From positions 1,426,001 to 1,490,000 of the forward strand of contig NZ_CP087724.1 of NCBI RefSeq assembly GCF_024972755.1: a stretch of DNA of 64,000 bases. The letters run 5' to 3'. Below the pieces are notes generated by a model. That model was given only the letters and a program-made list of their open reading frames with translations. It ran no database searches and had not been told where the DNA came from. The position numbers and the translations under genes were made by a program. The stretch is from Halanaeroarchaeum sp. HSR-CO. GTDB taxonomy: Archaea > Halobacteriota > Halobacteria > Halobacteriales > Halobacteriaceae. Positions 1 through 64,000 of this stretch are shown piece by piece (position 1 is the first letter of the stretch; every line of letters starts with the position of its first letter).

Positions 1-2
1 CG

Positions 3-1112
3 CTCGAGGCCGTGGCCGAGTCCAGTATGACTGGCAAGGGGACCGGTGGGCTGACCGCCGAAGCGCTCGCCGAAGACATCGTCACAGCGGTCAGGTCGGC
101 ACAGGAGAACGGGTCGGTCAGTCGGGCCGACGTCAACATCGTCGCGCAGTCGGGCGAATCCTCGAGTGCGACCGAACTCGTCGACGGCGTCATCATCGAC
201 GAAGAACCCCTGCGAGAGGGCATGCCCCGCTCAGTCGACGCCGCCACCATCGCCGTCGTCGACACCGACCTCGAGACCCGCGAGGCATCGGTCGACGTCG
301 AGTACAACGTTCAGAGTGCGGACCAACTCGACCAGGCCGTCGAGTCCGAGCAGCGCGAACTCAAGGCCTACGCCGACGCACTCGTGAACGCGGGGGTCGA
401 CGTCGCGTTCGTCACCGGGGACGTCGCCGACCTCACGGCGGGCTACCTCGCCAACGCCGGCATCCTCGCCTTCGATTCTGTCGACGACGATACGGTCCAG
501 GCCATCGCGAATGCGACCGGTGCCAGCCGCGTCGCCACCGTCGCGGATATCGCCGCCGAAGATCTCGGGAGCGCGGAATCGGTTCACGTCGACCGGTATG
601 GCGAAGACGAGGTGACGTTCGTCGAAGGTGGCGACGTGGGGAAATCCGTCTCTATCTTCGTCAGAGGCGGAACTGGCCACGTCATGGACGAACTGGAACG
701 AGCCATCGAGGACGGCGTCGATTCGGTCATCACGGCCATCGAACGAGGCGGGGTGGTTCCGGGCGCAGCTGCCACCGAAGTCCGGGTTGCACAGGCGATT
801 CGTGAGGCTGCCGCCGGAATCGAGGGGCGCCAGCAGCTCGCGGTCGAGGCCTTCGCGGACGCACTCGACGCGATCCCACGCACCCTCGCCGAGAACGCCG
901 GGATGGATCCGATCGACGGACTCGTCGAGGTCAGGGCCGCGAACGAATCGGGCCGTGCCGGCATCGTCCTGGAGGACGGTGCGGTGACAATCGACGATCC
1001 GGTGGATCACGACATCCTCGACCCGGTCGCCGTCAAGCGGGAGGTCATCGGTTCGGCGACCGAAGCGGCGACCATGATCGTCCGCATCGACGACGTTATC
1101 AGCGCCGAATAG
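3..1112 (+). CDS. Thermosome subunit, 3' part (5' end outside window)
   Basis: This is the C-terminal two thirds or so of an archaeal group II chaperonin (thermosome) subunit, an ATP-driven double-ring protein-folding machine of the cytosol. The reading frame is open to the window edge and begins within the TSMTGKG-like segment typical of the intermediate domain, so the true start lies upstream. The apical domain follows (substrate-binding region around window codons 60-180), then the returning intermediate and equatorial part with a GGVVPGAAATE segment and the C-terminal NAGMDPID segment of this family. The C-terminus lacks the Gly/Met-rich tail seen in some subunits. Which paralog it is (alpha, beta or gamma) cannot be told from this fragment. 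Confidence 0.95.
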   Translation, partial: LEAVAESSMTGKGTGGLTAEALAEDIVTAVRSAQENGSVSRADVNIVAQSGESSSATELVDGVIIDEEPLREGMPRSVDAATIAVVDTDLETREASVDVEYNVQSADQLDQAVESEQRELKAYADALVNAGVDVAFVTGDVADLTAGYLANAGILAFDSVDDDTVQAIANATGASRVATVADIAAEDLGSAESVHVDRYGEDEVTFVEGGDVGKSVSIFVRGGTGHVMDELERAIEDGVDSVITAIERGGVVPGAAATEVRVAQAIREAAAGIEGRQQLAVEAFADALDAIPRTLAENAGMDPIDGLVEVRAANESGRAGIVLEDGAVTIDDPVDHDILDPVAVKREVIGSATEAATMIVRIDDVISAE

Positions 1113-1160
1113 CGTCGATCGTCGTCTTCAGGCGGGCCGGTCCGAGTACGGTTCGTCTCC

Positions 1161-1598
1161 TCACTCTTCGGGCAACCGGGTCACCATCACCGGACGTTCG
1201 GCGTTGGTGACGACGCTCTCCGAGACGCTCCCGAGCCCAGCAACCTTCTCGCGTGGTGATTTACCGTGGCTACCCAGGACGAGTAGGTCCGCGTCTATCT
1301 CGTCCGCCACGGTACGGATCTCTCGCTCGGGATTCCCGTCTCGTTTCATCGTCTCGTTCGAGACGCCGGCGTTCTCCAGTCGTTCTGTCGCGCTCTCGAG
1401 GGCGCTGTCGCCTGCCGATTCGAGCTCTGCTCGCACTTCATCGGGGTCGCTATCGTTTGCAGATCTAACGACGCGGGTATCGACAACGTACAGCGTCGTC
1501 ACCCTCGCATCGTAGGGATCGGCGATAGCGATTGCGTGGTCGAGAACCGCCTCCGTTCCTTGGCTGCCATCGGTCGCGACGAGTATCCGCTCGTACAT
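1161..1598 (-). CDS. Universal stress protein (UspA family)
   Basis: A single-domain UspA protein of 145 residues, the normal length. It opens with MYERILVATDGSQ, the usual first beta strand and acidic residue of the family. It ends with the nucleotide-binding signature G-S-H-G-K-S followed about nine residues later by G-S-V-S-E-S, which in ATP-binding Usp proteins contacts the phosphates. An in-frame ATG seven codons upstream exists, but the downstream start gives the canonical N-terminus. It converges with the thermosome gene. The role is a general stress-associated nucleotide-binding protein; the specific target is unknown. Confidence 0.93.
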   Translation of the reverse strand: MYERILVATDGSQGTEAVLDHAIAIADPYDARVTTLYVVDTRVVRSANDSDPDEVRAELESAGDSALESATERLENAGVSNETMKRDGNPEREIRTVADEIDADLLVLGSHGKSPREKVAGLGSVSESVVTNAERPVMVTRLPEE

Positions 1599-1727
1599 CG
1601 AACCGGTCTTTGCCTCCACGGGACTTAAGTGTCCGTGCGGCAGGTGGTCGACAGACCATCGATGGAGTGACCCACATATCGGAGGCTAGGTCCTTTTCCA
1701 CCATCGTGGAGTTACTTGGACGAAGGA

Positions 1728-2342
1728 ATGGACGAGATAGCCGACCGCGCGGGCGAGATGGCGGTCACCTTCGCTCGCTCGGTCATCGAGGGATATCTGG
1801 CCGACGAGACGGTGCCCGCAGACCCACCGCCGCGTTCGCAATTGACCGATCGACGGGGCGCCTTCGTCACCCTCGAGACCGAAGGCGACCTGCGTGGGTG
1901 TATCGGTCGACCGTATCCGGCCCAGACGGGAGTCGAGGCCATTCGCGAGAGTGCAATCGGTGCGGCGACTGAGGATCCGCGGTTTCCACCGGTTAGCGCC
2001 GACGAGCTCTCGGCGATCACCGTGGAGGTGAGTGTGCTGGGAACTCCCGATCCCATCGGCGCCGATTCCGGATCCGTCGAAGAGTACGTCCGTATCGGCC
2101 GGGATGGCCTGATCGTGAGCGATGGGGGCCGACGGGGGCTCCTCCTGCCACAGGTACCGGTGACACGGAACTGGACCCCAACAGAGTACCTCCGCCAGAC
2201 GTGTCGAAAAGCCGGACTGCCTGCGGACTGCTACCGAGACGGTGCGGTGACTGTCGAACGGTTCACCGCGGACGTCTTCGGCGAGACCGCCCCCGATGGT
2301 CCCGTCGAGCGTATCGACCTCGGGGAGGCTGCCCTGGCATGA
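1728..2342 (+). CDS. AMMECR1-domain protein
   Basis: A protein of about 204 residues with the AMMECR1 fold. The family signature LRGCIG is present (followed by RPYPAQTG), as are the downstream EDPRFPPV and TVEVSVLG segments. The ATG at 1728 is preferred to a TTG four codons upstream. Its TGA overlaps the ATG of the next gene (MEMO1 family), so the two are surely cotranscribed. In many archaea these families are adjacent or fused, which argues that the proteins act together. The biochemical activity of AMMECR1 is unsettled; proposals include radical-SAM-associated modification or nucleotide-related enzymology. I infer a functional pair only. Confidence 0.93.
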   Translation: MDEIADRAGEMAVTFARSVIEGYLADETVPADPPPRSQLTDRRGAFVTLETEGDLRGCIGRPYPAQTGVEAIRESAIGAATEDPRFPPVSADELSAITVEVSVLGTPDPIGADSGSVEEYVRIGRDGLIVSDGGRRGLLLPQVPVTRNWTPTEYLRQTCRKAGLPADCYRDGAVTVERFTADVFGETAPDGPVERIDLGEAALA

Positions 2343-3187
2343 CGGTCCGACGTCCGGCAGTCGCGGGGCGATTCTACGAAAACGACCCCGATCGCCTTCG
2401 CGAGCAGGTGGCGGCGACATTCACCCACCGTCTCGGCCCTGGCTCGGTTCCAACTGCGGCGAACGGACCACCGGATCAGTTGGGGCTGGTCTCACCCCAC
2501 GCCGGACTACCGTACTCGGGACCGGTTGCAGCCCACGGAATGGCTGCACTGGCTGCAAGCGGTCGACCGGACGTTCTCATCATCGTCGGGCCGAACCACA
2601 CGGGAGCGGGTGAACCGCTGGCCGTCTCCGAAGCCGACCAGTGGCGCACGCCCCTCGGTACCGTCGACGTCCACGAAGGGATCCGCGAGCGGCTCCTCGC
2701 CGAATCGGCGCACGCGGTCCTCGACGAGGCGGCACACCGTCGCGAACACGCGATCGAGGTCCAGGTACCGTTCGCCCAGGTGGTCTACGAGGACCCACCG
2801 GCAATCGTTCCCGTGGTGATGGGCCGCCAGACCAGAGCGATGGCGAGCGACCTCGGGGCGAGTATCGAGAACGCCGTCGCTGAATCTGTGGAGACGGTCG
2901 TCGCAATCGCTTCCACGGACCTGACCCATTATGAACCACAGTCAGTGGCCGAAGCGGCCGACGAGACGGTGATCGAACGTATCGAGGCGCTCGACGCAGA
3001 TGGTTTGTTCGACGTCATCGAGCGTGATGCCATCTCGATGTGCGGCTACGGCCCGACCGCTGCCGTCATGACGGCAGCAACGGATCTGGGCGCGGACCGC
3101 GGAGCGTGTCTCCAGTACGCCACGAGCGGTGACGTCACCGGGTCGACCGAGGACGTCGTCGGGTACTGTTCGGCGACGCTGTCCTGA
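2339..3187 (+). CDS. MEMO1 family protein
   Basis: A protein of 282 residues matching the MEMO1/MJ0403 family, structurally related to class III extradiol dioxygenases but not shown to share their activity. Seen here are SPHAGLPYSGPVAAH (a putative metal-ligand histidine), GPNHTGAG, the RREHAIEVQVPF region and STDLTHYEP. The ATG at 2339 overlaps the AMMECR1 stop codon and gives the classical N-terminus TVRRPAVAGRFY. A longer frame extends upstream but only through AMMECR1 coding sequence. The length is normal for the family. Confidence 0.94.
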   Translation: MTVRRPAVAGRFYENDPDRLREQVAATFTHRLGPGSVPTAANGPPDQLGLVSPHAGLPYSGPVAAHGMAALAASGRPDVLIIVGPNHTGAGEPLAVSEADQWRTPLGTVDVHEGIRERLLAESAHAVLDEAAHRREHAIEVQVPFAQVVYEDPPAIVPVVMGRQTRAMASDLGASIENAVAESVETVVAIASTDLTHYEPQSVAEAADETVIERIEALDADGLFDVIERDAISMCGYGPTAAVMTAATDLGADRGACLQYATSGDVTGSTEDVVGYCSATLS

Positions 3188-3230
3188 GTCTCCGACACCT
3201 ATTTCGGGCCGGTCGTCGATCTTTCGACCA

Positions 3231-3884
3231 ATGGTTCGTTCACGACGAGACGTTCTCCGGACCGGTGGGGCAGTCCTCGCAGCGAGCATCGCCGGTTGTT
3301 CTGCGACCAACGAACAGGACGACCCCGAGCCCACGACCACGGCGACGACGACGTTCGAACCCGCCGATTCACTCCCGACGCCGACACTGGGATCGGAGGA
3401 TGCGCCGGTTTCGGTCTCGGTGTACGCGGACTACGCGTGCAAGCACTGTCTAAACTACGTTCTGGACACGTTTCCACAGCTTCGAGAGGAATACATCGAG
3501 ACCGACGTCATCAGCTACGAGCACCACGACTTTCCACTGCCCGTCGACGAACGGTGGTCGTGGGAGATCCCGAGTGCGGCACTGTCGGTTCTCGACACCC
3601 GTGATCTGGATTCGTTTTTCGCCTTCTCGACCGCAATCTACGAACACCACGGGTCGTATTCGTACGACGTCATCGAAACCGTGGCCGAGTCGGTGGGTGC
3701 GGACCCGGATCGCGTCCGTCGAGCCGCCGAGGAGCAACAGTACCGACAGATCGTCGAGGCTGATCGGGAGACCGGAGCCTCTACGGGGGTCGATTCGACC
3801 CCGACGATCTTCGTCGACGGGTCGATGCCTAGCCATTATCGATTCGATGCCGTCGCCGAAGCGATCGAGATCGCCAGGGCTTGA
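3231..3884 (+). CDS. Tat-exported thioredoxin-fold lipoprotein (DsbA-like)
   Basis: A protein of 217 residues. The N-terminus has a twin-arginine motif (SRRDVLRTGG) and a lipobox ending IAGC (Cys23), then a Thr/Pro/Glu linker. Export by the Tat pathway and lipid anchoring at the outer face of the membrane are therefore predicted. The mature domain is a DsbA/thioredoxin fold with a C-K-H-C active site at residues 70-73, and a cis-Pro loop near DSTPTIFVDG. Such proteins shuttle disulfides in extracytoplasmic proteins. It is a single gene, 43 bases after MEMO1. Confidence 0.9.
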   Translation: MVRSRRDVLRTGGAVLAASIAGCSATNEQDDPEPTTTATTTFEPADSLPTPTLGSEDAPVSVSVYADYACKHCLNYVLDTFPQLREEYIETDVISYEHHDFPLPVDERWSWEIPSAALSVLDTRDLDSFFAFSTAIYEHHGSYSYDVIETVAESVGADPDRVRRAAEEQQYRQIVEADRETGASTGVDSTPTIFVDGSMPSHYRFDAVAEAIEIARA

Positions 3885-3986
3885 TACACCCTGAATGCGA
3901 TGGGTCTCGGTTTCGGGCGAACGCGATTGGGATTTCCCCTCGCCGAATAGGACCCTTGATGGGGCGGGAGAGCGAAGCGATCGATC

Positions 3987-5099
3987 ATGGATACTTTCGA
4001 TCTCCGGACGGAGATCCCTGCTCTGGATGACGGAATCTACCTCAACTGGGGTGCGAGTGGTCCGAGCCCGCGACGCGTCGTCGAACGGGCCGAAGCGGCT
4101 CTCGAACAGCACGAGTACGAGGCGCCGAATGAGGAGGGCATGTATCCGGCTGCATTCGAGGTCTACGATCGAACTCGCGAGACCATCGCGTCGTTCGTGA
4201 ACGCCCGACCCGGGGAGATAGCTCTCACTCAGAGTACGACGGACGGCATCAATCGGGTAGCCACTGCCCGCTCGTGGTCGGCCGATGACGAAGTCGTGAT
4301 CACCGACATCGAACACTCTGCTGGCCGTCTGCCGTGGTACCGGCTGGAACGGGAACGGGGAATCACCGTGACAGTTCTCGAAACCGACGAGGGCTACATC
4401 GACCCTTCGGAGCTGGCGGTCGCCGCCGACGACGCTACCCTGGTCTGTTTCAGTGCCGTCGACTGGATCTACGGCCGGCGACACCCGGTATCGGATCTCG
4501 TCGACGTGGTCGCCGACGCCGGAGCCATTTCACTCGTCGATGCCGTCCAGGTCCCCGGGCAGATGGCTATGGACCTAACGGAGTGGGGTGCGGACGTCGT
4601 CGCGGCGGCCGGGCACAAGTGGCTCCTGGGTCCGTGGGGTGCCGGATTCCTCTACGTCGACGAATCCATCGTGGATACCTTCCAGCCACAGAGCGTGGGG
4701 TATCGCAGCGTCGAGGACCCCAACGAAGCGGATTTCACGTACAACCCTGGTGCCCATCGGTTCGAGGTAGCGACGACCAGCCCTGCACCATACGCGGGTC
4801 TCCAGGAGGCGATATCGACGCTCTCCGAAATCGGGATGGATGCGATCGAAGAACGCATCCGTTCGCTGACGGAATATCTGAAAGACGGGCTCTCTGATGA
4901 CCGCCTGCGTAGCCCCCGGTCGTACCACTCCGGACTCGTCTCTATCGAGACGGCGCAACCGGCCGAGATAGTCGAAGACCTGGCCACCGCGGGAATCCAC
5001 GTTCGGGCGCTTCCGGTGCCGGAGACCATCCGTATCTCGTTGCACGCCGTGAATACCGAAGAGGCGGTAGATGCCGTTCTTGAGCATATCGGGACCTGA
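3987..5099 (+). CDS. Class V aminotransferase (cysteine-desulfurase fold)
   Basis: A PLP-dependent enzyme of 370 residues. The PLP-binding lysine lies in AGHKWLLGPWG (about residue 211), preceded by a VDAVQVPGQ strand with the Asp that binds the pyridine nitrogen. The N-terminus YLNWGASGPSPRRV and the QSTTDGINRV phosphate-binding region are typical of the family. No SufS-type active-site Cys loop is evident in the C-terminal third, so a cysteine desulfurase role is doubtful; an aminotransferase or lyase with unknown substrate is safer. It is a monocistronic gene. Confidence 0.9.
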   Translation: MDTFDLRTEIPALDDGIYLNWGASGPSPRRVVERAEAALEQHEYEAPNEEGMYPAAFEVYDRTRETIASFVNARPGEIALTQSTTDGINRVATARSWSADDEVVITDIEHSAGRLPWYRLERERGITVTVLETDEGYIDPSELAVAADDATLVCFSAVDWIYGRRHPVSDLVDVVADAGAISLVDAVQVPGQMAMDLTEWGADVVAAAGHKWLLGPWGAGFLYVDESIVDTFQPQSVGYRSVEDPNEADFTYNPGAHRFEVATTSPAPYAGLQEAISTLSEIGMDAIEERIRSLTEYLKDGLSDDRLRSPRSYHSGLVSIETAQPAEIVEDLATAGIHVRALPVPETIRISLHAVNTEEAVDAVLEHIGT

Positions 5100-5171
5100 T
5101 ATCGAGAGCAGACCGGCGACTGCTTTCCGGCGGCGATCGGCGACTGATATCCAGAGCAGATCGCCGACTGC
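5099..5171 (+). repeat. Two imperfect direct repeats, 47 bases apart
   Basis: A 26-base unit starting at 5099 (GATATCGAGAGCAG...) recurs at 5146 (GATATCCAGAGCAG...) with only a few differences; both end in CGACTGC. The first copy overlaps the aminotransferase stop. The function is unknown; possibilities are a regulatory site or slippage-derived duplication. The rest of the gap to 5369 shows only AT-richer sequence upstream of the thioredoxin gene, probably its promoter. Confidence 0.6.
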
Positions 5172-5369
5172 ACTCGCGGACTGCGGTCGCAGCAATATTG
5201 TATACATCTCCCAGTTTTCTAACGGCGCATTTGCGCGAGTCCGGGCGGTACGGTTGGGATGCGGCTCGAATTACCGCAATCTGTGGTATTTGTCCACATG
5301 CGACCATGACTAGTATTGTGTGATGACAGCAAAACTATTAAGTGCCGTGACGGGATACGAAGACACGTA

Positions 5370-5792
5370 ATGAGTGAAGCAGACGAAACGCTCGAAACCA
5401 TCCGGCGCAAGAAGCGCCAGGAACTCCAGCAGGGAACGGCTGGCGAGTCGACGTCGGACAGCGTCGCCGCGCCCTCCGAACCCATCTATATCGACAGCTT
5501 CGACCACTTCCAGTCGGTCACGTCGAAATACGACGTTGTCCTCACCGACTTCTACGCGGACTGGTGTGGGCCGTGCAAGATGCTCGAACCGATCGTAGAA
5601 GAACTCGCCGAAGAGACCGACGCGGCCATCGCGAAGGTCGACGTGGATCAGCACCAGAGCATCGCTCAGCAGTATCGCGTCCAGGGTGTCCCCACGATGG
5701 TCTTCTTCGCGCAGGGCGAGGTAGCCGAACAGGTCGTCGGGGTCCGCGAGAAGCAGGACCTGCAGCGTCTGATCGAACGATTTCAGCAATAA
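5370..5792 (+). CDS. trxA: Thioredoxin
   Basis: A thioredoxin of 140 residues, with about 35 extra acidic and polar residues before the fold. The active site is W-C-G-P-C (residues 65-69), and GVPTMVFF provides the cis-Pro loop. The ATG at 5370 gives MSEADETLE; an upstream in-frame extension looks non-coding. The stop is three bases before the start of thioredoxin reductase, so the two form an operon and presumably a working Trx/TrxR couple for ribonucleotide reductase, peroxiredoxin and methionine sulfoxide repair. Confidence 0.95.
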   Translation: MSEADETLETIRRKKRQELQQGTAGESTSDSVAAPSEPIYIDSFDHFQSVTSKYDVVLTDFYADWCGPCKMLEPIVEELAEETDAAIAKVDVDQHQSIAQQYRVQGVPTMVFFAQGEVAEQVVGVREKQDLQRLIERFQQ

Positions 5793-5795
5793 CCA

Positions 5796-6815
5796 ATGAG
5801 TGAAACAATCCACGACGTCGTCATCGTCGGTTCCGGTGTCGCCGGCCACTCGGCCGCGATCTATGCCGCTCGTGCGGACTTCGAGCCGGTCGTCTACACG
5901 GGTGAGGACCCAGGGGGCCAGTTGACCCTCACCACCGAAGTCGAGAATTTCCTCGGCTTCCCCGACGGGATCGGTGGGACGGAACTCGTACAGAACGGCC
6001 GCAAGCAGGCCGAATCGTTCGGCGCCCGCTACGAACACCGTTCGGTCGTCGACGCCGACCTCTCCGAGCGACCGTTCTCGCTCGAACTCAACAACGGCGA
6101 CAGCGTAGAGACGCGCGGCCTGATCGTCGCGACCGGGGCGAGTGCCCGCTGGGTCGGCGCCGAAAACGAGGACGAGATGATGGGCTACGGTCTCTCGACC
6201 TGTGCGACCTGTGACGGGGCCTTCCATCGCGACAACGAGGTACTCGTCATCGGTGGTGGCGACTCCGCGATGGAGGAGGCACTGTTCCTCACCAAGTTCG
6301 CCAAGACGGTCTACGTCGTCCACCGTCGCGACGAACTCCGTGCGTCGGAGATCATGGCCCAGCGCGCAGAAGACAACGAGGACATCGAGTTCCTCTGGAA
6401 CACCGAACTCGAAGCCATCGAGGGAAGCCGGGACGAGGGCGTCACCGGCGCGACCCTGCTCCGGCATCCAGAGGGCCATCCCAAAGATCGGAAAGAAAAC
6501 GGCGAGGACGTCGAGGAGATAGACTTCGAGTGCAGCGGTATCTTCTACGCCATCGGCCACACGCCGAACACGCAATTCCTCGAGGACACGCCGATCGATC
6601 TCGACGACGACGGGTACGTCGAGACCGAAGTGGGGATGACGACGGAGACGAACGTCGAGGGCGTCTTCGCCGCCGGCGACGTCATGGACCCGGATTACCA
6701 GCAGGCAATCACGGCCGCGGGTACCGGGAGTATGGCCGCTCTCGACGCCGAAGAGTGGCTCGATGCGCAGGCGGACGAGCAGGCAAAACAGAAAGCCACA
6801 GCGACCGCCGACTGA
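5796..6815 (+). CDS. trxB: Thioredoxin reductase (NAD(P)H)
   Basis: A flavoprotein of 339 residues. The FAD-binding GSGVAGHSAAIYAAR is at the N-terminus, the redox-active C-A-T-C is at about residues 136-139, the second nucleotide-binding motif GGGDSAMEEA follows, and the C-terminal FAAGDVMDPDYQQAITAAGTG binds FAD. The length is slightly above the bacterial 320 because of an acidic insert and tail, as usual in halophiles. It sits immediately downstream of thioredoxin. Confidence 0.96.
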   Translation: MSETIHDVVIVGSGVAGHSAAIYAARADFEPVVYTGEDPGGQLTLTTEVENFLGFPDGIGGTELVQNGRKQAESFGARYEHRSVVDADLSERPFSLELNNGDSVETRGLIVATGASARWVGAENEDEMMGYGLSTCATCDGAFHRDNEVLVIGGGDSAMEEALFLTKFAKTVYVVHRRDELRASEIMAQRAEDNEDIEFLWNTELEAIEGSRDEGVTGATLLRHPEGHPKDRKENGEDVEEIDFECSGIFYAIGHTPNTQFLEDTPIDLDDDGYVETEVGMTTETNVEGVFAAGDVMDPDYQQAITAAGTGSMAALDAEEWLDAQADEQAKQKATATAD

Positions 6816-6840
6816 ACCATTCTGTCGTACTCCCGTCCGC

Positions 6841-8118
6841 TCACGCGACGGTTTCGGAGAACCGTCTCGCCAGTGCGAACGGGACGCGTGCGTAAATTTC
6901 TGCGTTCGCCAGGAGCGCTTCCCGAGGGAGGTACTCGTCGGCAGCGTGGGCGGTATCAGTCCCGAGTGCGAATTCGACCGTCGAAATATCGGCATTCCGG
7001 AGCTGTTTTACGTCACCACCACCGGTGGCACTCCGGCGATAGATGCGGTCTTCGACGACCGTCGCGGCCGTCTCGGCGACGGCGGACACGAGCGGGCCGT
7101 TTGGGTCTTCGAAGGTTCCGGTGCTCCAGGATGTCTCCACGATGGAGACGTGGTCGTGACCCGCCAGGCAGTCTCTGATGTCCGAGAGAACCGTCGCCGT
7201 GTCGACGGTGGCTGTCAGCCGGATGTCGACCCGAGCGATGGCGGACTCGGGGACGGTGTTGATCGCGGTCCCGCCCTCGAGCGTGCCGAGATTGACGGTC
7301 GGATAACGGAAGAGCCGTTGGGCTTCGGTTTCTCCCAGCAACGGTGCATAGAAGGCGACGCTCTCGTCGATGATCGGCTCGATGGTCTCATCGATTTTCA
7401 GCGGTCGATTCGAGAGCGAGGTGCGAAGGTGGTCGATCGCTGCGTAGAGGCGATCGATGGCGTTCGCCCCGAGGTTCGGTCGGGAGCCATGCGCTGACTC
7501 GCCCTGTGCGTGGATAGTCAACCAGATACTCCCTCGATCGGCGACCGTGACCGAGTGGCGATCCTCCATGCAGGTATTCTCGCCGATGATACAGGCGTCG
7601 ACATCGATCGCGGACTCTTCGAGGAGCGTCGCGAGTCCGGCATCGCTCGGTACCTCCTCGTCGCTGACGAAGGCGAACTGGAGGTCGAGTGGGGGTAACT
7701 CGTCGCTCCTGGCGAACGATCGGGCCACGATGAGCATGGCCGCAACTGCCCCCTTCATGTCTGTCGCCCCACGACCGTAGATGCGGTCGTCGACCTGTTC
7801 GCCCAGCGGATCGTATTCCCAATCCTCGGCGTCGAACGGGACGGTATCGAGGTGACCGTTGAAGAGGAGGGTCTCGTCGCGGTCTCCCTCGATCGTCGCG
7901 ACGATGTTCGGTTTCGTGGGATCGGACGTAATCGCTTCGTACGGGATATCTGCGTGGTCGAGAAAGGTTGCCACGTAGTCGGCGACGTCTGTCGTATCGC
8001 CTGGCGGATTCGGTGTCGGGAAAGATAGCAGGTCGAGAAAGAGGTCCGTCAGGTCGTCGTCAGGGTCGAGCGTTGGCAGGAATGAATCCGGTTCGGTACC
8101 GCCCTGCTCGTCGCTCAT
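6841..8118 (-). CDS. M20 family metallopeptidase (ArgE/DapE-like)
   Basis: A protein of 425 residues with the M20 metal-binding motifs in order: NGHLDTVPF (His and Asp), GRGATDMKGAVAAML (bridging Asp), SDEEVPSDAG (catalytic and ligand Glu) and a C-terminal GGGDVKQLRN region. A lid/dimerisation domain lies in the middle. It cleaves amide bonds of an N-acyl amino acid or dipeptide; ArgE-, DapE- or peptidase-type substrates cannot be distinguished. It begins four bases after the stop of the upstream HTH gene, so the two form an operon. Confidence 0.92.
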   Translation of the reverse strand: MSDEQGGTEPDSFLPTLDPDDDLTDLFLDLLSFPTPNPPGDTTDVADYVATFLDHADIPYEAITSDPTKPNIVATIEGDRDETLLFNGHLDTVPFDAEDWEYDPLGEQVDDRIYGRGATDMKGAVAAMLIVARSFARSDELPPLDLQFAFVSDEEVPSDAGLATLLEESAIDVDACIIGENTCMEDRHSVTVADRGSIWLTIHAQGESAHGSRPNLGANAIDRLYAAIDHLRTSLSNRPLKIDETIEPIIDESVAFYAPLLGETEAQRLFRYPTVNLGTLEGGTAINTVPESAIARVDIRLTATVDTATVLSDIRDCLAGHDHVSIVETSWSTGTFEDPNGPLVSAVAETAATVVEDRIYRRSATGGGDVKQLRNADISTVEFALGTDTAHAADEYLPREALLANAEIYARVPFALARRFSETVA

Positions 8119-8121
8119 GAA

Positions 8122-8532
8122 TCAGGTGACCGGTGGCGGCGAATCCAGATCGTTCGACCCCTCGCCGTATTTCTCCTTGAAGCGACCGATGAGGTACCCG
8201 ATCTGTGCATACCAGTCGTTTAGCTGCCCCTGCATGGTATCGGCGATGGACGCCGGCTCGGAAATCGTGTACACGTGATAGTAGCCGCCCTGGTCGTAGT
8301 TGATCTGCTCTTTCTGGACGAGACCGGCATCCAGGAGTCGTTGTATCGAGCGGTATGCGGTCGACCGTTCCCGATCGACGCGTTCTGCGATCTCGTCGAT
8401 GGTAAGCCGTTCGTCCACGTCGGAGAGCAAGCGAAAGCACTCGCGGTCGAGATCGTTCAACTCGTAGAGACACTCGAGAAGGTCGTCACACTCGAGGTCA
8501 CGTTCGAGGTCACGATTCAGCGCGGAGACCAT
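8122..8532 (-). CDS. Winged-helix regulator (TrmB/MarR type)
   Basis: A protein of 136 residues starting MVSALNRDLE. A winged helix spans about residues 25-90 (LTIDEIAERVDRERSTAYRSIQRLLDAGLVQKE). A C-terminal segment (SIADTMQGQLNDWYAQIGYLIGRF) probably dimerises. A longer start 18 codons upstream is possible but yields a basic, un-family-like N-terminus. It is upstream of and cotranscribed with the M20 peptidase, which it may regulate; the signal is unknown. Confidence 0.85.
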   Translation of the reverse strand: MVSALNRDLERDLECDDLLECLYELNDLDRECFRLLSDVDERLTIDEIAERVDRERSTAYRSIQRLLDAGLVQKEQINYDQGGYYHVYTISEPASIADTMQGQLNDWYAQIGYLIGRFKEKYGEGSNDLDSPPPVT

Positions 8533-8625
8533 GGTTCGTCTAGTTGTGTGTCGTGACGAGGCAAAAGTCTTGCGTGATTTTTTCAATACTCCTCGGAGTC
8601 CGCGGGCTTGTTACCCCGGCGTCGA

Positions 8626-9987
8626 TCACCCATCCAGCTTGCTGTTCAATACTTTTGCCGCCGTCAGCACTGGGTCCCACGTGGGACCGAACGGAGGTGC
8701 GTACGAGAGATCCAGATACTCGACCTGTCTCGTATCCATCTCGGCGTAGATGGCTGTCGTCACCGTATCGACGCGCTTCGTGACTCCCTCCTCGCCGACC
8801 ATCGCGGCCCCCAGTACCCGCTTCGAATCCGCGTCCGCCACGAGTTCGATCTCGATAGCGCTCCCGCCGGGGTAGTATCCCGCCCTGGACTTCGACGTGA
8901 TCGACACCGACACCGGATCGAATCCCGCCGCTCTGGCACGTTCCTCGTCGATAATCCCGGTTCGACCGGCTTCGAGGTCGAACGCCTTCACGACTGCCGT
9001 TCCGGCGATGGGACCGGTCGGTGTCGGGTCGCCGGTCACGGTCTGCCCTACCGCTCGTCCCGCCCGGTTGGCGGTAAGCGCGAGTGGCACGTGGTCTGGC
9101 TCGCCGGTCACGACGTGCTCGGCTTCGGCACAGTCACCCGCCGCATAGACGTCTTGTGCACTCGTCTCCCCGTATTCGTCGACCGCTATCGCGCCGGTGT
9201 CGCCGATATCGATGCCTGCCGCGTCGGCGATCGTGGCGTTCGCATTCACGCCGACGCCGACGACGACCATATCGACGTGGACCGCGTCCGATTCCGTCCG
9301 CACGGCTTCGACCTGCTCCTCGCCGTCGAACCCCTCGACGCGGGTTCCCAGATGGGGGGTTACCCCGTTGTCTCGTAGTTCCTCCTCGACAGCTTCGCCG
9401 ACCATCTCCCCGAACGGGTCGAGGACGTGGTCGAGCATCTCGAAGACGTGGACGTCGAGTCCCTGCCCGCGGAAGGCTTCGGCCATCTCGATACCGATGT
9501 AGCCACCGCCGACGATGCCGACTGTCTGCGGTCGCTCGGACTCGGGTCGTTCGAGTGCTTCCCTGAGAGCGCGACCAGACGGTGGGTCGTGGATCGTGTA
9601 TATCTCCTCCAGGTCGATTCCGTCGAATGGGGGGACGATCGCGCTCGCGCCGGTGGCGATCAAGAGCGAATCGTAGGACTGTTCGATCACCGCGTCGGGC
9701 GTCTCCACGGTTACCGACTTCGCTTCCGTGTCGATTCCCGTCACCTCGTGATTGGTACGGAGGTCGATCCCTCGTTCCTCGATGAAACGCTCCTTGGGGA
9801 CGGCGACGATCTCCTCTAGTTCCTCGATCTCCCCTTTCACGTAATACGGAAGCCCACAGGCACCATACGAGACCCACTCACCCTTCTCGAAGACGACGAC
9901 GTCCAGATCGGGATTCTCCCGTTTGGCCTTGCTGGCCGCACTCATGCCGGCCGCGTCACCGCCGACAACGACGAACGTTTCTGCCAT
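8626..9987 (-). CDS. CoA-disulfide reductase / NAD(P)H oxidase-like flavoprotein
   Basis: A protein of 453 residues in the pyridine nucleotide-disulfide oxidoreductase family. The N-terminal FAD motif GGDAAGMSAASKAKR is followed by the single redox Cys at about residue 44 in YGACGLPYYVKG, the hallmark of the CoA-disulfide reductase / Nox subgroup. The NAD(P) motif GGGYIGIEMAEAF and the FAD motif VYAAGDCAE follow, then a dimerisation domain. Halophilic archaea use such enzymes on CoA or gamma-glutamylcysteine disulfide-type thiols or as NADH oxidase; the exact substrate is not resolvable here. Confidence 0.92.
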   Translation of the reverse strand: MAETFVVVGGDAAGMSAASKAKRENPDLDVVVFEKGEWVSYGACGLPYYVKGEIEELEEIVAVPKERFIEERGIDLRTNHEVTGIDTEAKSVTVETPDAVIEQSYDSLLIATGASAIVPPFDGIDLEEIYTIHDPPSGRALREALERPESERPQTVGIVGGGYIGIEMAEAFRGQGLDVHVFEMLDHVLDPFGEMVGEAVEEELRDNGVTPHLGTRVEGFDGEEQVEAVRTESDAVHVDMVVVGVGVNANATIADAAGIDIGDTGAIAVDEYGETSAQDVYAAGDCAEAEHVVTGEPDHVPLALTANRAGRAVGQTVTGDPTPTGPIAGTAVVKAFDLEAGRTGIIDEERARAAGFDPVSVSITSKSRAGYYPGGSAIEIELVADADSKRVLGAAMVGEEGVTKRVDTVTTAIYAEMDTRQVEYLDLSYAPPFGPTWDPVLTAAKVLNSKLDG

Positions 9988-10089
9988 GTCGAACCGTTAC
10001 CCTGGAGCAACAAAAAGTATTGCCCCTCACATACAATACAACCGGACGGCAGCCAATCGTTAAGTTGCTCTCCCCCGACAGGCTACGTG

Positions 10090-10725
10090 ATGGGACCTAC
10101 CGAAGCCTTCGAGACGCAGACCGGACGATACGAAGAGTGGTTCGAGGAGAACGAACCGACGTACCGGTCGGAGGTTCGGGCGCTCGACCGGTTCGTGGAT
10201 ACGGGCGCCTTCGGTCTCGAGATCGGAATCGGGACGGGGCGATTCGCCGAGCCGCTCGGCATCGACGTCGGCATCGATCCCGCACTGGAGATGCTCGAAC
10301 ACGCCGTCGAACGAGAGCGGTCTGTAGTTCAGGGGGTCGCCGAATGGCTCCCGTTCCAGGACGACGTCTTCGACGTCGCGCTCATCGTGACGACCATCTG
10401 TTTCGTCGACGACATCGAGCGAACGCTCGAGGAAGCCGGTCGGGTCCTCCACGCGGACGGCCGTCTCGTCATGGGGTACATCGATCGGGAGAGCGAGTAC
10501 GGCCGTCATTACCAGGCGATCAAGGACGAGAATCCCTTCTACAGGGATGCGACGTTCGTCTCGACCGACGAACTACTGGCCGACCTAGACGCTCTGGGCT
10601 ATGGTGACGTCGACATCGTCCAGACCGTCTTCGGTTCGCCGGGAGAACACGACGAAGTGGACGAACCACGACCGGGGTACGGCGAAGGGTCCTTCGTCGC
10701 GCTCTCCGCTCGAGCGCCGAACTGA
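10090..10725 (+). CDS. Class I SAM-dependent methyltransferase
   Basis: A protein of about 211 residues with a Rossmann methyltransferase fold. Motif I reads FGLEIGIGTGRFAEPLG, followed by GIDPALEMLE (acidic residue for the SAM ribose) and LPFQDDVFDVALIV (motif IV). The ATG at 10090 follows an alternative GTG at 10087. The substrate is unknown; it resembles the ubiquinone/menaquinone-type small-molecule methyltransferase group. It converges tail to tail with the next gene: the two stop codons abut as TGATCA with no spacer, leaving no room for a separate terminator. Confidence 0.88.
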   Translation: MGPTEAFETQTGRYEEWFEENEPTYRSEVRALDRFVDTGAFGLEIGIGTGRFAEPLGIDVGIDPALEMLEHAVERERSVVQGVAEWLPFQDDVFDVALIVTTICFVDDIERTLEEAGRVLHADGRLVMGYIDRESEYGRHYQAIKDENPFYRDATFVSTDELLADLDALGYGDVDIVQTVFGSPGEHDEVDEPRPGYGEGSFVALSARAPN

Positions 10726-11100
10726 TCAGTCCAGGGGTACCTTGAGGTCGAGGACTGGCGATTTGTCTACCATGTCCACTCCTCGGACGGTCAGCGTCGA
10801 TCCGTCCATCGCCAGTACCTCCACGGTGGTGAGTACTATCGGATTCGGACGCGCGGGAGACCGGCTCGCGAAGACGCCCCGACCTTCGATCCGGTCCAGA
10901 CGTAACAGCGTTCGGTCAGCTTCGTGAGCGAACCAGACCACGATGAGGGAATCGCCCGCCTCGATACCGGCTAACCCTGCTTCGTACTCGGATTCGAGTT
11001 CGATCGTTCCCTCGATATCGTCGTTCGATCCTTGCCGTGGTGCCTCGCTCGTCGCAGTAATCGGTGTCCGAACCCGACCGATGGGAGACAGTTCGATCAT
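10726..11100 (-). CDS. trmO: TrmO/TsaA-family tRNA methyltransferase
   Basis: A protein of 124 residues starting MIELSPIGRVRTPI, a typical beginning of the TsaA/YaeB/TrmO family. The diagnostic SPARPNPIVLTTVEV (family consensus RPNPIGLT) and the C-terminal DMVDKSPVLDLKVPL are present. Characterised TrmO enzymes use SAM to methylate N6-threonylcarbamoyladenosine-37 in tRNA. The bacterial protein has an extra C-terminal domain that is lacking here, as in many archaeal members. Confidence 0.9.
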   Translation of the reverse strand: MIELSPIGRVRTPITATSEAPRQGSNDDIEGTIELESEYEAGLAGIEAGDSLIVVWFAHEADRTLLRLDRIEGRGVFASRSPARPNPIVLTTVEVLAMDGSTLTVRGVDMVDKSPVLDLKVPLD

Positions 11101-11463
11101 ATCTTGAACCACGTCGTGATCGGTTACCGATGTTTTGGTATCCTGCCGTCCCGGCCGACGGTGACATCCTCTCGTCCAATTGAGCATCCAGTTCCGTTAT
11201 CGACAGTTGCAGTCCGATAGCAGGTGGCATGCACTCGTCCATCGTCGAAATGGCTGTATCTATCCGATCTTTGCCATTGTTGAGCCGGACACGACATTGT
11301 ATCCTTACCACAATATAGTGGGCTGCAATTCTGCGTTCATCGCTGGAAACCTCACGTTTATAGGAATATAGTGTTCTCCGTAGATGAAAATATATTGTGT
11401 ATTGCGCAAGAACAGGGGAGATTGAGAACATATATTATCTTCAAAGGAGAATAACGGATTGCA
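11101..11463 (+). promoter_or_regulatory. AT-rich divergent intergenic region upstream of peroxiredoxin
   Basis: There are 363 bases without a credible gene between the TrmO start and the peroxiredoxin start. The last 150 bases are markedly AT-rich, with TATA-like stretches (AAAATATATTG near 11386 and ATATATTATC near 11430). A GGAG close to 11444 could serve as a ribosome-binding site. Both divergent promoters presumably lie here. No conserved operator can be assigned by eye. Confidence 0.5.
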
Positions 11464-12138
11464 ATGTCCGAAGACGCAGACGACTCGCCGAGATTGGCAC
11501 TTATCGGGGACGAATTCCCCGAAATGACGGTAAATACGACCCACGGAGAACTGACCCTGCCGGACGAATACGAAGACGAGTGGTTCGTCCTCTTCAGTCA
11601 CCCCGGAGATTTCACCCCCGTCTGTACGACTGAATTCGTCGGCTTCGAACAGCGCCGCGAACAGTTCGAAGAGATGGGCGTAAATCTGATCGGTCTCTCC
11701 GTCGACCGTGTCCACTCCCACCTGAAATGGACCGAATGGATCGACGACGAACTGGACGTAGAAATCGGCTTCCCCATCATCGCCGACGAAGGTGGTTCGG
11801 TCGGCGAAAGACTCGGGATGATTCAGCCAAACGCGGGCACGAGCACCGTCCGTGCCGTCTTCATCGTCGACGACACCGGGACGATCCGAACCATCCTCTA
11901 CTACCCGGCCGAAGTCGGCCGGAACCTCGACGAAGTCCTCCGTGCCGTCGAGGCACTGCAGTTCTCCGACGCCGAAGGCGTCGCGACGCCCGCCGACTGG
12001 CCGAACAACGACATGTTCGGAGACAAGGTCCTCCTCCCGCCACCGGGAACCGAGGCCGACGCCGATGCACGTCTCGAAGAAGCTGAAGAGAAGGGCTACG
12101 ACGCTCGCGACTGGTGGTTCACCCTCAAGGACCGGTAA
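11464..12138 (+). CDS. Peroxiredoxin (1-Cys Prx6 type)
   Basis: A protein of 224 residues. The peroxidatic cysteine is at residue 54 in PGDFTPVCTTEF; a conserved Arg follows in STVRAVFIVDD. The C-terminal region DWPNNDMFGDKVLLPPPG aligns with archaeal Prx6-like enzymes, but no further cysteine is visible, so a 1-Cys mechanism with an external thiol is expected. It reduces H2O2 and alkyl hydroperoxides in the cytosol. The Trx/TrxR pair encoded 5 kb upstream is a plausible reductant (inference). Confidence 0.94.
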   Translation: MSEDADDSPRLALIGDEFPEMTVNTTHGELTLPDEYEDEWFVLFSHPGDFTPVCTTEFVGFEQRREQFEEMGVNLIGLSVDRVHSHLKWTEWIDDELDVEIGFPIIADEGGSVGERLGMIQPNAGTSTVRAVFIVDDTGTIRTILYYPAEVGRNLDEVLRAVEALQFSDAEGVATPADWPNNDMFGDKVLLPPPGTEADADARLEEAEEKGYDARDWWFTLKDR

Positions 12139-12199
12139 TCAGTTTCGAGCGACCCATCTAGAGCTACCACTACTACCGCATTCTTCTTCGCGTTTGCCT

Positions 12200-12223
12200 G
12201 GCTGACCGTGATTTCGATCAGCC
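12200..12223 (+). terminator. Hairpin between convergent peroxiredoxin and sulfatase-like genes
   Basis: GGCTGA (12200-12205) pairs with TCAGCC (12218-12223) across a 12-base loop, located between two converging genes. It is preceded by a T-rich run. This could be a bidirectional transcription end, although archaeal termination mainly relies on oligo-T tracts. Confidence 0.35.
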
Positions 12224-12233
12224 GCTCGGCCGT

Positions 12234-13658
12234 TCACTGATAGCCGAGGGCCTTGAGACGCTTCTGTACGCCATCGGGCGTTTCGCCGGCAGCGGGCTGG
12301 TTCCCGCTGGTCGCCCCATCCTCGAGCCGATTGACGTGGTCGAGGGCAGCCTCTCGAAGGACCGCGACACCGGGTTCGTCTCGGCTATCCGGCCACAGGT
12401 TCTCCTGTTCGCCGGTATCGGCTATCCTGTCGTAGAGCTCGTGTGACTCGCCATCGGTGTGATGGATGTAGGTCCACTCCTCGGACCGGGCCGAAACGAG
12501 CAGGTCTCCCTCGTCGATCCGTTTCGGGATCGGCTGTTGGGTCACTGAATCACCGCGGACGGCGACGGATACCGGGGGCTCCCCGTGGGTCGATTCGCCG
12601 TCACGCACAGCAGAGAGGATGCTCTCTCCGTCGAACCCTTCGGTGGGAAGCCCGGCGGCGTCGAGGAGCGTCGGGGGAAGGGTATCCAGGGACGTCGGTG
12701 CCGATATGTCGCTCGCGTCCATCGCCGGATGGTCGATGATCAACGGAACGTGGGTCAGTTCGTCGTAGAGCTTGGGATAATGGGCGAGGTGACCGTGGTC
12801 CATGAACTCCTCGCCGTGATCGCCGGCGACGACGACGCACGTCTCATCACGAAGTCCCTCCGCTTCGAGTTTGTCCAGCAGTCGACCGACGCTCGCATCG
12901 ACCTGGTGAACGGTGGCATCGTAGAGTGACCGAAGGTCGGCTAGTGTACTGTCGTTTACCTCCAGGCCGAGTCCCGTCCGGAGGTGCGCCCGGAGCATAC
13001 GGAGGGTGCTGGTCTTGTTGTTTGTCACTTGTCGAAGGTGGCGGGGGGCAGGAACGTACGGTGTATGGGTGTCCATGTAGTGCACCCAGAGGAAAAAGGG
13101 CCCGTCGGTCGATTCGAGGAACGACACCGCCCGCGATTCCACGTCGATCAGCCGCGATGCGTCGAGGAACTGCGGTCGGTCGTCCCCCTTTAGTCGGCCT
13201 ATCGCCCGGCGAAATGGCGACGAGAGTAGTTGCACCCATCCCTGAACTGTCGGATGAGCAGCGAGGTACCGCCCGTAGAGCGAGCCATCGGATTCGGTGA
13301 ACGTTTCGAAGGAATCGAATCCACGATCGTATCCCCAGTGAGAGGTCAAGAAACCGTTCGCGGCGTTGAACCCGGCCGTCTCCGCACCGTGTTCGTCGAA
13401 CGTCTCGGCGAGCGTCGAATCCGAGGCGACACCGATGTCCGGTCCCTCGGCGAAGACCGGTTTCGACCCGAGGATACTCGGAAACGAGAACGGCGTCCAG
13501 TTACCGGACGCGAATGCGTTCTCGACGTTCGTCCCGGACTCGGCGAGTGCGTCGATATTCGGCGAGTGCGAGTTCTCACCACCAACAGCATCCGCTCGCA
13601 GCGAATCGACGGTGATGAGGAGGACCCCGTCGACCGGGGCGGTGGATTCTTCAGTCAC
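12234..13658 (-). CDS. Sulfatase-like hydrolase (alkaline phosphatase superfamily)
   Basis: A protein of 474 residues. The N-terminal LLITVDSLRADAVGG supplies the first metal-binding Asp of the sulfatase/alkaline-phosphatase superfamily, and VVVAGDHGEEFMDHGHLAHYPKLYDELTHVPLI supplies the later Asp-His ligands. The canonical formylglycine motif C/S-x-P-x-R is not present: the corresponding stretch reads GNWTPFSFPSILGS. True sulfatase activity is therefore doubtful; a phosphoesterase or phosphotransferase acting on glycans or glycerol-phosphate is equally possible. No signal peptide is visible. Confidence 0.85.
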   Translation of the reverse strand: MTEESTAPVDGVLLITVDSLRADAVGGENSHSPNIDALAESGTNVENAFASGNWTPFSFPSILGSKPVFAEGPDIGVASDSTLAETFDEHGAETAGFNAANGFLTSHWGYDRGFDSFETFTESDGSLYGRYLAAHPTVQGWVQLLSSPFRRAIGRLKGDDRPQFLDASRLIDVESRAVSFLESTDGPFFLWVHYMDTHTPYVPAPRHLRQVTNNKTSTLRMLRAHLRTGLGLEVNDSTLADLRSLYDATVHQVDASVGRLLDKLEAEGLRDETCVVVAGDHGEEFMDHGHLAHYPKLYDELTHVPLIIDHPAMDASDISAPTSLDTLPPTLLDAAGLPTEGFDGESILSAVRDGESTHGEPPVSVAVRGDSVTQQPIPKRIDEGDLLVSARSEEWTYIHHTDGESHELYDRIADTGEQENLWPDSRDEPGVAVLREAALDHVNRLEDGATSGNQPAAGETPDGVQKRLKALGYQ

Positions 13659-13814
13659 GTTACCTGAGGTAGGGGTAGCGCCGGTTTAAACCTTCTTAGA
13701 ATCCGACACACGTTATAGCATGCCAACAGTTCGCGGTGGCGATCCACCACCGAAACCGGGTGATGTGACCGTGACACGTTGGTATTATCACGCGTGCGTC
13801 CGACCGTTGTCCTA

Positions 13815-14273
13815 ATGGACGACGTCTACGATTCGGAGGATGCTCGGGCATTCCTCCAGCAGTACATCGACCAACACGGCTACCTCTCATTTCTCGATCT
13901 GCAAGTAGAATCGATGACTCCCGGCGAGATGGTCATGCGCGTCCCGTACGACGATAAACTGGCCAACAGGGGGCAGGGGAACGGGAACGTCCACGGCGGG
14001 ATCGCCGCAACGATCATCGACACGGCAGGGGGGTTGAGCGTTCAAGCGTCCCTGGACGACCCCATCGACTCCGGCGTCGCCACCATCGATCTCAACGTCT
14101 CGTACCTCCGACCTGCCAGAGGCGACCTCGTCGCTACCGCCGAGGTCGTTCGGATCGGATCGACGGTCGGCGTCGCAACCGTCGATGTGGAAAGCAAGGT
14201 TCCAGACGGCAACCAGGAGACCGTCGCCGTCGGACGAGGGTCGTTCCGAATATTCCGACCGGACGATTCCTGA
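13815..14273 (+). CDS. PaaI-like hotdog thioesterase
   Basis: A protein of 152 residues with a hotdog fold. The catalytic-loop region reads NVHGGIAATIIDTAGGLS (the HGG motif and an acidic residue on the long helix), followed by TIDLNVSYLRPARGDLVATAEVV. It likely hydrolyses aromatic or other acyl-CoA thioesters. The ATG at 13815 is preferred over an in-frame GTG 12 codons upstream because it gives the usual N-terminal helix. Confidence 0.9.
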   Translation: MDDVYDSEDARAFLQQYIDQHGYLSFLDLQVESMTPGEMVMRVPYDDKLANRGQGNGNVHGGIAATIIDTAGGLSVQASLDDPIDSGVATIDLNVSYLRPARGDLVATAEVVRIGSTVGVATVDVESKVPDGNQETVAVGRGSFRIFRPDDS

Positions 14274-14309
14274 CCCAACTACTAACTCCTCCAGTCCGTA
14301 TCGGAGACG

Positions 14310-15728
14310 ATGAGTGATTCGGCCGACGTGACGTTGTTCTGGCATCGTCGTGATCTTCGAACGATCGATAATGCTGGCCTCGACCGGGCGACAGCCCACG
14401 GGTCGGTGGTGCCGATATTCTGTCTCGACGACGATATCCTCCAGTATGCCGGGCGCCCCCGGGTCAGATTCATGCTCGAGGCCCTTCGAGACCTCCGCAA
14501 GCGATATCGTGACCTGGGAACGGATCTGATCGTCGTTCACGGAGACCCGAGCGTCCAGATTCCAGCGGTCGCAGCGGAATACGACGCAGACACCGTCGTG
14601 TGGAACGACGATTACTCCGGACTCGCCCAGGAGCGAGACGAATCGGTCGAGGACGCACTCCTCTCTGCCGGCTTCGACGTTGACTGGGTACAAGACCTCG
14701 TCCTCCACGAACCGGGTTCGATCCGGACCTCGAATGGTGACCCGTACTCCGTCTTCTCGTACTACTGGAAGAAGTGGCAAGACCGTGAGAAAGAATCCTC
14801 GTATGCTTGTCCAGAGGCCGACGCATTCGTTGGGGTCTCTGGTAATCCGATACCAGGACTCGAGGAACTGGGATTCGAGCAACCCGACGCTTCGATTCCC
14901 GACGGAACTCGCCAGGCCGCAATCGACCGACTTCGGGCGTTTATCGAGGATCCGATTTTCTCGTATAGCGACTGTCGAGACGTCCCCGCCGAAGCGTGCA
15001 CCTCACGACTGTCACAGGATCTCAAGTTCGGGCTTGTGGGGATCCGCGAGGTGTACGAGGCGACCGAACGGGCGAAGTCGTCGGCCAGCTCGTCGGAAGA
15101 CCGTGAGTCCGTCCGCGAGTTCCAGCGCCAACTCGCCTGGCGGGAATTCTACGCCCAGGTTCTGACGTACAGCCCAGAGACCGTGACCGAGAATTTCAAG
15201 TCCTACACGAACCCGATTTCGTGGAAACGAGACGAGGACGCCCTCGATGCCTGGAAACGAGGGCAGACGGGGTACCCCATCGTCGACGCTGGCATGCGAC
15301 AATTACTGGCAGAAGGATACATGCACAACCGGGTCCGCATGATCGTCGCCTCGTTTCTCACCAAAGACCTGCTCGTGGACTGGCGAGAAGGGTACCGGTG
15401 GTTCCGTGATCGTCTCGTGGATCACGATACAGCGAACGACGTCGGTGGGTGGCAGTGGGCGGCATCCACGGGAACCGACGCCCAGCCGTACTTTCGCATC
15501 TTCAACCCCATGACACAGGGCGAGCGCTACGATCCCGAAGCGCAGTATATCACCGAATACGTCGAAGAACTCCGGAATGTCGACGCTGAAATAATCCACG
15601 ACTGGACTGACCTGTCTCCCACTCAACGGGAGGCGAACGCCCCGGCGTATCCAGCGCCCATCGTCGACCACGCGGCCCGCAGAGAAGCGGCGATTGCGAT
15701 GTTCGAACGCGCGAGGGCGGACGATTAA
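14310..15728 (+). CDS. phr: Deoxyribodipyrimidine photolyase / cryptochrome family
   Basis: A protein of 472 residues. The N-terminal alpha/beta antenna domain begins VTLFWHRRDLRTIDNAGL; the C-terminal FAD domain contains REFQRQLAWREFYAQVL, GQTGYPIVDAGMRQLL, YMHNRVRMIVASFLTKDL and DVGGWQWAASTGTDAQPYFRIFNP. These match class I CPD photolyases, which repair UV-induced cyclobutane dimers with blue light. The intact tryptophan-rich FAD pocket argues for a functional repair enzyme rather than a pure photoreceptor. Confidence 0.96.
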   Translation: MSDSADVTLFWHRRDLRTIDNAGLDRATAHGSVVPIFCLDDDILQYAGRPRVRFMLEALRDLRKRYRDLGTDLIVVHGDPSVQIPAVAAEYDADTVVWNDDYSGLAQERDESVEDALLSAGFDVDWVQDLVLHEPGSIRTSNGDPYSVFSYYWKKWQDREKESSYACPEADAFVGVSGNPIPGLEELGFEQPDASIPDGTRQAAIDRLRAFIEDPIFSYSDCRDVPAEACTSRLSQDLKFGLVGIREVYEATERAKSSASSSEDRESVREFQRQLAWREFYAQVLTYSPETVTENFKSYTNPISWKRDEDALDAWKRGQTGYPIVDAGMRQLLAEGYMHNRVRMIVASFLTKDLLVDWREGYRWFRDRLVDHDTANDVGGWQWAASTGTDAQPYFRIFNPMTQGERYDPEAQYITEYVEELRNVDAEIIHDWTDLSPTQREANAPAYPAPIVDHAARREAAIAMFERARADD

Positions 15729-15862
15729 CACAATCGATATGAAGCGAGTACCTCCGCTTTCGAAACCTTCGTTACTGGTAGCAACTCGGCCTCTAACCGG
15801 ACAACCACCGCTTCCTCAACCTTTATCAGGAATCCGGGAGATAATCCTATTGTAGATCCACG

Positions 15863-16465
15863 ATGAGCGATTACGAACTTCCACCACTGCCGTACGACTA
15901 CGACGCACTGGAACCACACATCTCAGAACAGGTCCTCACCTGGCACCACGACACCCACCATCAGGGCTACGTCAACGGCTGGAACAGTGCCGAAGCAACG
16001 CTCGCCGAGAATCGCGACGCCGGATCGACCGACGGGTCCGCTGGCGCCATCCGTAGTGTCACCCACAACGGCTCGGGCCACATTCTGCACACGCTGTTCT
16101 GGAACAACATGTCCCCGAACGGGGGCGGCGAACCTGAGGGTGCCCTTCGGGACCGCATCGAAGCCGACTTCGGCTCGTACGACGCCTGGAAAGCCGAATT
16201 CGAAGCCGCCGCCTCCGCCGCCAGTGGCTGGGCACTCCTGGTGTACGACAGCCACTCCGAACAACTCCGCAACGTCGTCGTCGACAAACACGACCAGGGC
16301 GCCCTCTGGGGCAGCCACCCGATCCTGGCACTGGACGTCTGGGAGCACTCGTACTACTACGACTACGGCCCGGACCGCGGCAGCTTCGTCGACGCGTTCT
16401 TCGAAGTCGTCGACTGGGACGACGCCACGGAGAATTACAAGGACGTCGTCACGACCTTCGAGTAA
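15863..16465 (+). CDS. sod: Superoxide dismutase (Fe/Mn family)
   Basis: A protein of 200 residues. It opens with SDYELPPLPYDYDALEPHISEQVLTWHHDTHHQGYVNGWN (first metal His and gateway residues); NGSGHILHTLFWNNM gives the second His, and ALDVWEHSYYYDYG the Asp and third His. The length and motifs match haloarchaeal Mn-SODs. Its promoter region (15729-15862) is AT-richer and includes TTTATCAGG-type sequence. It is a cytosolic superoxide defence enzyme, in line with the neighbouring peroxiredoxin and photolyase genes. Confidence 0.97.
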   Translation: MSDYELPPLPYDYDALEPHISEQVLTWHHDTHHQGYVNGWNSAEATLAENRDAGSTDGSAGAIRSVTHNGSGHILHTLFWNNMSPNGGGEPEGALRDRIEADFGSYDAWKAEFEAAASAASGWALLVYDSHSEQLRNVVVDKHDQGALWGSHPILALDVWEHSYYYDYGPDRGSFVDAFFEVVDWDDATENYKDVVTTFE

Positions 16466-16533
16466 CTGGACTCCACAATTTTCTCGACGCGCCGACCGTG
16501 AGTCTTTAGTCACGGTGCAACGGGCATTCCAGT

Positions 16534-16806
16534 ATGCCAGTGTCGAAATCCGAATTCGAGACCCTCTATCCCGCGGACTTCTACACGCCCCCCGAATTAC
16601 TCGACGAAGACGAAATGTACACGGTCTACGAAATCGCTCGCCTCCTCCAGGAACTCGACCCCGACGCCGAACTCGAACCGCAGACCGAAGACATTCTTCT
16701 AGACTGGGCTATCCCGTGGATTATGGTTCACGCCGACGACCTCGTGGTCGCCGAACCCCGTGATGACGACGAACCCGGATACTATGGCGTGAACACGGCC
16801 GAGTGA
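16534..16806 (+). CDS. Conserved small haloarchaeal protein, function unknown
   Basis: A very acidic protein of 90 residues, MPVSKSEFETLYPADFYTPP..., with a probable helix YTVYEIARLLQELDPDAELEP and a C-terminal IPWIMVHADDLVVAEPRDDDEPGYYG. From memory it resembles a haloarchaeal domain of unknown function (DUF5827-like), but I cannot confirm the name. No catalytic motif, membrane segment or metal site is visible. It is isolated, in convergent arrangement with the MBL-fold hydrolase. Confidence 0.8.
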   Translation: MPVSKSEFETLYPADFYTPPELLDEDEMYTVYEIARLLQELDPDAELEPQTEDILLDWAIPWIMVHADDLVVAEPRDDDEPGYYGVNTAE

Positions 16807-16818
16807 CACCGGTCGTCG

Positions 16819-17394
16819 CTACACTCTCGCCATCCGATACGCCATCTCGATGTCCTCGTAGGGTCGGTCAGTGACGCTGGGACCGTGGCCGCTGTGGAGA
16901 ACACCGAGATCTTCGTCCACCAGTTCGAGAATACGCTCGATGCTCCGGACGAGGGTCGGGCGATCCCCTTCATCCAGATCGGTCCGTCCAAATCCTCCAC
17001 CCCCGAAGACGAGGTCACCCGCGAATAGGATCCCCGCGCTCTCCGCGTAGAAACAGAGGTGGTCGTTCTTGTGTCCCGGTGTATGGACTGCGTGATACTC
17101 GTGGTCACCGATCTGTATCACGTCACCATCGGCGATTTGTTCGTCCACCAGGGGATGCTGTGGATCGTGTCCCCAGACGTCGACGTCGAACGAACTCGCG
17201 ACCGATTCGGTGTTCTCTACGTGGTCGGGATGGGTGTGTGTAAGAACGATCGCATCCAGGGAATCGACGGCTTCTTCGAGGCGTGTAACGACGTCGAAGT
17301 TCGCACCCGGATCGACGAGGACGGTTCGTTCACCCTCGATGAGAAAGACGTTACTAGTGAACACCTGAATGTCCGCGGCGAGATTTCGGATCAT
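16819..17394 (-). CDS. MBL-fold metallo-hydrolase (glyoxalase II-like)
   Basis: A protein of 191 residues. The H-x-H-x-D-H motif is seen in LTHTHPDHVENTE; AVHTPGHKNDHLCFY gives the next His, GILFAGDLVFGGGGFGRTDL the bridging Asp and VLHSGHGPSV the last His. This is the full zinc site of small hydrolases such as glyoxalase II, hydrolysing a thioester or related bond. The substrate is not determinable. It is divergent from thyX. Confidence 0.92.
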   Translation of the reverse strand: MIRNLAADIQVFTSNVFLIEGERTVLVDPGANFDVVTRLEEAVDSLDAIVLTHTHPDHVENTESVASSFDVDVWGHDPQHPLVDEQIADGDVIQIGDHEYHAVHTPGHKNDHLCFYAESAGILFAGDLVFGGGGFGRTDLDEGDRPTLVRSIERILELVDEDLGVLHSGHGPSVTDRPYEDIEMAYRMARV

Positions 17395-17503
17395 AATCGG
17401 GTATCGATAGGACGTAGGCCCGGTCCGGGAAAGAAGCTTCGCGTCGGCAAGTGACCCAACAACGGTTTAGTGCCCCGCCACCCACTGCTCAGTCAGTACA
17501 CTC

Positions 17504-18247
17504 ATGGACGTCACACTTCTCGAAGCCACACAAAACCCGGAGGAACTCATCTGCAGGGCGGCCCGAAACGACTACATGGAGGCATTCAACCCAGAGCTAT
17601 CCTTCGAGGAGACGATGGAGACAGTCGAGGGCGATACCATCGAGGAGAAAAAGGCGACGCTCATCGGACACCTCCTCCGGCACGGCCACTACGGCCCGTT
17701 CGAGCACGCACAAGCGACCTTTGCCGTCAAGGGGTGCAGCAGAACCTGCATGGCCCAGATAACGCGGCATCGCCACGTTAGTTTCGACGTCAGGTCCATG
17801 CGATACGTCTCCTTCGACGACGTCGATCCGGACGACGTCGCGAATGGCGAACTCGTCGTTTTTCCGCCATCCGTCACCGACCCCGACTGGGTCGGTCGCA
17901 AGAACAAAGCCGGATCTGTCGACGAAGAGACCGTCGAACAACGCGAAGAAATCTTTGCCGACGCCGTTCAGCAGTCCGTGCAGGCCTACCAGGACCTCCT
18001 CGATCTGGACATGCCACCGGAGGACGCGCGGTTCGTTCTCCCTCTCGGAACGGAGGTCAATATCGTCTTCTCGATGAACATTCGGATGCTCATGCACGTG
18101 GCCGACATGCGGGCCGCCGCAGACGCCCAGTGGGAGGTACGCGGGATGACCGAAGACGTGCTGGACCTCGCGGCAGAGTGGGCACCGATTACATTCGAGT
18201 ATTACAACGAGAATATGCGCAACCGTAAAAACAGATTAGCTCCGTGA
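17504..18247 (+). CDS. thyX: Flavin-dependent thymidylate synthase
   Basis: A protein of 247 residues. The ThyX motif R-H-R-x-x-S is present in QITRHRHVSFDVRSMRYV, together with the substrate-binding HYGPFEHAQATFAVKGCSR and the C-terminal MRAAADAQWEVRGM. It converts dUMP to dTMP with methylene-THF and FADH2. It ends seven bases before a small DUF1508-type gene, so cotranscription is likely. Confidence 0.96.
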   Translation: MDVTLLEATQNPEELICRAARNDYMEAFNPELSFEETMETVEGDTIEEKKATLIGHLLRHGHYGPFEHAQATFAVKGCSRTCMAQITRHRHVSFDVRSMRYVSFDDVDPDDVANGELVVFPPSVTDPDWVGRKNKAGSVDEETVEQREEIFADAVQQSVQAYQDLLDLDMPPEDARFVLPLGTEVNIVFSMNIRMLMHVADMRAAADAQWEVRGMTEDVLDLAAEWAPITFEYYNENMRNRKNRLAP

Positions 18248-18254
18248 TAGTATC

Positions 18255-18434
18255 ATGGGCGCAACGTTCGAAGTGTACGAGGATGCCGGCGGACAGTGGC
18301 GGTGGCGACTCCGACACGACAACGGGAACATCATCGCGGATTCTGGTGAAGGGTACGCGACACTACAGAAGGCCAAACAGGGAATCGAGAGTGTGAAGAC
18401 GAACGCTCCTGGGGCACCGATCGAGCGAGAGTAG
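18255..18434 (+). CDS. Small HVO_2922/YegP-type (DUF1508) protein
   Basis: A complete gene of 59 codons: MGATFEVYEDAGGQWRWRLR, then HDNGNIIADSGEGYATLQKAKQGIESVKTNAPGAPIERE (shown in two parts). This is one copy of the YegP/DUF1508 motif (W-R-W-R-L, NG-NIIA-SGEGY, GIESVK), as in the small haloarchaeal protein HVO_2922. The family forms beta-rich dimers; the function is unknown. It starts seven bases after the thyX stop. Confidence 0.88.
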   Translation: MGATFEVYEDAGGQWRWRLRHDNGNIIADSGEGYATLQKAKQGIESVKTNAPGAPIERE

Positions 18435-18522
18435 TCGAGCTGCGTGACCCAGTCTCACGGCATCGCTGAAACACAACCGTTATACTGGAACCACGGTAAC
18501 GAATGAGTGCACGCAGACGAGG

Positions 18523-18597
18523 GCTCCGTTAGTGTAGTCCGGCCAATCATATTGCCCTCTCGAGGCAATGACCAGGGTTCAAATCCCTGACGGAGCA
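18523..18597 (+). tRNA. tRNA-Glu (anticodon CTC)
   Basis: A cloverleaf with acceptor stem GCTCCGT (18523-18529) pairing with ACGGAGC (18590-18596) and discriminator A at 18597. The anticodon stem TTGCC/GGCAA encloses the loop CTCTCGA, so the anticodon is CTC (Glu, GAG codons). The T arm contains GGGTTCAAATCCC. CCA is not encoded. The accessory region begins directly downstream, a common position for integration. Confidence 0.96.
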
Positions 18598-18790
18598 TAA
18601 TCGGCGTATTTCTTCGAACCTATAGAAATCGGGGAATGAGGCCGGTCTACTTCTAGATATGTCAAAATGAGTTCGCAGTCCTCTGAAACGGAGCACGGGT
18701 TCTGCCCGCATATTCTGAAGGATGATTCCAGGCCATACCGATTGTTCGGTCGGTATCCACTGCGATGATCTGCATCCGTGGATAGGTTAC

Positions 18791-20268
18791 GGAAGTTCAA
18801 GGAGAAAGCCCCGTGCTTAAGCGCGGGGATGAATCCGACACAGTACTCGGCACCCGCCGCCAATAGTAGGGTCGGATATTTACCGTCCACGTTTACGTTC
18901 ACTCTCGCCCCGGAAGGATTGGAACAAAGTATATCTGCTACATAAAATATGTATGGCGAAACGGGTCGTCACGCGTACCTATCGCGCCCGCATCTACAAT
19001 TATTCGCAGGTACGAGACGACCTCGATTCGCTTGGATTCGCCGCCAGTAAGCTCTGGAACGTTGGCCGATGGACCGTTCAACGGGTCTGGGACGCTTGCG
19101 GGCAGATACCCGACGCGAACGCGCTCATGTCATATCTCAAGAATCACGAACGCTATGCCGACCTGCATTCACAGTCGAGTCAGCGAGTTCTCCAGGAACT
19201 CGGTGAGGCGTTCACGAGTTGGTACGGCAAGCGCGGAAACGGGGACGAGAACGCGAATCCGCCCGGCTACCGCAACCACAAAGCCGAGCATCCGCGCTAG
19301 ACGGTCACGTTCAAGGCCGCGGGATTCAAGCACGACACCGAGAACGAGCGCGTCCGTCTCTCGAAAGGCACGAATCTCAAAGAGACGCGGTCGGATTTCG
19401 TTCTCTGCGAGTACGACGTAATTGGCCCGTCCGAGCGCTCGACCGAAAACGTCCAACAGGTTCGAGCGGTGTACGAACACGGCATCTGGCGACTACATTT
19501 TGTCTGTCGCGTCGAGATAGATGAAGCTCACTCCCCCGGCGACGGTGTGGCAGGCATCGACCTGGGTATCTGCAACTTCGCTACCGTCTCATTTGGGAAC
19601 GAAGCCGTGTTGTATCCCGGTGGCGCGCTCAAAGAGGACGAATACTACTTCGGGAAAACACGCGCCGAAACCAACGACTCGGCCTCGCGAGAAGCCCGCC
19701 GTCTTGACACCAAACGCAGCGACCGCCGGACACACTTCCTGCACACGCTTTCGAAAGACATCGTGTCCGAATGTGTTAAACGAGGCGTCGGGACGATCGT
19801 CGTGGGTGATCTTGAAGGTATACGTGAGGGCGATGAGATAGGTGACACCCGGAACTGGGATATCACGGCAATCTCGACTTGCATGGCTGGGCGTTCGACC
19901 GGTTCACGTCGATGGTCGAATACAAGGCCGAAGCGAAGGGTATTGACGTAAAACGGGTGGATGAGCGCGGCACGTCGAAAACGTGTTCTGCGTGTGGGAA
20001 CGAAGACAGTCAGCAACGCGTCGAACGCGGATTATATGTCTGTGAGTGTGGGTTCGTCGAGAATGCGGATTGCAACGGTGCAGAGAACATCAGACAAAAG
20101 GTATTCCCGAATCCTCCAGAGGATAGGGATAACGGCTGGTTGGCACAGCCATCGGTCCGTCTGTTCGACAAATCCACGGGCAGAGTATGCCCACAAGAAC
20201 AGGTTGTTCCGTAGACCCAAATATCCCAAAGTGGGAATCCTCGCCCTTCAGGGCGGGGAGGATGTCAA
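18791..20268 (+). mobile_element. IS200/IS605-type element with broken tnpB only (IS1341-like)
   Basis: The left end follows a TTAC tetranucleotide (18787-18790) and carries a hairpin CCCCGTGC-TTAA-GCGCGGGG. The right end carries CCTCGCCC-TTCA-GGGCGGGG and finishes near GGATGTCAA (20268). The same left and right end sequences recur in inverse orientation at 30922-31534, which fixes the boundaries. There is no tnpA, so movement would need a transposase supplied in trans. The 3' noncoding part probably encodes the omega RNA, whose guide would start at 20269. Confidence 0.82.
18953..20214 (+). pseudogene. tnpB: TnpB RNA-guided nuclease, one amber stop plus one frameshift
   Basis: The frame starts MAKRVVTRTYRARIYNYSQ and would give about 420 residues of a TnpB (OrfB) protein. 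A TAG at 19298-19300 interrupts it; the same frame continues with TVTFKAAGFKHD, showing a single lesion. A second lesion near 19860 shifts the frame: after NW the protein resumes in another frame as YHGNLDLHGWAFDRF. RuvC residues are still recognisable (GIDLGI, VVGDLEGI, NADCNGAENI), as is the CSACG/CECG zinc finger. The gene is probably inactive, though the RNA part may still be transcribed. Confidence 0.88.
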
Positions 20269-20346
20269 CACCAATATCTGAGGGGGAATGTAGAAACATG
20301 GGCCTTCAATAGAAAAACCCTACCCGATAGTGACGCGGAACGGGGG

Positions 20347-20813
20347 GTGAAATTAAACGGACCGTGCTTTCGAACTCGTCGGTTGGCCATTTCGACGTCT
20401 ATCGGAACCGTCCTCGTTGGGCTCGCGGGCTGCAGTTGGGCGCCGCGAAACCTTCCGACGGACTCTTCGACAAGTCAACCGTGCGTCGATTACGAGGACT
20501 AACAGGGTGATGGATTCACTGGAACTCTCACGACAGGGATTGGTTCGGAGCAACCCGTAACTGAGGCCACTGGTCTCTACGAGGGACCTATTGTAAATGA
20601 TCGCTCCTTCGAAGGGGTGAACGATGGCTTTAGCGCTGAGACGCTTATATCGAGTTCTCGAAATTGAAGACGGTTAACTTCTATTTCGAGCAAGACATGG
20701 ACCGAAAGACCTGCCTAGACCCAGAATGGGGTGATACGAGGTCGGTGAAGACCAGGCAACTGACCAGAGAAAATTTATTACTGAAAATCATTGTAGTTGA
20801 AATTCTCGGCTGA
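20347..20813 (+). pseudogene. Decayed Tat lipoprotein gene
   Basis: From a GTG at 20347 the frame encodes a Tat-like signal and lipobox, TRRLAISTSIGTVLVGLAGC, then a linker ending in TAA (20500-20502). The same frame then continues as GFTGTLTTGIGSEQPVTEAT...GVNDGFSAETLIS to a TGA at 20665, and a neighbouring frame (from 20649, KTVNFYFEQDMD) may carry on to 20811. It therefore looks like a secreted beta-rich lipoprotein gene with a premature stop and a later frameshift. The molecular function of the parent is unknown. Confidence 0.55.
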
Positions 20814-21645
20814 AACGGGCGAGCCAGCCAACGCTGGTTTTGTATTGTGAGATGTTGGCCGAAGAGAATCGCTCTCTGTCTCCTTGTTGATACATTCAGC
20901 GCTCGAGTCAATCCCGATTTGCATTGTTATTCTATACCTGTGGGATTGTCAGGTCACACTCCCAGCATCATTCGACGAGACCTCCCTTACGCCCATAGGC
21001 AGTCCAAATGGGGCGGTGAAGAACGTCATGACCCCACCAGTTGTGGACCATATTCGGTTTCGCATCCACGAGTTACCAACCGATCACCCCTGGTACGATA
21101 TGTCTGAGAACGAATGTCGATCCGAAGAAGCCGGTCGCCTGATACAGATGGTTTGCCACGACGAGCTTGGAGGTGTACTCCAGGAACCTCGCTCCGATCA
21201 GGTTCTGTGCGCCGTCTCAAGTCTGGCCGAAGATGGCGAGGATCAGCAGCGGATGACGCAAGGCAACATTATCGATTACTCCAGCCACCCAGCAGTTGAT
21301 GGCTGTCGTCCCAAGAGAAATCTCGATCGTTACGACTGGCACCCAAAGTCGCATTGGTGCTTGCCCCCGATATACTAGAGCAGATGGCTGAGCCAACCCC
21401 ACCGAGCGCCCAGACTGTCCCGACGATTTCGATGGTCTGTGGGATCGAGAGGTTTCCTCACTCACGAGCAAGTGCCCCTACCCCATAGATTGGTCACGAT
21501 ACTGGGATGGCCATTTCTATTATCATAAATATTATGTCATTCTAACTGCCCATCAGATCAGTCCGAATAGAATCTTATTCATAACTTATCATGCCTAAAT
21601 CTATTATATTAGAAGTGAGTATAATTACTCAAGAAAATACTGTCC
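20814..21645. other. 832-base region with no convincing gene
   Basis: A plus-strand open frame at 20884-21378 (164 codons) is present, but its composition is Cys/Pro-rich and poor in acidic residues, unlike haloarchaeal proteins. The stretch MTPPVVDHIRFRIHELPTD could be a remnant of a real gene. The last 130 bases (21520-21645) are very AT-rich and mark the left flank of the adjacent transposase gene. No RNA gene or clear repeat is seen. Confidence 0.4.
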
Positions 21646-23530
21646 ATGTACTATACAGAAAACAATCGAGGAAAATACGACCATTGTGATAGCGTAGGTC
21701 AAACAGTAACTGCAGGCATTCGAGATGAGGAAAACTCAGAAACCGAAGATTACGAAGTGATCAAATCCGGCGACAGTATCTCGTCCCAACCATCTCAGGA
21801 TATCCACACCTCGTCACCAAGACGACCGTCAGAGTATCCTCGACAGTTCCTCATCGATTATGCAATCCGTCAGAAACAACGGGAGGAACAATCCCAGCCC
21901 AACAATCGGTCAAGTGCAGAGGAAGCGAAGGTTGAACAAGAATTCGATTTTGTAGTCATCGATTACGCAAGAAATGCCTTAGACGAGAGGGGCTTTCGCG
22001 CACCCATAAAGCGGGGATACGTGGTCGGACTGATACTGGCCAAAATTCGGAAATTAAAGATAAAGCCACTCGCACGGCACCTGAATCGCAATCCAGAAAC
22101 CCGAAACCGTCTAGAACCCATCGGTGGAACGTCACACAGCACGATAAATCGAAGAAAGAATGAGCTGTCAGAAGACCATCTGCGTATAGTCGAAGACGCT
22201 GCCCAAGACGTCCTGTATGCCGTATATCGGAGGGGGCATGATTTCCCCGAATCCGTTAGGGAGGCCCACGAAGACGATCATTGTTCGCCAATATGTCTGG
22301 AAAACAAATTCGTTGACAGGGTCTCAGATGAGCTGGAATAGGGGGCCGCCAACCCAACTCCGGAAAGAAGCGTTGAGAAATTGGATTCATGACCTCTACG
22401 ACTTCGGTGTCTTTGAGCCTCTGCGGTTTGATAAAAGCAATAAGGGCGATTCGTTTGCATTTGGCTCTGTTATAGGTCTCTTCGCAACAGCCGCAGCGGA
22501 AAAGAGAAGCTTGTACCAGGCTTCGTTTGCCGCTGAATGGGATACAGATCCCCAATTAGTGCCAAATGGTGAGACCGTTCGATCAACGATTAATGAAAAG
22601 AATATTGAGATCATATATCGCCAATTCAAAGATTCATATTTGCAGCTGTTACACTATTTATCCACGAATTATCCAGACGGGAAACCCCGACCGGCTGCTA
22701 TCGATGATACAGTTGTTCCTGCTGCAGATGAAAACGAATGGACGGATGAGTACTCCACCGGATATCGCGAACCATCTCTCAAGAATGTCGACTACGTTCA
22801 CAAATATACACTGGGAGGATTCATCGGCGACAATAATCGCATTGTATTCGGAGTCCACCCGAAAAAGACGGACGAGTACGCGGGTGGCGAACTAATCCAC
22901 CGGGTGATGAGACCGCCAGTGTTCAATTCAGAACATGACATCTCGACGGTAGTGGCCGATAGGGGGTTCGTCGGCGCACCACAAATCGACGCATTTCGTG
23001 CTGTCGCGAAACCGAATTTCCTCATTTTAGCCAAACAACAACATGAACCTGGATTACTGACACACCTAACCCCAATGGATACCGATGGTGGTACGCTTTG
23101 GGCCCTCGAAACCTATCTGAATAAATTGAAATCAAAACCGAATTTGTATGTTATTGATAGACATCCAAATGAACGTAGTAGCCCCCAAAGAAAACAACGC
23201 GCGTATTTGACTGATATGGATATCGATCATATCAATCCATACCAGATTAAACTACGCTATCGTCAGCGTCGGCGGATCGAGGAAACCATTCGAGAGATAA
23301 AATACGAATTCGCAATACCCACGAATAACGCATCTCCTGAACTTGCTTTCTATCTGTTTTCCATATCCACGCTTTTCTACAACTTATCGAACATCATTAA
23401 TAACTACTCGTCGCCAAAGTATGACATCCCCCTCGGTGTCATGTATAATAAGCAATCAAATATCGTTGCTGCAGATGTGCTCAAAGCAATCCAGGATGTC
23501 GCATTCTTACGAGCGAAGCAGGATGACTAA
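21646..23530 (+). pseudogene. DDE transposase (IS4-like, haloarchaeal ISH type), frameshifted
   Basis: Two overlapping frames make one transposase. The first (21646-22341) has an N-terminal region with LARHLNRNPETRNRL and STINRRKNELS, typical of the DNA-binding part of haloarchaeal IS4-type transposases. It ends at a TAG; skipping one base (T at 22339) joins it to GPPTQLRKEALRNWIHDLYDFG in the second frame, which runs to 23530. The catalytic core has DDTVVP, VADRGF, and the IS4 signature YRQRRRIEETIREIK (Y-R-E-K). The joined protein would be about 628 residues. The DNA is much more AT-rich than its neighbours. A programmed frameshift cannot be excluded but no slippery motif stands out. Confidence 0.75.
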
Positions 23531-23555
23531 TAGTTTCTAACTCCTTGCTTCGGAA

Positions 23556-23656
23556 GGGTCTGACAGTGACGAACCGAGGGGGGTGTTACTACAACAATGC
23601 CGAAGCAGAAATTATTCAGTTTGCAATAGATATATGTCGCTATAGGTGTCAGACCC
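23556..23656. repeat. 101-base segment bounded by perfect 10-base inverted repeats
   Basis: GGGTCTGACA (23556-23565) and TGTCAGACCC (23647-23656) are exact inverted repeats enclosing 81 mostly AT-rich bases, just downstream of the transposase frame. It could be the right end of that insertion sequence or a tiny MITE-like element. No matching copy was found left of the transposase by eye. Confidence 0.5.
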
Positions 23657-23661
23657 CAATA

Positions 23662-24243
23662 ATGGATTCACGAGAGAGACTCACGGATATTCCAGAGGAC
23701 GCGTATGATGGCGACAGATCGCCACCCGACCTCGCCGAGTTCGTGTCTCCCGAGTCGCTGCTCAAGGGCGGCCCGATCCGCGAGCGACTGCTTGATGTCG
23801 TCACCGGGCTTCGAACTCCTACCAAGGTGTCCGACATTGCTGACCTCGCTGATTGTGATACCGAGACTGCACGCGATTACCTGGAGTGGTTCGACGAGAT
23901 GGGGCTTGTTCACCGACAGGACGGTCGTCCTGTCCGATACGAGCGTAATGACGAGTATTTCCAGTGGCGACGTATCAACCGTATTCGAGAGAATTACGCC
24001 GAACGAGAAATCGTGGAGGCACTTTCGGACGCCATTGAGCAAATCGAAGACTACAGAGATCAATTCGACGCAGACGACCCCAATGACGTCTCACTCGTCG
24101 AAGCCAGTCAGGACATGACAACCGAAGACGCGTGGGAGGACCTCTCCGAGTGGAAAACGCTCGAACGAAGAGCAGCTCTCCTCGACGCGGCGCGACGTGA
24201 CCATCCCACATCCGGTAGCACCCCTGGGCACATCGATGCCTGA
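23662..24243 (+). CDS. HTH antitoxin-like protein, TumE module copy 1
   Basis: An acidic protein of 193 residues. A winged helix lies at about residues 35-90 (GLRTPTKVSDIADLADCDTETARDYLEWFDEMGLVHRQDGRPVRYERN). A long helical C-terminal half follows (REIVEALSDAIEQIEDYRDQF). It resembles haloarchaeal HTH proteins of the DUF7342 kind (name from memory). The downstream TumE-like gene overlaps it by eight bases, so it is the probable antitoxin and autoregulator. ATG 23662 is chosen because the frame upstream runs through AT-rich inverted-repeat DNA. Two related pairs occur at 48.7-49.8 kb and 51.9-52.9 kb. Confidence 0.82.
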   Translation: MDSRERLTDIPEDAYDGDRSPPDLAEFVSPESLLKGGPIRERLLDVVTGLRTPTKVSDIADLADCDTETARDYLEWFDEMGLVHRQDGRPVRYERNDEYFQWRRINRIRENYAEREIVEALSDAIEQIEDYRDQFDADDPNDVSLVEASQDMTTEDAWEDLSEWKTLERRAALLDAARRDHPTSGSTPGHIDA

Positions 24244-24673
24244 CAACCCGGCCGACCCACCCCGTACCGGCCCTATCGATGCAGAAATATTGGATCGGAT
24301 TGCCGCTCATTTAAAGCGAAGCGCCCGCTTCGACGAGGTCAATGCACGCCCCGAGTATGCACCGAACGCTGTCGTCGCCGACTACGACCTCGGGTATTTC
24401 CCAGGTGGTGTCACACGTGCGTATTTTCGAATCCGATGGTTCGAGACCGACGACTTCAGTATCCATTACGCAGAGCACTACCAAACGGAGAACTCGTGGG
24501 AGTGCCGTTGGGACCGCCACCCCAACGACCACAACACACGCGAGCACTTCCACCCACCATCGGACGCCCCCACACTAGGCGACGACGCCGACTATCCAGA
24601 CGAATGGCAAGACGTACTCGCCACCGTACTCACCCGCCTCGACGAACGGATCGAAGCATTCTGGACCGAGTAA
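24236..24673 (+). CDS. TumE-like toxin candidate, copy 1
   Basis: A protein of 145 residues. The core reads YFPGGVTRAYFRIRWFETDD, then FSIHYAEHYQ, ECRWDRHPNDHNTREHFHPP; the strand pattern followed by WD-x-HP and an H-F-H-PP motif is typical of the TumE toxin family as I recall it. TumE toxins work with a separate HTH-type antitoxin; the biochemical target is not established. It overlaps the upstream HTH gene by eight bases. The ATG at 24236 gives MPDNPADPPRTG. Confidence 0.72.
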   Translation: MPDNPADPPRTGPIDAEILDRIAAHLKRSARFDEVNARPEYAPNAVVADYDLGYFPGGVTRAYFRIRWFETDDFSIHYAEHYQTENSWECRWDRHPNDHNTREHFHPPSDAPTLGDDADYPDEWQDVLATVLTRLDERIEAFWTE

Positions 24674-24751
24674 CGACCGTGCGAAAACGAGGATTGGCTG
24701 CATCCGATTCAGGGAAACTGATTACTGACGTCCGAGTGTACTGCCGCATCG

Positions 24752-25141
24752 ATGCCCCAGATATTTGACTTCTACTGTACGAACCCGGACTGTGAGTTCG
24801 AAATGCCGTCCGGCTGGGGGTACTACATGTATGCGACTGCGGACGACGGCGAACGCGTCCACTGCCCCCATCCCGGCGAGATGGGGCGAGCACGAGAAGT
24901 GATCGGCGAGGACGCATCCCAGGCGGAGATTGACCGCCGCACTGGATTCAACACCTACTGCTTCTGTATCCACTGTGAAACGCAGGTGGATCTGGACTTG
25001 GATCGGGACGAAAAAGCGTGTCCGGAGTGCCGGTCAAACGCGGTCAAGACCATCGATGAACTCGTGGACGAGAATGCCCCGTCTGCGAAGATGGCACATT
25101 CATCGCTGAAGATACGGGCGCGATTGTCTAGCCTCACGTGA
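24752..25141 (+). CDS. Zinc-ribbon protein with a 3' frameshift
   Basis: The protein is read as 129 residues: a first zinc site CTNPDCEFEMP, then YCFCIHCETQVDLDLDRDEKACPECRS. After about codon 105 the read frame turns un-family-like (SAKMAHSSLKIRARL), whereas the adjacent frame encodes GRECPVCEDGTFIAEDTGAIV and stops with TAG at 25129-25131. That is clearly the native C-terminal zinc ribbon. A one-base lesion near 25062-25072 therefore truncates the second zinc site. The role is unknown; such multi-zinc-ribbon proteins often bind nucleic acid. Confidence 0.75.
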   Translation: MPQIFDFYCTNPDCEFEMPSGWGYYMYATADDGERVHCPHPGEMGRAREVIGEDASQAEIDRRTGFNTYCFCIHCETQVDLDLDRDEKACPECRSNAVKTIDELVDENAPSAKMAHSSLKIRARLSSLT

Positions 25142-25205
25142 TCAAATAAATGAGACGCAGTATTCTATATGAAGTTTAAGTATCTGGCCGTCCGAACGGT
25201 TTTGT

Positions 25206-25898
25206 ATGGAAAGCAGATCGAATACTGGCGGAGGAAAGGGAGCGACAATATCCCTTGATATCCCCGCACAGGACGCGGACATATTCAAAAGCCAGGCCTT
25301 CCACGATATTCTCTCCTTTTTAACTCGATACCATACCGACGAGTTCTCCATCACCGAATTGACGGACGCAGTAGACTACTCCCAGCCGACCATCAGCAAG
25401 GCCGTCGATATCTTAGCCGCCAACGACCTCGTTACCGACCGGCGCGACGGGAACACGCGGCTGGTCCAAATCAACTCTGGGCGGTTATCCCGGCCGGACG
25501 ATCCGATCCTGCACATCCCACAGGCCGAATTCCACACACCAGTCCGGACAGCCGTCGATGAATTAATCGAACAACTCGACGACGTCGTCGGGATTATCCT
25601 GTACGGGAGTGTCGCGCGCGGCGACGCTGACCGTCGGAGTGACATCGACCTGTGGGTCCTCGTCGAAGCCGACCGGATGGCGAATCAGCGAACCGCGAAC
25701 CGAGTTCGACAAGACCTCGAAGACCAGGAATTCGACACCGGCCGGTACGCATACGAAATCGACGTCGAATCACTGCCAGCAGTCCCGAACTACACCGACG
25801 AACTCCGCGACGTCCTCGGCGACGGTCTCGTCGTCTACGACTCGGAGAAATTCGAGACCGTCCGAGAGATGGTCTTCCACGGCGATCTCGATGAGTAG
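25206..25898 (+). CDS. HTH-fused MNT nucleotidyltransferase antitoxin
   Basis: A protein of 230 residues. A MarR/ArsR-like winged helix occupies residues 35-95 (EFSITELTDAVDYSQPTISKAVDILAANDLV). It is followed by a minimal nucleotidyltransferase domain with GSVARGD (134-140) and S-D-I-D-L (145-149), the polymerase-beta GS...DxD active site. In MNT/HEPN systems the MNT protein inactivates the HEPN RNase by AMPylating it near the active site. The start of the downstream HEPN-like gene overlaps the end by eight bases. The fused DNA-binding domain suggests that it also represses its own operon. Confidence 0.88.
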   Translation: MESRSNTGGGKGATISLDIPAQDADIFKSQAFHDILSFLTRYHTDEFSITELTDAVDYSQPTISKAVDILAANDLVTDRRDGNTRLVQINSGRLSRPDDPILHIPQAEFHTPVRTAVDELIEQLDDVVGIILYGSVARGDADRRSDIDLWVLVEADRMANQRTANRVRQDLEDQEFDTGRYAYEIDVESLPAVPNYTDELRDVLGDGLVVYDSEKFETVREMVFHGDLDE

Positions 25899-26406
25899 GG
25901 AATCAGACCCGCAAGCAATCGTAGACGCTCTCACCGCAACCATCGACGCATTCAACGAAGAAGGATACGGTGTCCCGACGCGCGAAGACGCAATCAATTC
26001 CGACGCCGACTGGAAAACCCAGCTGACGAAAGCATGCCGGCTGCTGGCGGCGGTCGATACACTCTCCGATCAAGGCTTCTACACCGCGACAATCGAACTG
26101 TGCTTCGGCGCGACCGAACGCTCCGTCGAAGCCTACGCCCTAGCTGAAGGCGGCGACGATCTCGAGGACTTTCACGACCACACCACCTGCTACGACCGCG
26201 CAACCGCCCTCGGCCTCCTCTCCGAGCCAACGACACGTGACCTCCGGCAACTGTACGACACCAACCGCACAGACAGTTACTACGGCGGCCGACGTCCGAC
26301 AGCACGCCAAGCAGACACAATGCAGCAACTCGCTCGCAGCGTCCACGAGTACGTCACCGACCAGATCCGGGAAGGCGGGGTTTGCGTCTGTGACTCTCTG
26401 GATTGA
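25891..26406 (+). CDS. HEPN-like toxin partner of MNT
   Basis: A protein of 171 residues, all-helical as predicted by composition. The segment TKACRLLAAVDTL...ATIELCFGATERSVEAYAL matches the first helices of HEPN proteins, and DLRQLYDTNRTDSYYGG occupies the place of the RNase motif R-x4-6-H. Here the terminal His is replaced by Tyr (R-TDSYY), as in some HEPN families, so RNase activity is not assured. Partner and regulator is the overlapping MNT gene upstream. Confidence 0.8.
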   Translation: MSRESDPQAIVDALTATIDAFNEEGYGVPTREDAINSDADWKTQLTKACRLLAAVDTLSDQGFYTATIELCFGATERSVEAYALAEGGDDLEDFHDHTTCYDRATALGLLSEPTTRDLRQLYDTNRTDSYYGGRRPTARQADTMQQLARSVHEYVTDQIREGGVCVCDSLD

Positions 26407-26563
26407 CGGACCTTGGTTCACATCCAGCCGATTCCTGTGAGTAACACGAGGGGGGCCGGCAACACCGAGCACGATTATGGCGAGTTCCACACGTCACATC
26501 CTGAGCTACCTTACGAGTGTCGCGCAGGCATTAATTGACTGACAGACGTAATTCCGCGGTATC

Positions 26564-27607
26564 ATGCACCACGCGTTTCGGGTCGGACAACAATACCGCG
26601 ATACTGGCAGTTTCCGCAACCCGGACGACCAGTTCCTGCGGTGGATTCGCGGCCCGCTCGACACCGGCATCAAGAATACTGGCGGCATCCGTGATCTCGG
26701 TGCGGATCGATCCGAGACGCCTGCGGCGCTCGTGCTTGTCTCCAACGATAGCGGCGTCTCCCAGCACGACGACCCGTGGGAGGACACGCTTGCCGTCAAC
26801 GCCGGGTACATTAGCTACTGGGGCGACGCAAAGGCCTCGAACCCCTACGACGAGTCCGCGCAAAACCAGAAAATCAAGCACGCGTTCGACAACGCTGCGG
26901 CCGGGCGGCGCGAGGACGTTCCGCCCGTCCTCGTGTTCCGCAAACCCGAATCAGGCGTCGTCGAGTTCTGCGGGCTCTGCGTTCCCGACCACTTCGAAGT
27001 TCACGCGTACCAGACCGATGACGGCACGCAGGTCCCGAACTACCAGTTTCACTTCTCGATTCTCAACACCAACGCCGTCCCCGTCACGTGGCTGCACGAC
27101 CGCGTACAGCAGAACGACGACAGCGAGGCACCGGCCGTCTGGCAGCACTGGGTTCAGACCGGAGAGGTGGCCCAGTGGCCGACGGGCGAACCCCTCGATT
27201 TGAGCGGCCGGATTCGCCGCTACGAAACGTCCGAAATCACCGTGAGCGACGCGTTCCGGACAGACATACTCGACCGCTACGACCACGCGTGCACTCTGAC
27301 TGGCATTCGAGAAGACGAGCTGCTGGATCTCGCGCACATCCTCCCACGGAGTCAACACCCCAATCTCGCCGAAGACCCTGAGAATGTTCTCGTATTGAAC
27401 TCGCTGCACCACCGCGCATTCGACGCCGCGCTGTTCACCATCGATAGCGACTACCGGATCCGTACCAGTCCGTCATTCGATCCAGCGCACCCGTTCCTCC
27501 GCGAAACCATTCTCAGTCGGGACGGCGAACAACTCGCATTCCCACCCGGCGCACAAGTGCAACCGGCGTTCCTGGAGGAACTCAACACCGGCCTCTCTTG
27601 GCTCTAG
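26564..27607 (+). CDS. HNH restriction endonuclease with AspBHI-like N-terminal domain
   Basis: A protein of 347 residues. The N-terminal half (GQQYRDTGSFRNPDDQFLRWI ... GYISYWGDAKASNPYDESAQNQKIKHAFD ... PPVLVFRKPE) resembles the modified-DNA-reading N-terminal domain of AspBHI/ScoMcrA-type enzymes. The C-terminal half has an HNH nuclease: CTLTGIREDELLDLAHILPRSQHP, NVLVLNSLHHRAFDAALF. Such enzymes cut DNA carrying modified bases (5-methylcytosine or phosphorothioate). No cognate methylase is adjacent, which fits a modification-dependent (type IV) enzyme. The domain assignment is from pattern recognition only. Confidence 0.8.
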   Translation: MHHAFRVGQQYRDTGSFRNPDDQFLRWIRGPLDTGIKNTGGIRDLGADRSETPAALVLVSNDSGVSQHDDPWEDTLAVNAGYISYWGDAKASNPYDESAQNQKIKHAFDNAAAGRREDVPPVLVFRKPESGVVEFCGLCVPDHFEVHAYQTDDGTQVPNYQFHFSILNTNAVPVTWLHDRVQQNDDSEAPAVWQHWVQTGEVAQWPTGEPLDLSGRIRRYETSEITVSDAFRTDILDRYDHACTLTGIREDELLDLAHILPRSQHPNLAEDPENVLVLNSLHHRAFDAALFTIDSDYRIRTSPSFDPAHPFLRETILSRDGEQLAFPPGAQVQPAFLEELNTGLSWL

Positions 27608-27730
27608 TTTGCTCGTCTCGGTACTACCGCGGCAACAGAACTCAACTCGTTCCCGCTCGCAACGGCCGAGAAATGGCCCTTATATTAGCATCCCCTCACC
27701 TAGCATAAGAAGCATCTGGAGGTACATACA

Positions 27731-27835
27731 GTGACGTTTCAAGAACGACTCCGCTCGATAGAAGAGCGGTACAACATAGACGAGAGCGAACACGCACGGG
27801 AACTCGGCCGTGCCGTCGCCCACCTTCAGGACTAA
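27731..27835 (+). CDS. 34-residue protein with strong ribosome-binding site
   Basis: A GTG at 27731 opens a 35-codon frame, MTFQERLRSIEERYNIDESE followed by HARELGRAVAHLQD, ending with TAA at 27833. A good GGAGGT lies at 27718-27723, about eight bases before the start, which is unusual in this window and supports translation. The peptide is amphipathic and helical. It ends only five bases from the convergent AbiEii stop. The function is unknown; it could be an antitoxin remnant or a small regulator. Confidence 0.5.
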   Translation: MTFQERLRSIEERYNIDESEHARELGRAVAHLQD

Positions 27836-27840
27836 TACTG

Positions 27841-28638
27841 CTACCCGTCTACCAGCGAATCGACGTAGTCCTCAAGCGCTTCATACACGACACTGAACTC
27901 GGGGAGATCTGCGACCAAATCGGGAAGCGTGTGCTGCCAGCCGTCTCGGATCTCGGCCCGTCTCTCTTCGGGCAGCTCGTCCCGCAGGTCGATGTCCAGT
28001 CCGTCGTGGTCACACTTCTGCCCGAGTGCCGGAAGAATAACCGAGTCATCAACGTCGGCCTCCGTAATCATTCGATAGAGGTCGTAGTAGTCACGAGCCT
28101 GTGACCGCTGATAGAGTGCTCGCAACTTCTCCGCGAAGATCTCCTCTAGGCTGTACGCGGTCACCTCGAATTCTGGGACGTCTTCGTAGCGGTGGTGATG
28201 GGTCACGGAGTCAAACGCCACGTATTCGTCGATCATCACGTCGAGACTCGTTGTGTTCCTGTGACCGAGCACAGCGGTGTACTGGATGTCAATATCGACG
28301 TAGTGCGTCGGATACGCTTCTTTCTGTAATTCGCGGGGTTTGGTCACCTCGAAGTCGATACCAGAAGCTCTGGTCGCGTCGTCCAATGTGCTTTGCAACT
28401 CCGCTTCGCTCCCATGATTCTCCCCCTCGACACCGAAATCGAGGTCTTCCGAGTAGCGCCACGTCTCCGGGAAGTACAACTTGCTGAGCGCAGTGCCGCC
28501 CTTGAACAGCAGGTTGTCACCGTACGAACTCTTGTAGATTGCCCAGAGAATCCACGAATTGACGTAGTTCTTCTCCGCGTAGCCGAGGCGAACATCTAAC
28601 TCTCTGGCCTGCCGTCGAAGTTGCGCTTTAGAGATCAT
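27841..28638 (-). CDS. abiEii: AbiEii/AbiGii-type nucleotidyltransferase toxin
   Basis: A protein of 265 residues. The nucleotidyltransferase core reads LLFKGGTALSKLYFPETWRYSEDLDFGV (GG..S.D.D active site), followed by conserved VTAYSLEEIFAEKLRALYQRSQARDYYDLYRM (Lys and Asp of motifs III/IV). AbiEii proteins are abortive-infection toxins that modify tRNA or nucleotides. The ATG overlaps the TGA of the upstream AbiEi gene by four bases, the classic bicistronic layout. The length is slightly short of the Lactococcus protein but usual for archaeal ones. Confidence 0.92.
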   Translation of the reverse strand: MISKAQLRRQARELDVRLGYAEKNYVNSWILWAIYKSSYGDNLLFKGGTALSKLYFPETWRYSEDLDFGVEGENHGSEAELQSTLDDATRASGIDFEVTKPRELQKEAYPTHYVDIDIQYTAVLGHRNTTSLDVMIDEYVAFDSVTHHHRYEDVPEFEVTAYSLEEIFAEKLRALYQRSQARDYYDLYRMITEADVDDSVILPALGQKCDHDGLDIDLRDELPEERRAEIRDGWQHTLPDLVADLPEFSVVYEALEDYVDSLVDG

Positions 28639-29468
28639 GAGAACTCATCCGGGAGGAACGATTCGGGAGCGACGTTCAGACGGAGCTGGTACGTGCTGTC
28701 GCGGGTACCCTTCGCTTCTCTCGTCGGATCGAGCAGTGGGTAGCCAGTTGTGAAGTTCTCGGCGAGGTCATGGTACTCGGGAAGGTCGATGTCCAACTGG
28801 TCGGCGAGATACACGAGTCGTTTCGTTGCGGCACCGTTCCCAACTCGCCGCAGGTACTCGACGACTCGCTCCCACGAACATTGCGTGTCGACAGCGTTCT
28901 GCATCGCCTTCGCAAGCTCGCTGATACCCCCGCAGAACTCGGGGTGGTCGGCGCAATCGACCAGGGTTTTCTCGATGCTCGCTATGTTCACCTGGTTCGA
29001 TCCGACCGCCGTCAGTTGATAGCCGAAGAACTTCTGCTCCGTGACAGTCACGGGTCGATACGTGACCCCGTGGATTTCACGCTCTCGGGCGCGCTCTGTC
29101 GTCACGATGTACACCGTTCGGGACATCTGCTCTGTCAGCCCGTGGTGGTTCAATGCGCTCCAGTACCCGATGTATATCGGGTCTACGAGTGCTGATGCGA
29201 TGACGAACTCGTGTTCGGTATACACGGCGTTCTCGCCCGCAGCGAGCGGCAGGATGAGATACTTCCCATGGGCGATCCGCTCTAGCCAGCCTTTCTCCTT
29301 GAGGGCATACGCCATGTCTTTGGCCGACCTCCGCGAGATGTCGAGGACGTCCGCGATGTCACTAATGGTGATGACCTGCCGGTTCTCGCTTGCAAGCCGT
29401 GACAGTGCTTGCGACTCACGTGTCGACAGGCTCTTTCGTTGAGTCTCCTCGTCGTTTATTGATCCCAT
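28635..29468 (-). CDS. abiEi: AbiEi-type antitoxin/regulator
   Basis: A protein of 277 residues with an N-terminal winged helix (ITISDIADVLDISRRSAKDMAYALKEKGWLERIAHGKYLILPL), then the AbiEi C-terminal domain: FVIASALVDPIYIGYWSALNHHGLTEQ, VYIVTTERARER, VNIASIEKTLVDCADHPEFCGG. AbiEi represses its own operon and neutralises AbiEii (type IV toxin-antitoxin: no direct protein contact needed). It precedes abiEii with a four-base overlap. Confidence 0.93.
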   Translation of the reverse strand: MGSINDEETQRKSLSTRESQALSRLASENRQVITISDIADVLDISRRSAKDMAYALKEKGWLERIAHGKYLILPLAAGENAVYTEHEFVIASALVDPIYIGYWSALNHHGLTEQMSRTVYIVTTERAREREIHGVTYRPVTVTEQKFFGYQLTAVGSNQVNIASIEKTLVDCADHPEFCGGISELAKAMQNAVDTQCSWERVVEYLRRVGNGAATKRLVYLADQLDIDLPEYHDLAENFTTGYPLLDPTREAKGTRDSTYQLRLNVAPESFLPDEFS

Positions 29469-29545
29469 AGCCGCTCAGCGTACATAGACTCTAAATCAAT
29501 CTCGATTCGACACCGATACAGCTGTAGACGCCACCCAACGCTGCC

Positions 29546-30037
29546 TCATCTCAGTCGCGAAATCCCCCAGCCCGCTCGGTCACGCACTGTCTCATCCAAA
29601 TCGTTCTCCTTCACCTCCTCAAGTTTCTCGATAGGGACGTCCACGTTTGCATTCCCAATCAGCGTGCACACATTCGCTCAGACTTCCGGACTCGGATCCT
29701 CTAATGCGGATTCGAGGTGTTCCTGCTGTGTTCGAATCGCAGCGGGATCAGCCTCACCTGCCCGCTGGAGTGTGATCGCCGCATTCACCCGTGCATGAAT
29801 ATTGTTGTCTTCTAACCGCGCGGCAATCTGATCAGCATATTCAATCACGACCGAGGGATGTTCCTGTGCAAAATCCGCGAGCAATCCAACCGCATTATTT
29901 CGAACGCGTTTCGCGTCAGCGTCCAATACCGTCACTAACTCGTCTACAATGGGTTCCGCGGCGTCCGGGTAGTTCGACGCAATCTTCCCGAGCGCCGCTA
30001 GCGCATTCGCCTGCGTTGTCTCATCCTCACTCTGCAT
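29546..30037 (-). pseudogene. HEAT-repeat protein fragment with in-frame TGA
   Basis: The frame from ATG 30037 (MQSEDETTQANALAALGKIA...) contains three HEAT-like repeats (ANALAALGKIASNYPDAAEP, RNNAVGLLADFAQEHPSVVI, HARVNAAITLQRAGEADP). It stops at a TGA (29678-29680), but the same frame continues with ANVCTLIGNANVDVPIEKLEEVKEND to a TGA at 29546. It is thus a C-terminal part of a larger HEAT protein with a premature stop. A TAG lies just upstream of the ATG, and the neighbouring MoxR gene begins abruptly there, suggesting a rearrangement junction near 30050. Confidence 0.7.
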
Positions 30038-30052
30038 TGTTGTCTCATTCTA

Positions 30053-30925
30053 GTGACGGGCGTTATCTCTCGTGGTCACGTCCACCTCGAAGACGTCCCC
30101 GGGACCGGCAAGATCGTCGCCGCGCAGATGCTCGCCGAGGCGCTCGGCGTCTCCTTTAGTCGAATTCAGTTCACGCCAGACCTCCTGCCTGCAGACGTGA
30201 CCGGCAGTCACGTCTATAATGAGAAAACCCAGGAATTCGAGTTCTCCAAAGGCCCACTATTCGCCAACATCGTCCTGGCAGACGAGATCAACCGCGCACC
30301 ACCCAAGACACAGGCCGCCCTCCTGGAGTCCATGGGTGAAGGCCAGGTCAGCGTTGATGGTGAGACCTACCAGTTACCAACCCCATTTTTCCTCATCGCC
30401 ACGCAGAACCCTATCGAGCAGAAGGGCACATTCGAATTGCCCGAGGCACAGCGTGACCGCTTCTCGGTCAAGACGGCAATGGGCTATCCCGGCAAGGAAG
30501 GCGAACGCGAACTGCTCGACCAGCGCGCCAGTCGCCGCCACCAGGACCCGTCGACTGAGGCCGTGACCGATGCACACGAAATCCGCCAGTTGCAGGCTAC
30601 CGCGGAGACAATCAGCGTCGATGGACCTGTCCGGGACTACATCATCGATGTGGCCGCCGCAACGCGTGAAAACCCCCACGCCAATATCGGCGTCTCACCG
30701 CGTGGTGTCCAGAAAATGTTCGAAGCCGTCCGCGGCTACGCACTCATCCAGGGACGAGACTACGTCACGCCACAGGACGTGAAGACGCTGGCCAAGCCAC
30801 TATTCGCCCACCGCGTCGTCCGGACGACTGACGCCTCTGTCCGCGATATCGACCCAGAAAGCATCGTCTCTGACGCCCTCGACTCAGTATCCGTCCCCGG
30901 CGTCGCCAAGCCAGCACAGCATTGA
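30053..30925 (+). pseudogene. MoxR AAA+ ATPase, truncated at both ends
   Basis: The frame encodes 290 residues of a MoxR-type AAA+ ATPase. The usual 35-45 N-terminal residues are missing; it starts directly at the strand before Walker A. Walker A reads DVPGTGKI: the essential Ser/Thr after Lys is Ile. Walker B IVLADEINRAPPKTQ, sensor 1 IATQNPIEQKGTFELPEAQRDRF and sensor 2 GVSPRGVQK are intact. The stop codon is supplied by the abutting IS200/605-like element (30922). Loss of the N-terminus and the Walker A change argue for a dead gene. MoxR proteins normally chaperone metalloenzyme or VWA-domain partners. Confidence 0.78.
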
Positions 30926-31534
30926 CACCCTCCCCGCGCTGAAGCGCGAGGATTCCTCCGTGGGGCGTCGGACCGTCCAACGCTACCCCGAAGGCAACTT
31001 CCTCACCCCGCGTGGTGAGTACCGGGTTCGTGCGCTACACGTCGGCCCTCGAAACGAGGGTATGGCGTATTCAACGTCCGAGTGGGACGCGGTATCCGCT
31101 TGTGCCGTACCCGATACCGCTTGACCGAAGCGTCCGAATACCGGGCAACCGCCCACGGTTGGAACGGGGCGGACACGGGTCGTGCCATCGACCGTACTCC
31201 GCCGACGAGGGCGGAGTGCAACCGCGAACGGGGCGTGTTTTGATGTGCTGTCACCCCCTCGTGTGCGCGGTCTTTGCCGACCGTCTCCAGTGACGGGTAG
31301 GGGTACTGTGAGGACGGCGGATGACCCTCAACCACGTACTCCCCACCGGGTTTGCCGGTGGTGGGCGTGGAACCGTCCGTATCAGCGGGAAGCGACCCCG
31401 GTTCTTCCGATTGAGAGTTTACGCGAGCTGTCTCACCGCACTGCACGACGCCGGGTTACTTGATAATGTCGGTTGTTGAGAGTTTGTCGGATTCATCCCC
31501 GCGCTAAAGCACGGGGCTTTCTCCTCGATTTTCC
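30922..31534 (-). mobile_element. Deletion derivative of IS200/IS605-type element (ends only)
   Basis: Read on the minus strand, the left end (from 31534, preceded by TTAC in that orientation) has the hairpin CCCCGTGC-TTTA-GCGCGGGG, and the right end has CCTCGCGC-TTCA-GCGCGGGG ending in GTGTCAA at 30922. Both ends match the element at 18791-20268. The 560 bases between encode no TnpB; a 147-codon minus-strand frame is present but is Pro/Gly/Ser-rich and unconvincing. A GC-rich hairpin CCACCGG-CCGGTGG sits at 31343-31361. This is a non-autonomous, MITE-like copy that could still express an omega RNA reading into the MoxR remnant. Confidence 0.75.
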
Positions 31535-31580
31535 GTAACTTACCGAGGCTTCGTCGGCGTGACCCGTTTCCTCTTCGTTA

Positions 31581-32372
31581 TCAATCCTGGCCGGGAATTC
31601 GAGACTCGCTTTTTTCGGGTGCCTCGGTTCGGGGGCGCGTGAGATCTGCAAGGGTGACCAAGAACCCCAGCAACCAGCCGATGGGAACGGAGATTGCAAC
31701 CCACATCCCAATGTAGGCAATCCCGACGAGATCGAACTGTTCTACCAGGATGGCGTTGATGTCGCCGACAGTCAAGATGTTACCCAGGATCCAGTTCGCC
31801 ACCCGAATGCTCATCGGAAATACCACCTCAGCGATCGTCTGGGAATACAGTGCCGTGACCACCGGCGGGAGAAATAACGCGGTCACGGCAAACGGATAGG
31901 ATAGCAGCACAGTCGTCCATCGGCCGTCCACCCGAGCGAACCCCATTGCGAAGACCGCAGAACTAATCGCTACCACGCTGGCGATCGCGACGGAAACGAT
32001 TCCTTCGAACGGGATACCATAGAGGTACGCCACCGCGAGCAGAATCCCCCACCCTGCCGCGGATACGAGTGCCGCCCCGATGACGCCGAGATCGAATGCG
32101 ATCCTCCCGATTCGCCAGGCATAATACCGTACAATGAGCCCCAGAAGCGCGAGCGGGTAAATAACGAAGAGAGCTGGCGTCCCGATGACCGACCACAATT
32201 GGTAGATTACCCACCCAGATGTGCTGGTCGGTACCCACCGTTTGAGGCCGAATCCGTCGGACACGTCCTGCTGGGGAAATAGGAGTCCCATCCACCGGGT
32301 GTGCAGTAGCACGAGATCTCGGTGTATCGCTTTGATCAACCTCTGGAACCTGGAGGGAGTTGCGGAAGCCAT
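31581..32372 (-). CDS. Multi-spanning membrane protein, function unknown
   Basis: A protein of 263 residues with about six hydrophobic segments: TPALFVIYPLALLGLIVRYYAW, LGVIGAALVSAAGWGILLAVAYLYGI, GIVSVAIASVVAISSAVFAMGF, VLLSYPFAVTALFLPPVVTALY, a short one near VFPMSIRVANWILGNIL, and IAYIGMWVAISVPIGWLLGFLVTLADL. The N-terminal 60 residues are cytosolic and basic. No transporter or enzyme motif is recognised. The upstream 296 bases (32373-32668) hold no gene. The next minus-strand gene upstream is cetZ, and the two may share functions but are not tightly linked. Confidence 0.75.
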   Translation of the reverse strand: MASATPSRFQRLIKAIHRDLVLLHTRWMGLLFPQQDVSDGFGLKRWVPTSTSGWVIYQLWSVIGTPALFVIYPLALLGLIVRYYAWRIGRIAFDLGVIGAALVSAAGWGILLAVAYLYGIPFEGIVSVAIASVVAISSAVFAMGFARVDGRWTTVLLSYPFAVTALFLPPVVTALYSQTIAEVVFPMSIRVANWILGNILTVGDINAILVEQFDLVGIAYIGMWVAISVPIGWLLGFLVTLADLTRPRTEAPEKSESRIPGQD

Positions 32373-32668
32373 CAGTGACCCACAAGACCTGGTTGACGCG
32401 GGTTGAGCTCGTGGCCTGGGTTCCCGTCTGTGAGGGAACCTCCTACGGTGGGATCGATGATGGGGCTAGCTCCCCTGGCGTTCAGTTTGCTTCTTTCCTG
32501 CGGTTGGAATATTTCAGAGTGTTCATACGCGTCGACTGCGCGTCCACTGAGCGGCGCTTCTGCTGGCTTCACACACTGCCACGACCGTGGTCCATCCCTC
32601 GAATTGGATATCAGCGTTTTCCTCGGACGGTCAACCACGGTAGCGAATGGCAACATTCCTCACGCTCG

Positions 32669-33838
32669 TTACGGCGATTTGTAGTCGACCACCGATCCGA
32701 GTTCGTTGTCCGAATCGGAGAACATGTTTTCTTGCTTGTTAGCCCGCTTTTGTCTTTTCTGTTCGATCTCTTCTTTGGCATCTTTCCCCCGTCGCTTGAG
32801 TTCGTCAACCCGATGAGCGGTGCCGATGTTCGAGAAGAGTACTGCCACTGATATTTCCTGTGACCCGGGTCGTGGATTATCGCCGTGAGCGATTCGCTGT
32901 GCACCAGTCAAATCGGTTATGTACTGTCGTGCTTGATCGATACCTTGCTGGGTCATCTCAGCAGGCGGGCCTGACACGAGGAGGATGGCTCCTTCGGCCG
33001 TATGGAGTTCTGCATCCATCGTGAGGTTATGCGTTGCCGCTTTGACTGTGTCGACCATTTTCCGCGTCAATGTTTTCCGGTCGACTTCTTGGCCGTTAGT
33101 CCGGAATTTGTCGAGCAATCCGTGATTCGATGACTCCGCACTCTTCGAGGCGGAACCGAGCACCGAGATGCCTCCCATTTCTAATACGGCGAAGAGATCA
33201 GCCGCGTCAATAACCATTTCAGCGGCCTCGTTGGAGGGTTCACCCGCACTCAAGAATTCTACCCACTTCACGGCGATATCCCGGTTAATGCGCCGGTAAT
33301 TCTCCTGAATCGACTCGTCCGAGCTCAAGTATCGAGCGTTGTCGACGACGAACAAATTATCGGTTACCTTCCCAAAATCCATAAACGAACGCGCGGCGTT
33401 GAACTCCAGATGGCCCTGCTCATTCGGGAGGATCCCGAGGCCGAACACCGGAAGATCGTACCACTTCTGTAATTGCTTGGTGAGAACTGGGGCCCCGCCA
33501 CTTCCGGTGCCACCGCCCAGGGTTGCGACCAGGAGAATCGCTTCAGTCGAGTGAAGCGGTATCGAGTTCAGCGCGTTCTTCACGATGTTCAGGTTTTCTT
33601 CCATCAGTTCCGCGCCGAGTTCGGGCTTGTTTCCAGTTCCTGACCCCCGCATTTCCGGCGAGGTGAGCAGTATCTGTTTCGAATCAGGGACCTGTTTCAA
33701 TACACTCAAATCCGACTCCGCGGTGTTGAGCGAGAACGCATCGCTAATAACGTCGCGACCGGTCTCATTCGCCACGGTGAGGAAAGCATCGACGACTTTC
33801 CCGCCACCGTTCCCGACTCCGATTGTCGCAACTTTCAT
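32669..33838 (-). CDS. cetZ: CetZ-type tubulin/FtsZ superfamily GTPase
   Basis: A protein of 389 residues starting MKVATIGVGNGGGKVVDAF, with the tubulin signature GGGTGSGG at residues 108-115 and the N-terminal nucleotide-binding GNGGG. A helix-rich middle is followed by a C-terminal domain (EGAILLVSGPPAEMTQQGIDQARQYI ... VAVLFSNIGTAHRVDELKRRGKD) and a charged tail (EEIEQKRQKRANKQ). CetZ proteins form cytoskeletal polymers controlling cell shape and motility in haloarchaea. This one lies in an accessory region and differs from CetZ1/CetZ2 as I recall them (IGVG-N-GGG in place of IG-Q-GG). The start at 33838 is preferred to a longer frame starting at 33913. Confidence 0.88.
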   Translation of the reverse strand: MKVATIGVGNGGGKVVDAFLTVANETGRDVISDAFSLNTAESDLSVLKQVPDSKQILLTSPEMRGSGTGNKPELGAELMEENLNIVKNALNSIPLHSTEAILLVATLGGGTGSGGAPVLTKQLQKWYDLPVFGLGILPNEQGHLEFNAARSFMDFGKVTDNLFVVDNARYLSSDESIQENYRRINRDIAVKWVEFLSAGEPSNEAAEMVIDAADLFAVLEMGGISVLGSASKSAESSNHGLLDKFRTNGQEVDRKTLTRKMVDTVKAATHNLTMDAELHTAEGAILLVSGPPAEMTQQGIDQARQYITDLTGAQRIAHGDNPRPGSQEISVAVLFSNIGTAHRVDELKRRGKDAKEEIEQKRQKRANKQENMFSDSDNELGSVVDYKSP

Positions 33839-34367
33839 TGAGCGAGTAGTCCGGTCGCCTATACTTTGTAATACCGAGGGTAATTGGATGATGGTGACTG
33901 AAGGGTTGGCCAAACGGTTAGAGAGTTACTTACATTGTTGAAGCAGTGGGGGCGTCCGAACGGTGGGAAAGGGGAGGGGAACACATATCCAGAGGCAAAA
34001 ATAATATAATTTATCTAGTACTTCGGGGGATAATCGCTATCCGGAAGAAACCAGATTATCCCCTCGACAGGGAACCCTCCGGCTGTCGGCGAAAGAAGAT
34101 GCAAACATAGTAATAGATTTGATAGTAAAAATATACTATCCATAGGGAGAGACAACTTGGTATTTGTGATGTAATTGACGATATGGCAAATCTTACCCCA
34201 TGCAAATCACGTCGAACAATCGACATATATGAAGGTTCCTGGAGGAGTGTAGTCTACTGCTGATAAGCTCGCCAGTGAGGAGGAGACCGAAGGATGTCCA
34301 ACCACAATGAACCAGACGAGTTGGCGAATAGAGGGGCGAATAGTATCGTGATGGGTGGGAGCTGTCG
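33839..34367. other. 529-base AT-rich intergenic region with one strong hairpin
   Basis: There is no credible gene. From about 33995 the sequence becomes AT-rich (AATAATATAATTTATC). A perfect 10-base inverted repeat GGGGATAATC / GATTATCCCC occupies 34026-34063. The region separates cetZ (minus) from a Tat-exported protein (plus) and should contain both promoters. Confidence 0.5.
34026..34063. repeat. Perfect 10-base inverted repeat, 18-base spacer
   Basis: GGGGATAATC at 34026-34035 and GATTATCCCC at 34054-34063 pair perfectly. It could be an operator for a dimeric regulator, a structured RNA or a remnant of a transposable element end. It is not followed by a T-tract on the plus strand. Confidence 0.6.
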
Positions 34368-35051
34368 ATGATCGGGGAAGGATTCCAACAGCAGCGCCGA
34401 CGGAGCGTCTTGAAACAACTCGGCAGTGCTGCCGCCATTGGTGGCGCTGGCGCCGCGGGTGTGGCCTGGCATTTCTCGGAACCGGCCAAAGCGCAGACCG
34501 ACGCAACCGTGAACGTTACCGACAGTACCATCGAAATGGCAGAAGGAGAATCGCTCGAAGACGTCCTGCTGACCGGGACCCTTACCGGGAGTTATGACGC
34601 TTCGGTCATTACCTCCGAGGTAGCGAAGGCGACGTTTCTGACGGACGCGGAATACGAAGAGACACAAGGCCCCGCGGACTGTGATGAACCCCACCCCTCC
34701 CAGACGATAGACGTTGCCAACCCGGACCCCACTCAAGCGACCATCACGCGTGACGTCGAATTCTCGCTCATGGACACCGGGTGCGCTCCGGAATGGCACT
34801 GGGAGCCAAATTACGGGATGGATATTCGAGAGCGAGCGCTGGACTGGGTCGTTAGAGTTAATTTCATCGTCTACGACTCAGAAGATATTCGAATTGGCGG
34901 AGACCGCGACGGGGACGTAGCCACAGTCACCATCCTGTGGCCACCGGACCCGTATGAGGACGAGGATGACAGCAACGGGACCAGCGACGACCAGCAAGAC
35001 ATGACGGCGACAGTCTCGGGCGACCTGACGTTCGAGGTCGTCAAAGGGTGA
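34368..35051 (+). CDS. Tat-exported protein of unknown function
   Basis: A protein of 227 residues. The N-terminal QQRRRSVLKQLGSAAAIGGAGAAG is a Tat signal with cleavage predicted after AKAQ. The mature part is very acidic, likely beta-sandwich (TVNVTDSTIEMAEGESLEDVLLTGTLTG..., ATVTILWPPDPYEDED, TATVSGDLTFEVVKG), with two conserved-looking cysteines (PADCDEP and DTGCAPEW) that could form a disulfide. No enzyme motif is seen. It resembles cell-surface or secreted haloarchaeal proteins. Confidence 0.8.
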   Translation: MIGEGFQQQRRRSVLKQLGSAAAIGGAGAAGVAWHFSEPAKAQTDATVNVTDSTIEMAEGESLEDVLLTGTLTGSYDASVITSEVAKATFLTDAEYEETQGPADCDEPHPSQTIDVANPDPTQATITRDVEFSLMDTGCAPEWHWEPNYGMDIRERALDWVVRVNFIVYDSEDIRIGGDRDGDVATVTILWPPDPYEDEDDSNGTSDDQQDMTATVSGDLTFEVVKG

Positions 35052-35367
35052 CCCCCATTGGTACCCCCAATCAACAGTCGAGGTTCTCGAACGGGTGTAT
35101 CCAAAAACATCAGTGGACATGGATTACCAGGACGCCTGGGCAGGAGATGGCTTCCGGGTGATGCTCGTGGCTATCTTGGGATTCGGTGTCACCCCACTTC
35201 ATCCCAGCAAGTCTCTCACATGACCAGTCTCTGAAAAGGGTTTCTGGCCCTGCAATATCATTGCCAGACTCGGTAGGTGATATCATTCCCCAAAATCGTG
35301 AAGGTTTGCAATTGCTCATGACAGAGGACTCCTTCCCGATTACCACCACGAAATGGAAGTATGAATT
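35052..35367. other. 316-base region without a convincing gene
   Basis: Short frames exist on both strands (for example minus 35110-35349) but lack family features and have a non-halophilic amino-acid composition. No repeat or RNA gene is evident. It lies between the Tat-exported protein and a fragment of a histidine kinase, and may be remnants of the kinase gene's downstream region. Confidence 0.35.
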
Positions 35368-35718
35368 CTAGCCAGCAGTTTCAGTCAAGAAATTTGCTGG
35401 ACTGTTCGTTGGCAGGTGAATCAGTACACGATTTCCAGTGGGTGTGCGTTCATGGAATTCCAGGCGTCCATTTGCGCTTCGAACGATATGGCTGACAAGC
35501 CAGAGACTCAGGCCGCTGCCATGCAATAATGGCTCGATTTCCTGCGAGCCCCTGAGCACTTCGCGTTCCATCTCCGGTATCGGAGCATTCGAATCCGTGA
35601 CCTCGATGGTAGCCTCCGTCGACGAACAGGTTACAGCCCATTCGATTGTTGGGGCCTCGGTGTCTGCGTGATCGATTCCATTGCGGAGGCTTGGCCGATT
35701 CAGCCGTGGGGTACCAGC
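35368..35718 (-). pseudogene. Histidine kinase ATPase domain, C-terminal fragment
   Basis: The minus-strand frame (open from a TAG at 35719) reads RPSLRNGIDHADTEAPTIEWAV, then TEATIEVTDSNAPIPEMEREVL, HGSGLSLWLVSHIVRSANGRLEFHE: a degenerate N box, G1 region and G2 box of HATPase_c in haloarchaeal sensor kinases. Both the dimerisation/His domain and the sensor are missing. There is no start codon; the fragment begins a few bases from the HalOD1 fragment stop. It is a gene remnant. Confidence 0.75.
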
Positions 35719-35724
35719 CTATAC

Positions 35725-36030
35725 CTAGCGGTGCGATTCGATTTTGATGATTGGGCGTCCGCTCTCGTCAGCAATGATCGTAACCGTCGTCGAATCTGCC
35801 TCGAACTGGAGAGTCATCTTGAGATTGCGGTCCTGGAAGAGTCCATCAAGCGCGTCTGTGTTGATGTCCTCACTGATGAGCCTCTTTTGAGCGATCACGT
35901 CCTCATCGTGAGCCTTTGCAACCGCCTGTACGAATTCCGTGCAAAGCTCTTCGCCCTCGGCTGGCTCGTAATAGAATCCCGCTGAATCCCCCCCATGGTG
36001 GTAAATGGAGTTTTCTTCTTGAAACTCGTT
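35725..36030 (-). pseudogene. HalOD1-domain gene remnant cut by an IS element
   Basis: The minus-strand frame reads NSIYHHGGDSAGFYYEPAEG, then ELCTEFVQAVAKAHDEDVI, EDINTDALDGLFQDRNLKM, TTVTIIADESGRPIIKIESH, stopping at TAG 35725. The pattern A-V-A...D-I-N-T-D-A-L-D-G-L-F is that of the Halobacterial output domain 1. There is no start: upstream the frame meets a TAA made by the left end of the TnpB element (36035). The insertion probably removed the promoter and N-terminus. No matching N-terminal piece is visible on the other side of the element. Confidence 0.75.
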
Positions 36031-36034
36031 TTAC

Positions 36035-37378
36035 AGGCGGTCGAGGCGAATGCCCCGGGGCTTGACCCCGGGGTTGAAGCCGACACTCTGTGATACAAAC
36101 CATTAAGTTAACATATCCCGAATCAAGAGACAGCGATGGAGTACAGTCATCGCTACCCCGTATATCCGACACAAGAGGTAGCGGCTGAACTGGAACGTCA
36201 CATCGACATTCATCGCCAAGCGTACAACTACACGCTGTACGAGTACGAGAACGTGGACGCCAACAACATCGGCTCCGCGTACAAACACCACTACCGACTC
36301 CCTGGTTGGAAAGACGAGTTCCCCGTCTTCTCAGAGGTTAACTCGAAAGCACTACAACGAACCGTCACACGGTTCTACCAGAACCTCTCGAACCTGAACG
36401 ACCAGAAAGAGAACGGGAACAGGGTAGGGAAACTCAAGTGGAAGTCACCGAGAGAGTTCCAGAGTATGACGTTTTCGCAGTCCGGCTTCGAACTCAAAAA
36501 CACGAGTGGCCGACACGCGACACTCTGTCTCTCCAAAATCGGAGACATCCCTATTCGCTACCACCGCGAAATCCCCGATGAAGCGGACATCAAAGAAGTC
36601 ACAGTCAAGAAAGAGACTACCGGCGACTGGTTCGTCTCCTTCGGCCTCGAAACTGACGACGTTGACCTGCCTGAGAAACCCGACGTGGACTCGCTCGACG
36701 CGAGCAACAGCGTCGGAATTGACCTCGGCATCCTCAACTACATTCACACCTCGGATGGCAAGACTGTGGATTGGCTCGACCTCGAAGACGAGTACGACCG
36801 ACTCCGCCGCGAACAACGCAAGCTGTCTCGCAAGGATAAGGGGTCAAACAACTACGAGAAACAACGCCGAGAAGTAGCGAAGGTCAAGCGGCATATTCGG
36901 CGGAAGGTGCTTGACTACCAGCACAAACTCACGACGTGGCTCGTCCGCGAGTACGACGCTGTATTCGTTGAAGACTTGGACGTGAAGGGGATGTTGGAGC
37001 AGTCGCATAATGCTCGGAACAAGCAGGATGCGGCGTGGCGACAGTTCATCACCCTCCTCGAATACAAGGCTGACCTGTACGGTTGTCACGTCAAGCAGGT
37101 TGAACCCGAAGGGACGACAAAAGAGTGTGCGTCGTGCGGTGTGGAGACGGCGAAGCCTATCTGGGTCAGGGAACACTCCTGCCCCTCGTGTGGGTTTGAG
37201 TGTGACCGTGATGCAAATGCGGCGATGAATGTCCTGCAACGCGGATTTTCTGAGTTAGGGCTGGGATGGCCCGAATCGACGCCTGTGGAGACTGCGCTCC
37301 CTACGGACACCACTACGGTGTCTGCAAAGCGCGTCATCGAAGCAGGAAGCCTCGGGGCTTGAGCCCGAGGCGATTCAC
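36035..37378 (+). mobile_element. IS200/IS605-type element with tnpB only, apparently intact
   Basis: The left end follows TTAC (36031-36034) and has hairpin CCCCGGGG-CTTGA-CCCCGGGG (36053-36073). The right end has CCTCGGGG-CTT-GA-GCCCGAGG (37350-37370) and finishes GCGATTCAC (37378). The right-end boundary was set by comparison with the complete element ending at 55837. There is no tnpA, so it depends on a transposase in trans, for example that of the element at 53828. The guide portion of its omega RNA would be the flank starting at 37379. Confidence 0.8.
36136..37362 (+). CDS. tnpB: TnpB RNA-guided DNA endonuclease
   Basis: A protein of 408 residues, full length. RuvC catalytic residues are visible: Asp196 (GIDLGI), Glu279 (AVFVEDLD) and Asp359 (DRDANAAMN). 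A four-Cys zinc finger uses C331-x2-C334 and C349-x2-C352. An arginine/lysine-rich bridge (RRKVLDYQHK) lies between. TnpB nucleases, ancestors of Cas12, cut DNA next to the TAM using an omega RNA made from the 3' end of the element. The TGA stop (37360-37362) lies inside the right-end hairpin loop, so codons and RNA scaffold overlap. Confidence 0.93.
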   Translation: MEYSHRYPVYPTQEVAAELERHIDIHRQAYNYTLYEYENVDANNIGSAYKHHYRLPGWKDEFPVFSEVNSKALQRTVTRFYQNLSNLNDQKENGNRVGKLKWKSPREFQSMTFSQSGFELKNTSGRHATLCLSKIGDIPIRYHREIPDEADIKEVTVKKETTGDWFVSFGLETDDVDLPEKPDVDSLDASNSVGIDLGILNYIHTSDGKTVDWLDLEDEYDRLRREQRKLSRKDKGSNNYEKQRREVAKVKRHIRRKVLDYQHKLTTWLVREYDAVFVEDLDVKGMLEQSHNARNKQDAAWRQFITLLEYKADLYGCHVKQVEPEGTTKECASCGVETAKPIWVREHSCPSCGFECDRDANAAMNVLQRGFSELGLGWPESTPVETALPTDTTTVSAKRVIEAGSLGA

Positions 37379-37730
37379 CAGAAGTTGTACGGTAGTTCTT
37401 GCTTTCACCGGTTCAGAATGTACGATTGCCCGTACCAGAAAGGACTGGCGGCAGAGTCCTTCTCTTTCCTCACCGCTGGAAAGTGGCGGTAGAAGCGGCC
37501 GTGGCGTGGCGCCGCTTCTCGGGCCACCGGAAGAAGTGTCCACCCCCCACACGGAGTCGGTCTCTTTGACCTTCGCCCGTGCTGAACACTTCCCTCCGTT
37601 AACTAACATGAATAATAGCAATAAATATTTTGGCTGCCGAAATCAATTGATTGTGATTGCAGGCAACTTCAGGTGATAAATTGCGTTTTCTACACTTGAA
37701 TCTGGCAGGCGATCAATCAGTGGATTCCAG
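37379..37730. other. 352-base region, hairpins only
   Basis: No gene is supported. Two GC-rich hairpins are seen: ACCGC-GCGGT near 37472-37490 and GAAGCGGC / GCCGCTTC at 37492-37518. The last 100 bases become AT-rich. The first 20 bases would be the guide encoded by the adjacent omega RNA. Confidence 0.4.
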
Positions 37731-37970
37731 ATGGCCGAACTCGAATTCGGTGAACGACTGGACGTGATGAGCGGTAAGAATATCAGAACTATAAGAAATA
37801 GCGGACAGCGATCGAGTGCGCTTCTCTCGCCAACACTCAATGCCCGCGGCAAAACGCTGGTCGAATACGGACTCCTCGTCCACCTCGGAAACGGCGTCTA
37901 CGATTTCACGCGAACGGGAGAGCAATATCTCGCCGGCGACCTCGACGCTCGTGACCTTGACCCCGAATAG
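37731..37970 (+). CDS. PhiH1-repressor-like winged-helix protein (possibly decayed)
   Basis: A protein of 79 residues. The C-terminal half (GKTLVEYGLLVHLGNGVYDFTRTGEQYLAGDLDARDLDPE) matches the recognition-helix end and wing of haloarchaeal phage PhiH1 repressor-like proteins. The N-terminal half (MAELEFGERLDVMSGKNIRTI) does not look like the expected first helices, suggesting an internal deletion or frameshift. It converges within two bases of the PIN-domain gene. If functional it would bind DNA. Confidence 0.5.
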   Translation: MAELEFGERLDVMSGKNIRTIRNSGQRSSALLSPTLNARGKTLVEYGLLVHLGNGVYDFTRTGEQYLAGDLDARDLDPE

Positions 37971-37972
37971 CG

Positions 37973-38482
37973 TCAGCTTTCGTCGGCGACTAGGTCCTCG
38001 ATGAACCGGAACCCGTTCACGAACGTCACCGAGTCACCGTACCCCTCACTCGCGAGCACGGTTTCGGCCCCCTCGCCGGCCGCGATATCGGTCGTGTAGA
38101 TGTACACCCCGGTCGCCGTCCCCGCGCTGAGATGCTGGGCAGCGAGGGCGGCGAGGGCGGCGTCGGCACGCTCGACCTCGTCGGCAGGGCGGTCGTCTGC
38201 ATTCGCAATGTACCGCTGGACGCCGTCCATCACCCGCGAGACGACAGGTTCGGAGAACTCCAGCGGCGCCGCAACCGTCGCCCAGCCTTCGTCGATCGCG
38301 GTGTCGACGGGTGGCGCCTTGACGTCGGGTTCGTCGACGGTCAGCTCCTCGTACACCCGTTCAGGTAGGACGAAGGTGACATCGTTCCGGCGAGCGAACC
38401 GCCGAACGGCCTGATAGCGACTGTTCGACGGCTGCCCCATCGCAACGAACAGGCCGGTGTCGGCAATGTGGAGCCGGCTCAC
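37973..38482 (-). CDS. PIN-domain ribonuclease toxin candidate
   Basis: A protein of 169 residues. Acidic PIN residues are placed as expected: Asp8 (LHIADTGLFVAMG), Glu in VYEELTVDEP, Asp in EVERADAALAALAAQ and Asp in VYIYTTDIAAGEGAE. VapC-type PIN proteins cleave RNA using Mg2+. It is somewhat longer than classical VapC (130-140). The ATG overlaps the stop of the upstream HTH gene by four bases, forming a probable toxin-antitoxin operon. Confidence 0.82.
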   Translation of the reverse strand: MSRLHIADTGLFVAMGQPSNSRYQAVRRFARRNDVTFVLPERVYEELTVDEPDVKAPPVDTAIDEGWATVAAPLEFSEPVVSRVMDGVQRYIANADDRPADEVERADAALAALAAQHLSAGTATGVYIYTTDIAAGEGAETVLASEGYGDSVTFVNGFRFIEDLVADES

Positions 38483-39075
38483 GCGTCGTCATTGCCGTCG
38501 CCGTCGATGTCCAACTCGTCGAGTCCCGCTCCTGCCTCCTCGATGTCGTAATGTTCGTGGACGACGGGCCGGAGTGCCTGCAGAATCATCTCCGCGGCTA
38601 GCGGCGAGATGTCCAGATCTTCGGCCATCAGACGGTGGGTCACCTCGCCACGTTCCCGAGCAACCGCGTAGGTGAGCGCCGTTGCGAGGTCGGCGACGCC
38701 GTGGCGGTCGATGTAGGTGTCGATGTCGGCGTCCGTCTCTCGGCGGCCGACGGCGTCGATGAGCGCCGGCGTGATCGTGTACTCGCGTTCCCCGGCGGCC
38801 GTGGTTACGGTCAGGTCGATCTCCCGGGCGGCGTACCGGCGCGGCTGCTCGTCGTCGGTAACGTCGACGACGCCGGCGTCGACGAGCCGATTGACGTAGC
38901 TGTAGGCGGTCCCCTGAGCAAGCTCGAGGTCTTCCATCACCTCCTGGACGGTCGCCTCGCCCTCCCGGGCGAGATACGCATACAGCTGGGCCAGCTGTGG
39001 CTCCTCGAGGAGGTCAGCGACCGCGAGGAAGTCCTGAACGATGTCGCCATCGGCGCGGTTTGAGGTGCGTGTCAC
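38479..39075 (-). CDS. HTH regulator/antitoxin paired with PIN protein
   Basis: A protein of 198 residues. A MarR/TrmB-like winged helix spans residues 25-85 (LEEPQLAQLYAYLAREGEATVQEVMEDLELAQGTAYSYVNRLVDAGVVDVTDDEQPRRY). An additional C-terminal helical domain (HGVADLATALTYAVARERGEVTHRLMAEDLDISPLAAEMILQALRPVV) may bind the toxin. It lies directly upstream of the PIN gene with a four-base overlap and is the likely antitoxin/autorepressor. Confidence 0.82.
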   Translation of the reverse strand: MTRTSNRADGDIVQDFLAVADLLEEPQLAQLYAYLAREGEATVQEVMEDLELAQGTAYSYVNRLVDAGVVDVTDDEQPRRYAAREIDLTVTTAAGEREYTITPALIDAVGRRETDADIDTYIDRHGVADLATALTYAVARERGEVTHRLMAEDLDISPLAAEMILQALRPVVHEHYDIEEAGAGLDELDIDGDGNDDA

Positions 39076-39124
39076 GATTTGTTCTTGATTACAGTTTACA
39101 GCGAAACAGTAAAGAGTGTTTGGG

Positions 39125-39388
39125 TCACTCCGCTGGCGTCGCGACGAGATGCTCTTCGAGGTCGCGCGTCCAGTACGTCGCCTTGTGTTCGACCAGACTA
39201 CGGTCTTTCAACCGTGAAAGTGCTGTGCTAACAGCGCCTTCGGCAACGCCGATCTGGGAGGCAATTTCGCGCGCCTTGAACGCTCGATCATCGTTGGCAA
39301 CTAGAAATCCGAGGACTTGGTCTGGGACCGAAAGGCCCGCGAGCTCCTCCTCGCTCGTGTTCTCGAAGGTATTTCGGTCAATAGACAT
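39125..39388 (-). CDS. Small MarR-type HTH protein, orphan
   Basis: A protein of 87 residues: SVPDQVLGFLVANDDRAFKAREIASQIGVAEGAVSTALSRLKDRSLVEHKATYWTRD. This is a complete winged helix. Proteins of this kind are often the antitoxin next to a small PemK/MazF-type toxin in haloarchaea; here no toxin gene follows, the next gene downstream being the HTH/PIN pair 49 bases away. It is either an orphan regulator or a second regulator of that pair. Confidence 0.75.
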   Translation of the reverse strand: MSIDRNTFENTSEEELAGLSVPDQVLGFLVANDDRAFKAREIASQIGVAEGAVSTALSRLKDRSLVEHKATYWTRDLEEHLVATPAE

Positions 39389-39479
39389 CGTTCAATAGCA
39401 CACGGCATCCACTGTGAAATGTGTTCGGCGTGAAAGCCACGAAAATGCTGAAAAAATGACGACCGGATAGTTATTGTTT

Positions 39480-39755
39480 CCAGGCGTCCCCGATGGACGA
39501 AACGATGAGGTCGGCGAAGAGGACGGAGCGTTTTTCGGAAGCGGACAACTGCCTACGCTCGTAATTTTTGACACCATCTGAGACGTTGTCTGTAAGTCAT
39601 CGGTCGTACTGGTCGTTGCAGACTCGCAATTCACCGAATACCATGCAATCGCCTCCCGAATCGATTGACTCCGGTCCGATCTTCGAGATGCGCACGTACC
39701 GTTTGGCATCTTCATCGAGGCAGACACCCAACACGGTCACCTGGCAAACGTTGTC
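39480..39755 (-). pseudogene. Small protein remnant with in-frame TGA
   Basis: The minus strand is open from 39755 and reads CQVTVLGVCLDEDAKRYVRI, then SKIGPESIDSGGDCMVFGEL, RVCNDQYDR to a TGA at 39597-39599. The same frame continues LTDNVSDGVKNYERRQLSAS, EKRSVLFADLIVSSIGDAW before it becomes unconvincing. The acidic, conserved-looking sequence on both sides of the stop indicates a recently inactivated gene. The family is not recognised. From 39756 to 39995 nothing is seen. Confidence 0.5.
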
Positions 39756-39995
39756 TCACAGGGATAGTCACCGATATGTGGCGTTTTCCTCAGGCATGAC
39801 CGGATATTCGGATGCCAATTGAACAGTGAGTGTTCGAGATGGCGCAATTCGATGTCAGACCGCTAAACGCCGATTGTTCCCTCTAATGCGTATCGCGCAT
39901 CGAATCGTATTCCACCGGTTACTCCCTGGTCGAACGACCGAAGCAGATGCGCCTGATTGCTCGACCAATACGACCGACGATATCTGACTCGACCG

Positions 39996-41087
39996 CTATA
40001 GCTCTCGTTCCACCTCTTCTAAGGCGGTAATCGCCTCTCGGAGATGTGTACGCAATTCAGTCCCGGTATCATCCACCGACTCGGAACCGTCACGCGCCGC
40101 TATCAGTGACTGCAGGTCGACTGCATCCTGCGACCGCGTCCACGTCACGGATTCACCATCGCGAGACGCCTGATCGTCGACGTCATCGAGCCGGCGCTGT
40201 GCGTCGCTCTCTTCGGTCTTCGCTTCCCCAGAAGCGTTGTCGACTGGCCGGGTACCCCGCTTGGGCCGCCCACCGCGATTGAACGCGGCAAGGGGAAAGC
40301 CGTACGCAGCGGCGCGTTTTTGTTTATTGAAACTCGTGCGCCGGGCGATGCCGAGCACCTCGGTGACGTTCTGGCGGTCGACACCGCGGTCGAGTGCCTG
40401 GCGCACCTGTTCGTCTTCGACTCGTTGCACTAACAGCTGCGGGTCGTCAGGAATGTGCCCGCGAGCCGAGTTCTCGATCTGCTCTGCGAGCCCCCATTCC
40501 CCCGTATCGATGTCCTTATCGACGATCTGCCTGTCCCTGGACTCGACGAGATTATCCAGCCCCATCAGCGCCCAGAGGCGCTGACGGACGGATGAGACCG
40601 TGAGATCGGCGGAGAGATTGGAGGCGATATCTCCCGTTCGCGTTGGGCCCTGGCGTTCGAGATAGCGGAGTATCTCGATATCCTGCGGAAGGAGAACGCT
40701 CTGGTCGGCTTCGGTGATCTCGACGGGCGAGTCCTCGGGTGTCGACTGCTGGTGGAGCCAGTTATGGCAGGACCGGCACAGCAGCGTGAGGTTCTGGATA
40801 TCGTGCTCGTCCATCTCAGCGGGATCGCGGTCGATGTGGTGAACCTGCATCGTCGCCAGGCCACCTTGCTCCGGACCGCGTCGACCACATGCCTGACAGC
40901 GATGATCGTACTTATCGAGGACTCGCTGCCGGGTCTCTGCATCGACCGATTCGTTGTACCCGTGCGTGGGGTGCTGGTCCGATGGTGCATCGCTGGATGC
41001 GGTGTCTGTTCGATCCGTGTCGTCGTGCGTGCGTGTTTCTGTCGTCGTCATTTGTGTCGTGATTGGCTTGCTGGATTGGCGATGCAA
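39996..41087 (-). CDS. HNH endonuclease with C-terminal HTH region
   Basis: A protein of 363 residues (or 351 from an ATG at 41051, giving MTTTETRTHDD). A classical HNH domain with zinc: RCQACGRRGPEQGGLATMQVHHIDRDPAEMDEHDIQNLTLLCRSCHNWLH. The middle (LPQDIEILRYLERQGPTRTGDIASNLSADLTVSSVRQRLWALMGLDNLVESRDRQIV) is a winged helix, followed by GVDRQNVTEVLGIARRTSFNKQKRAAAYGFPL and a disordered acidic tail. It is encoded on the same strand as, and 136 bases downstream of, the RAMP-exonuclease operon, so it may be its last gene or an independent defence nuclease. Confidence 0.85.
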   Translation of the reverse strand: MHRQSSKPITTQMTTTETRTHDDTDRTDTASSDAPSDQHPTHGYNESVDAETRQRVLDKYDHRCQACGRRGPEQGGLATMQVHHIDRDPAEMDEHDIQNLTLLCRSCHNWLHQQSTPEDSPVEITEADQSVLLPQDIEILRYLERQGPTRTGDIASNLSADLTVSSVRQRLWALMGLDNLVESRDRQIVDKDIDTGEWGLAEQIENSARGHIPDDPQLLVQRVEDEQVRQALDRGVDRQNVTEVLGIARRTSFNKQKRAAAYGFPLAAFNRGGRPKRGTRPVDNASGEAKTEESDAQRRLDDVDDQASRDGESVTWTRSQDAVDLQSLIAARDGSESVDDTGTELRTHLREAITALEEVEREL

Positions 41088-41223
41088 CGAACGGCTGTGT
41101 GCGTGGGATATCGCTTCAATCGGAGACGGTCATCGCGCCAGTACTCACGACGAATCGGGCGGCACGACCCAGTCACGAACCCGGGTGGGGCCCGTACCGG
41201 ATCGAGCGTTGTCGGCACCCATC

Positions 41224-41886
41224 TCAGGTCGACCTCGTTGGCGTGAGCGATTTGATCTGGAACTCGGATTTCGCACAGTACCGCTCGGCGACCTGGCCGA
41301 GTTCACGCGTTCGCAGGACGTCCGCCACGTTGTGGACGGCGAGGTCTGCGAATCGGCCGTCCTCGAAGGCGGTGACGGCTTCTGCGCTCTCATCGAAGGG
41401 GTCGTGGTCGCCGTGTGTGCCATCGCCCAGCACAGCGTAGGCCGTTGCAAGGTCGCCGTACTCCTCGCCATCGACGGTCGTATTGAACCGGTCGCTGACC
41501 AGCGGCAGCAAGTCGGCGTAGGGGACGTCCTCGAAGGGCCAGGCGATATCCAGCTGGGCGTACCGGGTCCGCAGAAACGGCAGGTCGAAGCCGCCGTTCC
41601 AGCGCTCGCCGTTGTACGCGACCAGCAGAATATCCTCATCGTGCAATCGCCGTTCGACGAAGTCGGCAACGGCCGCCAACACCGCCCGCTCCGATGGATG
41701 GATAGAGACGTTGACCAGCGTCTTCGTCGCGGCCTCCACAACCGCCTCGACGTCGCTGGGCGAGCGCCCGCCGGTCTGGACCATCACACGCACCCCCATC
41801 GACAGTCCAAACCCGATGACCGTCACCTCGTCGTTGGCGTCGAACCCGGTCGTCTCGATATCGAAGGCGACCTGCTCCAGGGCCAT
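41224..41886 (-). CDS. DEDD-type 3'-5' exonuclease in RAMP operon
   Basis: A protein of 220 residues with the RNase H-like exonuclease fold: Asp9 and Glu11 (AFDIETTGF), Asp101 (YNGERWNGGFDLPFLR), a YADLLPL segment (Asp125), and HNVAD (His185, Asp189), giving the complete D-E-D-D set with a DEDDh-like end. It is closest in pattern to PolB-related exonuclease domains. The start codon overlaps the stop of the upstream RAMP gene (ATGA), so it belongs to that operon. I infer that it degrades nucleic acid exposed by the RAMP complex or processes its guide. Confidence 0.82.
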   Translation of the reverse strand: MALEQVAFDIETTGFDANDEVTVIGFGLSMGVRVMVQTGGRSPSDVEAVVEAATKTLVNVSIHPSERAVLAAVADFVERRLHDEDILLVAYNGERWNGGFDLPFLRTRYAQLDIAWPFEDVPYADLLPLVSDRFNTTVDGEEYGDLATAYAVLGDGTHGDHDPFDESAEAVTAFEDGRFADLAVHNVADVLRTRELGQVAERYCAKSEFQIKSLTPTRST

Positions 41887-42821
41887 CAGGACTCACCTCC
41901 CGTCGCAGCGTCTGTACGTTCGGGCACCCGATCAACACTCGCCGGCCGAACCCGTAGCTCGCCGAACCCGAACCGCGAGTGCGTGCCGACACGCAAGACA
42001 CCATTTCTCGCGGTCGCTACCGGGTCGCGTCCGGTGTACGTGAGCACCTGGCCGTGGTCGACCGTCTCGAGCGTGTAGGTCTCGGCCCCATCGACGAGTC
42101 GTGTCTCCCGGCGGCGCAGGCCACCGTCGGGCACGCCCCACCACCAGGGCACCGACTGGTCATCCGCGTCCGGGTGCTCGGTCCGTAGGACATAGGGCGT
42201 GAGCACGTCGAGCTGGTAGGCATCCGCGTCGGCCAGCCGCGAGTAATCGAGGTCCTCCAGCGTTACCAGCTGTGTGTCCGCGACCGACAAACGCCCGAAA
42301 CCGTAATTGCGACTGCCGCCGACGCGCAGGCCTTCCAGGACGTCCGTCGACAGTGGCAGGGCCGCATCGGACCCATCGGTATGCAGATACGCGTGCAGGT
42401 ACCACTGCATCGACCGGCGGTGATTGTGACTCCCCTCGGGCCTGCCGAACCAGCACATATCGGCGAACGCGATGCGATCGCCGTGCTGCTGGAGGTCGAG
42501 GGCGTTATGTGCATCTCGCGGCCGGGAATCCAGGAGCCAGCGCTGGGCCGCGTCGCGGAACACGAACAGGTCTTCGTAGGCCTCGACCGGTGGCAGTGTC
42601 TGGCCCAGCTTGGCCGCATAGCCATCCTGGGAGGCCGCTGGTGGATAGTTGCCGTACTCGCCGGGGACGAACTGGCCGTGGCTCACCTGTAGATTTTTAC
42701 GCACTGCGGCATCGTCGACGCGGCGTGCGATGGCGGTGGCCAGTGCGTTCCCGGTGACGAAGTATGGATGGCCCATGTACGGCGTCTCCAGCTCGAAGAG
42801 GACCTGCTGGATCGCCGTCAT
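41886..42821 (-). CDS. RAMP protein with two glycine-rich loops (Cas5/Csf3-like)
   Basis: A protein of 311 residues from MTAIQQVLFELETPYMGHPY. Two glycine-rich loops typical of RAMP/ferredoxin-like Cas proteins are seen: LRVGGSRNYGFGRLSV (about residue 180) and VLRVGTHSRFGFGELRV (about residue 285). The first 90 residues contain a basic, aromatic stretch VRKNLQVSHGQFVPGEYGNYPP. Such folds bind crRNA handles (Cas5) or process crRNA (Cas6). I assign it as the likely Cas5/Csf3-like subunit because of position after the Cas7-like gene, but a Cas6-type processing role is equally possible. The ATG at 42821 was chosen; a longer frame overlaps the upstream gene. Confidence 0.65.
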   Translation of the reverse strand: MTAIQQVLFELETPYMGHPYFVTGNALATAIARRVDDAAVRKNLQVSHGQFVPGEYGNYPPAASQDGYAAKLGQTLPPVEAYEDLFVFRDAAQRWLLDSRPRDAHNALDLQQHGDRIAFADMCWFGRPEGSHNHRRSMQWYLHAYLHTDGSDAALPLSTDVLEGLRVGGSRNYGFGRLSVADTQLVTLEDLDYSRLADADAYQLDVLTPYVLRTEHPDADDQSVPWWWGVPDGGLRRRETRLVDGAETYTLETVDHGQVLTYTGRDPVATARNGVLRVGTHSRFGFGELRVRPASVDRVPERTDAATGGES

Positions 42822-42864
42822 CGGCGCTTGCCCCCTTCGTTTCGTCTCCACGCGTTGATGTGTA

Positions 42865-43656
42865 TCATCGCCCACCTCCGTCTGTCGCGGCGATGTACTC
42901 CTCGATGAACTGCAGCGCCGTCGACCACGACCGAAGCCGTCGCAGCTGTGCGTCCAGGATACGCCACCGGCGGTCGGCGTCGACATCGATCGGTGACGTC
43001 GGCAGTCGCGCCCAGACGTCCGCGAACGAACGGGTCGGCGCGGCTCCCAGCGATGCAGCTGGACGGCCGTCCGGGTCCGCGGTCACGCGCAGTGATACCG
43101 GGCCCGCCTGCAGTACGGTTCGATGGGGCGTCACTGGCGTGTCAGCATCGTCGACGACCAGCGACAGTGCATCGAATGTCGCGCCGTCGCGGTAATTGGA
43201 CAGTAGTGCCGCCGTCAGCAGGACGTGGTACTTCAGCGACGTGTACGGGTAGTGGGCGGCCTCGTTGAACGCCGCCGCGGCCTTCGAGTCCAGCCACGCC
43301 CTGTGTGCGCGTTCGGGGTCATCAATCTGTGCCAGGTCCCGGGTCGGGGCCCTGAACGCGTCGACGCCCCGCTGGTCTGTTGCGATCTCGCCCGACAAAA
43401 GAGAGAGCCGAAACGGCAGCGCGTGCGCGGGCACGGTCTGCTCGGGGTCACCGCGCGGCCGACTCAGCAAGGCTGCATCGCCGTCCGCGCCGCGGGGCAC
43501 CGTCTCGTTCACGCGGACGCCGGCGGCCGTCTCGCTCGCCGCCGTGTGTGACCGGCCGCGCAGTTTGTGGATATCGTGGCGATACACCGCGAGCATGGGT
43601 GGGACCTCGGTCGGCTGGGCGTCGGTTGCTGTCGTCGCCGGTGACTCCGCGGTCAT
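42865..43656 (-). CDS. Unrecognised protein of RAMP operon
   Basis: A protein of 263 residues with no family recognised. Features: an N-terminal Ala/Thr-rich segment, HDIHKLRGRSHTAAS (basic, His-rich, perhaps RNA-binding), a helical middle (AWLDSKAAAAFNEAAHYPYTSLKYHVLLTAALLSNYRDGA), a beta-rich part (VTPHRTVLQAGPVSLRVTADPDGRPAASLG) and a C-terminal helical segment (RRWRILDAQLRRLRSWSTALQFIEEYI). Start and stop overlap neighbours on the 5' side by four bases. By position between the Cas7-like and Cas5-like genes it could be a small- or large-subunit analogue. Confidence 0.6.
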   Translation of the reverse strand: MTAESPATTATDAQPTEVPPMLAVYRHDIHKLRGRSHTAASETAAGVRVNETVPRGADGDAALLSRPRGDPEQTVPAHALPFRLSLLSGEIATDQRGVDAFRAPTRDLAQIDDPERAHRAWLDSKAAAAFNEAAHYPYTSLKYHVLLTAALLSNYRDGATFDALSLVVDDADTPVTPHRTVLQAGPVSLRVTADPDGRPAASLGAAPTRSFADVWARLPTSPIDVDADRRWRILDAQLRRLRSWSTALQFIEEYIAATDGGGR

Positions 43657-44615
43657 GCCTCCTCACCGTCCAGCGAGGGCATCGGCAGGTCGCCATCACG
43701 CATCGCGGTGCGGGCCTGGAGCGCCCTGACGAACTCGTCGCGGAGCTCCGTCCGCCATCGCTCGTCTTTGTCTTCCATTGCCGAGGTCGTCCCCTGGGCC
43801 CGGTTGAACACGCGACGCACCTCGGCCTCGGTGTACAGTGGGTTCACGACCCAGACGTCCGCGACGCCGGCCCCGAAGTTGCGGGCGCCGCCGAGCTGGA
43901 ATTCGAATTCATCACTGTGGGCATCGAGGAAGGCGACGGCCTCGATGAGCAGGCCAACGAACTCCGGTTTGAGCTCTCGCAGCGTCAGCTTCCACGTGCC
44001 CTCGACGTTCCCGAGCACGTCCCGGTCGGCCTGGCGGAGTGGCTGGCCGCCGTCGTCTTCGTTGCGCGAGCGCACCTGATTCGAGATCTGCCTGAAGTGG
44101 GCTTCCGCTTCGCCATCGAGGACGTCGACGTGACGGCGGATCGGCGAGAAGGATACCGGCCGGCGCAGGAGTTTGCCTGGTTGGGAGCCGAAGCCCCCGA
44201 ACAGGTCGTAGATGACACAGCCATCGTCGTGGTCATCGAGACAGGTCCCTTTCTCGTGATAGCCCGCATCGAGGTCGCGTTCGTACACGTTCGCGCGCAT
44301 GTAGTCCGCGTTGGGCTCGCCCGGGTGGCACGCCGTCGCGCCGGCAGTCTGGACAACCTGTTCGCAGCCGTGTCGGAGCCAGCCTGACAGCGTGAACGGC
44401 GAGATCTGGCCCTCGATCTGGTTCATCGGGTCATCCGCCTCGTAGCGGTCCGCGGAGGCATGATGGCGGTCCGTGACGAGCCCATCCCCGGGGGCCAGCA
44501 GGTCGATTTCGAGGCCGACGTATAGGTCGGGCAGGAGCATTGCATCGACATCGACTGGCGGGTCGACGTCGATGTCGAGATGTGAATCCTGCCACTCGGG
44601 GGTGGTTGTGGTCAT
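43653..44615 (-). CDS. Cas7/Csf2-like RAMP backbone protein
   Basis: A protein of 320 residues. RAMP features in order: a first strand LYVGLEIDLLAPGDGLVTDR; IEGQISPFTLSGWLRHGCEQVV, corresponding to the Cas7/Csm3/Cmr4 motif iPgsslkG-LR; CVIYDLFGGFGSQPGKLLRRPVSFSP, like the lFG..s..G.l.f.d segment of Csm3-type proteins; and the C-terminal glycine-rich loop FEFQLGGARNFGAGVADVWVVN. These indicate a Cas7-family subunit that would polymerise along a guide RNA; the size and neighbour order suggest type IV Csf2. His/Asp pairs (TDRHHASAD) near the N-terminus could give Csm3-like RNA cleavage (speculative). Confidence 0.72.
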   Translation of the reverse strand: MTTTTPEWQDSHLDIDVDPPVDVDAMLLPDLYVGLEIDLLAPGDGLVTDRHHASADRYEADDPMNQIEGQISPFTLSGWLRHGCEQVVQTAGATACHPGEPNADYMRANVYERDLDAGYHEKGTCLDDHDDGCVIYDLFGGFGSQPGKLLRRPVSFSPIRRHVDVLDGEAEAHFRQISNQVRSRNEDDGGQPLRQADRDVLGNVEGTWKLTLRELKPEFVGLLIEAVAFLDAHSDEFEFQLGGARNFGAGVADVWVVNPLYTEAEVRRVFNRAQGTTSAMEDKDERWRTELRDEFVRALQARTAMRDGDLPMPSLDGEEA

Positions 44616-45109
44616 TATCGGTCACCCCCGAGTCCCGGGTGGGCGGGCTGGTTCGCTCGGGGGCGGGGTTCGCCCAGTGAAGTCCTCGGTTGGGCGTCCC
44701 GGGCGGTCACTCCCTGGTCAGGGTCAGTGTCGGACAGCGTCTTCTGTGCCGACTTCGTCGACGGCTCGCTCACTGCCAGTATCGCTGGGTCGGCGATCAC
44801 GAGCGACGGCGATTCTGCCTCGGAGGGTTGCTGGAGTCGGCCCTCCACCAGCAGTTCGCGCACGCCCAGGGTGAATTCCGTCGGGTGGGCGTGTGTTTTA
44901 TTTCCGCAGAGTATGTTGCCCACCTGGAACTTCGATTCGCCAGCCGGGCGGAATACGTACGCAACGACCGTATCGCCTGGTTCGAAAGAAGAGCCGCACA
45001 CTTGACACGTCGCGGCCCCTACCCCGGGCGAATATTGTAATAATTCTGATATGTCTTCAATTAACCGGGCACCGATAGCCTCTTGCTTCGGGGATTCTGA
45101 CTTATCCAT
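44615..45109 (-). CDS. Zinc-finger protein opening RAMP operon (Csf1-like)
   Basis: A protein of 164 residues. The first 45 residues are helical, followed by a zinc finger: C-x2-C at ATCQVCGSSFEPGD and a second pair NILCGNKTHAHPTEF (Cys plus His ligands). The C-terminal third is disordered and Pro/Arg-rich. Type IV CRISPR loci start with a small zinc-finger protein, Csf1, at the position of the large subunit; size, zinc finger and gene order fit this, but direct sequence similarity cannot be tested here. The stop overlaps the next start by one base (TAATG). Confidence 0.55.
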   Translation of the reverse strand: MDKSESPKQEAIGARLIEDISELLQYSPGVGAATCQVCGSSFEPGDTVVAYVFRPAGESKFQVGNILCGNKTHAHPTEFTLGVRELLVEGRLQQPSEAESPSLVIADPAILAVSEPSTKSAQKTLSDTDPDQGVTARDAQPRTSLGEPRPRANQPAHPGLGGDR

Positions 45110-45120
45110 GGGTTTTCACC

Positions 45121-45203
45121 TGGTGTGAAACCCCAGTCCGAGTGTCCTAGCACTCGGGCGTTCTCTCAGTAGAACTGCCCCAGGGGACTGAGCTTTCACA
45201 CCA
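45121..45203 (-). promoter_or_regulatory. 83-base branched inverted-repeat structure before RAMP operon
   Basis: An outer perfect 10-base stem (TGGTGTGAAA 45121-45130 with TTTCACACCA 45194-45203) encloses two hairpins: CCGAGTG/CACTCGG (45138-45144, 45151-45157, 6-base loop) and CTCAGT/ACTGAG (45165-45170, 45187-45192). It lies only 11 bases upstream of the first ATG of the operon. As RNA it would be a three-way junction in the 5' leader; as DNA it could be a compound operator. It also shows a second palindrome TTTCAC-CTGG-TGTGAAA at its proximal edge. Confidence 0.6.
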
Positions 45204-45281
45204 TCTCCTACATCGTGTAATGGTATAAGCTTTGCCCATCACCGACATAGGAAATGGGGAATGACCCATCACCTACATAGG
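45201..45281 (+). promoter_or_regulatory. Repeated operator-like motifs before divergent HTH gene
   Basis: CCCATCACCGACATAGG (45235-45251) and CCCATCACCTACATAGG (45265-45281) are near-identical 17-base direct repeats exactly 30 bases apart; a weaker copy CCATCTCCTACATCG starts at 45201. Each is roughly palindromic around CTACATAG. The spacing puts sites on the same DNA face. They are placed between the RAMP operon and the HTH gene at 45295 and are probable binding sites for that regulator. Confidence 0.55.
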
Positions 45282-45294
45282 TAGTGTCCACGAA

Positions 45295-45537
45295 ATGGAT
45301 ATCGTGCCGGGAAAAGATCGAGAGGAAGAGTCTGGGAGATATACAACGAGCTACCCAGATTCTGATTTCATCGATGCCATTCAATCACTTGGCGGGATGG
45401 CAGGAACGTCGGAGATAGCCGAAACTGTCGGCTGCACCCGTCGGACGGCGTACACGCGACTCCAGTCACTCGAATCCGAAGGTCAGGTCACCAGCAGAAA
45501 AGTCGGGAACTCTCTACTCTGGAGCGTCTCCGACTGA
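45295..45537 (+). CDS. Small HTH regulator divergent from RAMP operon
   Basis: A protein of 80 residues. Residues 23-78 form a winged helix: DSDFIDAIQSLGGMAGTSEIAETVGCTRRTAYTRLQSLESEGQVTSRKVGNSLLWSVS. It begins 14 bases after repeated operator-like motifs, so autoregulation and control of the divergent RAMP operon are plausible. Confidence 0.82.
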   Translation: MDIVPGKDREEESGRYTTSYPDSDFIDAIQSLGGMAGTSEIAETVGCTRRTAYTRLQSLESEGQVTSRKVGNSLLWSVSD

Positions 45538-45694
45538 ACCCCCGTTTCTCTCAGGGTGTCCTATCCGACTCTCACGTCCGCACCCAACTCAGTAAGACGA
45601 GAGGGTCAAATTAACTTATAAGACGGGTGACCAAGCCTAGTGCTGTATGTACATTTACATAGAAGATAACGCCCCCCCCCCAAATTCGATATTC

Positions 45695-46090
45695 ATGACT
45701 GAAGAACAAACCAAGGAGATTCGACGAGGGTTGGACGAGGAGTCGTCATTCGATAAGTTTGAACGCGAGTACCGGTCCACCTGAGAGCCGGCAACCCAGT
45801 TCTTCCAAGACTTCTTCGTTCAAGTACTCAACTTCAAGGAGACGACGTCTCCTCTGGGTAACTCCACATGGCAGTAACTTCCTGTTCATGAGTGGCCGAA
45901 TACAGCTTAGGCGAATGGCGATCGGCTTTTCGCCGAATCGGGGATCTTCCGCTCAATCTACGACGAACTGGAGAAGCTGGCCTGGAATGCGAAATGGAAC
46001 ACTATTCAAAGATTCTACCGGCTACCGCCCGAACCAATGCGCAGTACGTACGTATGTTAACAGGCCTGGAAGTGACAAGATATCCTTGAT
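45695..46090 (+). pseudogene. Eco57I-like DNA methyltransferase/restriction enzyme, 5' remnant
   Basis: From ATG 45695 the frame reads MTEEQTKEIRRGLDEESSFD...YRST, stops at TGA 45782, and continues in the same frame as EPATQFFQDFFVQVLNFKET to a TAA. Another frame continues with LPVHEWPNTA, a stop, then NGDRLFAESGDFRSIYDELE. This order matches the N-terminal region of haloarchaeal Eco57I/type IIG-like methyltransferase-nucleases (...GDFRVIYVELEKLTRTAER...). At least three lesions are present and the rest of the gene is gone. Confidence 0.6.
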
Positions 46091-46204
46091 ATTGGGGAAG
46101 AGACTACGTTGTTTTTCTGATTTTGTCGATAGAACAGCTTAAACCCTAATTGAGCCTCTTGACCATCCGAATGCCAGCAGGAGACAAAATGGGAAAAACA
46201 ACCT

Positions 46205-46930
46205 CTACAGCCGCTGGACAATCCCATCTGCGTTGTCCGTCGCCGTATGAAGCCTGACGACTTCATCGAAATTCACGAACTCGACACGGTCACGAATCAC
46301 CTCGAACCCACTCTGCCCCAACCGCTTTTTGAACTGATCCTTCCGGGTCTCGTCAGCGACGATAATGAAGTTCGTGTAGTAATCCTGCAGGTCGAGGAAT
46401 TTGTGAAGCGAATTCTGGAAGTCTGTGGAGAACTCGACCTCCAGCAGGCTATCCGGCATTCGGCGGTGGTTGAACCAGACGACGTCGACCGTCCTTGCTC
46501 GACGGACCATCCGCTTGTACCCGAACTCCGGAATGCTCTCCAACGTCCTGACGTCTGCCAGAGTCCGATCTAGGAAGGCTTGGTTCTTGTCTTGAGATGG
46601 GATCCAGGTTTCCGTCGCCCGCATATTCCCGATCTCCGCCAGCAGCCCCTGGTAATAGGTGTGATCGTACTGCTGTTCCTTCTCGGGTGTGACCCCCTCG
46701 GTGCGGAGGTGCTCGGGTAACTCCACTCGGTATTCCTCCAGCCCCCAGAGTCCGGGGCGAATCTTGAAGAACTGATCCTGGCGCTGGACGATCCTACGAA
46801 TGCTGGCATTCGGTGTTTTCGTGCCCCATTCGCTCTCCTTGACGTGGGGCGCGTGCTCGTACAGATGCTTTAGCGTCGCATATCCACCGTTTTCCTCCAT
46901 CACCTGCTCCACGGCTTCGTATTGATACAT
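46205..46930 (-). CDS. HTH plus PD-(D/E)XK-like nuclease, putative restriction protein
   Basis: A protein of 241 residues. The N-terminal 70 residues (YEAVEQVMEENGGYATLKHLYEHAP...NASIRRIVQRQDQFFKIRPGLWGLEEY) form a HARE-HTH-like winged helix. The C-terminal half contains TVDVVWFNHRRMPDSLLEVEFSTDFQNSLHKFLDLQDYYTNFIIVADETRKDQFKKRL. A D...E-x-E pattern on adjacent strands followed by helices is reminiscent of PD-(D/E)XK nucleases, though the Lys is not evident. It is next to the wrecked methyltransferase gene, so it may be the orphan restriction subunit. Confidence 0.65.
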   Translation of the reverse strand: MYQYEAVEQVMEENGGYATLKHLYEHAPHVKESEWGTKTPNASIRRIVQRQDQFFKIRPGLWGLEEYRVELPEHLRTEGVTPEKEQQYDHTYYQGLLAEIGNMRATETWIPSQDKNQAFLDRTLADVRTLESIPEFGYKRMVRRARTVDVVWFNHRRMPDSLLEVEFSTDFQNSLHKFLDLQDYYTNFIIVADETRKDQFKKRLGQSGFEVIRDRVEFVNFDEVVRLHTATDNADGIVQRL

Positions 46931-47342
46931 ATACGCTCACACCGGCCTTACGCCCACGACTGTTGCAAGGGATGAAACTCTTTGCCTGGGATAGCATTCT
47001 GAAAAAGAGATCGGGGGCTACGAAAGTGGCTGACCGGTTGGGGAAGGCGGACGAAGCAAGCACCGCAACGAGCGGAGCGAGTGAGTTTTGTTCGCGTTCT
47101 CCGGCGGCTCTTTGAACGGGCTCGCAGTTTCGATGTCGAGGACAAGTGTGCCAATCTCCACTGACCTCTCGATGTTGAGCGCGTCTGGTAGCATCATGTT
47201 AGTTGTGGCGCCGCTTCGTAGTTCAGTACTACTGTGGCGAACAATTTGGAGAAGATACAACAATCTTGCTACCAGGGGTTGGGAACCACATCATCGAGGT
47301 AAAACGGTCAACCGAGGAATGTGCAGAAAATGTGCGTGTCCG
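46931..47342. other. 412-base region without a convincing gene
   Basis: Several short frames on both strands overlap here, none with recognisable features or halophilic composition. The segment GAGCGGAGCGAGTGAG (near 47074) is a low-complexity motif common in haloarchaeal intergenic DNA. It separates the putative nuclease from the truncated copy of the 51-kb nuclease-like gene. Confidence 0.35.
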
Positions 47343-48424
47343 TTAGAACCCAGTTGCATAATTGAGCGCCCAAGGGTTAGACAGTACCTCGTCTTTGTCA
47401 TCGGTCCCACCCTCGGTGAGCAACCCAATGTGGTAGAGATGGTACTTGAACTGGAAGTGAATGCCAGATTTGTACACGGTCGGATCGGTAAGCACTGATT
47501 CGTCGATGTCGCCGTCGGCGGTGAGTACGTCTTCGCGCCTGGATTGGGTGACGAACACCTCCACGGAGAGTGGTTGGTTGATACGGCAGGCTTCTCTGAC
47601 GACGGCGTCGATGGTAGCGGGATTGATGCCGCGTTGGTGGAGGCGTTCGAGAGCTTCGACGATGAGTTGCGTTGGCTCGTACTGGATGGCGACTGAGCGG
47701 GCGAGTTGTGCCCATCTGGGAGCAAGGTCGGTGAACGGTTTAGAGCGGCCTTTCCACGAAGCGAATTCGTCAAGTGCGGCAGCGATGCTTCCGTGTTGGT
47801 GGCGGGCGAAGCGGACGACTTCTGCGCCGAGGTGTGTGAGTGTCTCCCCATTAGGCTGGTTATCGACAAGTCTTAGCAGAATTGCCCCCGGCGGCCACCT
47901 GATACGCTGTTGATTACGTGCTCGGAGTAGATACCCGGTGTGTCGCCATCGGCGGCGAGAGCGAGCGCGTAGCCGAGGTAGTTCTTCGGGTGATTCACCG
48001 GGAAGCTGCCTTCGGTGAGTCGATGCGTTGTGGCTTGGAACCGGATTGCATCGATGGTGGTGGAGAAATCACCGCCTCCAGTAACACGGGCAGGTTCGAT
48101 GAGCGTTGCGTCGTGGGGGCTTTCGACGCCGATGACGCCGACATTCAGATTCCGGGCCAGCGCACGTGCCTGGTCCGAAATGCTCTGGATGGGGGCGGCG
48201 ACGTACCCGATGTTGACTTCGGACAGGTGGCCGTGTGCTTGATCGATACCGGTTCTGACGTCAGCCGCGCTCGGGTCGTTGTTGTGGCCTTTCGCTTCGA
48301 TGACGGCGACAGGCGTTGTAGTGGCGTCGGCGTTCAAGACTTCGAGGGCAGGCATACCGACGCCGAGGAGATCAGGTTCACCGTCGGCAAGACGAATCGT
48401 GTTGTACGGTGCGAGGCGTTGATG
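47343..48424 (-). pseudogene. Broken duplicate of the PD-(D/E)XK-like gene at 50.5-51.8 kb
   Basis: The N-terminal 55 or so residues are missing; recognisable sequence begins HQRLAPYNTIRLADGEPDLLGVGM at about 48424 and runs through VIEAKGHNNDPSAADVRTGI. At about 47886, in a run of G, the frame is lost (GGRRGQFC stop) whereas the intact copy reads GGRRGAILLG; skipping one base restores the rest to 47343 (VEVFVTQSRREDVLTADGDI). Identity with the intact copy is high over the whole length, so duplication was fairly recent. The copy is inactive. Confidence 0.85.
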
Positions 48425-48505
48425 TAAATATACGACGTGTGTGCCCCACTTTGCCTCACTACAGTCATCTCGTCGAAGGTGAGGGTAGAGTATATTTACC
48501 CCTCA

Positions 48506-48720
48506 ATGGGTGAGGTGCGCGCCGAACTGGCGGGTTCCCTGAACACGGTGAGAACGAGGGGAACCAGAGACATCTACGAGAGCGGATTCGACGAGGACGT
48601 CCGGACGGAATCGAGTGCGAACCAATGCCCCGAGGGCGACGACCGAGTCACCACGAACGCGGTCGAAACGGTCTGCGAGGACTGTGGGCTGGTAATCGAT
48701 GAACTCGCGGTCTATACTGG
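48506..48720 (+). pseudogene. TFB (transcription initiation factor B) zinc-ribbon fragment
   Basis: The plus-strand frame MGEVRAELAG...DVRTESSANQCPEGDDRVTTNAVETVCEDCGLVIDELAV contains the N-terminal zinc ribbon of haloarchaeal TFB. The second ligand is lost: C-P-E-G in place of C-P-E-C. The two cyclin-fold repeats are absent because the sequence runs into the antisense TumE-like gene at 48712. It is therefore a fragment of one of the multiple TFB genes typical of haloarchaea. Whether the short product is made is unknown. Confidence 0.65.
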
Positions 48721-49200
48721 CCAGGTAGGGAGCGATGGCGTCCCGTTCTCCCATCGAATCGCCTCTACCGTCGCCGGGAACTGTTGTAGTCGGTCATCGA
48801 TGACAGCGAGCGGGTGCGCATCGAGAAACGATGCGCGATGTCGATCAACCGGCGTGTCTTCGTGATTGAGTTGGATGTGACAGGGGCCAAGGTCCGGGTG
48901 ATCGGCGTCCTGGTGGAAGCCGAGCATCAGATTTCGGTCCGGTTCGACCCAGTTGATGCGGTAGTATTCGTGGTCGACGCCGGCGGGGTACCAGAAGCGA
49001 ATCTCGAGTCGTGCGGTCGCCGCATCGTAGGAATCACTCAGGAACGTCGTCGGGTCAACATCTGCGATGACGTACCGGGGTCGGCGTCGAGACGGGCGAT
49101 AGCGGACTTCTTCACACCCTGGCTGGTTCGTCAATCGGTCGTGAACGTCGCGGAGGAGGGTCCGCTGTGTATAGCGGTCGCGACCGGCGAGAAAGATCAT
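48712..49200 (-). CDS. TumE-like toxin candidate, copy 2
   Basis: A protein of 162 residues. The middle has a strand ARLEIRFWYPAGVDHEYYRINWVEPDRNLMLGFHQDADHPDLGPCHIQLNHE, i.e. the same pattern as copies 1 and 3: a beta strand, a Y-R-I-NW segment, then H-Q-D-x-DHP and a C-H-I-Q-x-N-H where the others have H-F-H-PP. It is more diverged than copies 1 and 3. It follows the HTH gene by 15 bases on the same strand. Its 3' end overlaps antisense with the TFB fragment. Confidence 0.65.
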   Translation of the reverse strand: MIFLAGRDRYTQRTLLRDVHDRLTNQPGCEEVRYRPSRRRPRYVIADVDPTTFLSDSYDAATARLEIRFWYPAGVDHEYYRINWVEPDRNLMLGFHQDADHPDLGPCHIQLNHEDTPVDRHRASFLDAHPLAVIDDRLQQFPATVEAIRWENGTPSLPTWPV

Positions 49201-49215
49201 TCTGTGAGAGAAGGA

Positions 49216-49767
49216 TTAGCTCATGGCGCGGTCAGCCACGTCGGTCACCTGCTCGCGGGCGGCTTCGACGTCAGAGTAGAGTTCCAGCGCGTGCTTGATG
49301 AGGCGACGATCCCCCTCGTTCTCACGCCAGAACGCGATGACGTCGCGGCGCTCGCGGAGTTCGTCACTTGCGAGGTCGCCGTTGGCGAGCGACTGTTCGA
49401 GCTCCTCCCACGTCTCGACGTCGTAGGTCGCCTGCCACTCTTCGATCTCCTCGGTGATCGCAGCCAATTCGTTGCGAAGCTCCTCACGCGTGTTCTCTTC
49501 GATGAGCGTCCGGATTTCCTCGAAGAGCAAGCGCGTGTAGTCCGGCTGATAGCGCGTGGTCTCGCCGGCCTCGACGCGACGCAGCTGGCCCTGGTCGACG
49601 AGATCCTGGAGTTCCTCGTTGGTCGTGCTCCAGGCGGCGTCGGCCTGCTCGCTGATCCAGTTGACCGACCGCGGTTCACGAACCGTCTCGGCGACCGCTC
49701 GAATGCGGTCGCGGGCGCTCATCGACTCAGTCCACGACTGGACCCCATCTCGCGAGGATTCGGACAT
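49216..49767 (-). CDS. HTH antitoxin-like protein, TumE module copy 2
   Basis: A protein of 183 residues starting MSESSRDGVQSW, preceded by AGGTG. A winged helix spans about residues 22-80 (ARDRIRAVAETVREPRSVNWISEQADAAWSTTNEELQDLVDQGQLRRVEAGETTRYQPD). The C-terminal half is a long helical region (LRNELAAITEEIEEWQATYDVETWEELEQSLANGDLASDELRERRDVIAFWRENEGDRRLIKHALELY) equivalent to that of the other two copies. The partner is the TumE-like gene immediately downstream. The frame extends 82 codons upstream but without coding character. Confidence 0.82.
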   Translation of the reverse strand: MSESSRDGVQSWTESMSARDRIRAVAETVREPRSVNWISEQADAAWSTTNEELQDLVDQGQLRRVEAGETTRYQPDYTRLLFEEIRTLIEENTREELRNELAAITEEIEEWQATYDVETWEELEQSLANGDLASDELRERRDVIAFWRENEGDRRLIKHALELYSDVEAAREQVTDVADRAMS

Positions 49768-49903
49768 GTGTGGCACCTCTTGCGAGAGTGTTGGCGCTGT
49801 ATTCCCATATATGTTCGTACTCTCTCGCATAATCAAGAGTGCCCCGTGAGCATAGGCGTCCGGACGTTGAAATGCGATACCGACAGAAGCTACGAGCCAA
49901 CGG

Positions 49904-50432
49904 ATGCACAACCGATATACTGACTTTGAGGAACTGCGGCCGACCGGGGCGGCGTCCCACATTCCGGACACGAGGCTGGACGACGGGTATGAGGGTGCCC
50001 CCGATGGCAACACGTCGCGACGATCTCTGGTGGCTACCCTGATGCGCCGACGGCCGCCGATGGCGGTCAGTGCCGGTCCTGTGGGGCGTCAGTCCCAGAC
50101 GGCCAGACGAAATGCCGGTTCTGTCTCTCTAACCGTCTCGGAGGTGACGCCACTAGCACGAACGAGGCAGGGTCAACGACGTTCCTCGGCATCGTCCACC
50201 TGGTCGTCGAGTCGACCAGTTCTACGGCGCCGTCGCGAAGGGCGGCGCCGCGGCGAACCTCCTCTCCGCCAACGAGGCGGAGCCGGCCGTAGACGACTAT
50301 ACACTTATCTACGATCTCGACGAGGTGCCGGCGCGCCAGCTGTCCGAGCAATGGATAACAACGCGGACGCAGGCACCGTGGTCGCCCGCGATGGCCGGCT
50401 CCACCGGTGGCATTAGATTCCGAAGAGATAGC
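49904..50432 (+). pseudogene. Zinc-ribbon protein gene spread over three frames
   Basis: Frame 1 from ATG 49904 reads MHNRYTDFEELRPTGAASHI...RLDDGYEGAPD. In a second frame SGGYPDAPTAADGGQCRSCG...CRFCLSNRLGGDATSTNEAG follows (two CxxC pairs), and in a third frame VDQFYGAVAKGGAAANLLSA...DDYTLIYDLDEVPARQLSEQW to a TGA near 50431. Together these make one protein with a central zinc ribbon and a conserved-looking C-terminal domain, broken by two frameshifts (near 50010 and 50205). The function of the parent is not known. Confidence 0.65.
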
Positions 50433-50526
50433 TGATTTCCGGTAACGTGATTTGCGACTACCGATTGAAGATTGAACCTCAATAAGGTGCCGAGTGAGCA
50501 GTGACGTCTCGAAGTGACGATGGGAA

Positions 50527-51774
50527 CTAGATTGTGATGACTTCGAGATCAACTGGGTGTTCCAACGCCCACTCGTTGGTGAGTACGGCAGTCTTGTCAT
50601 CAGTCCCTCCCTCGGTGAGAAGGCCGATGTGACGAAGGTGGTACTTGAACTGAAAGTGGATCCCCGATTTGTACACGGTTGGGTCGGTAAGCACTGATTC
50701 GTCGATGTCACCGTCAGCAGTGAGCACGTCTTCGCGCCTAGATTGGGTGATGAATACTTCCACGGCCAGTGGTTGGTTGATGCGGCAGGCTTCGTGGACG
50801 ACGTCGTCGATGGTAGCGGAGTTGATGCCGCGTTGGTGGAGGCGTTCGAGAGCTTCGACGATGAGTTGCGTTGGCTCGTACTGGATAGCAACCGAACGGG
50901 CGAGTTGCGCCCATCGTGGAGCGAGTTCGGTGAACCGTGTGGGGCGGCCTTTCCAGGAAGCGAATTCGTCGAGTGCAGCATCGACGGTCCCGTGTTGAGT
51001 GCGGGCAAAGCGGACGACTTCTGCACCGAGGTGCGTGAGTGTCTCTCCGTCCGGTCGATTGTCGACGAGACCGAGGAGGATTGCGCCGCGGCGGCCACCT
51101 GAGACGCTGTTGATCACGTGTTCGGCGTAGATGTCACGTGTATCGCCATCGGCGGCGAGAGCGAGTGCGTAGCCGAGGTAGTTCTTCGGGTGATTGACTG
51201 GGAAGCTGCCTTCTGTGAGTTGGTGCGTCGTGGCTTGGAATCGGATTGCATCGATAGTGATGGAGAAGTCACCGACGCCGGTGACGCGAGCGGGTTCGAC
51301 CAGCGTTGCGTCGTAGGGGCTTTCGACGCCGATGACACCGATGTTGAGGTCGCGGGCCAGTGCCCGTGCCTGGTCGGTGATGCTCTGGATTGGGGCGGCG
51401 ACGTACCCGATGTTGACTTCGGACAGGTGGCCGTGGGCCTGGTTGATGCCGGTTTTGACGTCGGCGGCGCTCGGATCGCTGTTGTGGCCTTTCGCTTCGA
51501 TTACCGTGACTGGAGTCGTTGCAGCGTCGGCGTTCAGGACCTCGAGAGCCGGCATTCCGACGCCGAGGAGGTCAGGCTCTCCGTTCGTGAGTCGAATGGT
51601 GTTGAACGGTGCTAGGCGCTGATGTACTTTGTCGGGGATCTGCCACCCGCCCCATGAGGGTTTTGTGAACTGAGTTTCCGTGACTGCGTAGTGGTCGGAG
51701 CTTGCGTTGAGGTCTGGATAGAGCGTATCTTTAGCGGCAGCGAGAACGGTGGGTTCTGTGAGCGTAGCTGCCAT
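50527..51774 (-). CDS. PD-(D/E)XK-like nuclease family protein, intact copy
   Basis: A protein of 415 residues from MAATLTEPTVLAAAK. The region GEPDLLGVGMPALEVLNADAATTPVTVIEAKGHNSDPSAADVKTG shows P-D-L...E-A-K on adjacent strands, the PD-(D/E)XK signature. Then come IGYVAAPIQSITDQARALARDLNIGVIGVESPY, a helical middle and a C-terminal region with GTVDAALDEF, RINQPLAVEVFITQSRRED and a final beta part. No HTH is obvious in the first half. It may be a restriction-type or repair nuclease. It stands alone; a broken second copy lies 2 kb away on the same strand. Confidence 0.7.
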   Translation of the reverse strand: MAATLTEPTVLAAAKDTLYPDLNASSDHYAVTETQFTKPSWGGWQIPDKVHQRLAPFNTIRLTNGEPDLLGVGMPALEVLNADAATTPVTVIEAKGHNSDPSAADVKTGINQAHGHLSEVNIGYVAAPIQSITDQARALARDLNIGVIGVESPYDATLVEPARVTGVGDFSITIDAIRFQATTHQLTEGSFPVNHPKNYLGYALALAADGDTRDIYAEHVINSVSGGRRGAILLGLVDNRPDGETLTHLGAEVVRFARTQHGTVDAALDEFASWKGRPTRFTELAPRWAQLARSVAIQYEPTQLIVEALERLHQRGINSATIDDVVHEACRINQPLAVEVFITQSRREDVLTADGDIDESVLTDPTVYKSGIHFQFKYHLRHIGLLTEGGTDDKTAVLTNEWALEHPVDLEVITI

Positions 51775-51935
51775 TACTGAAAACGCTCTCACTCGATAAC
51801 CATTAAATTGAATTTCGGGAGTGGCTTGCTATGTCGGTCCTCATTGGTTTCCCCTCCCTACTGGAGCGAACCTGCCGCCAATGACAAGAATAGCATTCCA
51901 TAGAATGATATACTTGCGTTACGTACGTTTTTCCG

Positions 51936-52466
51936 ATGCCAGACCCCGCCCCGCCGTTCGAGGACGTGAACGAGCGTGCCAGAGAAGACTGGAAAAAGGA
52001 GACCAGTCCATTCGACCGCGTGCGGTCCGTGATGCGGACAGCGTACGAGCCTCTGAGTGCGGCTACTATCGCCGAAAAAGCCCTCACGTCGGAGCAGACT
52101 GCCCGCAAACACCTTCGGTCCCTGGCCGAGCACGGCTACGTGGCGGAGACCGGGGCACCAGACTCGAAGGCGACGCTATATCAGCGCGATACCGACTCGC
52201 TCGCGCTCGAAAAGGCCCGCCGTATCCTCGACGAAACGGACACCGAGACCCTCTCACGACGCGTCTTGGAGATGCGCGAAGAGCTTCGAGAGTACGGTGA
52301 CCGCTTCGGCGCCAATACTCCCGAGGAGGCCGTCCGGGGCCACGCAGATATCGATGCGGAGACGCTCATGGAGTGGCGAACGACAAGGCGAAACCTCGCA
52401 TTCGCCGAAGTCGCACTCGCGCTCAGCGGGGTCGAAGACGCCACTGGAGCCGCCGAGGCAGTCTGA
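51936..52466 (+). CDS. HTH antitoxin-like protein, TumE module copy 3
   Basis: A protein of 176 residues. A winged helix spans residues 28-85 (DRVRSVMRTAYEPLSAATIAEKALTSEQTARKHLRSLAEHGYVAETGAPDSKATLYQRD), followed by the same helical C-terminal domain as the other copies (ALEKARRILDETDTETLSRRVLEMREELREYGDRFGANTPEEAVRGHADIDAETLMEWRTTRRNLAFAEVALAL). Its stop overlaps the start of the TumE-like gene (TGATG). It is divergent from the PD-(D/E)XK-like gene across a 161-base promoter region. Confidence 0.85.
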   Translation: MPDPAPPFEDVNERAREDWKKETSPFDRVRSVMRTAYEPLSAATIAEKALTSEQTARKHLRSLAEHGYVAETGAPDSKATLYQRDTDSLALEKARRILDETDTETLSRRVLEMREELREYGDRFGANTPEEAVRGHADIDAETLMEWRTTRRNLAFAEVALALSGVEDATGAAEAV

Positions 52467-52942
52467 TGCACTTCGACAGCGGAGACAGCGAATCACATAC
52501 GCTTCGAGGTGCAATCGACGTGGGGAAACTCGACGCGTTTCGAGATGCATTCACCGCGATCGAACCAATGGCCTCGGGCGAGATCGATGACAGACTAGAT
52601 CCCCGCGAACTCCGGCTCACGATTCCGTACGGTGTGGGGGAGACAGCGGACACCGTATTCACGGTTCGATGGACGACGATGGACGACTATAACATCCACT
52701 ACTCGGATGAGACAGCGCAGGACCTCCGCTGGGACCTCCACCCCCACGACTTCTCAGCACCCACCGACGACCGACATTTCCATCCGCCACCAGAGGCGTC
52801 AAGCGTGGATGGTGACGTGGAGGTATCGTGTCTTAGTGAGCCCTCGGTCGACCTCGTCGCCCGTGCCGTTCACCTCTTGTGGCGACAGGCGCTCGATGAG
52901 GGGTCGGTAGTCAACATCAACGCTGGAGAACATCCACCCTGA
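52466..52942 (+). CDS. TumE-like toxin candidate, copy 3
   Basis: A protein of 158 residues: ELRLTIPYGVGETADTVFTV, RWTTMDDYNIHYSDETAQDL, RWDLHPHDFSAPTDDRHFHP. The order beta strand, YNIHY, R-W-D-x-HPHD, H-F-H-PP is that of copy 1, although overall similarity is moderate. It starts at 52466 within the stop of the HTH gene. No other domain is visible. Confidence 0.75.
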   Translation: MHFDSGDSESHTLRGAIDVGKLDAFRDAFTAIEPMASGEIDDRLDPRELRLTIPYGVGETADTVFTVRWTTMDDYNIHYSDETAQDLRWDLHPHDFSAPTDDRHFHPPPEASSVDGDVEVSCLSEPSVDLVARAVHLLWRQALDEGSVVNINAGEHPP

Positions 52943-53054
52943 CCATGTGCGGATAGGGATATCGATTCGCTCAGATCTGAGGAGTTTGGCCGATTTCTAT
53001 AACACGTCGGCAAGCACCGACAATACCAATAATATGTAAAACTTATGAGTTTTC

Positions 53055-53324
53055 ATGGCAGAACATACCCGGAAAGTCGGTGATCGAGGGCAAGTCACCA
53101 TTCCAAAAGAGCTCCGTGACCGCCACGGAATCGAAGGTGGCGACGAGATCCGCTTCGTCGAAGTCAACGACGAGATCGTCATCAAACCACCGACGGACGA
53201 GGAGCGTTTGGCGGAAGGGTACAAGGACAGAGCACCCAGGTCTCGCCAGCTGGTCGAAGAGATGGACGGAACATCGGCAGAAGCAACCGAGCGGCTCGGA
53301 GACGCTCCAGAGTGGGGTGAGTAA
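53055..53324 (+). CDS. SpoVT/AbrB-type (MazE-like) antitoxin
   Basis: A protein of 89 residues. The swapped-hairpin AbrB domain is seen in residues 4-47 (TRKVGDRGQVTIPKELRDRHGIEGGDEIRFVEVNDEIVIKPP), followed by an acidic tail (ERLGDAPEWGE) that in MazE-type antitoxins binds the toxin. The mazF-like gene starts three bases after its stop. Confidence 0.9.
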   Translation: MAEHTRKVGDRGQVTIPKELRDRHGIEGGDEIRFVEVNDEIVIKPPTDEERLAEGYKDRAPRSRQLVEEMDGTSAEATERLGDAPEWGE

Positions 53325-53327
53325 CCT

Positions 53328-53678
53328 GTGCAGGTACGTCGCGGAGACATCGTCATTGTCGAATCGAATCCAACGAAGGGGAGTGAACAACAGGGTTCGA
53401 ATCGGCCCTGTGTCGTCATCCAAAACGACGTGGGTAACCAGTCCTCCCCAACGACGATTGTCGCCCCCCTATCAACGTAGTACGACGCCAATGACATCTA
53501 TCCGTTCGAGGTGGAAATCTTGGCTTCGAACACGACCCTCAATGACGATTCGGTGGCCGATCTCAGTCAGATTCGCGTGGTCGATGTCAACAGCCGAGTG
53601 AAGAAGAACATTGGGTCAGTGCCGGCGACGCAAATGGCGAAGATCGATGCTGCGATCAAACGTAGCCTCGGTCTGTAA
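53328..53678 (+). pseudogene. MazF/PemK-type toxin gene interrupted by TAG
   Basis: A GTG at 53328 opens the frame MQVRRGDIVIVESNPTKGSE...NRPCVVIQNDVGNQSSPTTIVAPLST, a typical MazF beginning (RGDI..., RP.VVIQND). TAG at 53478-53480 interrupts at codon 51, and the same frame continues YDANDIYPFEVEILASNTTL...SQIRVVDVNSRVKKNIGSVP to TAA 53676. Only this one lesion is present; a 116-residue toxin would result otherwise. Loss of the toxin with retention of the antitoxin is a common decay path. Confidence 0.88.
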
Positions 53679-53885
53679 GAATATCGATGCTGCGGATTCG
53701 TGAGTGGAGAATACGGGGCCTTGATTCGATACGCTGTTCGCAGTCCGAGCAACGCTAGGTTGGGTCTGGTTGACTGAATGTTAACGTCATTATCGTGATA
53801 ATCATTATTTAGAGTATGACCTTCTACAGGCGGGCAGGCCGAGTGCCTCGGGGCTTGACCCCGAGGGTGAAGGCCGTAAGCCCCA

Positions 53886-54293
53886 TTAAACGTGTTCCGT
53901 TCGCTCGATATACTGCTCAATCGTGTCGGTCGAAACATCGCCTGCCGTCCCAACGTAGTACGATTCCTCCCAAAATCCGCCACCCCACAGATACTCCTCC
54001 AAGAACGGTTCGTGCTGTTCCCACATCTCCCGCCCCGTAATGCTCTTGACCGTTCGCACAATCTCGCTCGGTGCGTGCTTCGGGTGGGCTGACAGGAACA
54101 GGTGTACGTGATCAGGAGAGATGTGGAGCGACAGTATCTCGTAGCCGTACTCGTCGCACACGTCGCGGAAACTCGCTTCCAGCGATTCATCGATGTGTTC
54201 GAGTATCGCGTGGCGGTACTTCGGACACCACACGAAGTGGTAGTTGACGTTGTACACCGTGTGGTTCGACCGCTTCTCGCCCATACCTACCAA
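53886..54293 (-). CDS. tnpA: TnpA, Y1 HUH transposase of IS200/IS605
   Basis: A protein of 135 residues (132 from an alternative ATG at 54284). Features: YHFVWCPKYRHAILE near the N-terminus; the HUH motif HVHLF in SLHISPDHVHLFLSAHP; and the C-terminal helix VSTDTIEQYIERTEHV, which carries the candidate nucleophilic Tyr, preceded by SYYVGTAGD. It moves single-stranded DNA by recognising the hairpin at each end. It is transcribed divergently from the tnpB unit. Confidence 0.95.
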   Translation of the reverse strand: MVGMGEKRSNHTVYNVNYHFVWCPKYRHAILEHIDESLEASFRDVCDEYGYEILSLHISPDHVHLFLSAHPKHAPSEIVRTVKSITGREMWEQHEPFLEEYLWGGGFWEESYYVGTAGDVSTDTIEQYIERTEHV

Positions 54294-54379
54294 TACAACG
54301 ACTAATCAGAAGTATTCTTTGAGATGACTTAGAGACTACCAACAGTAGACTTTTAAGCGTGGAAGAAAAAGGGGTAGAC

Positions 54380-54523
54380 GTGACGAAGCAACTCAAGGTA
54401 TCCGACACGGTGTACGACGACCTTGACGAACTCAAGGACGAGGAGGGGCACACGAGTTTCGACAGCGTACTCCGCACGCTCCTCCTTCACTACCGTCACG
54501 TCCAACCCAACGACCAAAAATGA
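54380..54523 (+). CDS. Small IS-encoded ribbon-helix-helix-like protein
   Basis: A 47-residue protein from GTG 54380: MTKQLKVSDTVYDDLDELKD, then EEGHTSFDSVLRTLLLHYRHVQPNDQK. The pattern (beta strand KQLKVSDTVYDDL, then helix ...FDSVLRTLLLHY) is that of small VapB/RHH-type DNA-binding proteins found next to TnpB genes in haloarchaea. Its stop overlaps the tnpB start (ATGA), so they are cotranslated. It may repress the element's promoter. Confidence 0.8.
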   Translation: MTKQLKVSDTVYDDLDELKDEEGHTSFDSVLRTLLLHYRHVQPNDQK

Positions 54524-55797
54524 CCAACGAACAGGCTCTCGTCAAGACGCTGGACTTCCAACTCGACATCCAAAGTGACAACGAGAGCCTGCTGTACGAC
54601 GCCACCCTTGAAGCGCGGTCGGTGTACAACGAAACCATCCGCCTCGCCAAGCAAGGCGTGGATTGGGACACGATTCCCGACCGAGTAGCCGATGACGCCA
54701 ACCTCGTGAAAAACACGACACAGCGCGTCGTTGCCAAAGCACTCAGCGCGATGGAGAACTACTACGAATACGACGACTTCAACCAGCCGAGCCACACCAA
54801 GGACGGCGCGTACCCACTCCGAGCGAACTACGAGGAAGGGTACAATCTGTCACTCAACGACGACGGCGACGTGGCATTCCGCATCAGCGCGAAGCCCTAC
54901 AAGCACGTCACGGGCGTTCTCGAAGGCGACGACGCCCACCTCGACGTTCTCAAAACCGCACTCGAAAGCGACGAGTGGAAGATTGGGACGGCAGAAGCCC
55001 TATTCCACAACGATAACGCCGAGTTGCACGTCAACGTCACCAACACCAAGCAGACCGTTCGAGACAGGCAGGACTCACGAACGGTCGTCGGCGTGGACGT
55101 GAACGAAGACAACGTGGCTCTCACCGCTCTCTCTGAGGATGGCATTGAGGACTCGTTGGTTATCGACTTCCCCGAAATCAAGTTCGAGCGTCATCGCTAC
55201 TTCACGATGCGGAAGCGCGTGCAAAACGCGGGGAAAGAGAGCATTCACGATACGTTGGAAGGACGCGAGGAACGGTTCGTCCGTGACCGACTCCACAAGG
55301 TGAGCCGTCACATCGTAGAGTGGAGCCGTCAGTTCGAGGAGCCGTGCATCGTCTTTGAAGACCTCAAAGAGATGCGCGACAGTATCGACTACGGTACGCG
55401 GATGAACCGACGCTTGCACCATCTCCCGTTCCGCGCCCTCCAGTTCTATACGTCGTACAAGGCGTCGTTCGAGGGCATCCCGACTGGATGGATTGACCCG
55501 TACAAGACGAGTCAACGGTGTCCGCTGTGCGGGCACGCCGAGCGAGCGAACCGCAACAAGAAGCGATTCAAATGTCGGGACTGTGGGCATCAAGACCACA
55601 GCGACCGGGGTGCAAGCGTCAACATCGCCGTGAAAGGCATCAAGAAGCATCAGGACTGGAATGTGCCTGCTCTCAACAGCCTTCCACAAGTGCGGAAGGT
55701 GCGACGGCAGGCATCGGGGGCCGTGGACGCCCCGACCGTGACCTCGGATACCGCGAGAGGGCATCAACCCAATGGTATCCGAGGCGTGTCCGACTAA
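54520..55797 (+). CDS. tnpB: TnpB RNA-guided DNA endonuclease of complete element
   Basis: A protein of 425 residues. RuvC residues Asp193 (VVGVDVNEDN), Glu280 (CIVFEDLKEM) and Asp362 (SDRGASVNIA); zinc finger C334-x2-C337 and C352-x2-C355. It belongs to a different subgroup from the TnpB at 36.1 kb: GVDVNEDN versus GIDLGI and a longer N-terminal domain. The 3' noncoding tail of 40 bases plus the end of the gene would encode the omega RNA. Confidence 0.95.
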   Translation: MTNEQALVKTLDFQLDIQSDNESLLYDATLEARSVYNETIRLAKQGVDWDTIPDRVADDANLVKNTTQRVVAKALSAMENYYEYDDFNQPSHTKDGAYPLRANYEEGYNLSLNDDGDVAFRISAKPYKHVTGVLEGDDAHLDVLKTALESDEWKIGTAEALFHNDNAELHVNVTNTKQTVRDRQDSRTVVGVDVNEDNVALTALSEDGIEDSLVIDFPEIKFERHRYFTMRKRVQNAGKESIHDTLEGREERFVRDRLHKVSRHIVEWSRQFEEPCIVFEDLKEMRDSIDYGTRMNRRLHHLPFRALQFYTSYKASFEGIPTGWIDPYKTSQRCPLCGHAERANRNKKRFKCRDCGHQDHSDRGASVNIAVKGIKKHQDWNVPALNSLPQVRKVRRQASGAVDAPTVTSDTARGHQPNGIRGVSD

Positions 55798-55837
55798 TCC
55801 ACGGGAAGCCTCGGGGCTTGACCCCGAGGCGGTTCAC

Positions 55838-56095
55838 GGGTTGCTCAACAACACGTCCTTCGAGAGCACTCCGACAGGCTACGAGGTGTCCGCCCGCGGC
55901 TATCCACGAGAAACCACGGAGATCTACGACGATCACTATGACACGATCTGGGCGCTCATCCGACAGGCACACGACGGCATCACGAGCGAGGCTTACGAGC
56001 CAGAGCCGTTCGAGCTCATCAACGAGGAGGCCTGCCCGGACTGTGACTATCGGGAGATGTGTGCTGACCGCCTGTCGACGGAGGTGCGACGATGA
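55838..56095 (+). pseudogene. Helicase-partner nuclease, 3' remnant cut by IS
   Basis: The frame entering from the IS right end reads GLLNNTSFESTPTGYEVSAR, DTIWALIRQAHDGITSEAYE, and ends ACPDCDYREMCADRLSTEVRR. The Cys-rich end C-x2-C-x5-C is the C-terminal part of an iron-sulfur RecB/AddB-type nuclease domain. Its TGA overlaps the ATG of the downstream helicase-nuclease gene by four bases, so it was the first gene of that operon; the N-terminal portion has been lost. No matching 5' piece is seen left of the element. Confidence 0.72.
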
Positions 56096-59000
56096 GCGGC
56101 GACAGTAACGAGTACCCGTCGTGGTATCCGGTACCGGACGAAGATGTGTCCCCGGAGCCCCAGCAGCGCACGATTATCAACTCCACCGCGTACCCGATGC
56201 GGGTGCTCGCCGGAGCGGGCACGGGCAAGACGTTCACGATGGTCCGGAAGATCGAACACCTCATCGACGAGGAGGGCGTGTCACCGGACCGGATTCTCGC
56301 GCTGACGTTCACGAACAACGCCGCCGACTCCATGCGCGAGAAACTCAACGCGAAACTCGGTGCCGCTGGCTACGATATCGACGCGTACACGTATCACTCG
56401 ATAGCCAACGAGATCCTCTCCGAGTACGCGTACGAGGCGGGCATCGACCCGGATTTCGAGGTTGCCACGGACCCCGAGAAATACGCCATCGTCCTGGACG
56501 TCCTGGACGACATCGAGTATCGATCTGTGAAACCCAACGTGTACGGGAACGATGGGTACGCGTCAGGGGCCGCGTCGAAGCTGCTCAACTTCATCTCCTC
56601 GATGAAGCGCAGCGGCATTACGCCGGCTGACATCGATGCGTTCCTTGGCCCTGCTGAGCGCGTCTACGAGCTCGCCGACCTTCCGGAGCGTATCGAAGAG
56701 ATTGCCAGCGACCATCTGGGCGGCCGCTCCGTGTCAAGCGTACTGGATTCGCTACCAGACGCGCGGGCTGCGGTGGTCGCTGAACGCGACGCACTTGGCA
56801 CCCATGGTATCGAAGCCAGTGCACGCGATTTTCTCGACCGCATCGTGGACCTTTGTGACGCACTGGAAGTTGCGTTCGAAGCCCACGAGGCGGGCAAGCG
56901 GGAACTGCCGGACAACGCGTACAAGCTGCCAAAGTACCTGCTCGGAGGATACGCAAGCGGTGCGCCGAAAGGGATTCCAGACGATCTCGACCTCGAACTC
57001 ACGGATCATCTCGAGTCGTTCATCTCGGACAGTCTCACTGCCCGGGACCTCACCGCCGGGTACGCAGCGTACGAGCGCGAACTCGCTGCGCGAAATCTCA
57101 TCGACTTCGACGGCCTCGTCGTGAAGGCGGCTGCCCTGATGGATTCGCCAGTCGGCGAGGAAATCGCTGACCAGTGGGACTACGTCTTCTGTGATGAGTT
57201 TCAGGACACCGACCGATTACAGTTCGACCTCGTCACCGCACTCGTCACCGACGACAACCTGTTCGTCGTTGGTGACGACGACCAGGCGATCTACGAGTGG
57301 CGCGGCGCACACGTCGCCAACATTACCGACGAGCTCGACCAGGCTTTCGCGGCCCTCACCGACGAGCCACTGGAGGAAAACTTCCGCTCCAGACAACCGA
57401 TTCTCGACCTGGCGAACGAAGCGATACAGAAACTCGATCACCGCCACCGGCACAAGACGCTCAGACGCGTCGACGAACCAGACTACGACGGCGATACAGT
57501 CGCCACCGTCGAATTGCCGGACGACGAGGCAGACGCGGACGGTCCGGGCCAACTACGCACGGTCGTCCAGAATTTGTTGAGCGGCACCGCTGAACACCTC
57601 GACACGGCATACGACCCCGGTGATATCGCGGTGCTCGTGCGGAAGAACGACCACGCCACACCCGTAATCGAGGAATTCGAAGACGCCGGCATCCCGTACC
57701 AGGTGGCCGGCGATCTGGCCACGGAATCTGTCGGCGTCGGGACCGTGACTGCGTACCTGAAAGCGCTCGCACGATCAGAGGACGAGGTGAGCTGGAATCG
57801 CATCCTGCAAATGCGTTATCGGCTCTGCGACGCGGACCTCCGCACCCTCAACGGGGGCGAACAGCCGCTCGTGGACACGCTCCTGGAGACACCGCTTGAT
57901 GAATTCGAGGAACCCGACCGCGTCGCAGCGGCCCGCGAGCACGTCACGGAACTTCTGGATATCCGCGACTCGGCGTCGCTCAGCCACCTGTACCGCAAGC
58001 TCACGGACATCACGAACATCGAGTGGTATCTCAGCGAGCAGGAGCGCCGGGACCTCGCGCAGCTCGAAAACGTCATCGAACAGTATGGGGATAGTGCCAT
58101 CCAACCACCGCTTACACCGGAGTTCATCGACTCGCTCGAACACTACGATTCACTGTTCGACGAGAGCGGGTCGACACCGTCGAGTCAGCCGGACGTTGCA
58201 GACGACGCGGTCAACGTGATGACGATCCACAAGAGCAAGGGCCTGGATTTCCCGGTCGTCATCGTCCCGCAAGTCACCGCCGACGAGTGGGCTCCGAGTT
58301 CACGCGCGTACGACGGGTTCGAAACCAGCCTTTCGGATGGGCCAGAAGCGGCGTTCGCAGAGGACTTCGTCGAGCGCGACGCCCATGAGACCCGTCGCGT
58401 GTTTCACGTGGCAATTACGCGGGCCGAAGACGTTCTCGTTCTCCAGGGTGGGAGTGAGGATGATGACGACTCTGCCGACGTACACCCTGTATCGGAGACC
58501 GTTGACGAGATTTTACCCGCCACCATCCCGTGGCAGCCAGAGCGCGGGCACCTCCCACTCTGGACCGACGTCGAGGAGAGTCTCCCGGATGCGGCAATAG
58601 ACTGGACTGACTCGTTGGCCAGCGAGACAGTTGAGCAGATTGGAGGGACCGTCAATCACGACGGAGAAGAACTCGGAGTTAAGACGGCCCGTGACCGCGT
58701 GATAGACCTCGCAACAGCGACGCTCAATGGAGAGCTCTCTCCGAGTGACGACCGAGAGACGCTCCAGGTTCCGTCGCTGACTGGCCCGTCGGCACCGTCA
58801 CCGCCGCTTGTCCATAGCTACACCTCACTGGCAGCCTACGAGGACTGCCCGCGGAAACATTACCTGGAGTACGTGGTCAACGCGTTCCCCGACTATCAGG
58901 AAGTGCCGAGTGAGATCGGGGGTGGCGTGTCACAACGTGAGATCGGGTTGCTGTTCCACGATACCGCCGAGCAAGCCGCGAACCAAAACGTCCTCGACCG

Positions 59001-59550
59001 TGAGGAGTGGTACGAAATCGCTGAGCGGCTCGCCAGTCAGCGCCGAGCCAAAGACGCGCTCTCGGCGGCCAAGCAGGCGATTGACCGGTATTTCGAGTTG
59101 GATATCTCCGAGTACGAAATCATCGATGCTGAGCGCAGGTTCGAGATCGAGCTCGGAGAGCACACACTCACGGGGTACATTGATGCAGTTTACCGGACAC
59201 CCGACGACGAACTGATCGTTATCGACTACAAGGCGACCGAACGATACCGGGATCTGGACGACGACAAGCAACTACCGATCTACTTGCTCGCATGTCGGGA
59301 CTTGTACGATGCGCCAGTTAATCAGGCCGGATACGCCTATGTCGGTGACATTGGACCAAAAGTCGAATCACGTGGATTCAGCGATCCTGAGCTCACAACG
59401 GTCGAATCTGAGGTCACGAGCATGATGAACGAGATTTCGGAACTGTCCTTCAGACGCTTTTCGTCCGGCGATCACTGTCAATGGTGCGACCATAATCACC
59501 TCGATTGTGCACCTGCATCACTTCTCGGCGGTTCGGAATTTGAATCATAG
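56092..59550 (+). CDS. UvrD-like helicase with C-terminal PD-(D/E)XK nuclease (AddA/PcrA-like)
   Basis: A protein of 1152 residues. Superfamily 1 motifs: Walker A AGAGTGKT (40-47), Ia LALTFTNNAADSM, Walker B FCDEFQDTD, III GDDDQAIYEWRGA, IV LEENFRSRQPI, V MTIHKSKGLDFPVVIVP, VI VAITRAED. The C-terminal 280 residues are a RecB-type nuclease: SYTSLAAYEDCPRKHYLEYV, GLLFHDTAEQAA, GYIDAVYRTPDDELIVIDYKATE and the Cys set DHCQWCDHNHLDC, which with the Cys in CPRKH would hold an Fe-S cluster. It resembles AddA/RecB-like end-processing enzymes or anti-phage helicase-nucleases. Since its partner gene is interrupted, the system may be inactive. Confidence 0.92.
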   Translation: MSGDSNEYPSWYPVPDEDVSPEPQQRTIINSTAYPMRVLAGAGTGKTFTMVRKIEHLIDEEGVSPDRILALTFTNNAADSMREKLNAKLGAAGYDIDAYTYHSIANEILSEYAYEAGIDPDFEVATDPEKYAIVLDVLDDIEYRSVKPNVYGNDGYASGAASKLLNFISSMKRSGITPADIDAFLGPAERVYELADLPERIEEIASDHLGGRSVSSVLDSLPDARAAVVAERDALGTHGIEASARDFLDRIVDLCDALEVAFEAHEAGKRELPDNAYKLPKYLLGGYASGAPKGIPDDLDLELTDHLESFISDSLTARDLTAGYAAYERELAARNLIDFDGLVVKAAALMDSPVGEEIADQWDYVFCDEFQDTDRLQFDLVTALVTDDNLFVVGDDDQAIYEWRGAHVANITDELDQAFAALTDEPLEENFRSRQPILDLANEAIQKLDHRHRHKTLRRVDEPDYDGDTVATVELPDDEADADGPGQLRTVVQNLLSGTAEHLDTAYDPGDIAVLVRKNDHATPVIEEFEDAGIPYQVAGDLATESVGVGTVTAYLKALARSEDEVSWNRILQMRYRLCDADLRTLNGGEQPLVDTLLETPLDEFEEPDRVAAAREHVTELLDIRDSASLSHLYRKLTDITNIEWYLSEQERRDLAQLENVIEQYGDSAIQPPLTPEFIDSLEHYDSLFDESGSTPSSQPDVADDAVNVMTIHKSKGLDFPVVIVPQVTADEWAPSSRAYDGFETSLSDGPEAAFAEDFVERDAHETRRVFHVAITRAEDVLVLQGGSEDDDDSADVHPVSETVDEILPATIPWQPERGHLPLWTDVEESLPDAAIDWTDSLASETVEQIGGTVNHDGEELGVKTARDRVIDLATATLNGELSPSDDRETLQVPSLTGPSAPSPPLVHSYTSLAAYEDCPRKHYLEYVVNAFPDYQEVPSEIGGGVSQREIGLLFHDTAEQAANQNVLDREEWYEIAERLASQRRAKDALSAAKQAIDRYFELDISEYEIIDAERRFEIELGEHTLTGYIDAVYRTPDDELIVIDYKATERYRDLDDDKQLPIYLLACRDLYDAPVNQAGYAYVGDIGPKVESRGFSDPELTTVESEVTSMMNEISELSFRRFSSGDHCQWCDHNHLDCAPASLLGGSEFES

Positions 59551-59717
59551 AAGAGCGCCGTAAGAATTCGAAACTGGAGATATGGGGTGCGGTGACTCTC
59601 TCGAAATCCCCTGGGCCTGACAGGAAGTGTGTGTGCTGAATATAGACCTTCTATGCAGCAGAGCCATTATCTATCAAACGAATAACTACTTCCCCTCATC
59701 GTACGAATCTACCGGTG

Positions 59718-60380
59718 ATGAGCCAAACTACCTCACTCCAGTCTCGACTCGGCCTCTCGAATCGGTCACTAGCGGGGTTCGGTCTCAGCGTGTCGGGCTT
59801 CATCGGATTTATGGGGATCATCACGGCGGAGGTCCTCTACCCGAACTATTCGACCCGACAGGATATCAGCGACCTGGGATCGACGCGCCCACCCAACCCA
59901 GTGATACACGAACCCTCGGCGACGATCTTCAATTCAACGATGCTCCTGACAGGAGTGATTGTAATCCTCTCGGCATATCTTCTCTACCAAGCCATGGATC
60001 GTCGCGGGTTCCCGCTTGCATTGGCCGTCTTTGGATTCGGCGCGTTCGGTGTCGGGGTCTTTCCCGGAAACGTGGCTCCGTGGCACGGACTGTTCGCCCT
60101 CCTCACGTTTTTTATGGGCGGCATCACAGCCCTCCTCTCCGCACGGGTTGTTTCCCGACCGTTTTCGTTCCTTTGTGGGCTCTTTGGTGGCGTCTCTCTC
60201 CTGATTCTCGTCAGTGTGTTTTTCTTCGGATTGGTCGTCGGTGGTCCGCATCCGCTCGAATTCCTCGGGGCCGGCGGAATCGAGCGCTGGGTCGTCTATC
60301 CTCTCATTCTCTGGTTGCTCGTCTTTGGTGGCTACCTCTTGGCGGAACCTGAGCACACGAAGAGGGGTAACACTGCGTAG
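59718..60380 (+). CDS. DUF998-type membrane protein
   Basis: A protein of 220 residues with six hydrophobic segments: GFGLSVSGFIGFMGIITAEVLYP, TIFNSTMLLTGVIVILSAYLL, LALAVFGFGAFGVGVFPG, GLFALLTFFMGGITALLSA, FLCGLFGGVSLLILVSVFFFGLVVGG, WVVYPLILWLLVFGGYLLA. The motif DISDLGSTRPPNPVIHEPSATIFN and GVGVFPGNVAPWHGLFALLTF are typical of DUF998 proteins, whose role is unknown. The ATG at 59718 follows a GTG at 59715. In the upstream 165 bases nothing else is seen. Confidence 0.85.
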   Translation: MSQTTSLQSRLGLSNRSLAGFGLSVSGFIGFMGIITAEVLYPNYSTRQDISDLGSTRPPNPVIHEPSATIFNSTMLLTGVIVILSAYLLYQAMDRRGFPLALAVFGFGAFGVGVFPGNVAPWHGLFALLTFFMGGITALLSARVVSRPFSFLCGLFGGVSLLILVSVFFFGLVVGGPHPLEFLGAGGIERWVVYPLILWLLVFGGYLLAEPEHTKRGNTA

Positions 60381-60571
60381 TCAGCGTCTATTTATCCTCC
60401 GACGGTTTTCGGGCGAGGATTTCACCAACCGATGTGACCGATACGCGCGTTGTATTCAGCAGCTCTGGTGCTAACTACTCAATATCTGTCAGTAAGGTGT
60501 GCAAGATACAATCCTTGAGTTCAGCACTCATATCTCCGCCGAAATCTCGAGTCGTGCCCGCGATATGCGGC

Positions 60572-61174
60572 TCATTCGGACGAGGTCGTCAAGCCACTGG
60601 CAATGCTCTGTATCAATAACGTCCGAACATCCTCGTACTGCTCCCCAATCTCAACACGTTGGACGGGAAGGAATGCGACGGACCGAATGACTCCAGCGAT
60701 CACCGATGGATCTCTGTTCACCATCTCGCCTTCGTCTTGCCAGCGTCGAATGTGAGGGATTAGCGCTTGCAAGCTCTCATTTCGCCGCACCTCCACATTA
60801 TCGGGTGATACCTGACTCCGGATTGCGTCGTACTCATCGGCCACGATCATCGATTGGAGGTGGTCATTCGTCTCAATAACGGCAAGTAACTCCTGGAGGA
60901 AGTGTTCGACACCGATCTGTGGATCATCGTGATCGGCAAGGGTCCCGGTAATCAGCGGACCCAGGATCCGTTCGGCCTCACGTTCGACGACGGCCACATA
61001 GCGGGCAGCTTTCGAATCGAAGAACCGGTAGAACGTCCTGCGTGCAGTACGTGCATCATCGGTCAACTCACCGATAGTCGTCTTTCGATAGCCGTATTTC
61101 GCAAAGCGCTCTCTCCCTGCGTCGAGAAGTTTGGCTTCAATGCGTTCCCGTTCGGATTCGGAAAACGAAGTCAT
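60572..61174 (-). CDS. TetR-family transcriptional regulator
   Basis: A protein of 200 residues. The N-terminal HTH reads LLDAGRERFAKYGYRKTTIGELTDDARTARRTFYRFFDSKAARYVAVVE, as in TetR proteins; the C-terminal ligand-binding helices follow. It is the second gene of an operon; its ATG overlaps the stop of the hydrolase gene by four bases, so it probably controls that operon. The ligand is unknown. The gap 60381-60571 holds nothing recognisable. Confidence 0.92.
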   Translation of the reverse strand: MTSFSESERERIEAKLLDAGRERFAKYGYRKTTIGELTDDARTARRTFYRFFDSKAARYVAVVEREAERILGPLITGTLADHDDPQIGVEHFLQELLAVIETNDHLQSMIVADEYDAIRSQVSPDNVEVRRNESLQALIPHIRRWQDEGEMVNRDPSVIAGVIRSVAFLPVQRVEIGEQYEDVRTLLIQSIASGLTTSSE

Positions 61175-62589
61175 GGCATTTGTTTCTGGGTCGTCGATTG
61201 GATTTCAACCAGAAGCCGCTCCTGGATCCGGTTTTCTCTGAGTGCTTTGAAATACACGCCGAAGTGGTCGGTCGGCCAAATCGTTCGATTCCCCGCGGGC
61301 ACGCCCCACTCATCGAGTGTCGCCTCTGCAAGGTCGAATAGTGCAGCATCGTCTTCTGTACCCGCGAAGGGATATATCTGGTCGGCCGGAATGCCGGGCT
61401 CACCCGTCGCTCTCAGGAGTGGTGCTAGGGCCTGGAGCCGGTCGGGAGTCCATCCGGACTCGGCGAGGGCGTCGGTCACGCCGAGGAGGTCTGTAATCGT
61501 ACTCTGTTGCAGCAAGCGATCGATCTCCGTCGAGAAGGCGATCGGAAACGCCATATCGGGTCTCATGTGGTCCGGCCAACTCCCGGAATGTGCGATGACA
61601 AATGCGGTGACGATTCCACCGAGGCTCATTCCGCCGACAGCGACGGTTTCACTGCCCTTGCTCCGGGCCCAGTCTGTCAACAATGCCGTCTCCTGGACCT
61701 GCGCACCATAGAGTTGGAACGTTCCTACTGGGGCACGGGCAAGGTAGGGTTCCCCGGAGTACGATCCAGGGAGTTCTCGACGGCCGCTCCAGGGGGGTTC
61801 GGGTAACACGACGCGAATCCCAGCGGGGGCAAGCCGCCGCCCGATGTACTCCTCTTCGGGCCAATACACGAGAGAATCGTTCATCGTTCCGAGACCGCTG
61901 CCGAAAATGAGCGTTGGCAATTCCTGCTTGCTTTCTACGGATTCTTCCTCGCTCTGTACGGGTTCGTAAACGCGTGCAAATGCAGTGTCGCCTACGTGGG
62001 GTGATGGAGACTGGAATCGAATCAGATACTCTCTCGTGCCGGGACCAGCAATAGTATGGGATGACTGCATTTCTACGCTATCGGGCGTTCCATAGAGCTC
62101 CTCGGGAGTGGCGATTGCATTCTCCCACTCGTCCATCACCCGGTCGGGATTTGGTATATCGAATTCGACCGGATCGACTCCACCTCGAACCAGCAGCGCA
62201 AACGAGCGATTCGGCTTGAGCCAGGCTTCGGAGGCTTCACGACGCGCCTGTTCGAGTTCGACTCGTTCTTCCATTGCCGGCGGTTCATCGCCCCAGAAAC
62301 AGTCATTCCACTCGCTCAATATTCCCGTGGCTTCCGACTGTCGGTCGGCTTGCTCACGGAGTTTCGCCTCGAGTCTGCGACGTTTTCGTCCTGTGGGTTC
62401 TTGAATTTCTAACGCGTCACAGAATTCGGCGACAGTTTCTGACCGATCGGCGACAGCCCGCGCACGAACGACGGCAAATTCCGTCGGAATCCCTCGCAAT
62501 TTGAGCCGTCGAAAGAGTCCGGTATCGAAGATTCGGCCAACAGGCGACGTCAGAAGCCGGTGAATTCTGGGCGTCGGGAGTCGTTCCAT
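61171..62589 (-). CDS. Alpha/beta hydrolase (ABHD18/DUF2048-like)
   Basis: A protein of 472 residues with an alpha/beta-hydrolase fold. The nucleophile elbow GGMSLGG (G-x-S-x-G), an oxyanion region LIFGSGLGTMND, PPWSGRREL and a late His (PTDHFGVYFK) are seen. The first 120 residues form an N-terminal helical extension with no signal peptide. The overall layout is similar to ABHD18/DUF2048-type hydrolases (from memory). It is a likely lipase or esterase with unknown substrate. Operon with the TetR regulator. Confidence 0.85.
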   Translation of the reverse strand: MERLPTPRIHRLLTSPVGRIFDTGLFRRLKLRGIPTEFAVVRARAVADRSETVAEFCDALEIQEPTGRKRRRLEAKLREQADRQSEATGILSEWNDCFWGDEPPAMEERVELEQARREASEAWLKPNRSFALLVRGGVDPVEFDIPNPDRVMDEWENAIATPEELYGTPDSVEMQSSHTIAGPGTREYLIRFQSPSPHVGDTAFARVYEPVQSEEESVESKQELPTLIFGSGLGTMNDSLVYWPEEEYIGRRLAPAGIRVVLPEPPWSGRRELPGSYSGEPYLARAPVGTFQLYGAQVQETALLTDWARSKGSETVAVGGMSLGGIVTAFVIAHSGSWPDHMRPDMAFPIAFSTEIDRLLQQSTITDLLGVTDALAESGWTPDRLQALAPLLRATGEPGIPADQIYPFAGTEDDAALFDLAEATLDEWGVPAGNRTIWPTDHFGVYFKALRENRIQERLLVEIQSTTQKQMP

Positions 62590-62838
62590 GTCAGAGATAT
62601 TAACTGGTGAATGTATTAGTATGGCGTTCAGGACCGGGGTTGAACGACGTCCATGAATTCAGCACTAGTACCTGGCCACCATCGAACAATCGAATAGCCA
62701 ATAGTAGACTTCAGAATGGTTGTGGACGCTGGAAAGCACGATCAATACATCCACGTGGTGAATATGCGCGGTATTTCCATCACCGACGGACCGATAGGGA
62801 GGGATAGTATAACACGACCAATATGTCATCAGTCCGTA

Positions 62839-63645
62839 TTAACCCGAATCAGTTTGTCCAACCCAAGCCGGTCGCTCGAGGGGGGTGTCGTTCGGGTTGA
62901 ATTCGAACGTAATCCTGTAAGTCGTCGGATCGTCACTGAACAATCTGGACAGCATAAACTCCGGGTACGTCCCGGCAGGGTCCGTCACTTCCCATGATAC
63001 GTTTGCCGATCGAACCACATGAGTATCCGCGTTAGCATACACGCCGCCAGAGGCTTCCGTAATGCGGTACGTACTCCGCTCTTCGTACCACCCGGACCGT
63101 GGCTCGTAGACAGTCACCCCGGACGAGTTGGACCCTGCTCTCCCATAGTTAGCGACGTATAGGCTGTTGACGAACACGGACGCCGTTCCCGAAACCGGCT
63201 CCCTGGCGGTATTGGTTGTGTGCTCAACGACAAACGTCACGCGATCGCCGTCTCGGACCTCACGGAGAAGTATTCTGTCCTCCTCTTCAGTGATCTGTTC
63301 GTGAATGCGCTCGGCACGATCTCGTCCCGTTATGGTAAGCCGCTGGTAGACCGAACCATTCGGGGAGGGCTGGTATTTCTCCGAGGAGACATTTGGCTCG
63401 ACCACCTTCTGGTACCACTCACCTTCGGCGGTCACAGCACCTTCGAACGCCAATCGTAGATCCCCGTCGACAGCAATGTGTCCGGTCGTGCTGTATGCAT
63501 CTGCATCGCTGACGGTGAATCGTTCGCTTGGCGGGGTGGCTGCGTGTGGACTGGACGTGGTGAACGGGTATACGGCAGAGAAGACAAGGCCGAAACATAC
63601 CACCACCAAGATACCGATCAAGAATTCGGTAGCACGAATCTTCAT
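62839..63645 (-). CDS. Membrane-anchored extracytoplasmic protein, unknown function
   Basis: A protein of 268 residues. One N-terminal transmembrane segment (FLIGILVVVCFGLVFSAVYPF) is followed by a polar beta-rich exterior domain with several N-glycosylation sequons (NVSS, NGSV, NSSG, NVSW). No enzyme or binding motif is recognised. It may be an envelope or adhesion-related protein. The 249 bases between its end and the upstream hydrolase gene (62590-62838) hold no gene. Confidence 0.72.
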   Translation of the reverse strand: MKIRATEFLIGILVVVCFGLVFSAVYPFTTSSPHAATPPSERFTVSDADAYSTTGHIAVDGDLRLAFEGAVTAEGEWYQKVVEPNVSSEKYQPSPNGSVYQRLTITGRDRAERIHEQITEEEDRILLREVRDGDRVTFVVEHTTNTAREPVSGTASVFVNSLYVANYGRAGSNSSGVTVYEPRSGWYEERSTYRITEASGGVYANADTHVVRSANVSWEVTDPAGTYPEFMLSRLFSDDPTTYRITFEFNPNDTPLERPAWVGQTDSG

Positions 63646-63833
63646 TTTCTTCCGCTGAAGTTACGATAGGATACCGATTAACCCATCGGAGGCTAAAGTA
63701 AACTTGAGAGTCAATAACTGAACTATTGCGAGTGCTCGAATTCACAAAGGAGCCACGGTCAGGTGGAGCCATTCCAGTCTGCAAGATACGCGCGATGTAC
63801 ATTTGAACTCGTGTCTAGTTGCCTCCCCGACGG

Positions 63834-63965
63834 CTATCGTCGAGTTCCAGGGGTGCGGATCGAATTTCGGAAATTCCGCTGGTGAGAGAGAACCCCCCAG
63901 AAACCACCGATGAAGAGGCCAACGGTGATACCGACCCAAGCATGAATTCGTCGATGGATTTCCAT
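63834..63965 (-). CDS. Small single-span membrane protein
   Basis: A 43-residue frame from ATG 63965: MEIHRRIHAWVGITVGLFIGG, then FWGVLSHQRNFRNSIRTPGTRR (22 residues, split here). A basic N-terminus, a transmembrane segment IHAWVGITVGLFIGGFWGVL and a basic tail are seen. No close homolog is known to me. A longer frame on the same strand (63742-63987) has a Cys/Pro-rich composition and is probably a shadow. Its promoter region may extend past the window. Confidence 0.4.
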   Translation of the reverse strand: MEIHRRIHAWVGITVGLFIGGFWGVLSHQRNFRNSIRTPGTRR

Positions 63966-64000
63966 CGCATCGACCGCATGGAGTCAATTCACTGCAATAC

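What the first reader, a model, noticed from the sequence alone, without database searches (positions are those of the whole stretch)
39996..45109. Candidate type IV-like RAMP effector operon with an exonuclease and an HNH nuclease, without a CRISPR array
Five minus-strand genes from 45109 to 41224, four of the junctions overlapping or 43 bases apart, encode a Csf1-like zinc-finger protein, a Cas7-like RAMP protein (SPFTLSGWLR, LFGGFG, LGGARNFGAG), an unrecognised 263-residue protein, a second RAMP protein with two glycine-rich loops and a DEDD exonuclease; an HNH nuclease follows. Gene order resembles type IV (csf1-csf2-csf3), yet the DinG helicase of IV-A, the CysH-like gene of IV-B, a Cas6, cas1/cas2 and a CRISPR array are absent. 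An exonuclease as the added effector would be new to me. The assignments rest on motifs only and the middle gene is unknown.
Basis: partly seen in the sequence, partly recalled or inferred. Interest (0 to 1): 0.9.

Follow-up and report, generated by a model that had tools for sequence, protein, structure and literature searches.

The report
Known haloarchaeal CRISPR derivative (HRAMP)
The operon is a member of HRAMP, an already described CRISPR offshoot of salt-loving archaea that has lost its CRISPR array, and the one clearly new thing found here is a structured RNA at the front of its transcript that also sits in front of many other haloarchaeal genes.

Summary
In detail: five overlapping minus-strand genes (45109-41224) and an HNH gene (41051-39996). 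The type IV reading does not hold. The set matches HRAMP (haloarchaeal RAMP, Makarova et al. 2019), described as array-less, derived from type III, and paired mostly with HNH or PD-(D/E)xK nucleases. A relative of the Cas7-like protein was found in 103 of 391 Halobacteria genomes, and the order ZF-Cas7-middle-Cas5-exonuclease-nuclease recurs in dozens.

By profile the second RAMP protein is Cmr3-like (44/44 relatives) and the first Csm3-like; structure comparison confirms the Cas7 fold. The middle protein most resembles Cas10, weakly. The window's complete genome has no Cas1, Cas6, type I Cas7 or Csm1_B domain.

New here: (1) a structured leader RNA (45107-45197) with strong compensatory changes, no Rfam match, and copies in many haloarchaeal genomes beside a divergent winged-helix gene; (2) a sharply bounded 17-nt noncoding motif upstream of the HNH gene (48/54 HNH loci, 0/7 PD-(D/E)xK loci); (3) a short HRAMP form ending at a transposon terminal repeat.

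No guide RNA was shown. RNA-directed defence is likely but inferred.

The parts
44615..45109 (-). ZF: 164-aa zinc-finger protein (CxxC ...
   Evidence: conserved first gene in 43/50 loci; no Pfam/NCBIfam/PADLOC hit
43653..44615 (-). Cas7-like RAMP subunit (320 aa)
   Evidence: Foldseek best hits are Cas7 of types IV-A3, VII, III-A, best E 3e-5, prob 1.00 (model pLDDT 69); Csm3 profiles in up to 16/45 relatives, best E 7.5e-7
42865..43656 (-). middle protein (263 aa); most likely a reduced Cas10-like subunit with an invariant N-terminal RHDxHK motif
   Evidence: 35 invariant columns in 42 relatives; model pLDDT 91; 34 of 46 Foldseek hits are Cas10-type chains but best E only 0.13; hhalign to Cas10 not significant, aligned at the HD motif
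42818..42868 (-). 16-codon ORF (MIHINAWRRNEGGKRR) overlapping the middle stop and the Cas5-like start; matches the end of a longer small gene with DTGNGVC repeats in other loci
   Evidence: sequence: one frame open (0 stops) in most loci with the repeats while other frames have stops
41886..42821 (-). Cas5-like RAMP subunit with two glycine-rich loops (311 aa), Cmr3-like
   Evidence: Cmr3 profile match in 44/44 relatives, best E 7.4e-8
41224..41886 (-). DEDD-type 3'-5' exonuclease (220 aa)
   Evidence: Pfam RNase_H_2 E 1.7e-6; PADLOC DEDDh E 2e-5
41104..41120 (-). E3 motif ATTGAAGCGATATCCCA, noncoding, 17 nt, about 70 nt upstream of the HNH start
   Evidence: 48/54 HNH loci, 0/7 PD-(D/E)xK loci; sharp information boundary
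39996..41051 (-). HNH nuclease with helix-turn-helix-like C-terminal region (351 aa from ATG)
   Evidence: Pfam HNH E 1.8e-9; exchanged for a PD-(D/E)xK-like protein in 7 loci
45107..45197 (-). E1 structured leader RNA: three-way junction (P1, P2, P3) plus a competing GGGUUC/GAACCC-type hairpin beside the ZF start codon
   Evidence: model R1 75 bits in the window
45295..45537 (+). divergent small winged-helix regulator (80 aa), partner of the E1 leader
   Evidence: related divergent gene within 900 nt upstream in 42/62 loci and beside most non-HRAMP E1 copies
45235..45286 (.). two 22-nt direct repeats between the divergent gene and the TATA-like box, candidate operator
   Evidence: TATA-like box and inverted repeats seen

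Best explanation
This is an HRAMP locus of the long (variant 1) form: a type III-derived, array-less class 1 CRISPR derivative. Shown by sequence or structure: a Cas7-like and a Cmr3-like Cas5 subunit, a DEDD exonuclease, an HNH nuclease exchangeable with a PD-(D/E)xK-like protein, tight operon conservation, and absence of adaptation genes in the genome. Inferred: Cas7, Cas5 and the Cas10-like middle protein form a small ribonucleoprotein on an RNA not encoded by a CRISPR array. On recognising foreign nucleic acid, that complex directs cleavage by the associated endonuclease (HNH or PD-(D/E)xK) and degradation by the exonuclease, as a defence against viruses or plasmids. Also inferred: expression is held in check by a divergent winged-helix protein and by the structured leader E1, which can switch between a three-way junction and a hairpin next to the first start codon.
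For: Same component set and taxonomic range as the published HRAMP description (PMC8730458; PMC12669027). Relatives in 103/391 Halobacteria genomes with conserved order. Cmr3 and Csm3 profile matches. Cas7 fold. Cas10-type hits for the middle protein. Exonuclease and HNH domains. Nuclease exchange HNH versus PD-(D/E)xK. No Cas1, type I Cas7, Cas6 or Csm1_B in the own genome. Leader covariation: 96.7% of cells paired, 56 double changes against 15.7 in shuffles, 0/500.
Against: No guide RNA was identified, so RNA guidance is an analogy to class 1 complexes. The Cas7 model is of modest confidence (pLDDT 69). The Cas10 link of the middle protein is below significance (best E 0.13; hhalign probability 0.6%, E 0.091). 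The original HRAMP paper is not held, so membership rests on later summaries and my memory of its abstract. Defence function has no direct evidence here.
Confidence: 0.6

Rival explanations
1. A new type IV CRISPR-Cas variant (csf1-csf2-csf3 order) with an exonuclease instead of DinG or CysH.
For: Foldseek top hit of the Cas7-like model is Cas7 of a type IV-A3 complex, E 3.2e-5; gene order superficially similar.
Against: Type VII and III Cas7 score almost equally. Sequence profiles give Cmr3 and Csm3. No Csf1 match for the zinc-finger protein. The family is already placed with type III derivatives (PMC12669027).
Confidence: 0.05
2. An RNA-guided system with its own fixed guide: the E3 motif (AUUGAAGC followed by GAUAYNYCA) is a solitary crRNA-like element whose first 8 nt equal the haloarchaeal crRNA 5' handle and whose next 9 nt act as a conserved seed.
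For: E3 is noncoding and nearly invariant, almost confined to HRAMP loci in 391 genomes, and the free position is nt 6 of the putative spacer, the base flipped out in class 1 duplexes. 19 of 35 motif genomes lack type I Cas7, so it would not serve host Cascade.
Against: No conserved target for the seed in the loci. E3 tracks the HNH gene, not the Cas proteins: absent from all 7 PD-(D/E)xK loci. The match to the handle is 7-8 nt, noticed after the fact and recalled from memory. Two similar-looking leads proved to be coding repeats and a transposon end.
Confidence: 0.08
3. E3 is a DNA site for the HNH protein, or for a regulator of it: an operator, or a recognition or recombination site of an exchangeable nuclease cassette. 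This concerns E3 only and is compatible with the best explanation.
For: Present with HNH and not with the alternative nuclease (48/54 versus 0/7); about 66-82 nt upstream of the HNH start in most loci; sharply bounded 17-nt core; the HNH protein carries helix-turn-helix-like regions (sequence reading).
Against: Not palindromic; one locus (L051) keeps E3 without a recognised HNH gene; a stand-alone HNH relative (L246) has no E3.
Confidence: 0.4
4. The operon is not a defence system but a gene-regulation or mobile-element maintenance module.
For: The short variant 2 ends at a transposon terminal repeat with a DDE transposase upstream in some loci; the E1 leader plus winged-helix module also precedes unrelated genes.
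Against: Variant 1 carries two nuclease genes with recognisable domains and an exchangeable nuclease, typical of defence; patchy distribution over 46 of 86 genera.
Confidence: 0.25

Closest known systems
HRAMP (haloarchaeal RAMP; Makarova et al. 2019, doi 10.1093/femsle/fnz079, summarised in PMC8730458 and PMC12669027)
   Same: Diverged Cas5 and Cas7 homologues, uncharacterised conserved protein, associated nucleases of HNH or PD-(D/E)xK type, no array, Haloarchaea
   Different: No defining difference found. The DEDD exonuclease, leader RNA, small gene and Cas10-like reading of the middle protein are not mentioned in the summaries read; I could not check the original paper.
Type III CRISPR-Cas (Csm/Cmr)
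   Same: Cmr3-like Cas5, Csm3-like Cas7, possible Cas10-derived subunit
   Different: No full-length Cas10, no Cas6, no array; added DEDD and HNH nucleases
ARAMP of Asgard archaea
   Same: Described as distantly related array-less CRISPR derivatives (PMC8730458)
   Different: Most ARAMP loci carry a Cas1 homologue; none in this genome
Type IV CRISPR-Cas
   Same: Superficial gene order and Cas7 fold
   Different: No Csf1 profile match, no DinG or CysH in the operon; profiles favour type III

Membership tests
HRAMP | Cas7 homologue diverged from known types | tested here: met
   Cas7 fold by Foldseek, weak Csm3 profile matches, no Pfam hit
HRAMP | Cas5 homologue diverged from known types | tested here: met
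   Cmr3 profile in 44/44 relatives, no Pfam hit for the window protein
HRAMP | associated HNH or PD-(D/E)xK nuclease | tested here: met
   HNH by Pfam; seven loci with an alternative nuclease whose PD-(D/E)xK assignment is by motif only (no Pfam match)
HRAMP | no CRISPR array and no adaptation module | tested here: met
   No array-like repeats near the locus; no Cas1 or Cas6 in the genome. Genome-wide array search not run.
HRAMP | found in many Haloarchaea | tested here: met
   103/391 genomes, 46/86 genera
HRAMP | direct identity with the published HRAMP proteins | not testable with these tools
   Original paper and its sequences not held
Type IV CRISPR-Cas | Csf1 large subunit | tested here: not met
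   No match for the 164-aa protein in three libraries
Type IV CRISPR-Cas | type IV Cas5/Cas7 by profile | tested here: not met
   Type III profiles far better
Type III CRISPR-Cas | canonical full-length Cas10 | tested here: not met
   Csm1_B absent in 17 HRAMP genomes; middle protein only remotely Cas10-like
Type III CRISPR-Cas | Csm3/Cmr4-type Cas7 and Cmr3/Csm4-type Cas5 | tested here: met

The most novel reading that the evidence does not exclude
HRAMP carries its own conserved noncoding RNA (the E3 element, or an RNA processed from the E1 leader) that is loaded into the Cas7-Cas5 complex as a fixed guide or scaffold, making it an innate, array-free RNA-guided nuclease system in which the nuclease is exchangeable.
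Probability: 0.1. Interest if true: 0.88.

Novelty: new member of a known kind. Interest (0 to 1): 0.5.

Why it matters
HRAMP has no reported experiment that I know of, and the open question is how a CRISPR-derived complex works without an array. The results give specific, testable handles: a possible Cas10 ancestry of the unknown subunit, a leader RNA with strong compensatory evidence that heads the operon and recurs in front of many other haloarchaeal genes, and a 17-nt motif that travels with the HNH gene. The leader RNA has no match in Rfam 15 (window region searched) and is of interest on its own as a widespread haloarchaeal RNA family.

Tried and rejected
(1) Type IV membership: rejected by profiles. 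(2) A CRISPR-like array: a 24-nt repeat with about 48-nt spacing between the middle and Cas5-like genes in many loci looked like a decaying array. Spacings were multiples of three, and one reading frame is open through the repeats (0 stops in most loci, with the other frames interrupted), so it is a repeated peptide (DTGNGVC) in a small gene. (3) A second guide-like element downstream of the short HRAMP variant: abrupt loss of similarity 84-109 nt after the Cas5 stop, an inverted copy in L070 and L071 and a DDE transposase show it is a transposon terminal repeat. (4) E3 as a CreA-like RNA for host Cascade: rejected because the window's own genome and 18 other motif genomes lack type I Cas7 and no conserved target was found. 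(5) E3 as coding sequence: rejected, no consistent frame, and invariant wobble positions including ATA, a rare codon in these genomes (codon rarity from general knowledge). (6) Solved-structure sequence searches with the three alignments gave nothing. (7) The E1 leader as an HRAMP-specific guide: weakened, because it also precedes unrelated genes.
Full report
Observation. The start of the HNH gene is more likely the ATG at 41051. The 43-nt gap between the middle and Cas5-like genes is part of a 16-codon ORF that overlaps both neighbours.

Identity. A literature search found that array-less loci with diverged Cas5 and Cas7 homologues and added nucleases in Haloarchaea are known as HRAMP (PMC8730458). 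A 2025 classification calls HRAMP and ARAMP array-less systems derived from type III, most often with HNH or PD-(D/E)xK nucleases (PMC12669027). The original paper (doi 10.1093/femsle/fnz079) is not held, so identity is inferred from these summaries. The Cas7-like protein has relatives in 103 of 391 Halobacteria genomes and 46 of 86 genera. In 50 neighbourhoods the order zinc finger, Cas7, middle, Cas5, exonuclease, HNH is strongly conserved; a later set extends this.

Proteins. All 44 Cas5-like relatives match Cmr3 profiles, best E 7.4e-8, with only one weak type IV Cas5 match. The Cas7-like family matches Csm3 profiles, best E 7.5e-7. Its model, of modest confidence (pLDDT 69), finds Cas7 of types IV-A3, VII and III first, E 3e-5. 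The middle protein was modelled well (pLDDT 91). Of its 46 structural hits, 34 are Cas10-type chains (Csm1/Cmr2, judged by entry and chain length). None is significant (best E 0.13, probability 0.77), and many are repeats of the same protein. Its invariant N-terminal RHDxHK motif aligns with the HD motif LLHDIGK of Cas10 in a profile comparison, but that alignment is not significant either. A reduced Cas10 is therefore a reasoned guess, not a result. The exonuclease and HNH assignments are supported by Pfam and PADLOC. The zinc-finger protein matches nothing, so the name Csf1 is not justified.

Nuclease exchange. In seven loci the HNH gene is replaced by one protein family with a PD-(D/E)xK-like pattern; Pfam has no match for it. 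This agrees with the published description of HRAMP.

No adaptation genes. The window's own complete genome lacks Cas1, type I Cas7 and Cas6, and 17 HRAMP genomes lack Csm1_B. No array-like repeat lies near the locus. I did not run an array finder over the whole genome.

Leader RNA (E1). The roughly 90 nt directly upstream of the first start codon fold into a three-way junction (window: -46.5 kcal/mol, z -5.3), seen in most of 57 loci folded one by one. On an alignment of 33 sequences, the long closing stem and one hairpin are 96.7% paired, with 56 double changes against 15.7 in shuffles (0 of 500), and fall to 21-48% when slid. The second hairpin pairs in 179 of 198 positions against 135 expected. 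A competing hairpin, GGGUUC with GAACCC beside the start codon, pairs in 94% of cells, which suggests a switch. Rfam 15 has no meaningful match in this region. A covariance model finds the window copy at 75 bits and matches in 88 of 145 genomes at E 0.01 or better; 50 listed matches reach 45 bits or more, many away from HRAMP (E-values are rough). Non-HRAMP copies usually share a small divergent winged-helix gene and precede varied genes, including one HNH relative and one zinc-finger relative. The window has the same divergent gene at 45295-45537, and 42 of 62 variant 1 loci have one. E1 is therefore best read as part of a regulatory module, not as a guide.

E3 motif. Between the exonuclease and HNH genes lies ATTGAAGCGATAYNYCA, nearly invariant where flanks diverge. 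A pattern search of 391 genomes found 37 sites in 35 genomes and none for the reversed control. Four of those genomes showed no HRAMP genes around the site, compatible with chance. The motif is noncoding. It is present in 48 of 54 HNH loci and none of 7 PD-(D/E)xK loci. Its first 8 nt equal the crRNA 5' handle of haloarchaeal type I-B systems (from memory) and position 6 after it is free, as in class 1 guides. But no target was found and the motif follows the HNH gene, so an HNH-linked DNA site is at least as likely.

Corrections made on the way. Array-like repeats between the middle and Cas5-like genes are coding. A conserved element after the short HRAMP variant is a transposon end. Both had looked like guide RNAs, which is why the E3 guide reading is scored low.

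Verdict. A well-conserved member of a known but, to my knowledge, experimentally unexplored family. The most likely mechanism is a type III-like ribonucleoprotein that directs associated nucleases against foreign nucleic acid; the RNA is unknown. The leader RNA is the most solid new result.

Noticed in passing
window 45107-45197 and L230-L249: A structured leader RNA with a divergent winged-helix gene is widespread in Halobacteria in front of many unrelated genes; no Rfam match in the window region. Possibly a new haloarchaeal regulatory RNA family.
   Followed up: partly
L068-L078, L185-L223: Short HRAMP variant (Cas7, middle, Cas5 only) whose similarity ends 84-109 nt after Cas5 in a conserved terminal repeat; an inverted copy and a DDE transposase (Pfam DDE_Tnp_1, E 2.4e-11) lie upstream in some loci, so this variant appears to ride a transposon.
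   Followed up: partly
L033, L035, L036, L044, L065, L116, L127 (between middle and Cas5-like genes): A variable small gene with repeated DTGNGVC peptides separated mostly by multiples of three bases; cysteine-rich in L065. In the window it is reduced to 16 codons.
   Followed up: partly
L246, ORF starting about 250 nt after the leader RNA: A stand-alone relative of the HRAMP HNH nuclease downstream of an E1-type leader, without other HRAMP genes.
   Followed up: no
L051, downstream of the exonuclease gene: E3 motif kept although no HNH or PD-(D/E)xK gene was recognised; the next gene encodes a 234-aa cysteine-containing protein of unknown role.
   Followed up: no
window 36136-37362: A TnpB-like protein (zinc-ribbon CxxC pairs, read by eye) near the HRAMP locus.
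   Followed up: no
window 46205-46930: Protein with an N-terminal HARE-HTH-like domain (Pfam E 3e-5, just below cut-off) and a restriction-enzyme-like match (PADLOC REase_II E 3.2e-7), a possible neighbouring defence gene; not found beside the other HRAMP loci examined.
   Followed up: no

Follow-up and report, generated by a model that had tools for sequence, protein, structure and literature searches.

A three-way junction RNA ahead of a haloarchaeal RAMP operon belongs to a leader family of Halobacteriales and may act as a translational switch

Introduction

What is the role of a branched, RNA-like inverted repeat that lies directly upstream of an operon for CRISPR-derived RAMP proteins? 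The question arises from a locus in Halanaeroarchaeum sp. HSR-CO, on a 64,000-nucleotide stretch of DNA that was analysed as a whole and is called the window here. A sequence-only reading of this DNA had considered the repeat as a leader RNA of the operon, as a guide or scaffold RNA substituting for the missing CRISPR array, or as a binding site for Cas-like proteins. Haloarchaeal RAMP (HRAMP) systems are described in PMC8730458, in a section citing Makarova and co-workers, and are termed array-less in a passage of PMC12669027. A leader RNA would be an uncommon find in this group of organisms: a genome-wide study of transcription start sites in Haloferax volcanii reported 72% of transcripts as leaderless, and its authors considered structured leaders to be atypical for haloarchaea (PMC4983044). 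By 2021, the fluoride riboswitch of Thermococcus kodakarensis was the sole natural riboswitch of archaea to have been determined experimentally (PMC8241225).

Results

The Leader Element and the Operon Behind It

The element at 45121-45203 forms, on the minus strand, the body of a leader RNA of about 95 nt that folds into a three-way junction, in which an outer helix P1 encloses the hairpins P2 and P3. P1 (45121..45203), as judged from sequence, fold and the covariation of its inner part, comprises the perfect 10-bp stem noticed earlier (45203-45194/45130-45121), a G-G mismatch and 8 further pairs (45192-45185/45139-45132). P2 (45156..45180, minus strand, GGGC-A-GUUCU..AGAAC-GCCC), based on fold and alignment, is built of 4+5 bp with a single bulged A (45180-45177/45159-45156 and 45175-45171/45164-45160), and its 3' side carries a purine-rich GAA-like motif that is kept across the family. 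P3 (45140..45155, minus strand, GAGUG-CUAGGA-CACUC), based on fold and covariation, consists of 5 bp (45155-45151/45144-45140), or of 7 if the adjoining CC/GG is included. Both enclosed hairpins of the sequence-only reading are therefore present, but their stem lengths, given there as 7 and 6, were slightly off; the 11 nt between the junction and the start codon at 45109 (45110-45120) had been counted correctly. The minimum free energy (MFE) of the minus strand is -50.6 kcal/mol, compared to -31.2 +/- 3.6 for shuffled sequences (z -5.32, 0/200), and the plus strand of the element reaches z -4.67. A covariance model, R1, whose training set includes this copy, places the leader at 45107..45203 (minus strand, 98 positions, the last being the AUG of gene 1) with 76.1 bits and an E value of 9e-17. 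The host genome encodes this single full copy and one weak second member (locus L189, G000:C1:723140-723224, 24.2 bits), in which P1, P2 and P3 are present and an AAGAAGC-AUG tail matches GCUUCUU.

The operon downstream of the leader, encoded on the minus strand throughout, fits the HRAMP type. Its first gene, g1 (44615..45109), codes for a CxxC protein of 164 aa, for which the predicted fold is of low confidence and yields no significant structural match. It is followed by the gene for a Cas7-like HRAMP protein of 320 aa (43653..44615), whose AlphaFold model (pLDDT 77.4) resembles Cas7-like subunits of type VII, Csm and type IV systems in Foldseek comparisons (E values down to 2.8e-6, probability 1.00 to chains of the type VII complex). 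A conserved uncharacterised HRAMP gene, g3 (42865..43656, 263 aa), is recognised by its conserved position. Position likewise suggests that the second RAMP-like protein (41886..42818) is probably the product of the Cas5-like HRAMP gene; its weak similarity to Csx10 (E 0.052) is far below the cut-off. The genes for an RNase H-like/DEDD exonuclease (41224..41886, Pfam RNase_H_2, 1.7e-6) and an HNH nuclease (39996..41087, Pfam HNH, 1.8e-9) complete the set. Elsewhere in the window, two near-identical reading frames on the minus strand, one much shorter than the other (47873-48355 and 50527-51792), suggest a partial duplication.

HRAMP loci form two types. In type A, Cas7 is mostly 65-86% identical to that of the window and is accompanied by g1, the exonuclease and usually the HNH nuclease, the two nuclease genes being kept in most of these loci. 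In type B, Cas7 is about 50-60% identical to the window protein, and g1, the exonuclease and the HNH nuclease are mostly absent. Among 80 named homologue loci, 79 are from haloarchaea or archaeal MAGs and one is on a contig labelled as an Elusimicrobia MAG; the Cas7 search did not detect HRAMP Cas7 in viral contigs.

Conservation and Covariation of the Junction

Conservation of the stems in related loci had been named beforehand as a test of the RNA-like repeat, and the stems are indeed kept, with covariation. A total of 105 HRAMP loci were oriented, and 47 of type A were aligned for the construction of R1. The three-way junction is found directly before the start of g1 in practically every type A locus: 50 of the 51 loci searched possess it, the Cas7 start lying 350-623 nt downstream of its AUG, which places the RNA immediately ahead of g1, and in the single locus lacking it g1 is likewise undetected. 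All 39 type A loci from named genomes (Halorubrum, Haloarcula, Natronomonas, Halosimplex, Halorussus, and others), some of the same species as in the set of 51, carry the leader as well, while it was found at 11 of 49 type B loci. The terminal AUG of the RNA starts a reading frame of 100-230 aa in all 47 loci of the alignment.

In the training alignment (n=47), standard pairs fill 93.6% of the pair cells, and both sides have changed in 11 of the 18 pairs; a shift of the partners by 1-3 columns reduces pairing to 20-48%. At one pair of P1, 26 of the 47 sequences have U-G and the other 21 have C-G. An independent set of 97 matches in 83 further loci, nearly all of them non-HRAMP and outside the training set, shows 95.4% paired cells versus 76.3% in shuffled alignments, changes on both sides for 16 of 18 pairs and a covariation score of 0.541 versus 0.178 (0/500), and pairing again collapses when partners are slid; this alignment was fitted to R1, which somewhat favours the model's own pairs. 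At the level of sequence comparison, the secondary structure of the leader is supported by compensatory changes. At loci L116, L120, and L127, the leader keeps P1 and P3 but has a much reduced P2 or none. Searches with blastn using the window copy gave no match in plasmid and phage collections because the leader sequence diverges too fast, and a covariance model or a closer query is what works.

Predicted Promoter, Direct Repeats and a Divergent Candidate Regulator Gene

When 157 copies are aligned on the start of P1, an A/T peak (90-95% A/T) with an A-rich element before it appears at -32/-33, and transcription is therefore expected to start just before P1. In the window, this peak corresponds to a BRE/TATA-like promoter at 45222..45235 on the minus strand (region GCAAAGCTTATACC, with TTATA at 45228-45224). 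Three direct repeats can be read from the sequence at 45201..45281 of the same strand, CCTATGTAGGTGATGGG at 45281-45265, CCTATGTCGGTGATGGG at 45251-45235, and CGATGTAGGAGATGG at 45215-45201; these CCTATGTAGGTGATGG-like repeats might possibly act as an operator. On the opposite strand, a divergent gene (45295..45537, plus strand) codes for a small winged-HTH protein of 80 aa, whose Pfam HTH matches stay below the cut-offs. Homologous divergent genes accompany 45 of 61 copies of the HRAMP set and 56 of 96 other copies, and operator-like palindromes or repeats are seen around the promoter. The winged-HTH product is a possible regulator of the leader promoter.

These features raise the question of whether the junction might itself be a DNA-level operator or cruciform for the winged-HTH protein, with no RNA involved, for which the frequent divergent gene and the palindromes or repeats around the promoter could speak. 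We regard this as extremely improbable. G-U pairs are frequent in one strand, which favours an RNA over a DNA cruciform, and in addition to the covariation the site lies downstream of the TATA box. With such strand-specific compensatory changes, G-U pairs included, the DNA reading is disfavoured. The earlier judgement that the structure is too elaborate for an operator was right; the operator-like repeats form a set of their own upstream of the junction.

Distribution Beyond HRAMP

Among 392 genomes of Halobacteriales, R1 finds the leader RNA in 220 at E<=1e-3 and in 242 at E<=0.1; since up to about 40 genomes of the latter count may be due to chance, the former is used. The Cas7 profile detects HRAMP in only 97 of the same 392 genomes, and 143 of the 220 RNA-positive genomes (E<=1e-3) have no match to it, as is also true for 27 of the 84 RNA-positive genomes listed with E values below about 1e-9. 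In a sample of 294 genomes taken across the phylum, the 22 RNA-positive ones all belong to the Halobacteriales. Many copies may occur per genome, with about 35 matches in G380 and 25 in G087. R1 also matches pHSAL1 of H. salinarum 91-R6 (L359:2700-2800) with 81.7 bits. A degenerate relative, recognised by eye and below the model threshold, precedes VNG_RS11530 on pNRC200 of H. salinarum NRC-1 (L358:2920-3004); its MFE structure contains an alternative hairpin at the AUG, its z of -0.46 is ordinary and it was excluded from the evidence.

This distribution bears on the proposal that the RNA is an HRAMP guide or scaffold that takes the place of a CRISPR array. The near-perfect association with type A HRAMP operons, the array-less nature of the system and the single full copy in the window genome would agree with such a role. 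However, the RNA is present in the 143 genomes without detectable HRAMP Cas7 and ahead of unrelated genes, which speaks against an HRAMP guide RNA. Furthermore, few type B loci carry it, the copies end at a start codon and no guide-like variable single strand is seen. Genome distribution and start-codon position thus largely refute the guide role once suggested for this repeat, and we consider it very improbable.

Start-Codon Position and Downstream Genes

Of the 157 copies, those of the HRAMP set end in ATG in 100% and the others in 98% of cases. At four plasmid copies, three from Halococcus dombrowskii and one from Halomarina, the CDS start in RefSeq is the ATG of the leader; in Haloarcula halobia, the annotated start of g1 lies further downstream. 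The 157 copies and the four RefSeq starts locate the leader RNA between promoter and start codon. For the window, there is strong support for the suggestion that the repeat is the operon's leader RNA: it is the minus strand that folds, a TATA element precedes the stem by about 32 bp and the structure extends to the AUG of gene 1, as it does in practically every type A operon.

First genes after non-HRAMP copies fall into 34 clusters, the largest of which (32 members) contains SWIM zinc-finger proteins, followed by a family of about 100 aa without assigned function, a zinc-ribbon-like microprotein of 48 aa and a g1-HNH fusion (L208). Frequently, the first 12 or so codons of downstream genes are alike (MSTNExSGQES) and the remainder is unrelated. 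Several copies are plasmid-borne or adjoin transposase or ParA genes. The fusion (L208:1501-2900, in G258) joins a g1-like domain to an HNH nuclease in 439 aa behind the leader RNA, in a genome without Cas7 match. In G380 (L259-L263) and G338 (L264-L265), dispersed units of about 1.1 kb consist of the leader RNA, a 48-aa zinc-ribbon-like reading frame and a longer one, and within G380 these units are about 80-85% identical. At L252-L255, L242, and L275, on contigs or plasmids, short genes cluster with a leader copy each and often share the N-terminal peptide MSTNExSGQES; these clusters might be accessory-gene islands.

Such an arrangement might also reflect translational autoregulation, with HRAMP, or elsewhere a downstream zinc-binding protein, binding its own leader and repressing its own synthesis. 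Cas7-like proteins bind RNA, and the modelled Cas7-like fold of the 320-aa protein would be in agreement with this idea, as would the presence of the leader at practically every type A locus. Elsewhere, many of the genes behind the leader code for small proteins that bind zinc, SWIM-finger proteins among them, and these might bind nucleic acid. However, the same fold precedes unrelated proteins, so that one self-binding protein cannot account for all copies, and binding by an HRAMP protein would leave the copies of HRAMP-free genomes unaccounted for. Autoregulation therefore seems unlikely to us.

Competing Helices P1 and P4

Just before the AUG, the leader carries a second copy of the inner P1 5' strand sequence. 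In the window, the 3' strand of P1 (45133-45125) can consequently pair with the tail (45119-45110), and the alternative helix read from the sequence, P4 (45110..45133, minus strand), would have 9 bp and one bulged A and end directly before the AUG. Across the family, 107 of 162 distinct copies have a 6-nt segment, ending 0-1 nt before the AUG, that can pair along its whole length with the P1 3' strand, compared to a mean of 42 and a maximum of 56 when tails are swapped between copies (200 trials), and to 7 of 162 for a control 6-mer located 8 nt further upstream; about one third of the copies have no complete 6-nt match. The pairing occurs in 26 sequence versions, e.g., GGGUUC/GAACCC, GGCUUC/GAAGCC, GGUUGU/ACAACC, GGUCUU/AAGACC, and GCUUCG/CGAAGC, and the 66 tails without AACCC form contiguous duplexes of 5.67 bp on average, versus 4.04 +/- 0.14 after swapping. 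This complementarity argues for the conservation of two mutually exclusive helices, as in a translational switch. A mutually exclusive expression-platform helix thus appears to be present in terms of complementarity, which is distinct from behaviour.

In most copies, including that of the window, P1 is favoured over P4 in the MFE structure, so that a strong trigger would be needed to exchange them. When the P1 5' strand is blocked in folding, 77% of copies adopt P4, at an average penalty of 8.5 kcal/mol, and the region around the AUG becomes less accessible across the family (0.32, down from 0.57); for the window copy, accessibility is 0.60 in both states.

A different use of P4 is conceivable, namely as a processing signal that is cut at its 3' base before the AUG, giving a leaderless mRNA and releasing a stable RNA of about 95 nt. 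P4 ends at the AUG or within 1-2 nt of it in most copies, and in Haloferax volcanii, where 72% of transcripts are leaderless (PMC4983044), translation mainly takes the leaderless route. Neither a nuclease nor a cleavage site is known for such an event, and the usual preference of the MFE structure for P1 stands against it as well; we judge processing to be quite unlikely.

Discussion

We think it likely that the leader is the 5' UTR of the HRAMP mRNA, that it belongs to an RNA family found throughout the Halobacteriales and that it works as a translational switch in which P1 and P4 compete under the influence of some trigger. What was computed is the RNA fold, its location at the start codon, the position of the promoter and the P1/P4 complementarity across the family; that the leader switches, in which direction and on what trigger, and what the winged-HTH protein does are our inferences. 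Transcription is predicted to begin a few nucleotides ahead of P1, and the nascent leader would fold into the three-way junction, leaving the last 20 or so nucleotides before the AUG mostly unpaired. Alternatively, the last 6 or so nucleotides of this tail would pair with the P1 3' strand, giving a P4 hairpin that ends at the AUG. A trigger at the junction, which might be a small molecule, an ion, temperature or salt, or an RNA-binding protein, would choose between the two: with P1 formed the start codon would be open and translation on, and with P4 formed the start region would be closed and translation off. In this way, HRAMP and many unrelated, often plasmid-borne genes might be controlled post-transcriptionally, and the divergent winged-HTH protein, as a repressor, would probably add a transcriptional layer.

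The genes behind the leader have no obvious pathway in common, which is unusual for a metabolite riboswitch. A more far-reaching proposal is that an archaeal sensor RNA, either riboswitch-like or the target of a global regulator, controls the translation of a regulon of defence and mobile-element genes, HRAMP included, in response to one shared signal; we offer this tentatively and would not be surprised if it proved incorrect.

At the leader, no Rfam 15 family scores above its gathering threshold, the only matches being unrelated and far below it; elsewhere in the window, a sense-overlapping transcript RNA, sot0042 (RF02656), is matched at 20099-20259 on the plus strand with 117.6 bits. A literature search that had most subscription journals outside its reach retrieved no published description of the family. 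On these grounds, and given that structured leaders were reported to be atypical and that a single natural archaeal riboswitch had been experimentally determined, we rate the leader as a new RNA family whose kind of function is known. With its occurrence in roughly half of the sampled Halobacteriales and up to 35 matches per genome, the family would overturn the conclusion of PMC4983044 that such leaders are atypical in haloarchaea and would provide archaea with an extensive regulatory module based on RNA. HRAMP would, in addition, be revealed as an operon under post-transcriptional control, and the family suggests a regulon that groups genes without assigned function with HRAMP.

In comparison with known systems, the locus agrees with HRAMP as described in PMC8730458 in that a Cas7-like and a second RAMP-like protein are encoded together with an HNH nuclease and an exonuclease behind the leader; the passages on HRAMP that were covered name no RNA component. 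CRISPR crRNA/tracrRNA, scaRNA, and OMEGA guide RNAs are likewise small structured RNAs beside RAMP and nuclease genes, but the leader RNA shows neither a repeat-spacer array nor a variable guide and precedes unrelated genes. The fluoride riboswitch of T. kodakarensis is also an archaeal 5'-leader RNA element; it is from another organism, and no fluoride riboswitch match from Rfam is found at the window leader. From translational riboswitches and ribosomal-protein leaders the family differs in its hosts, the Halobacteriales, in which structured leaders were thought to be atypical, in downstream genes without a common pathway and in the segment to be sequestered, an AACC-type repeat at the AUG, the haloarchaeal Shine-Dalgarno consensus GGAGGUGA being absent from the family consensus. 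With these same systems it shares a leader that extends to the start codon, two helices that compete for one strand, compensatory mutations and many copies per genome ahead of different genes.
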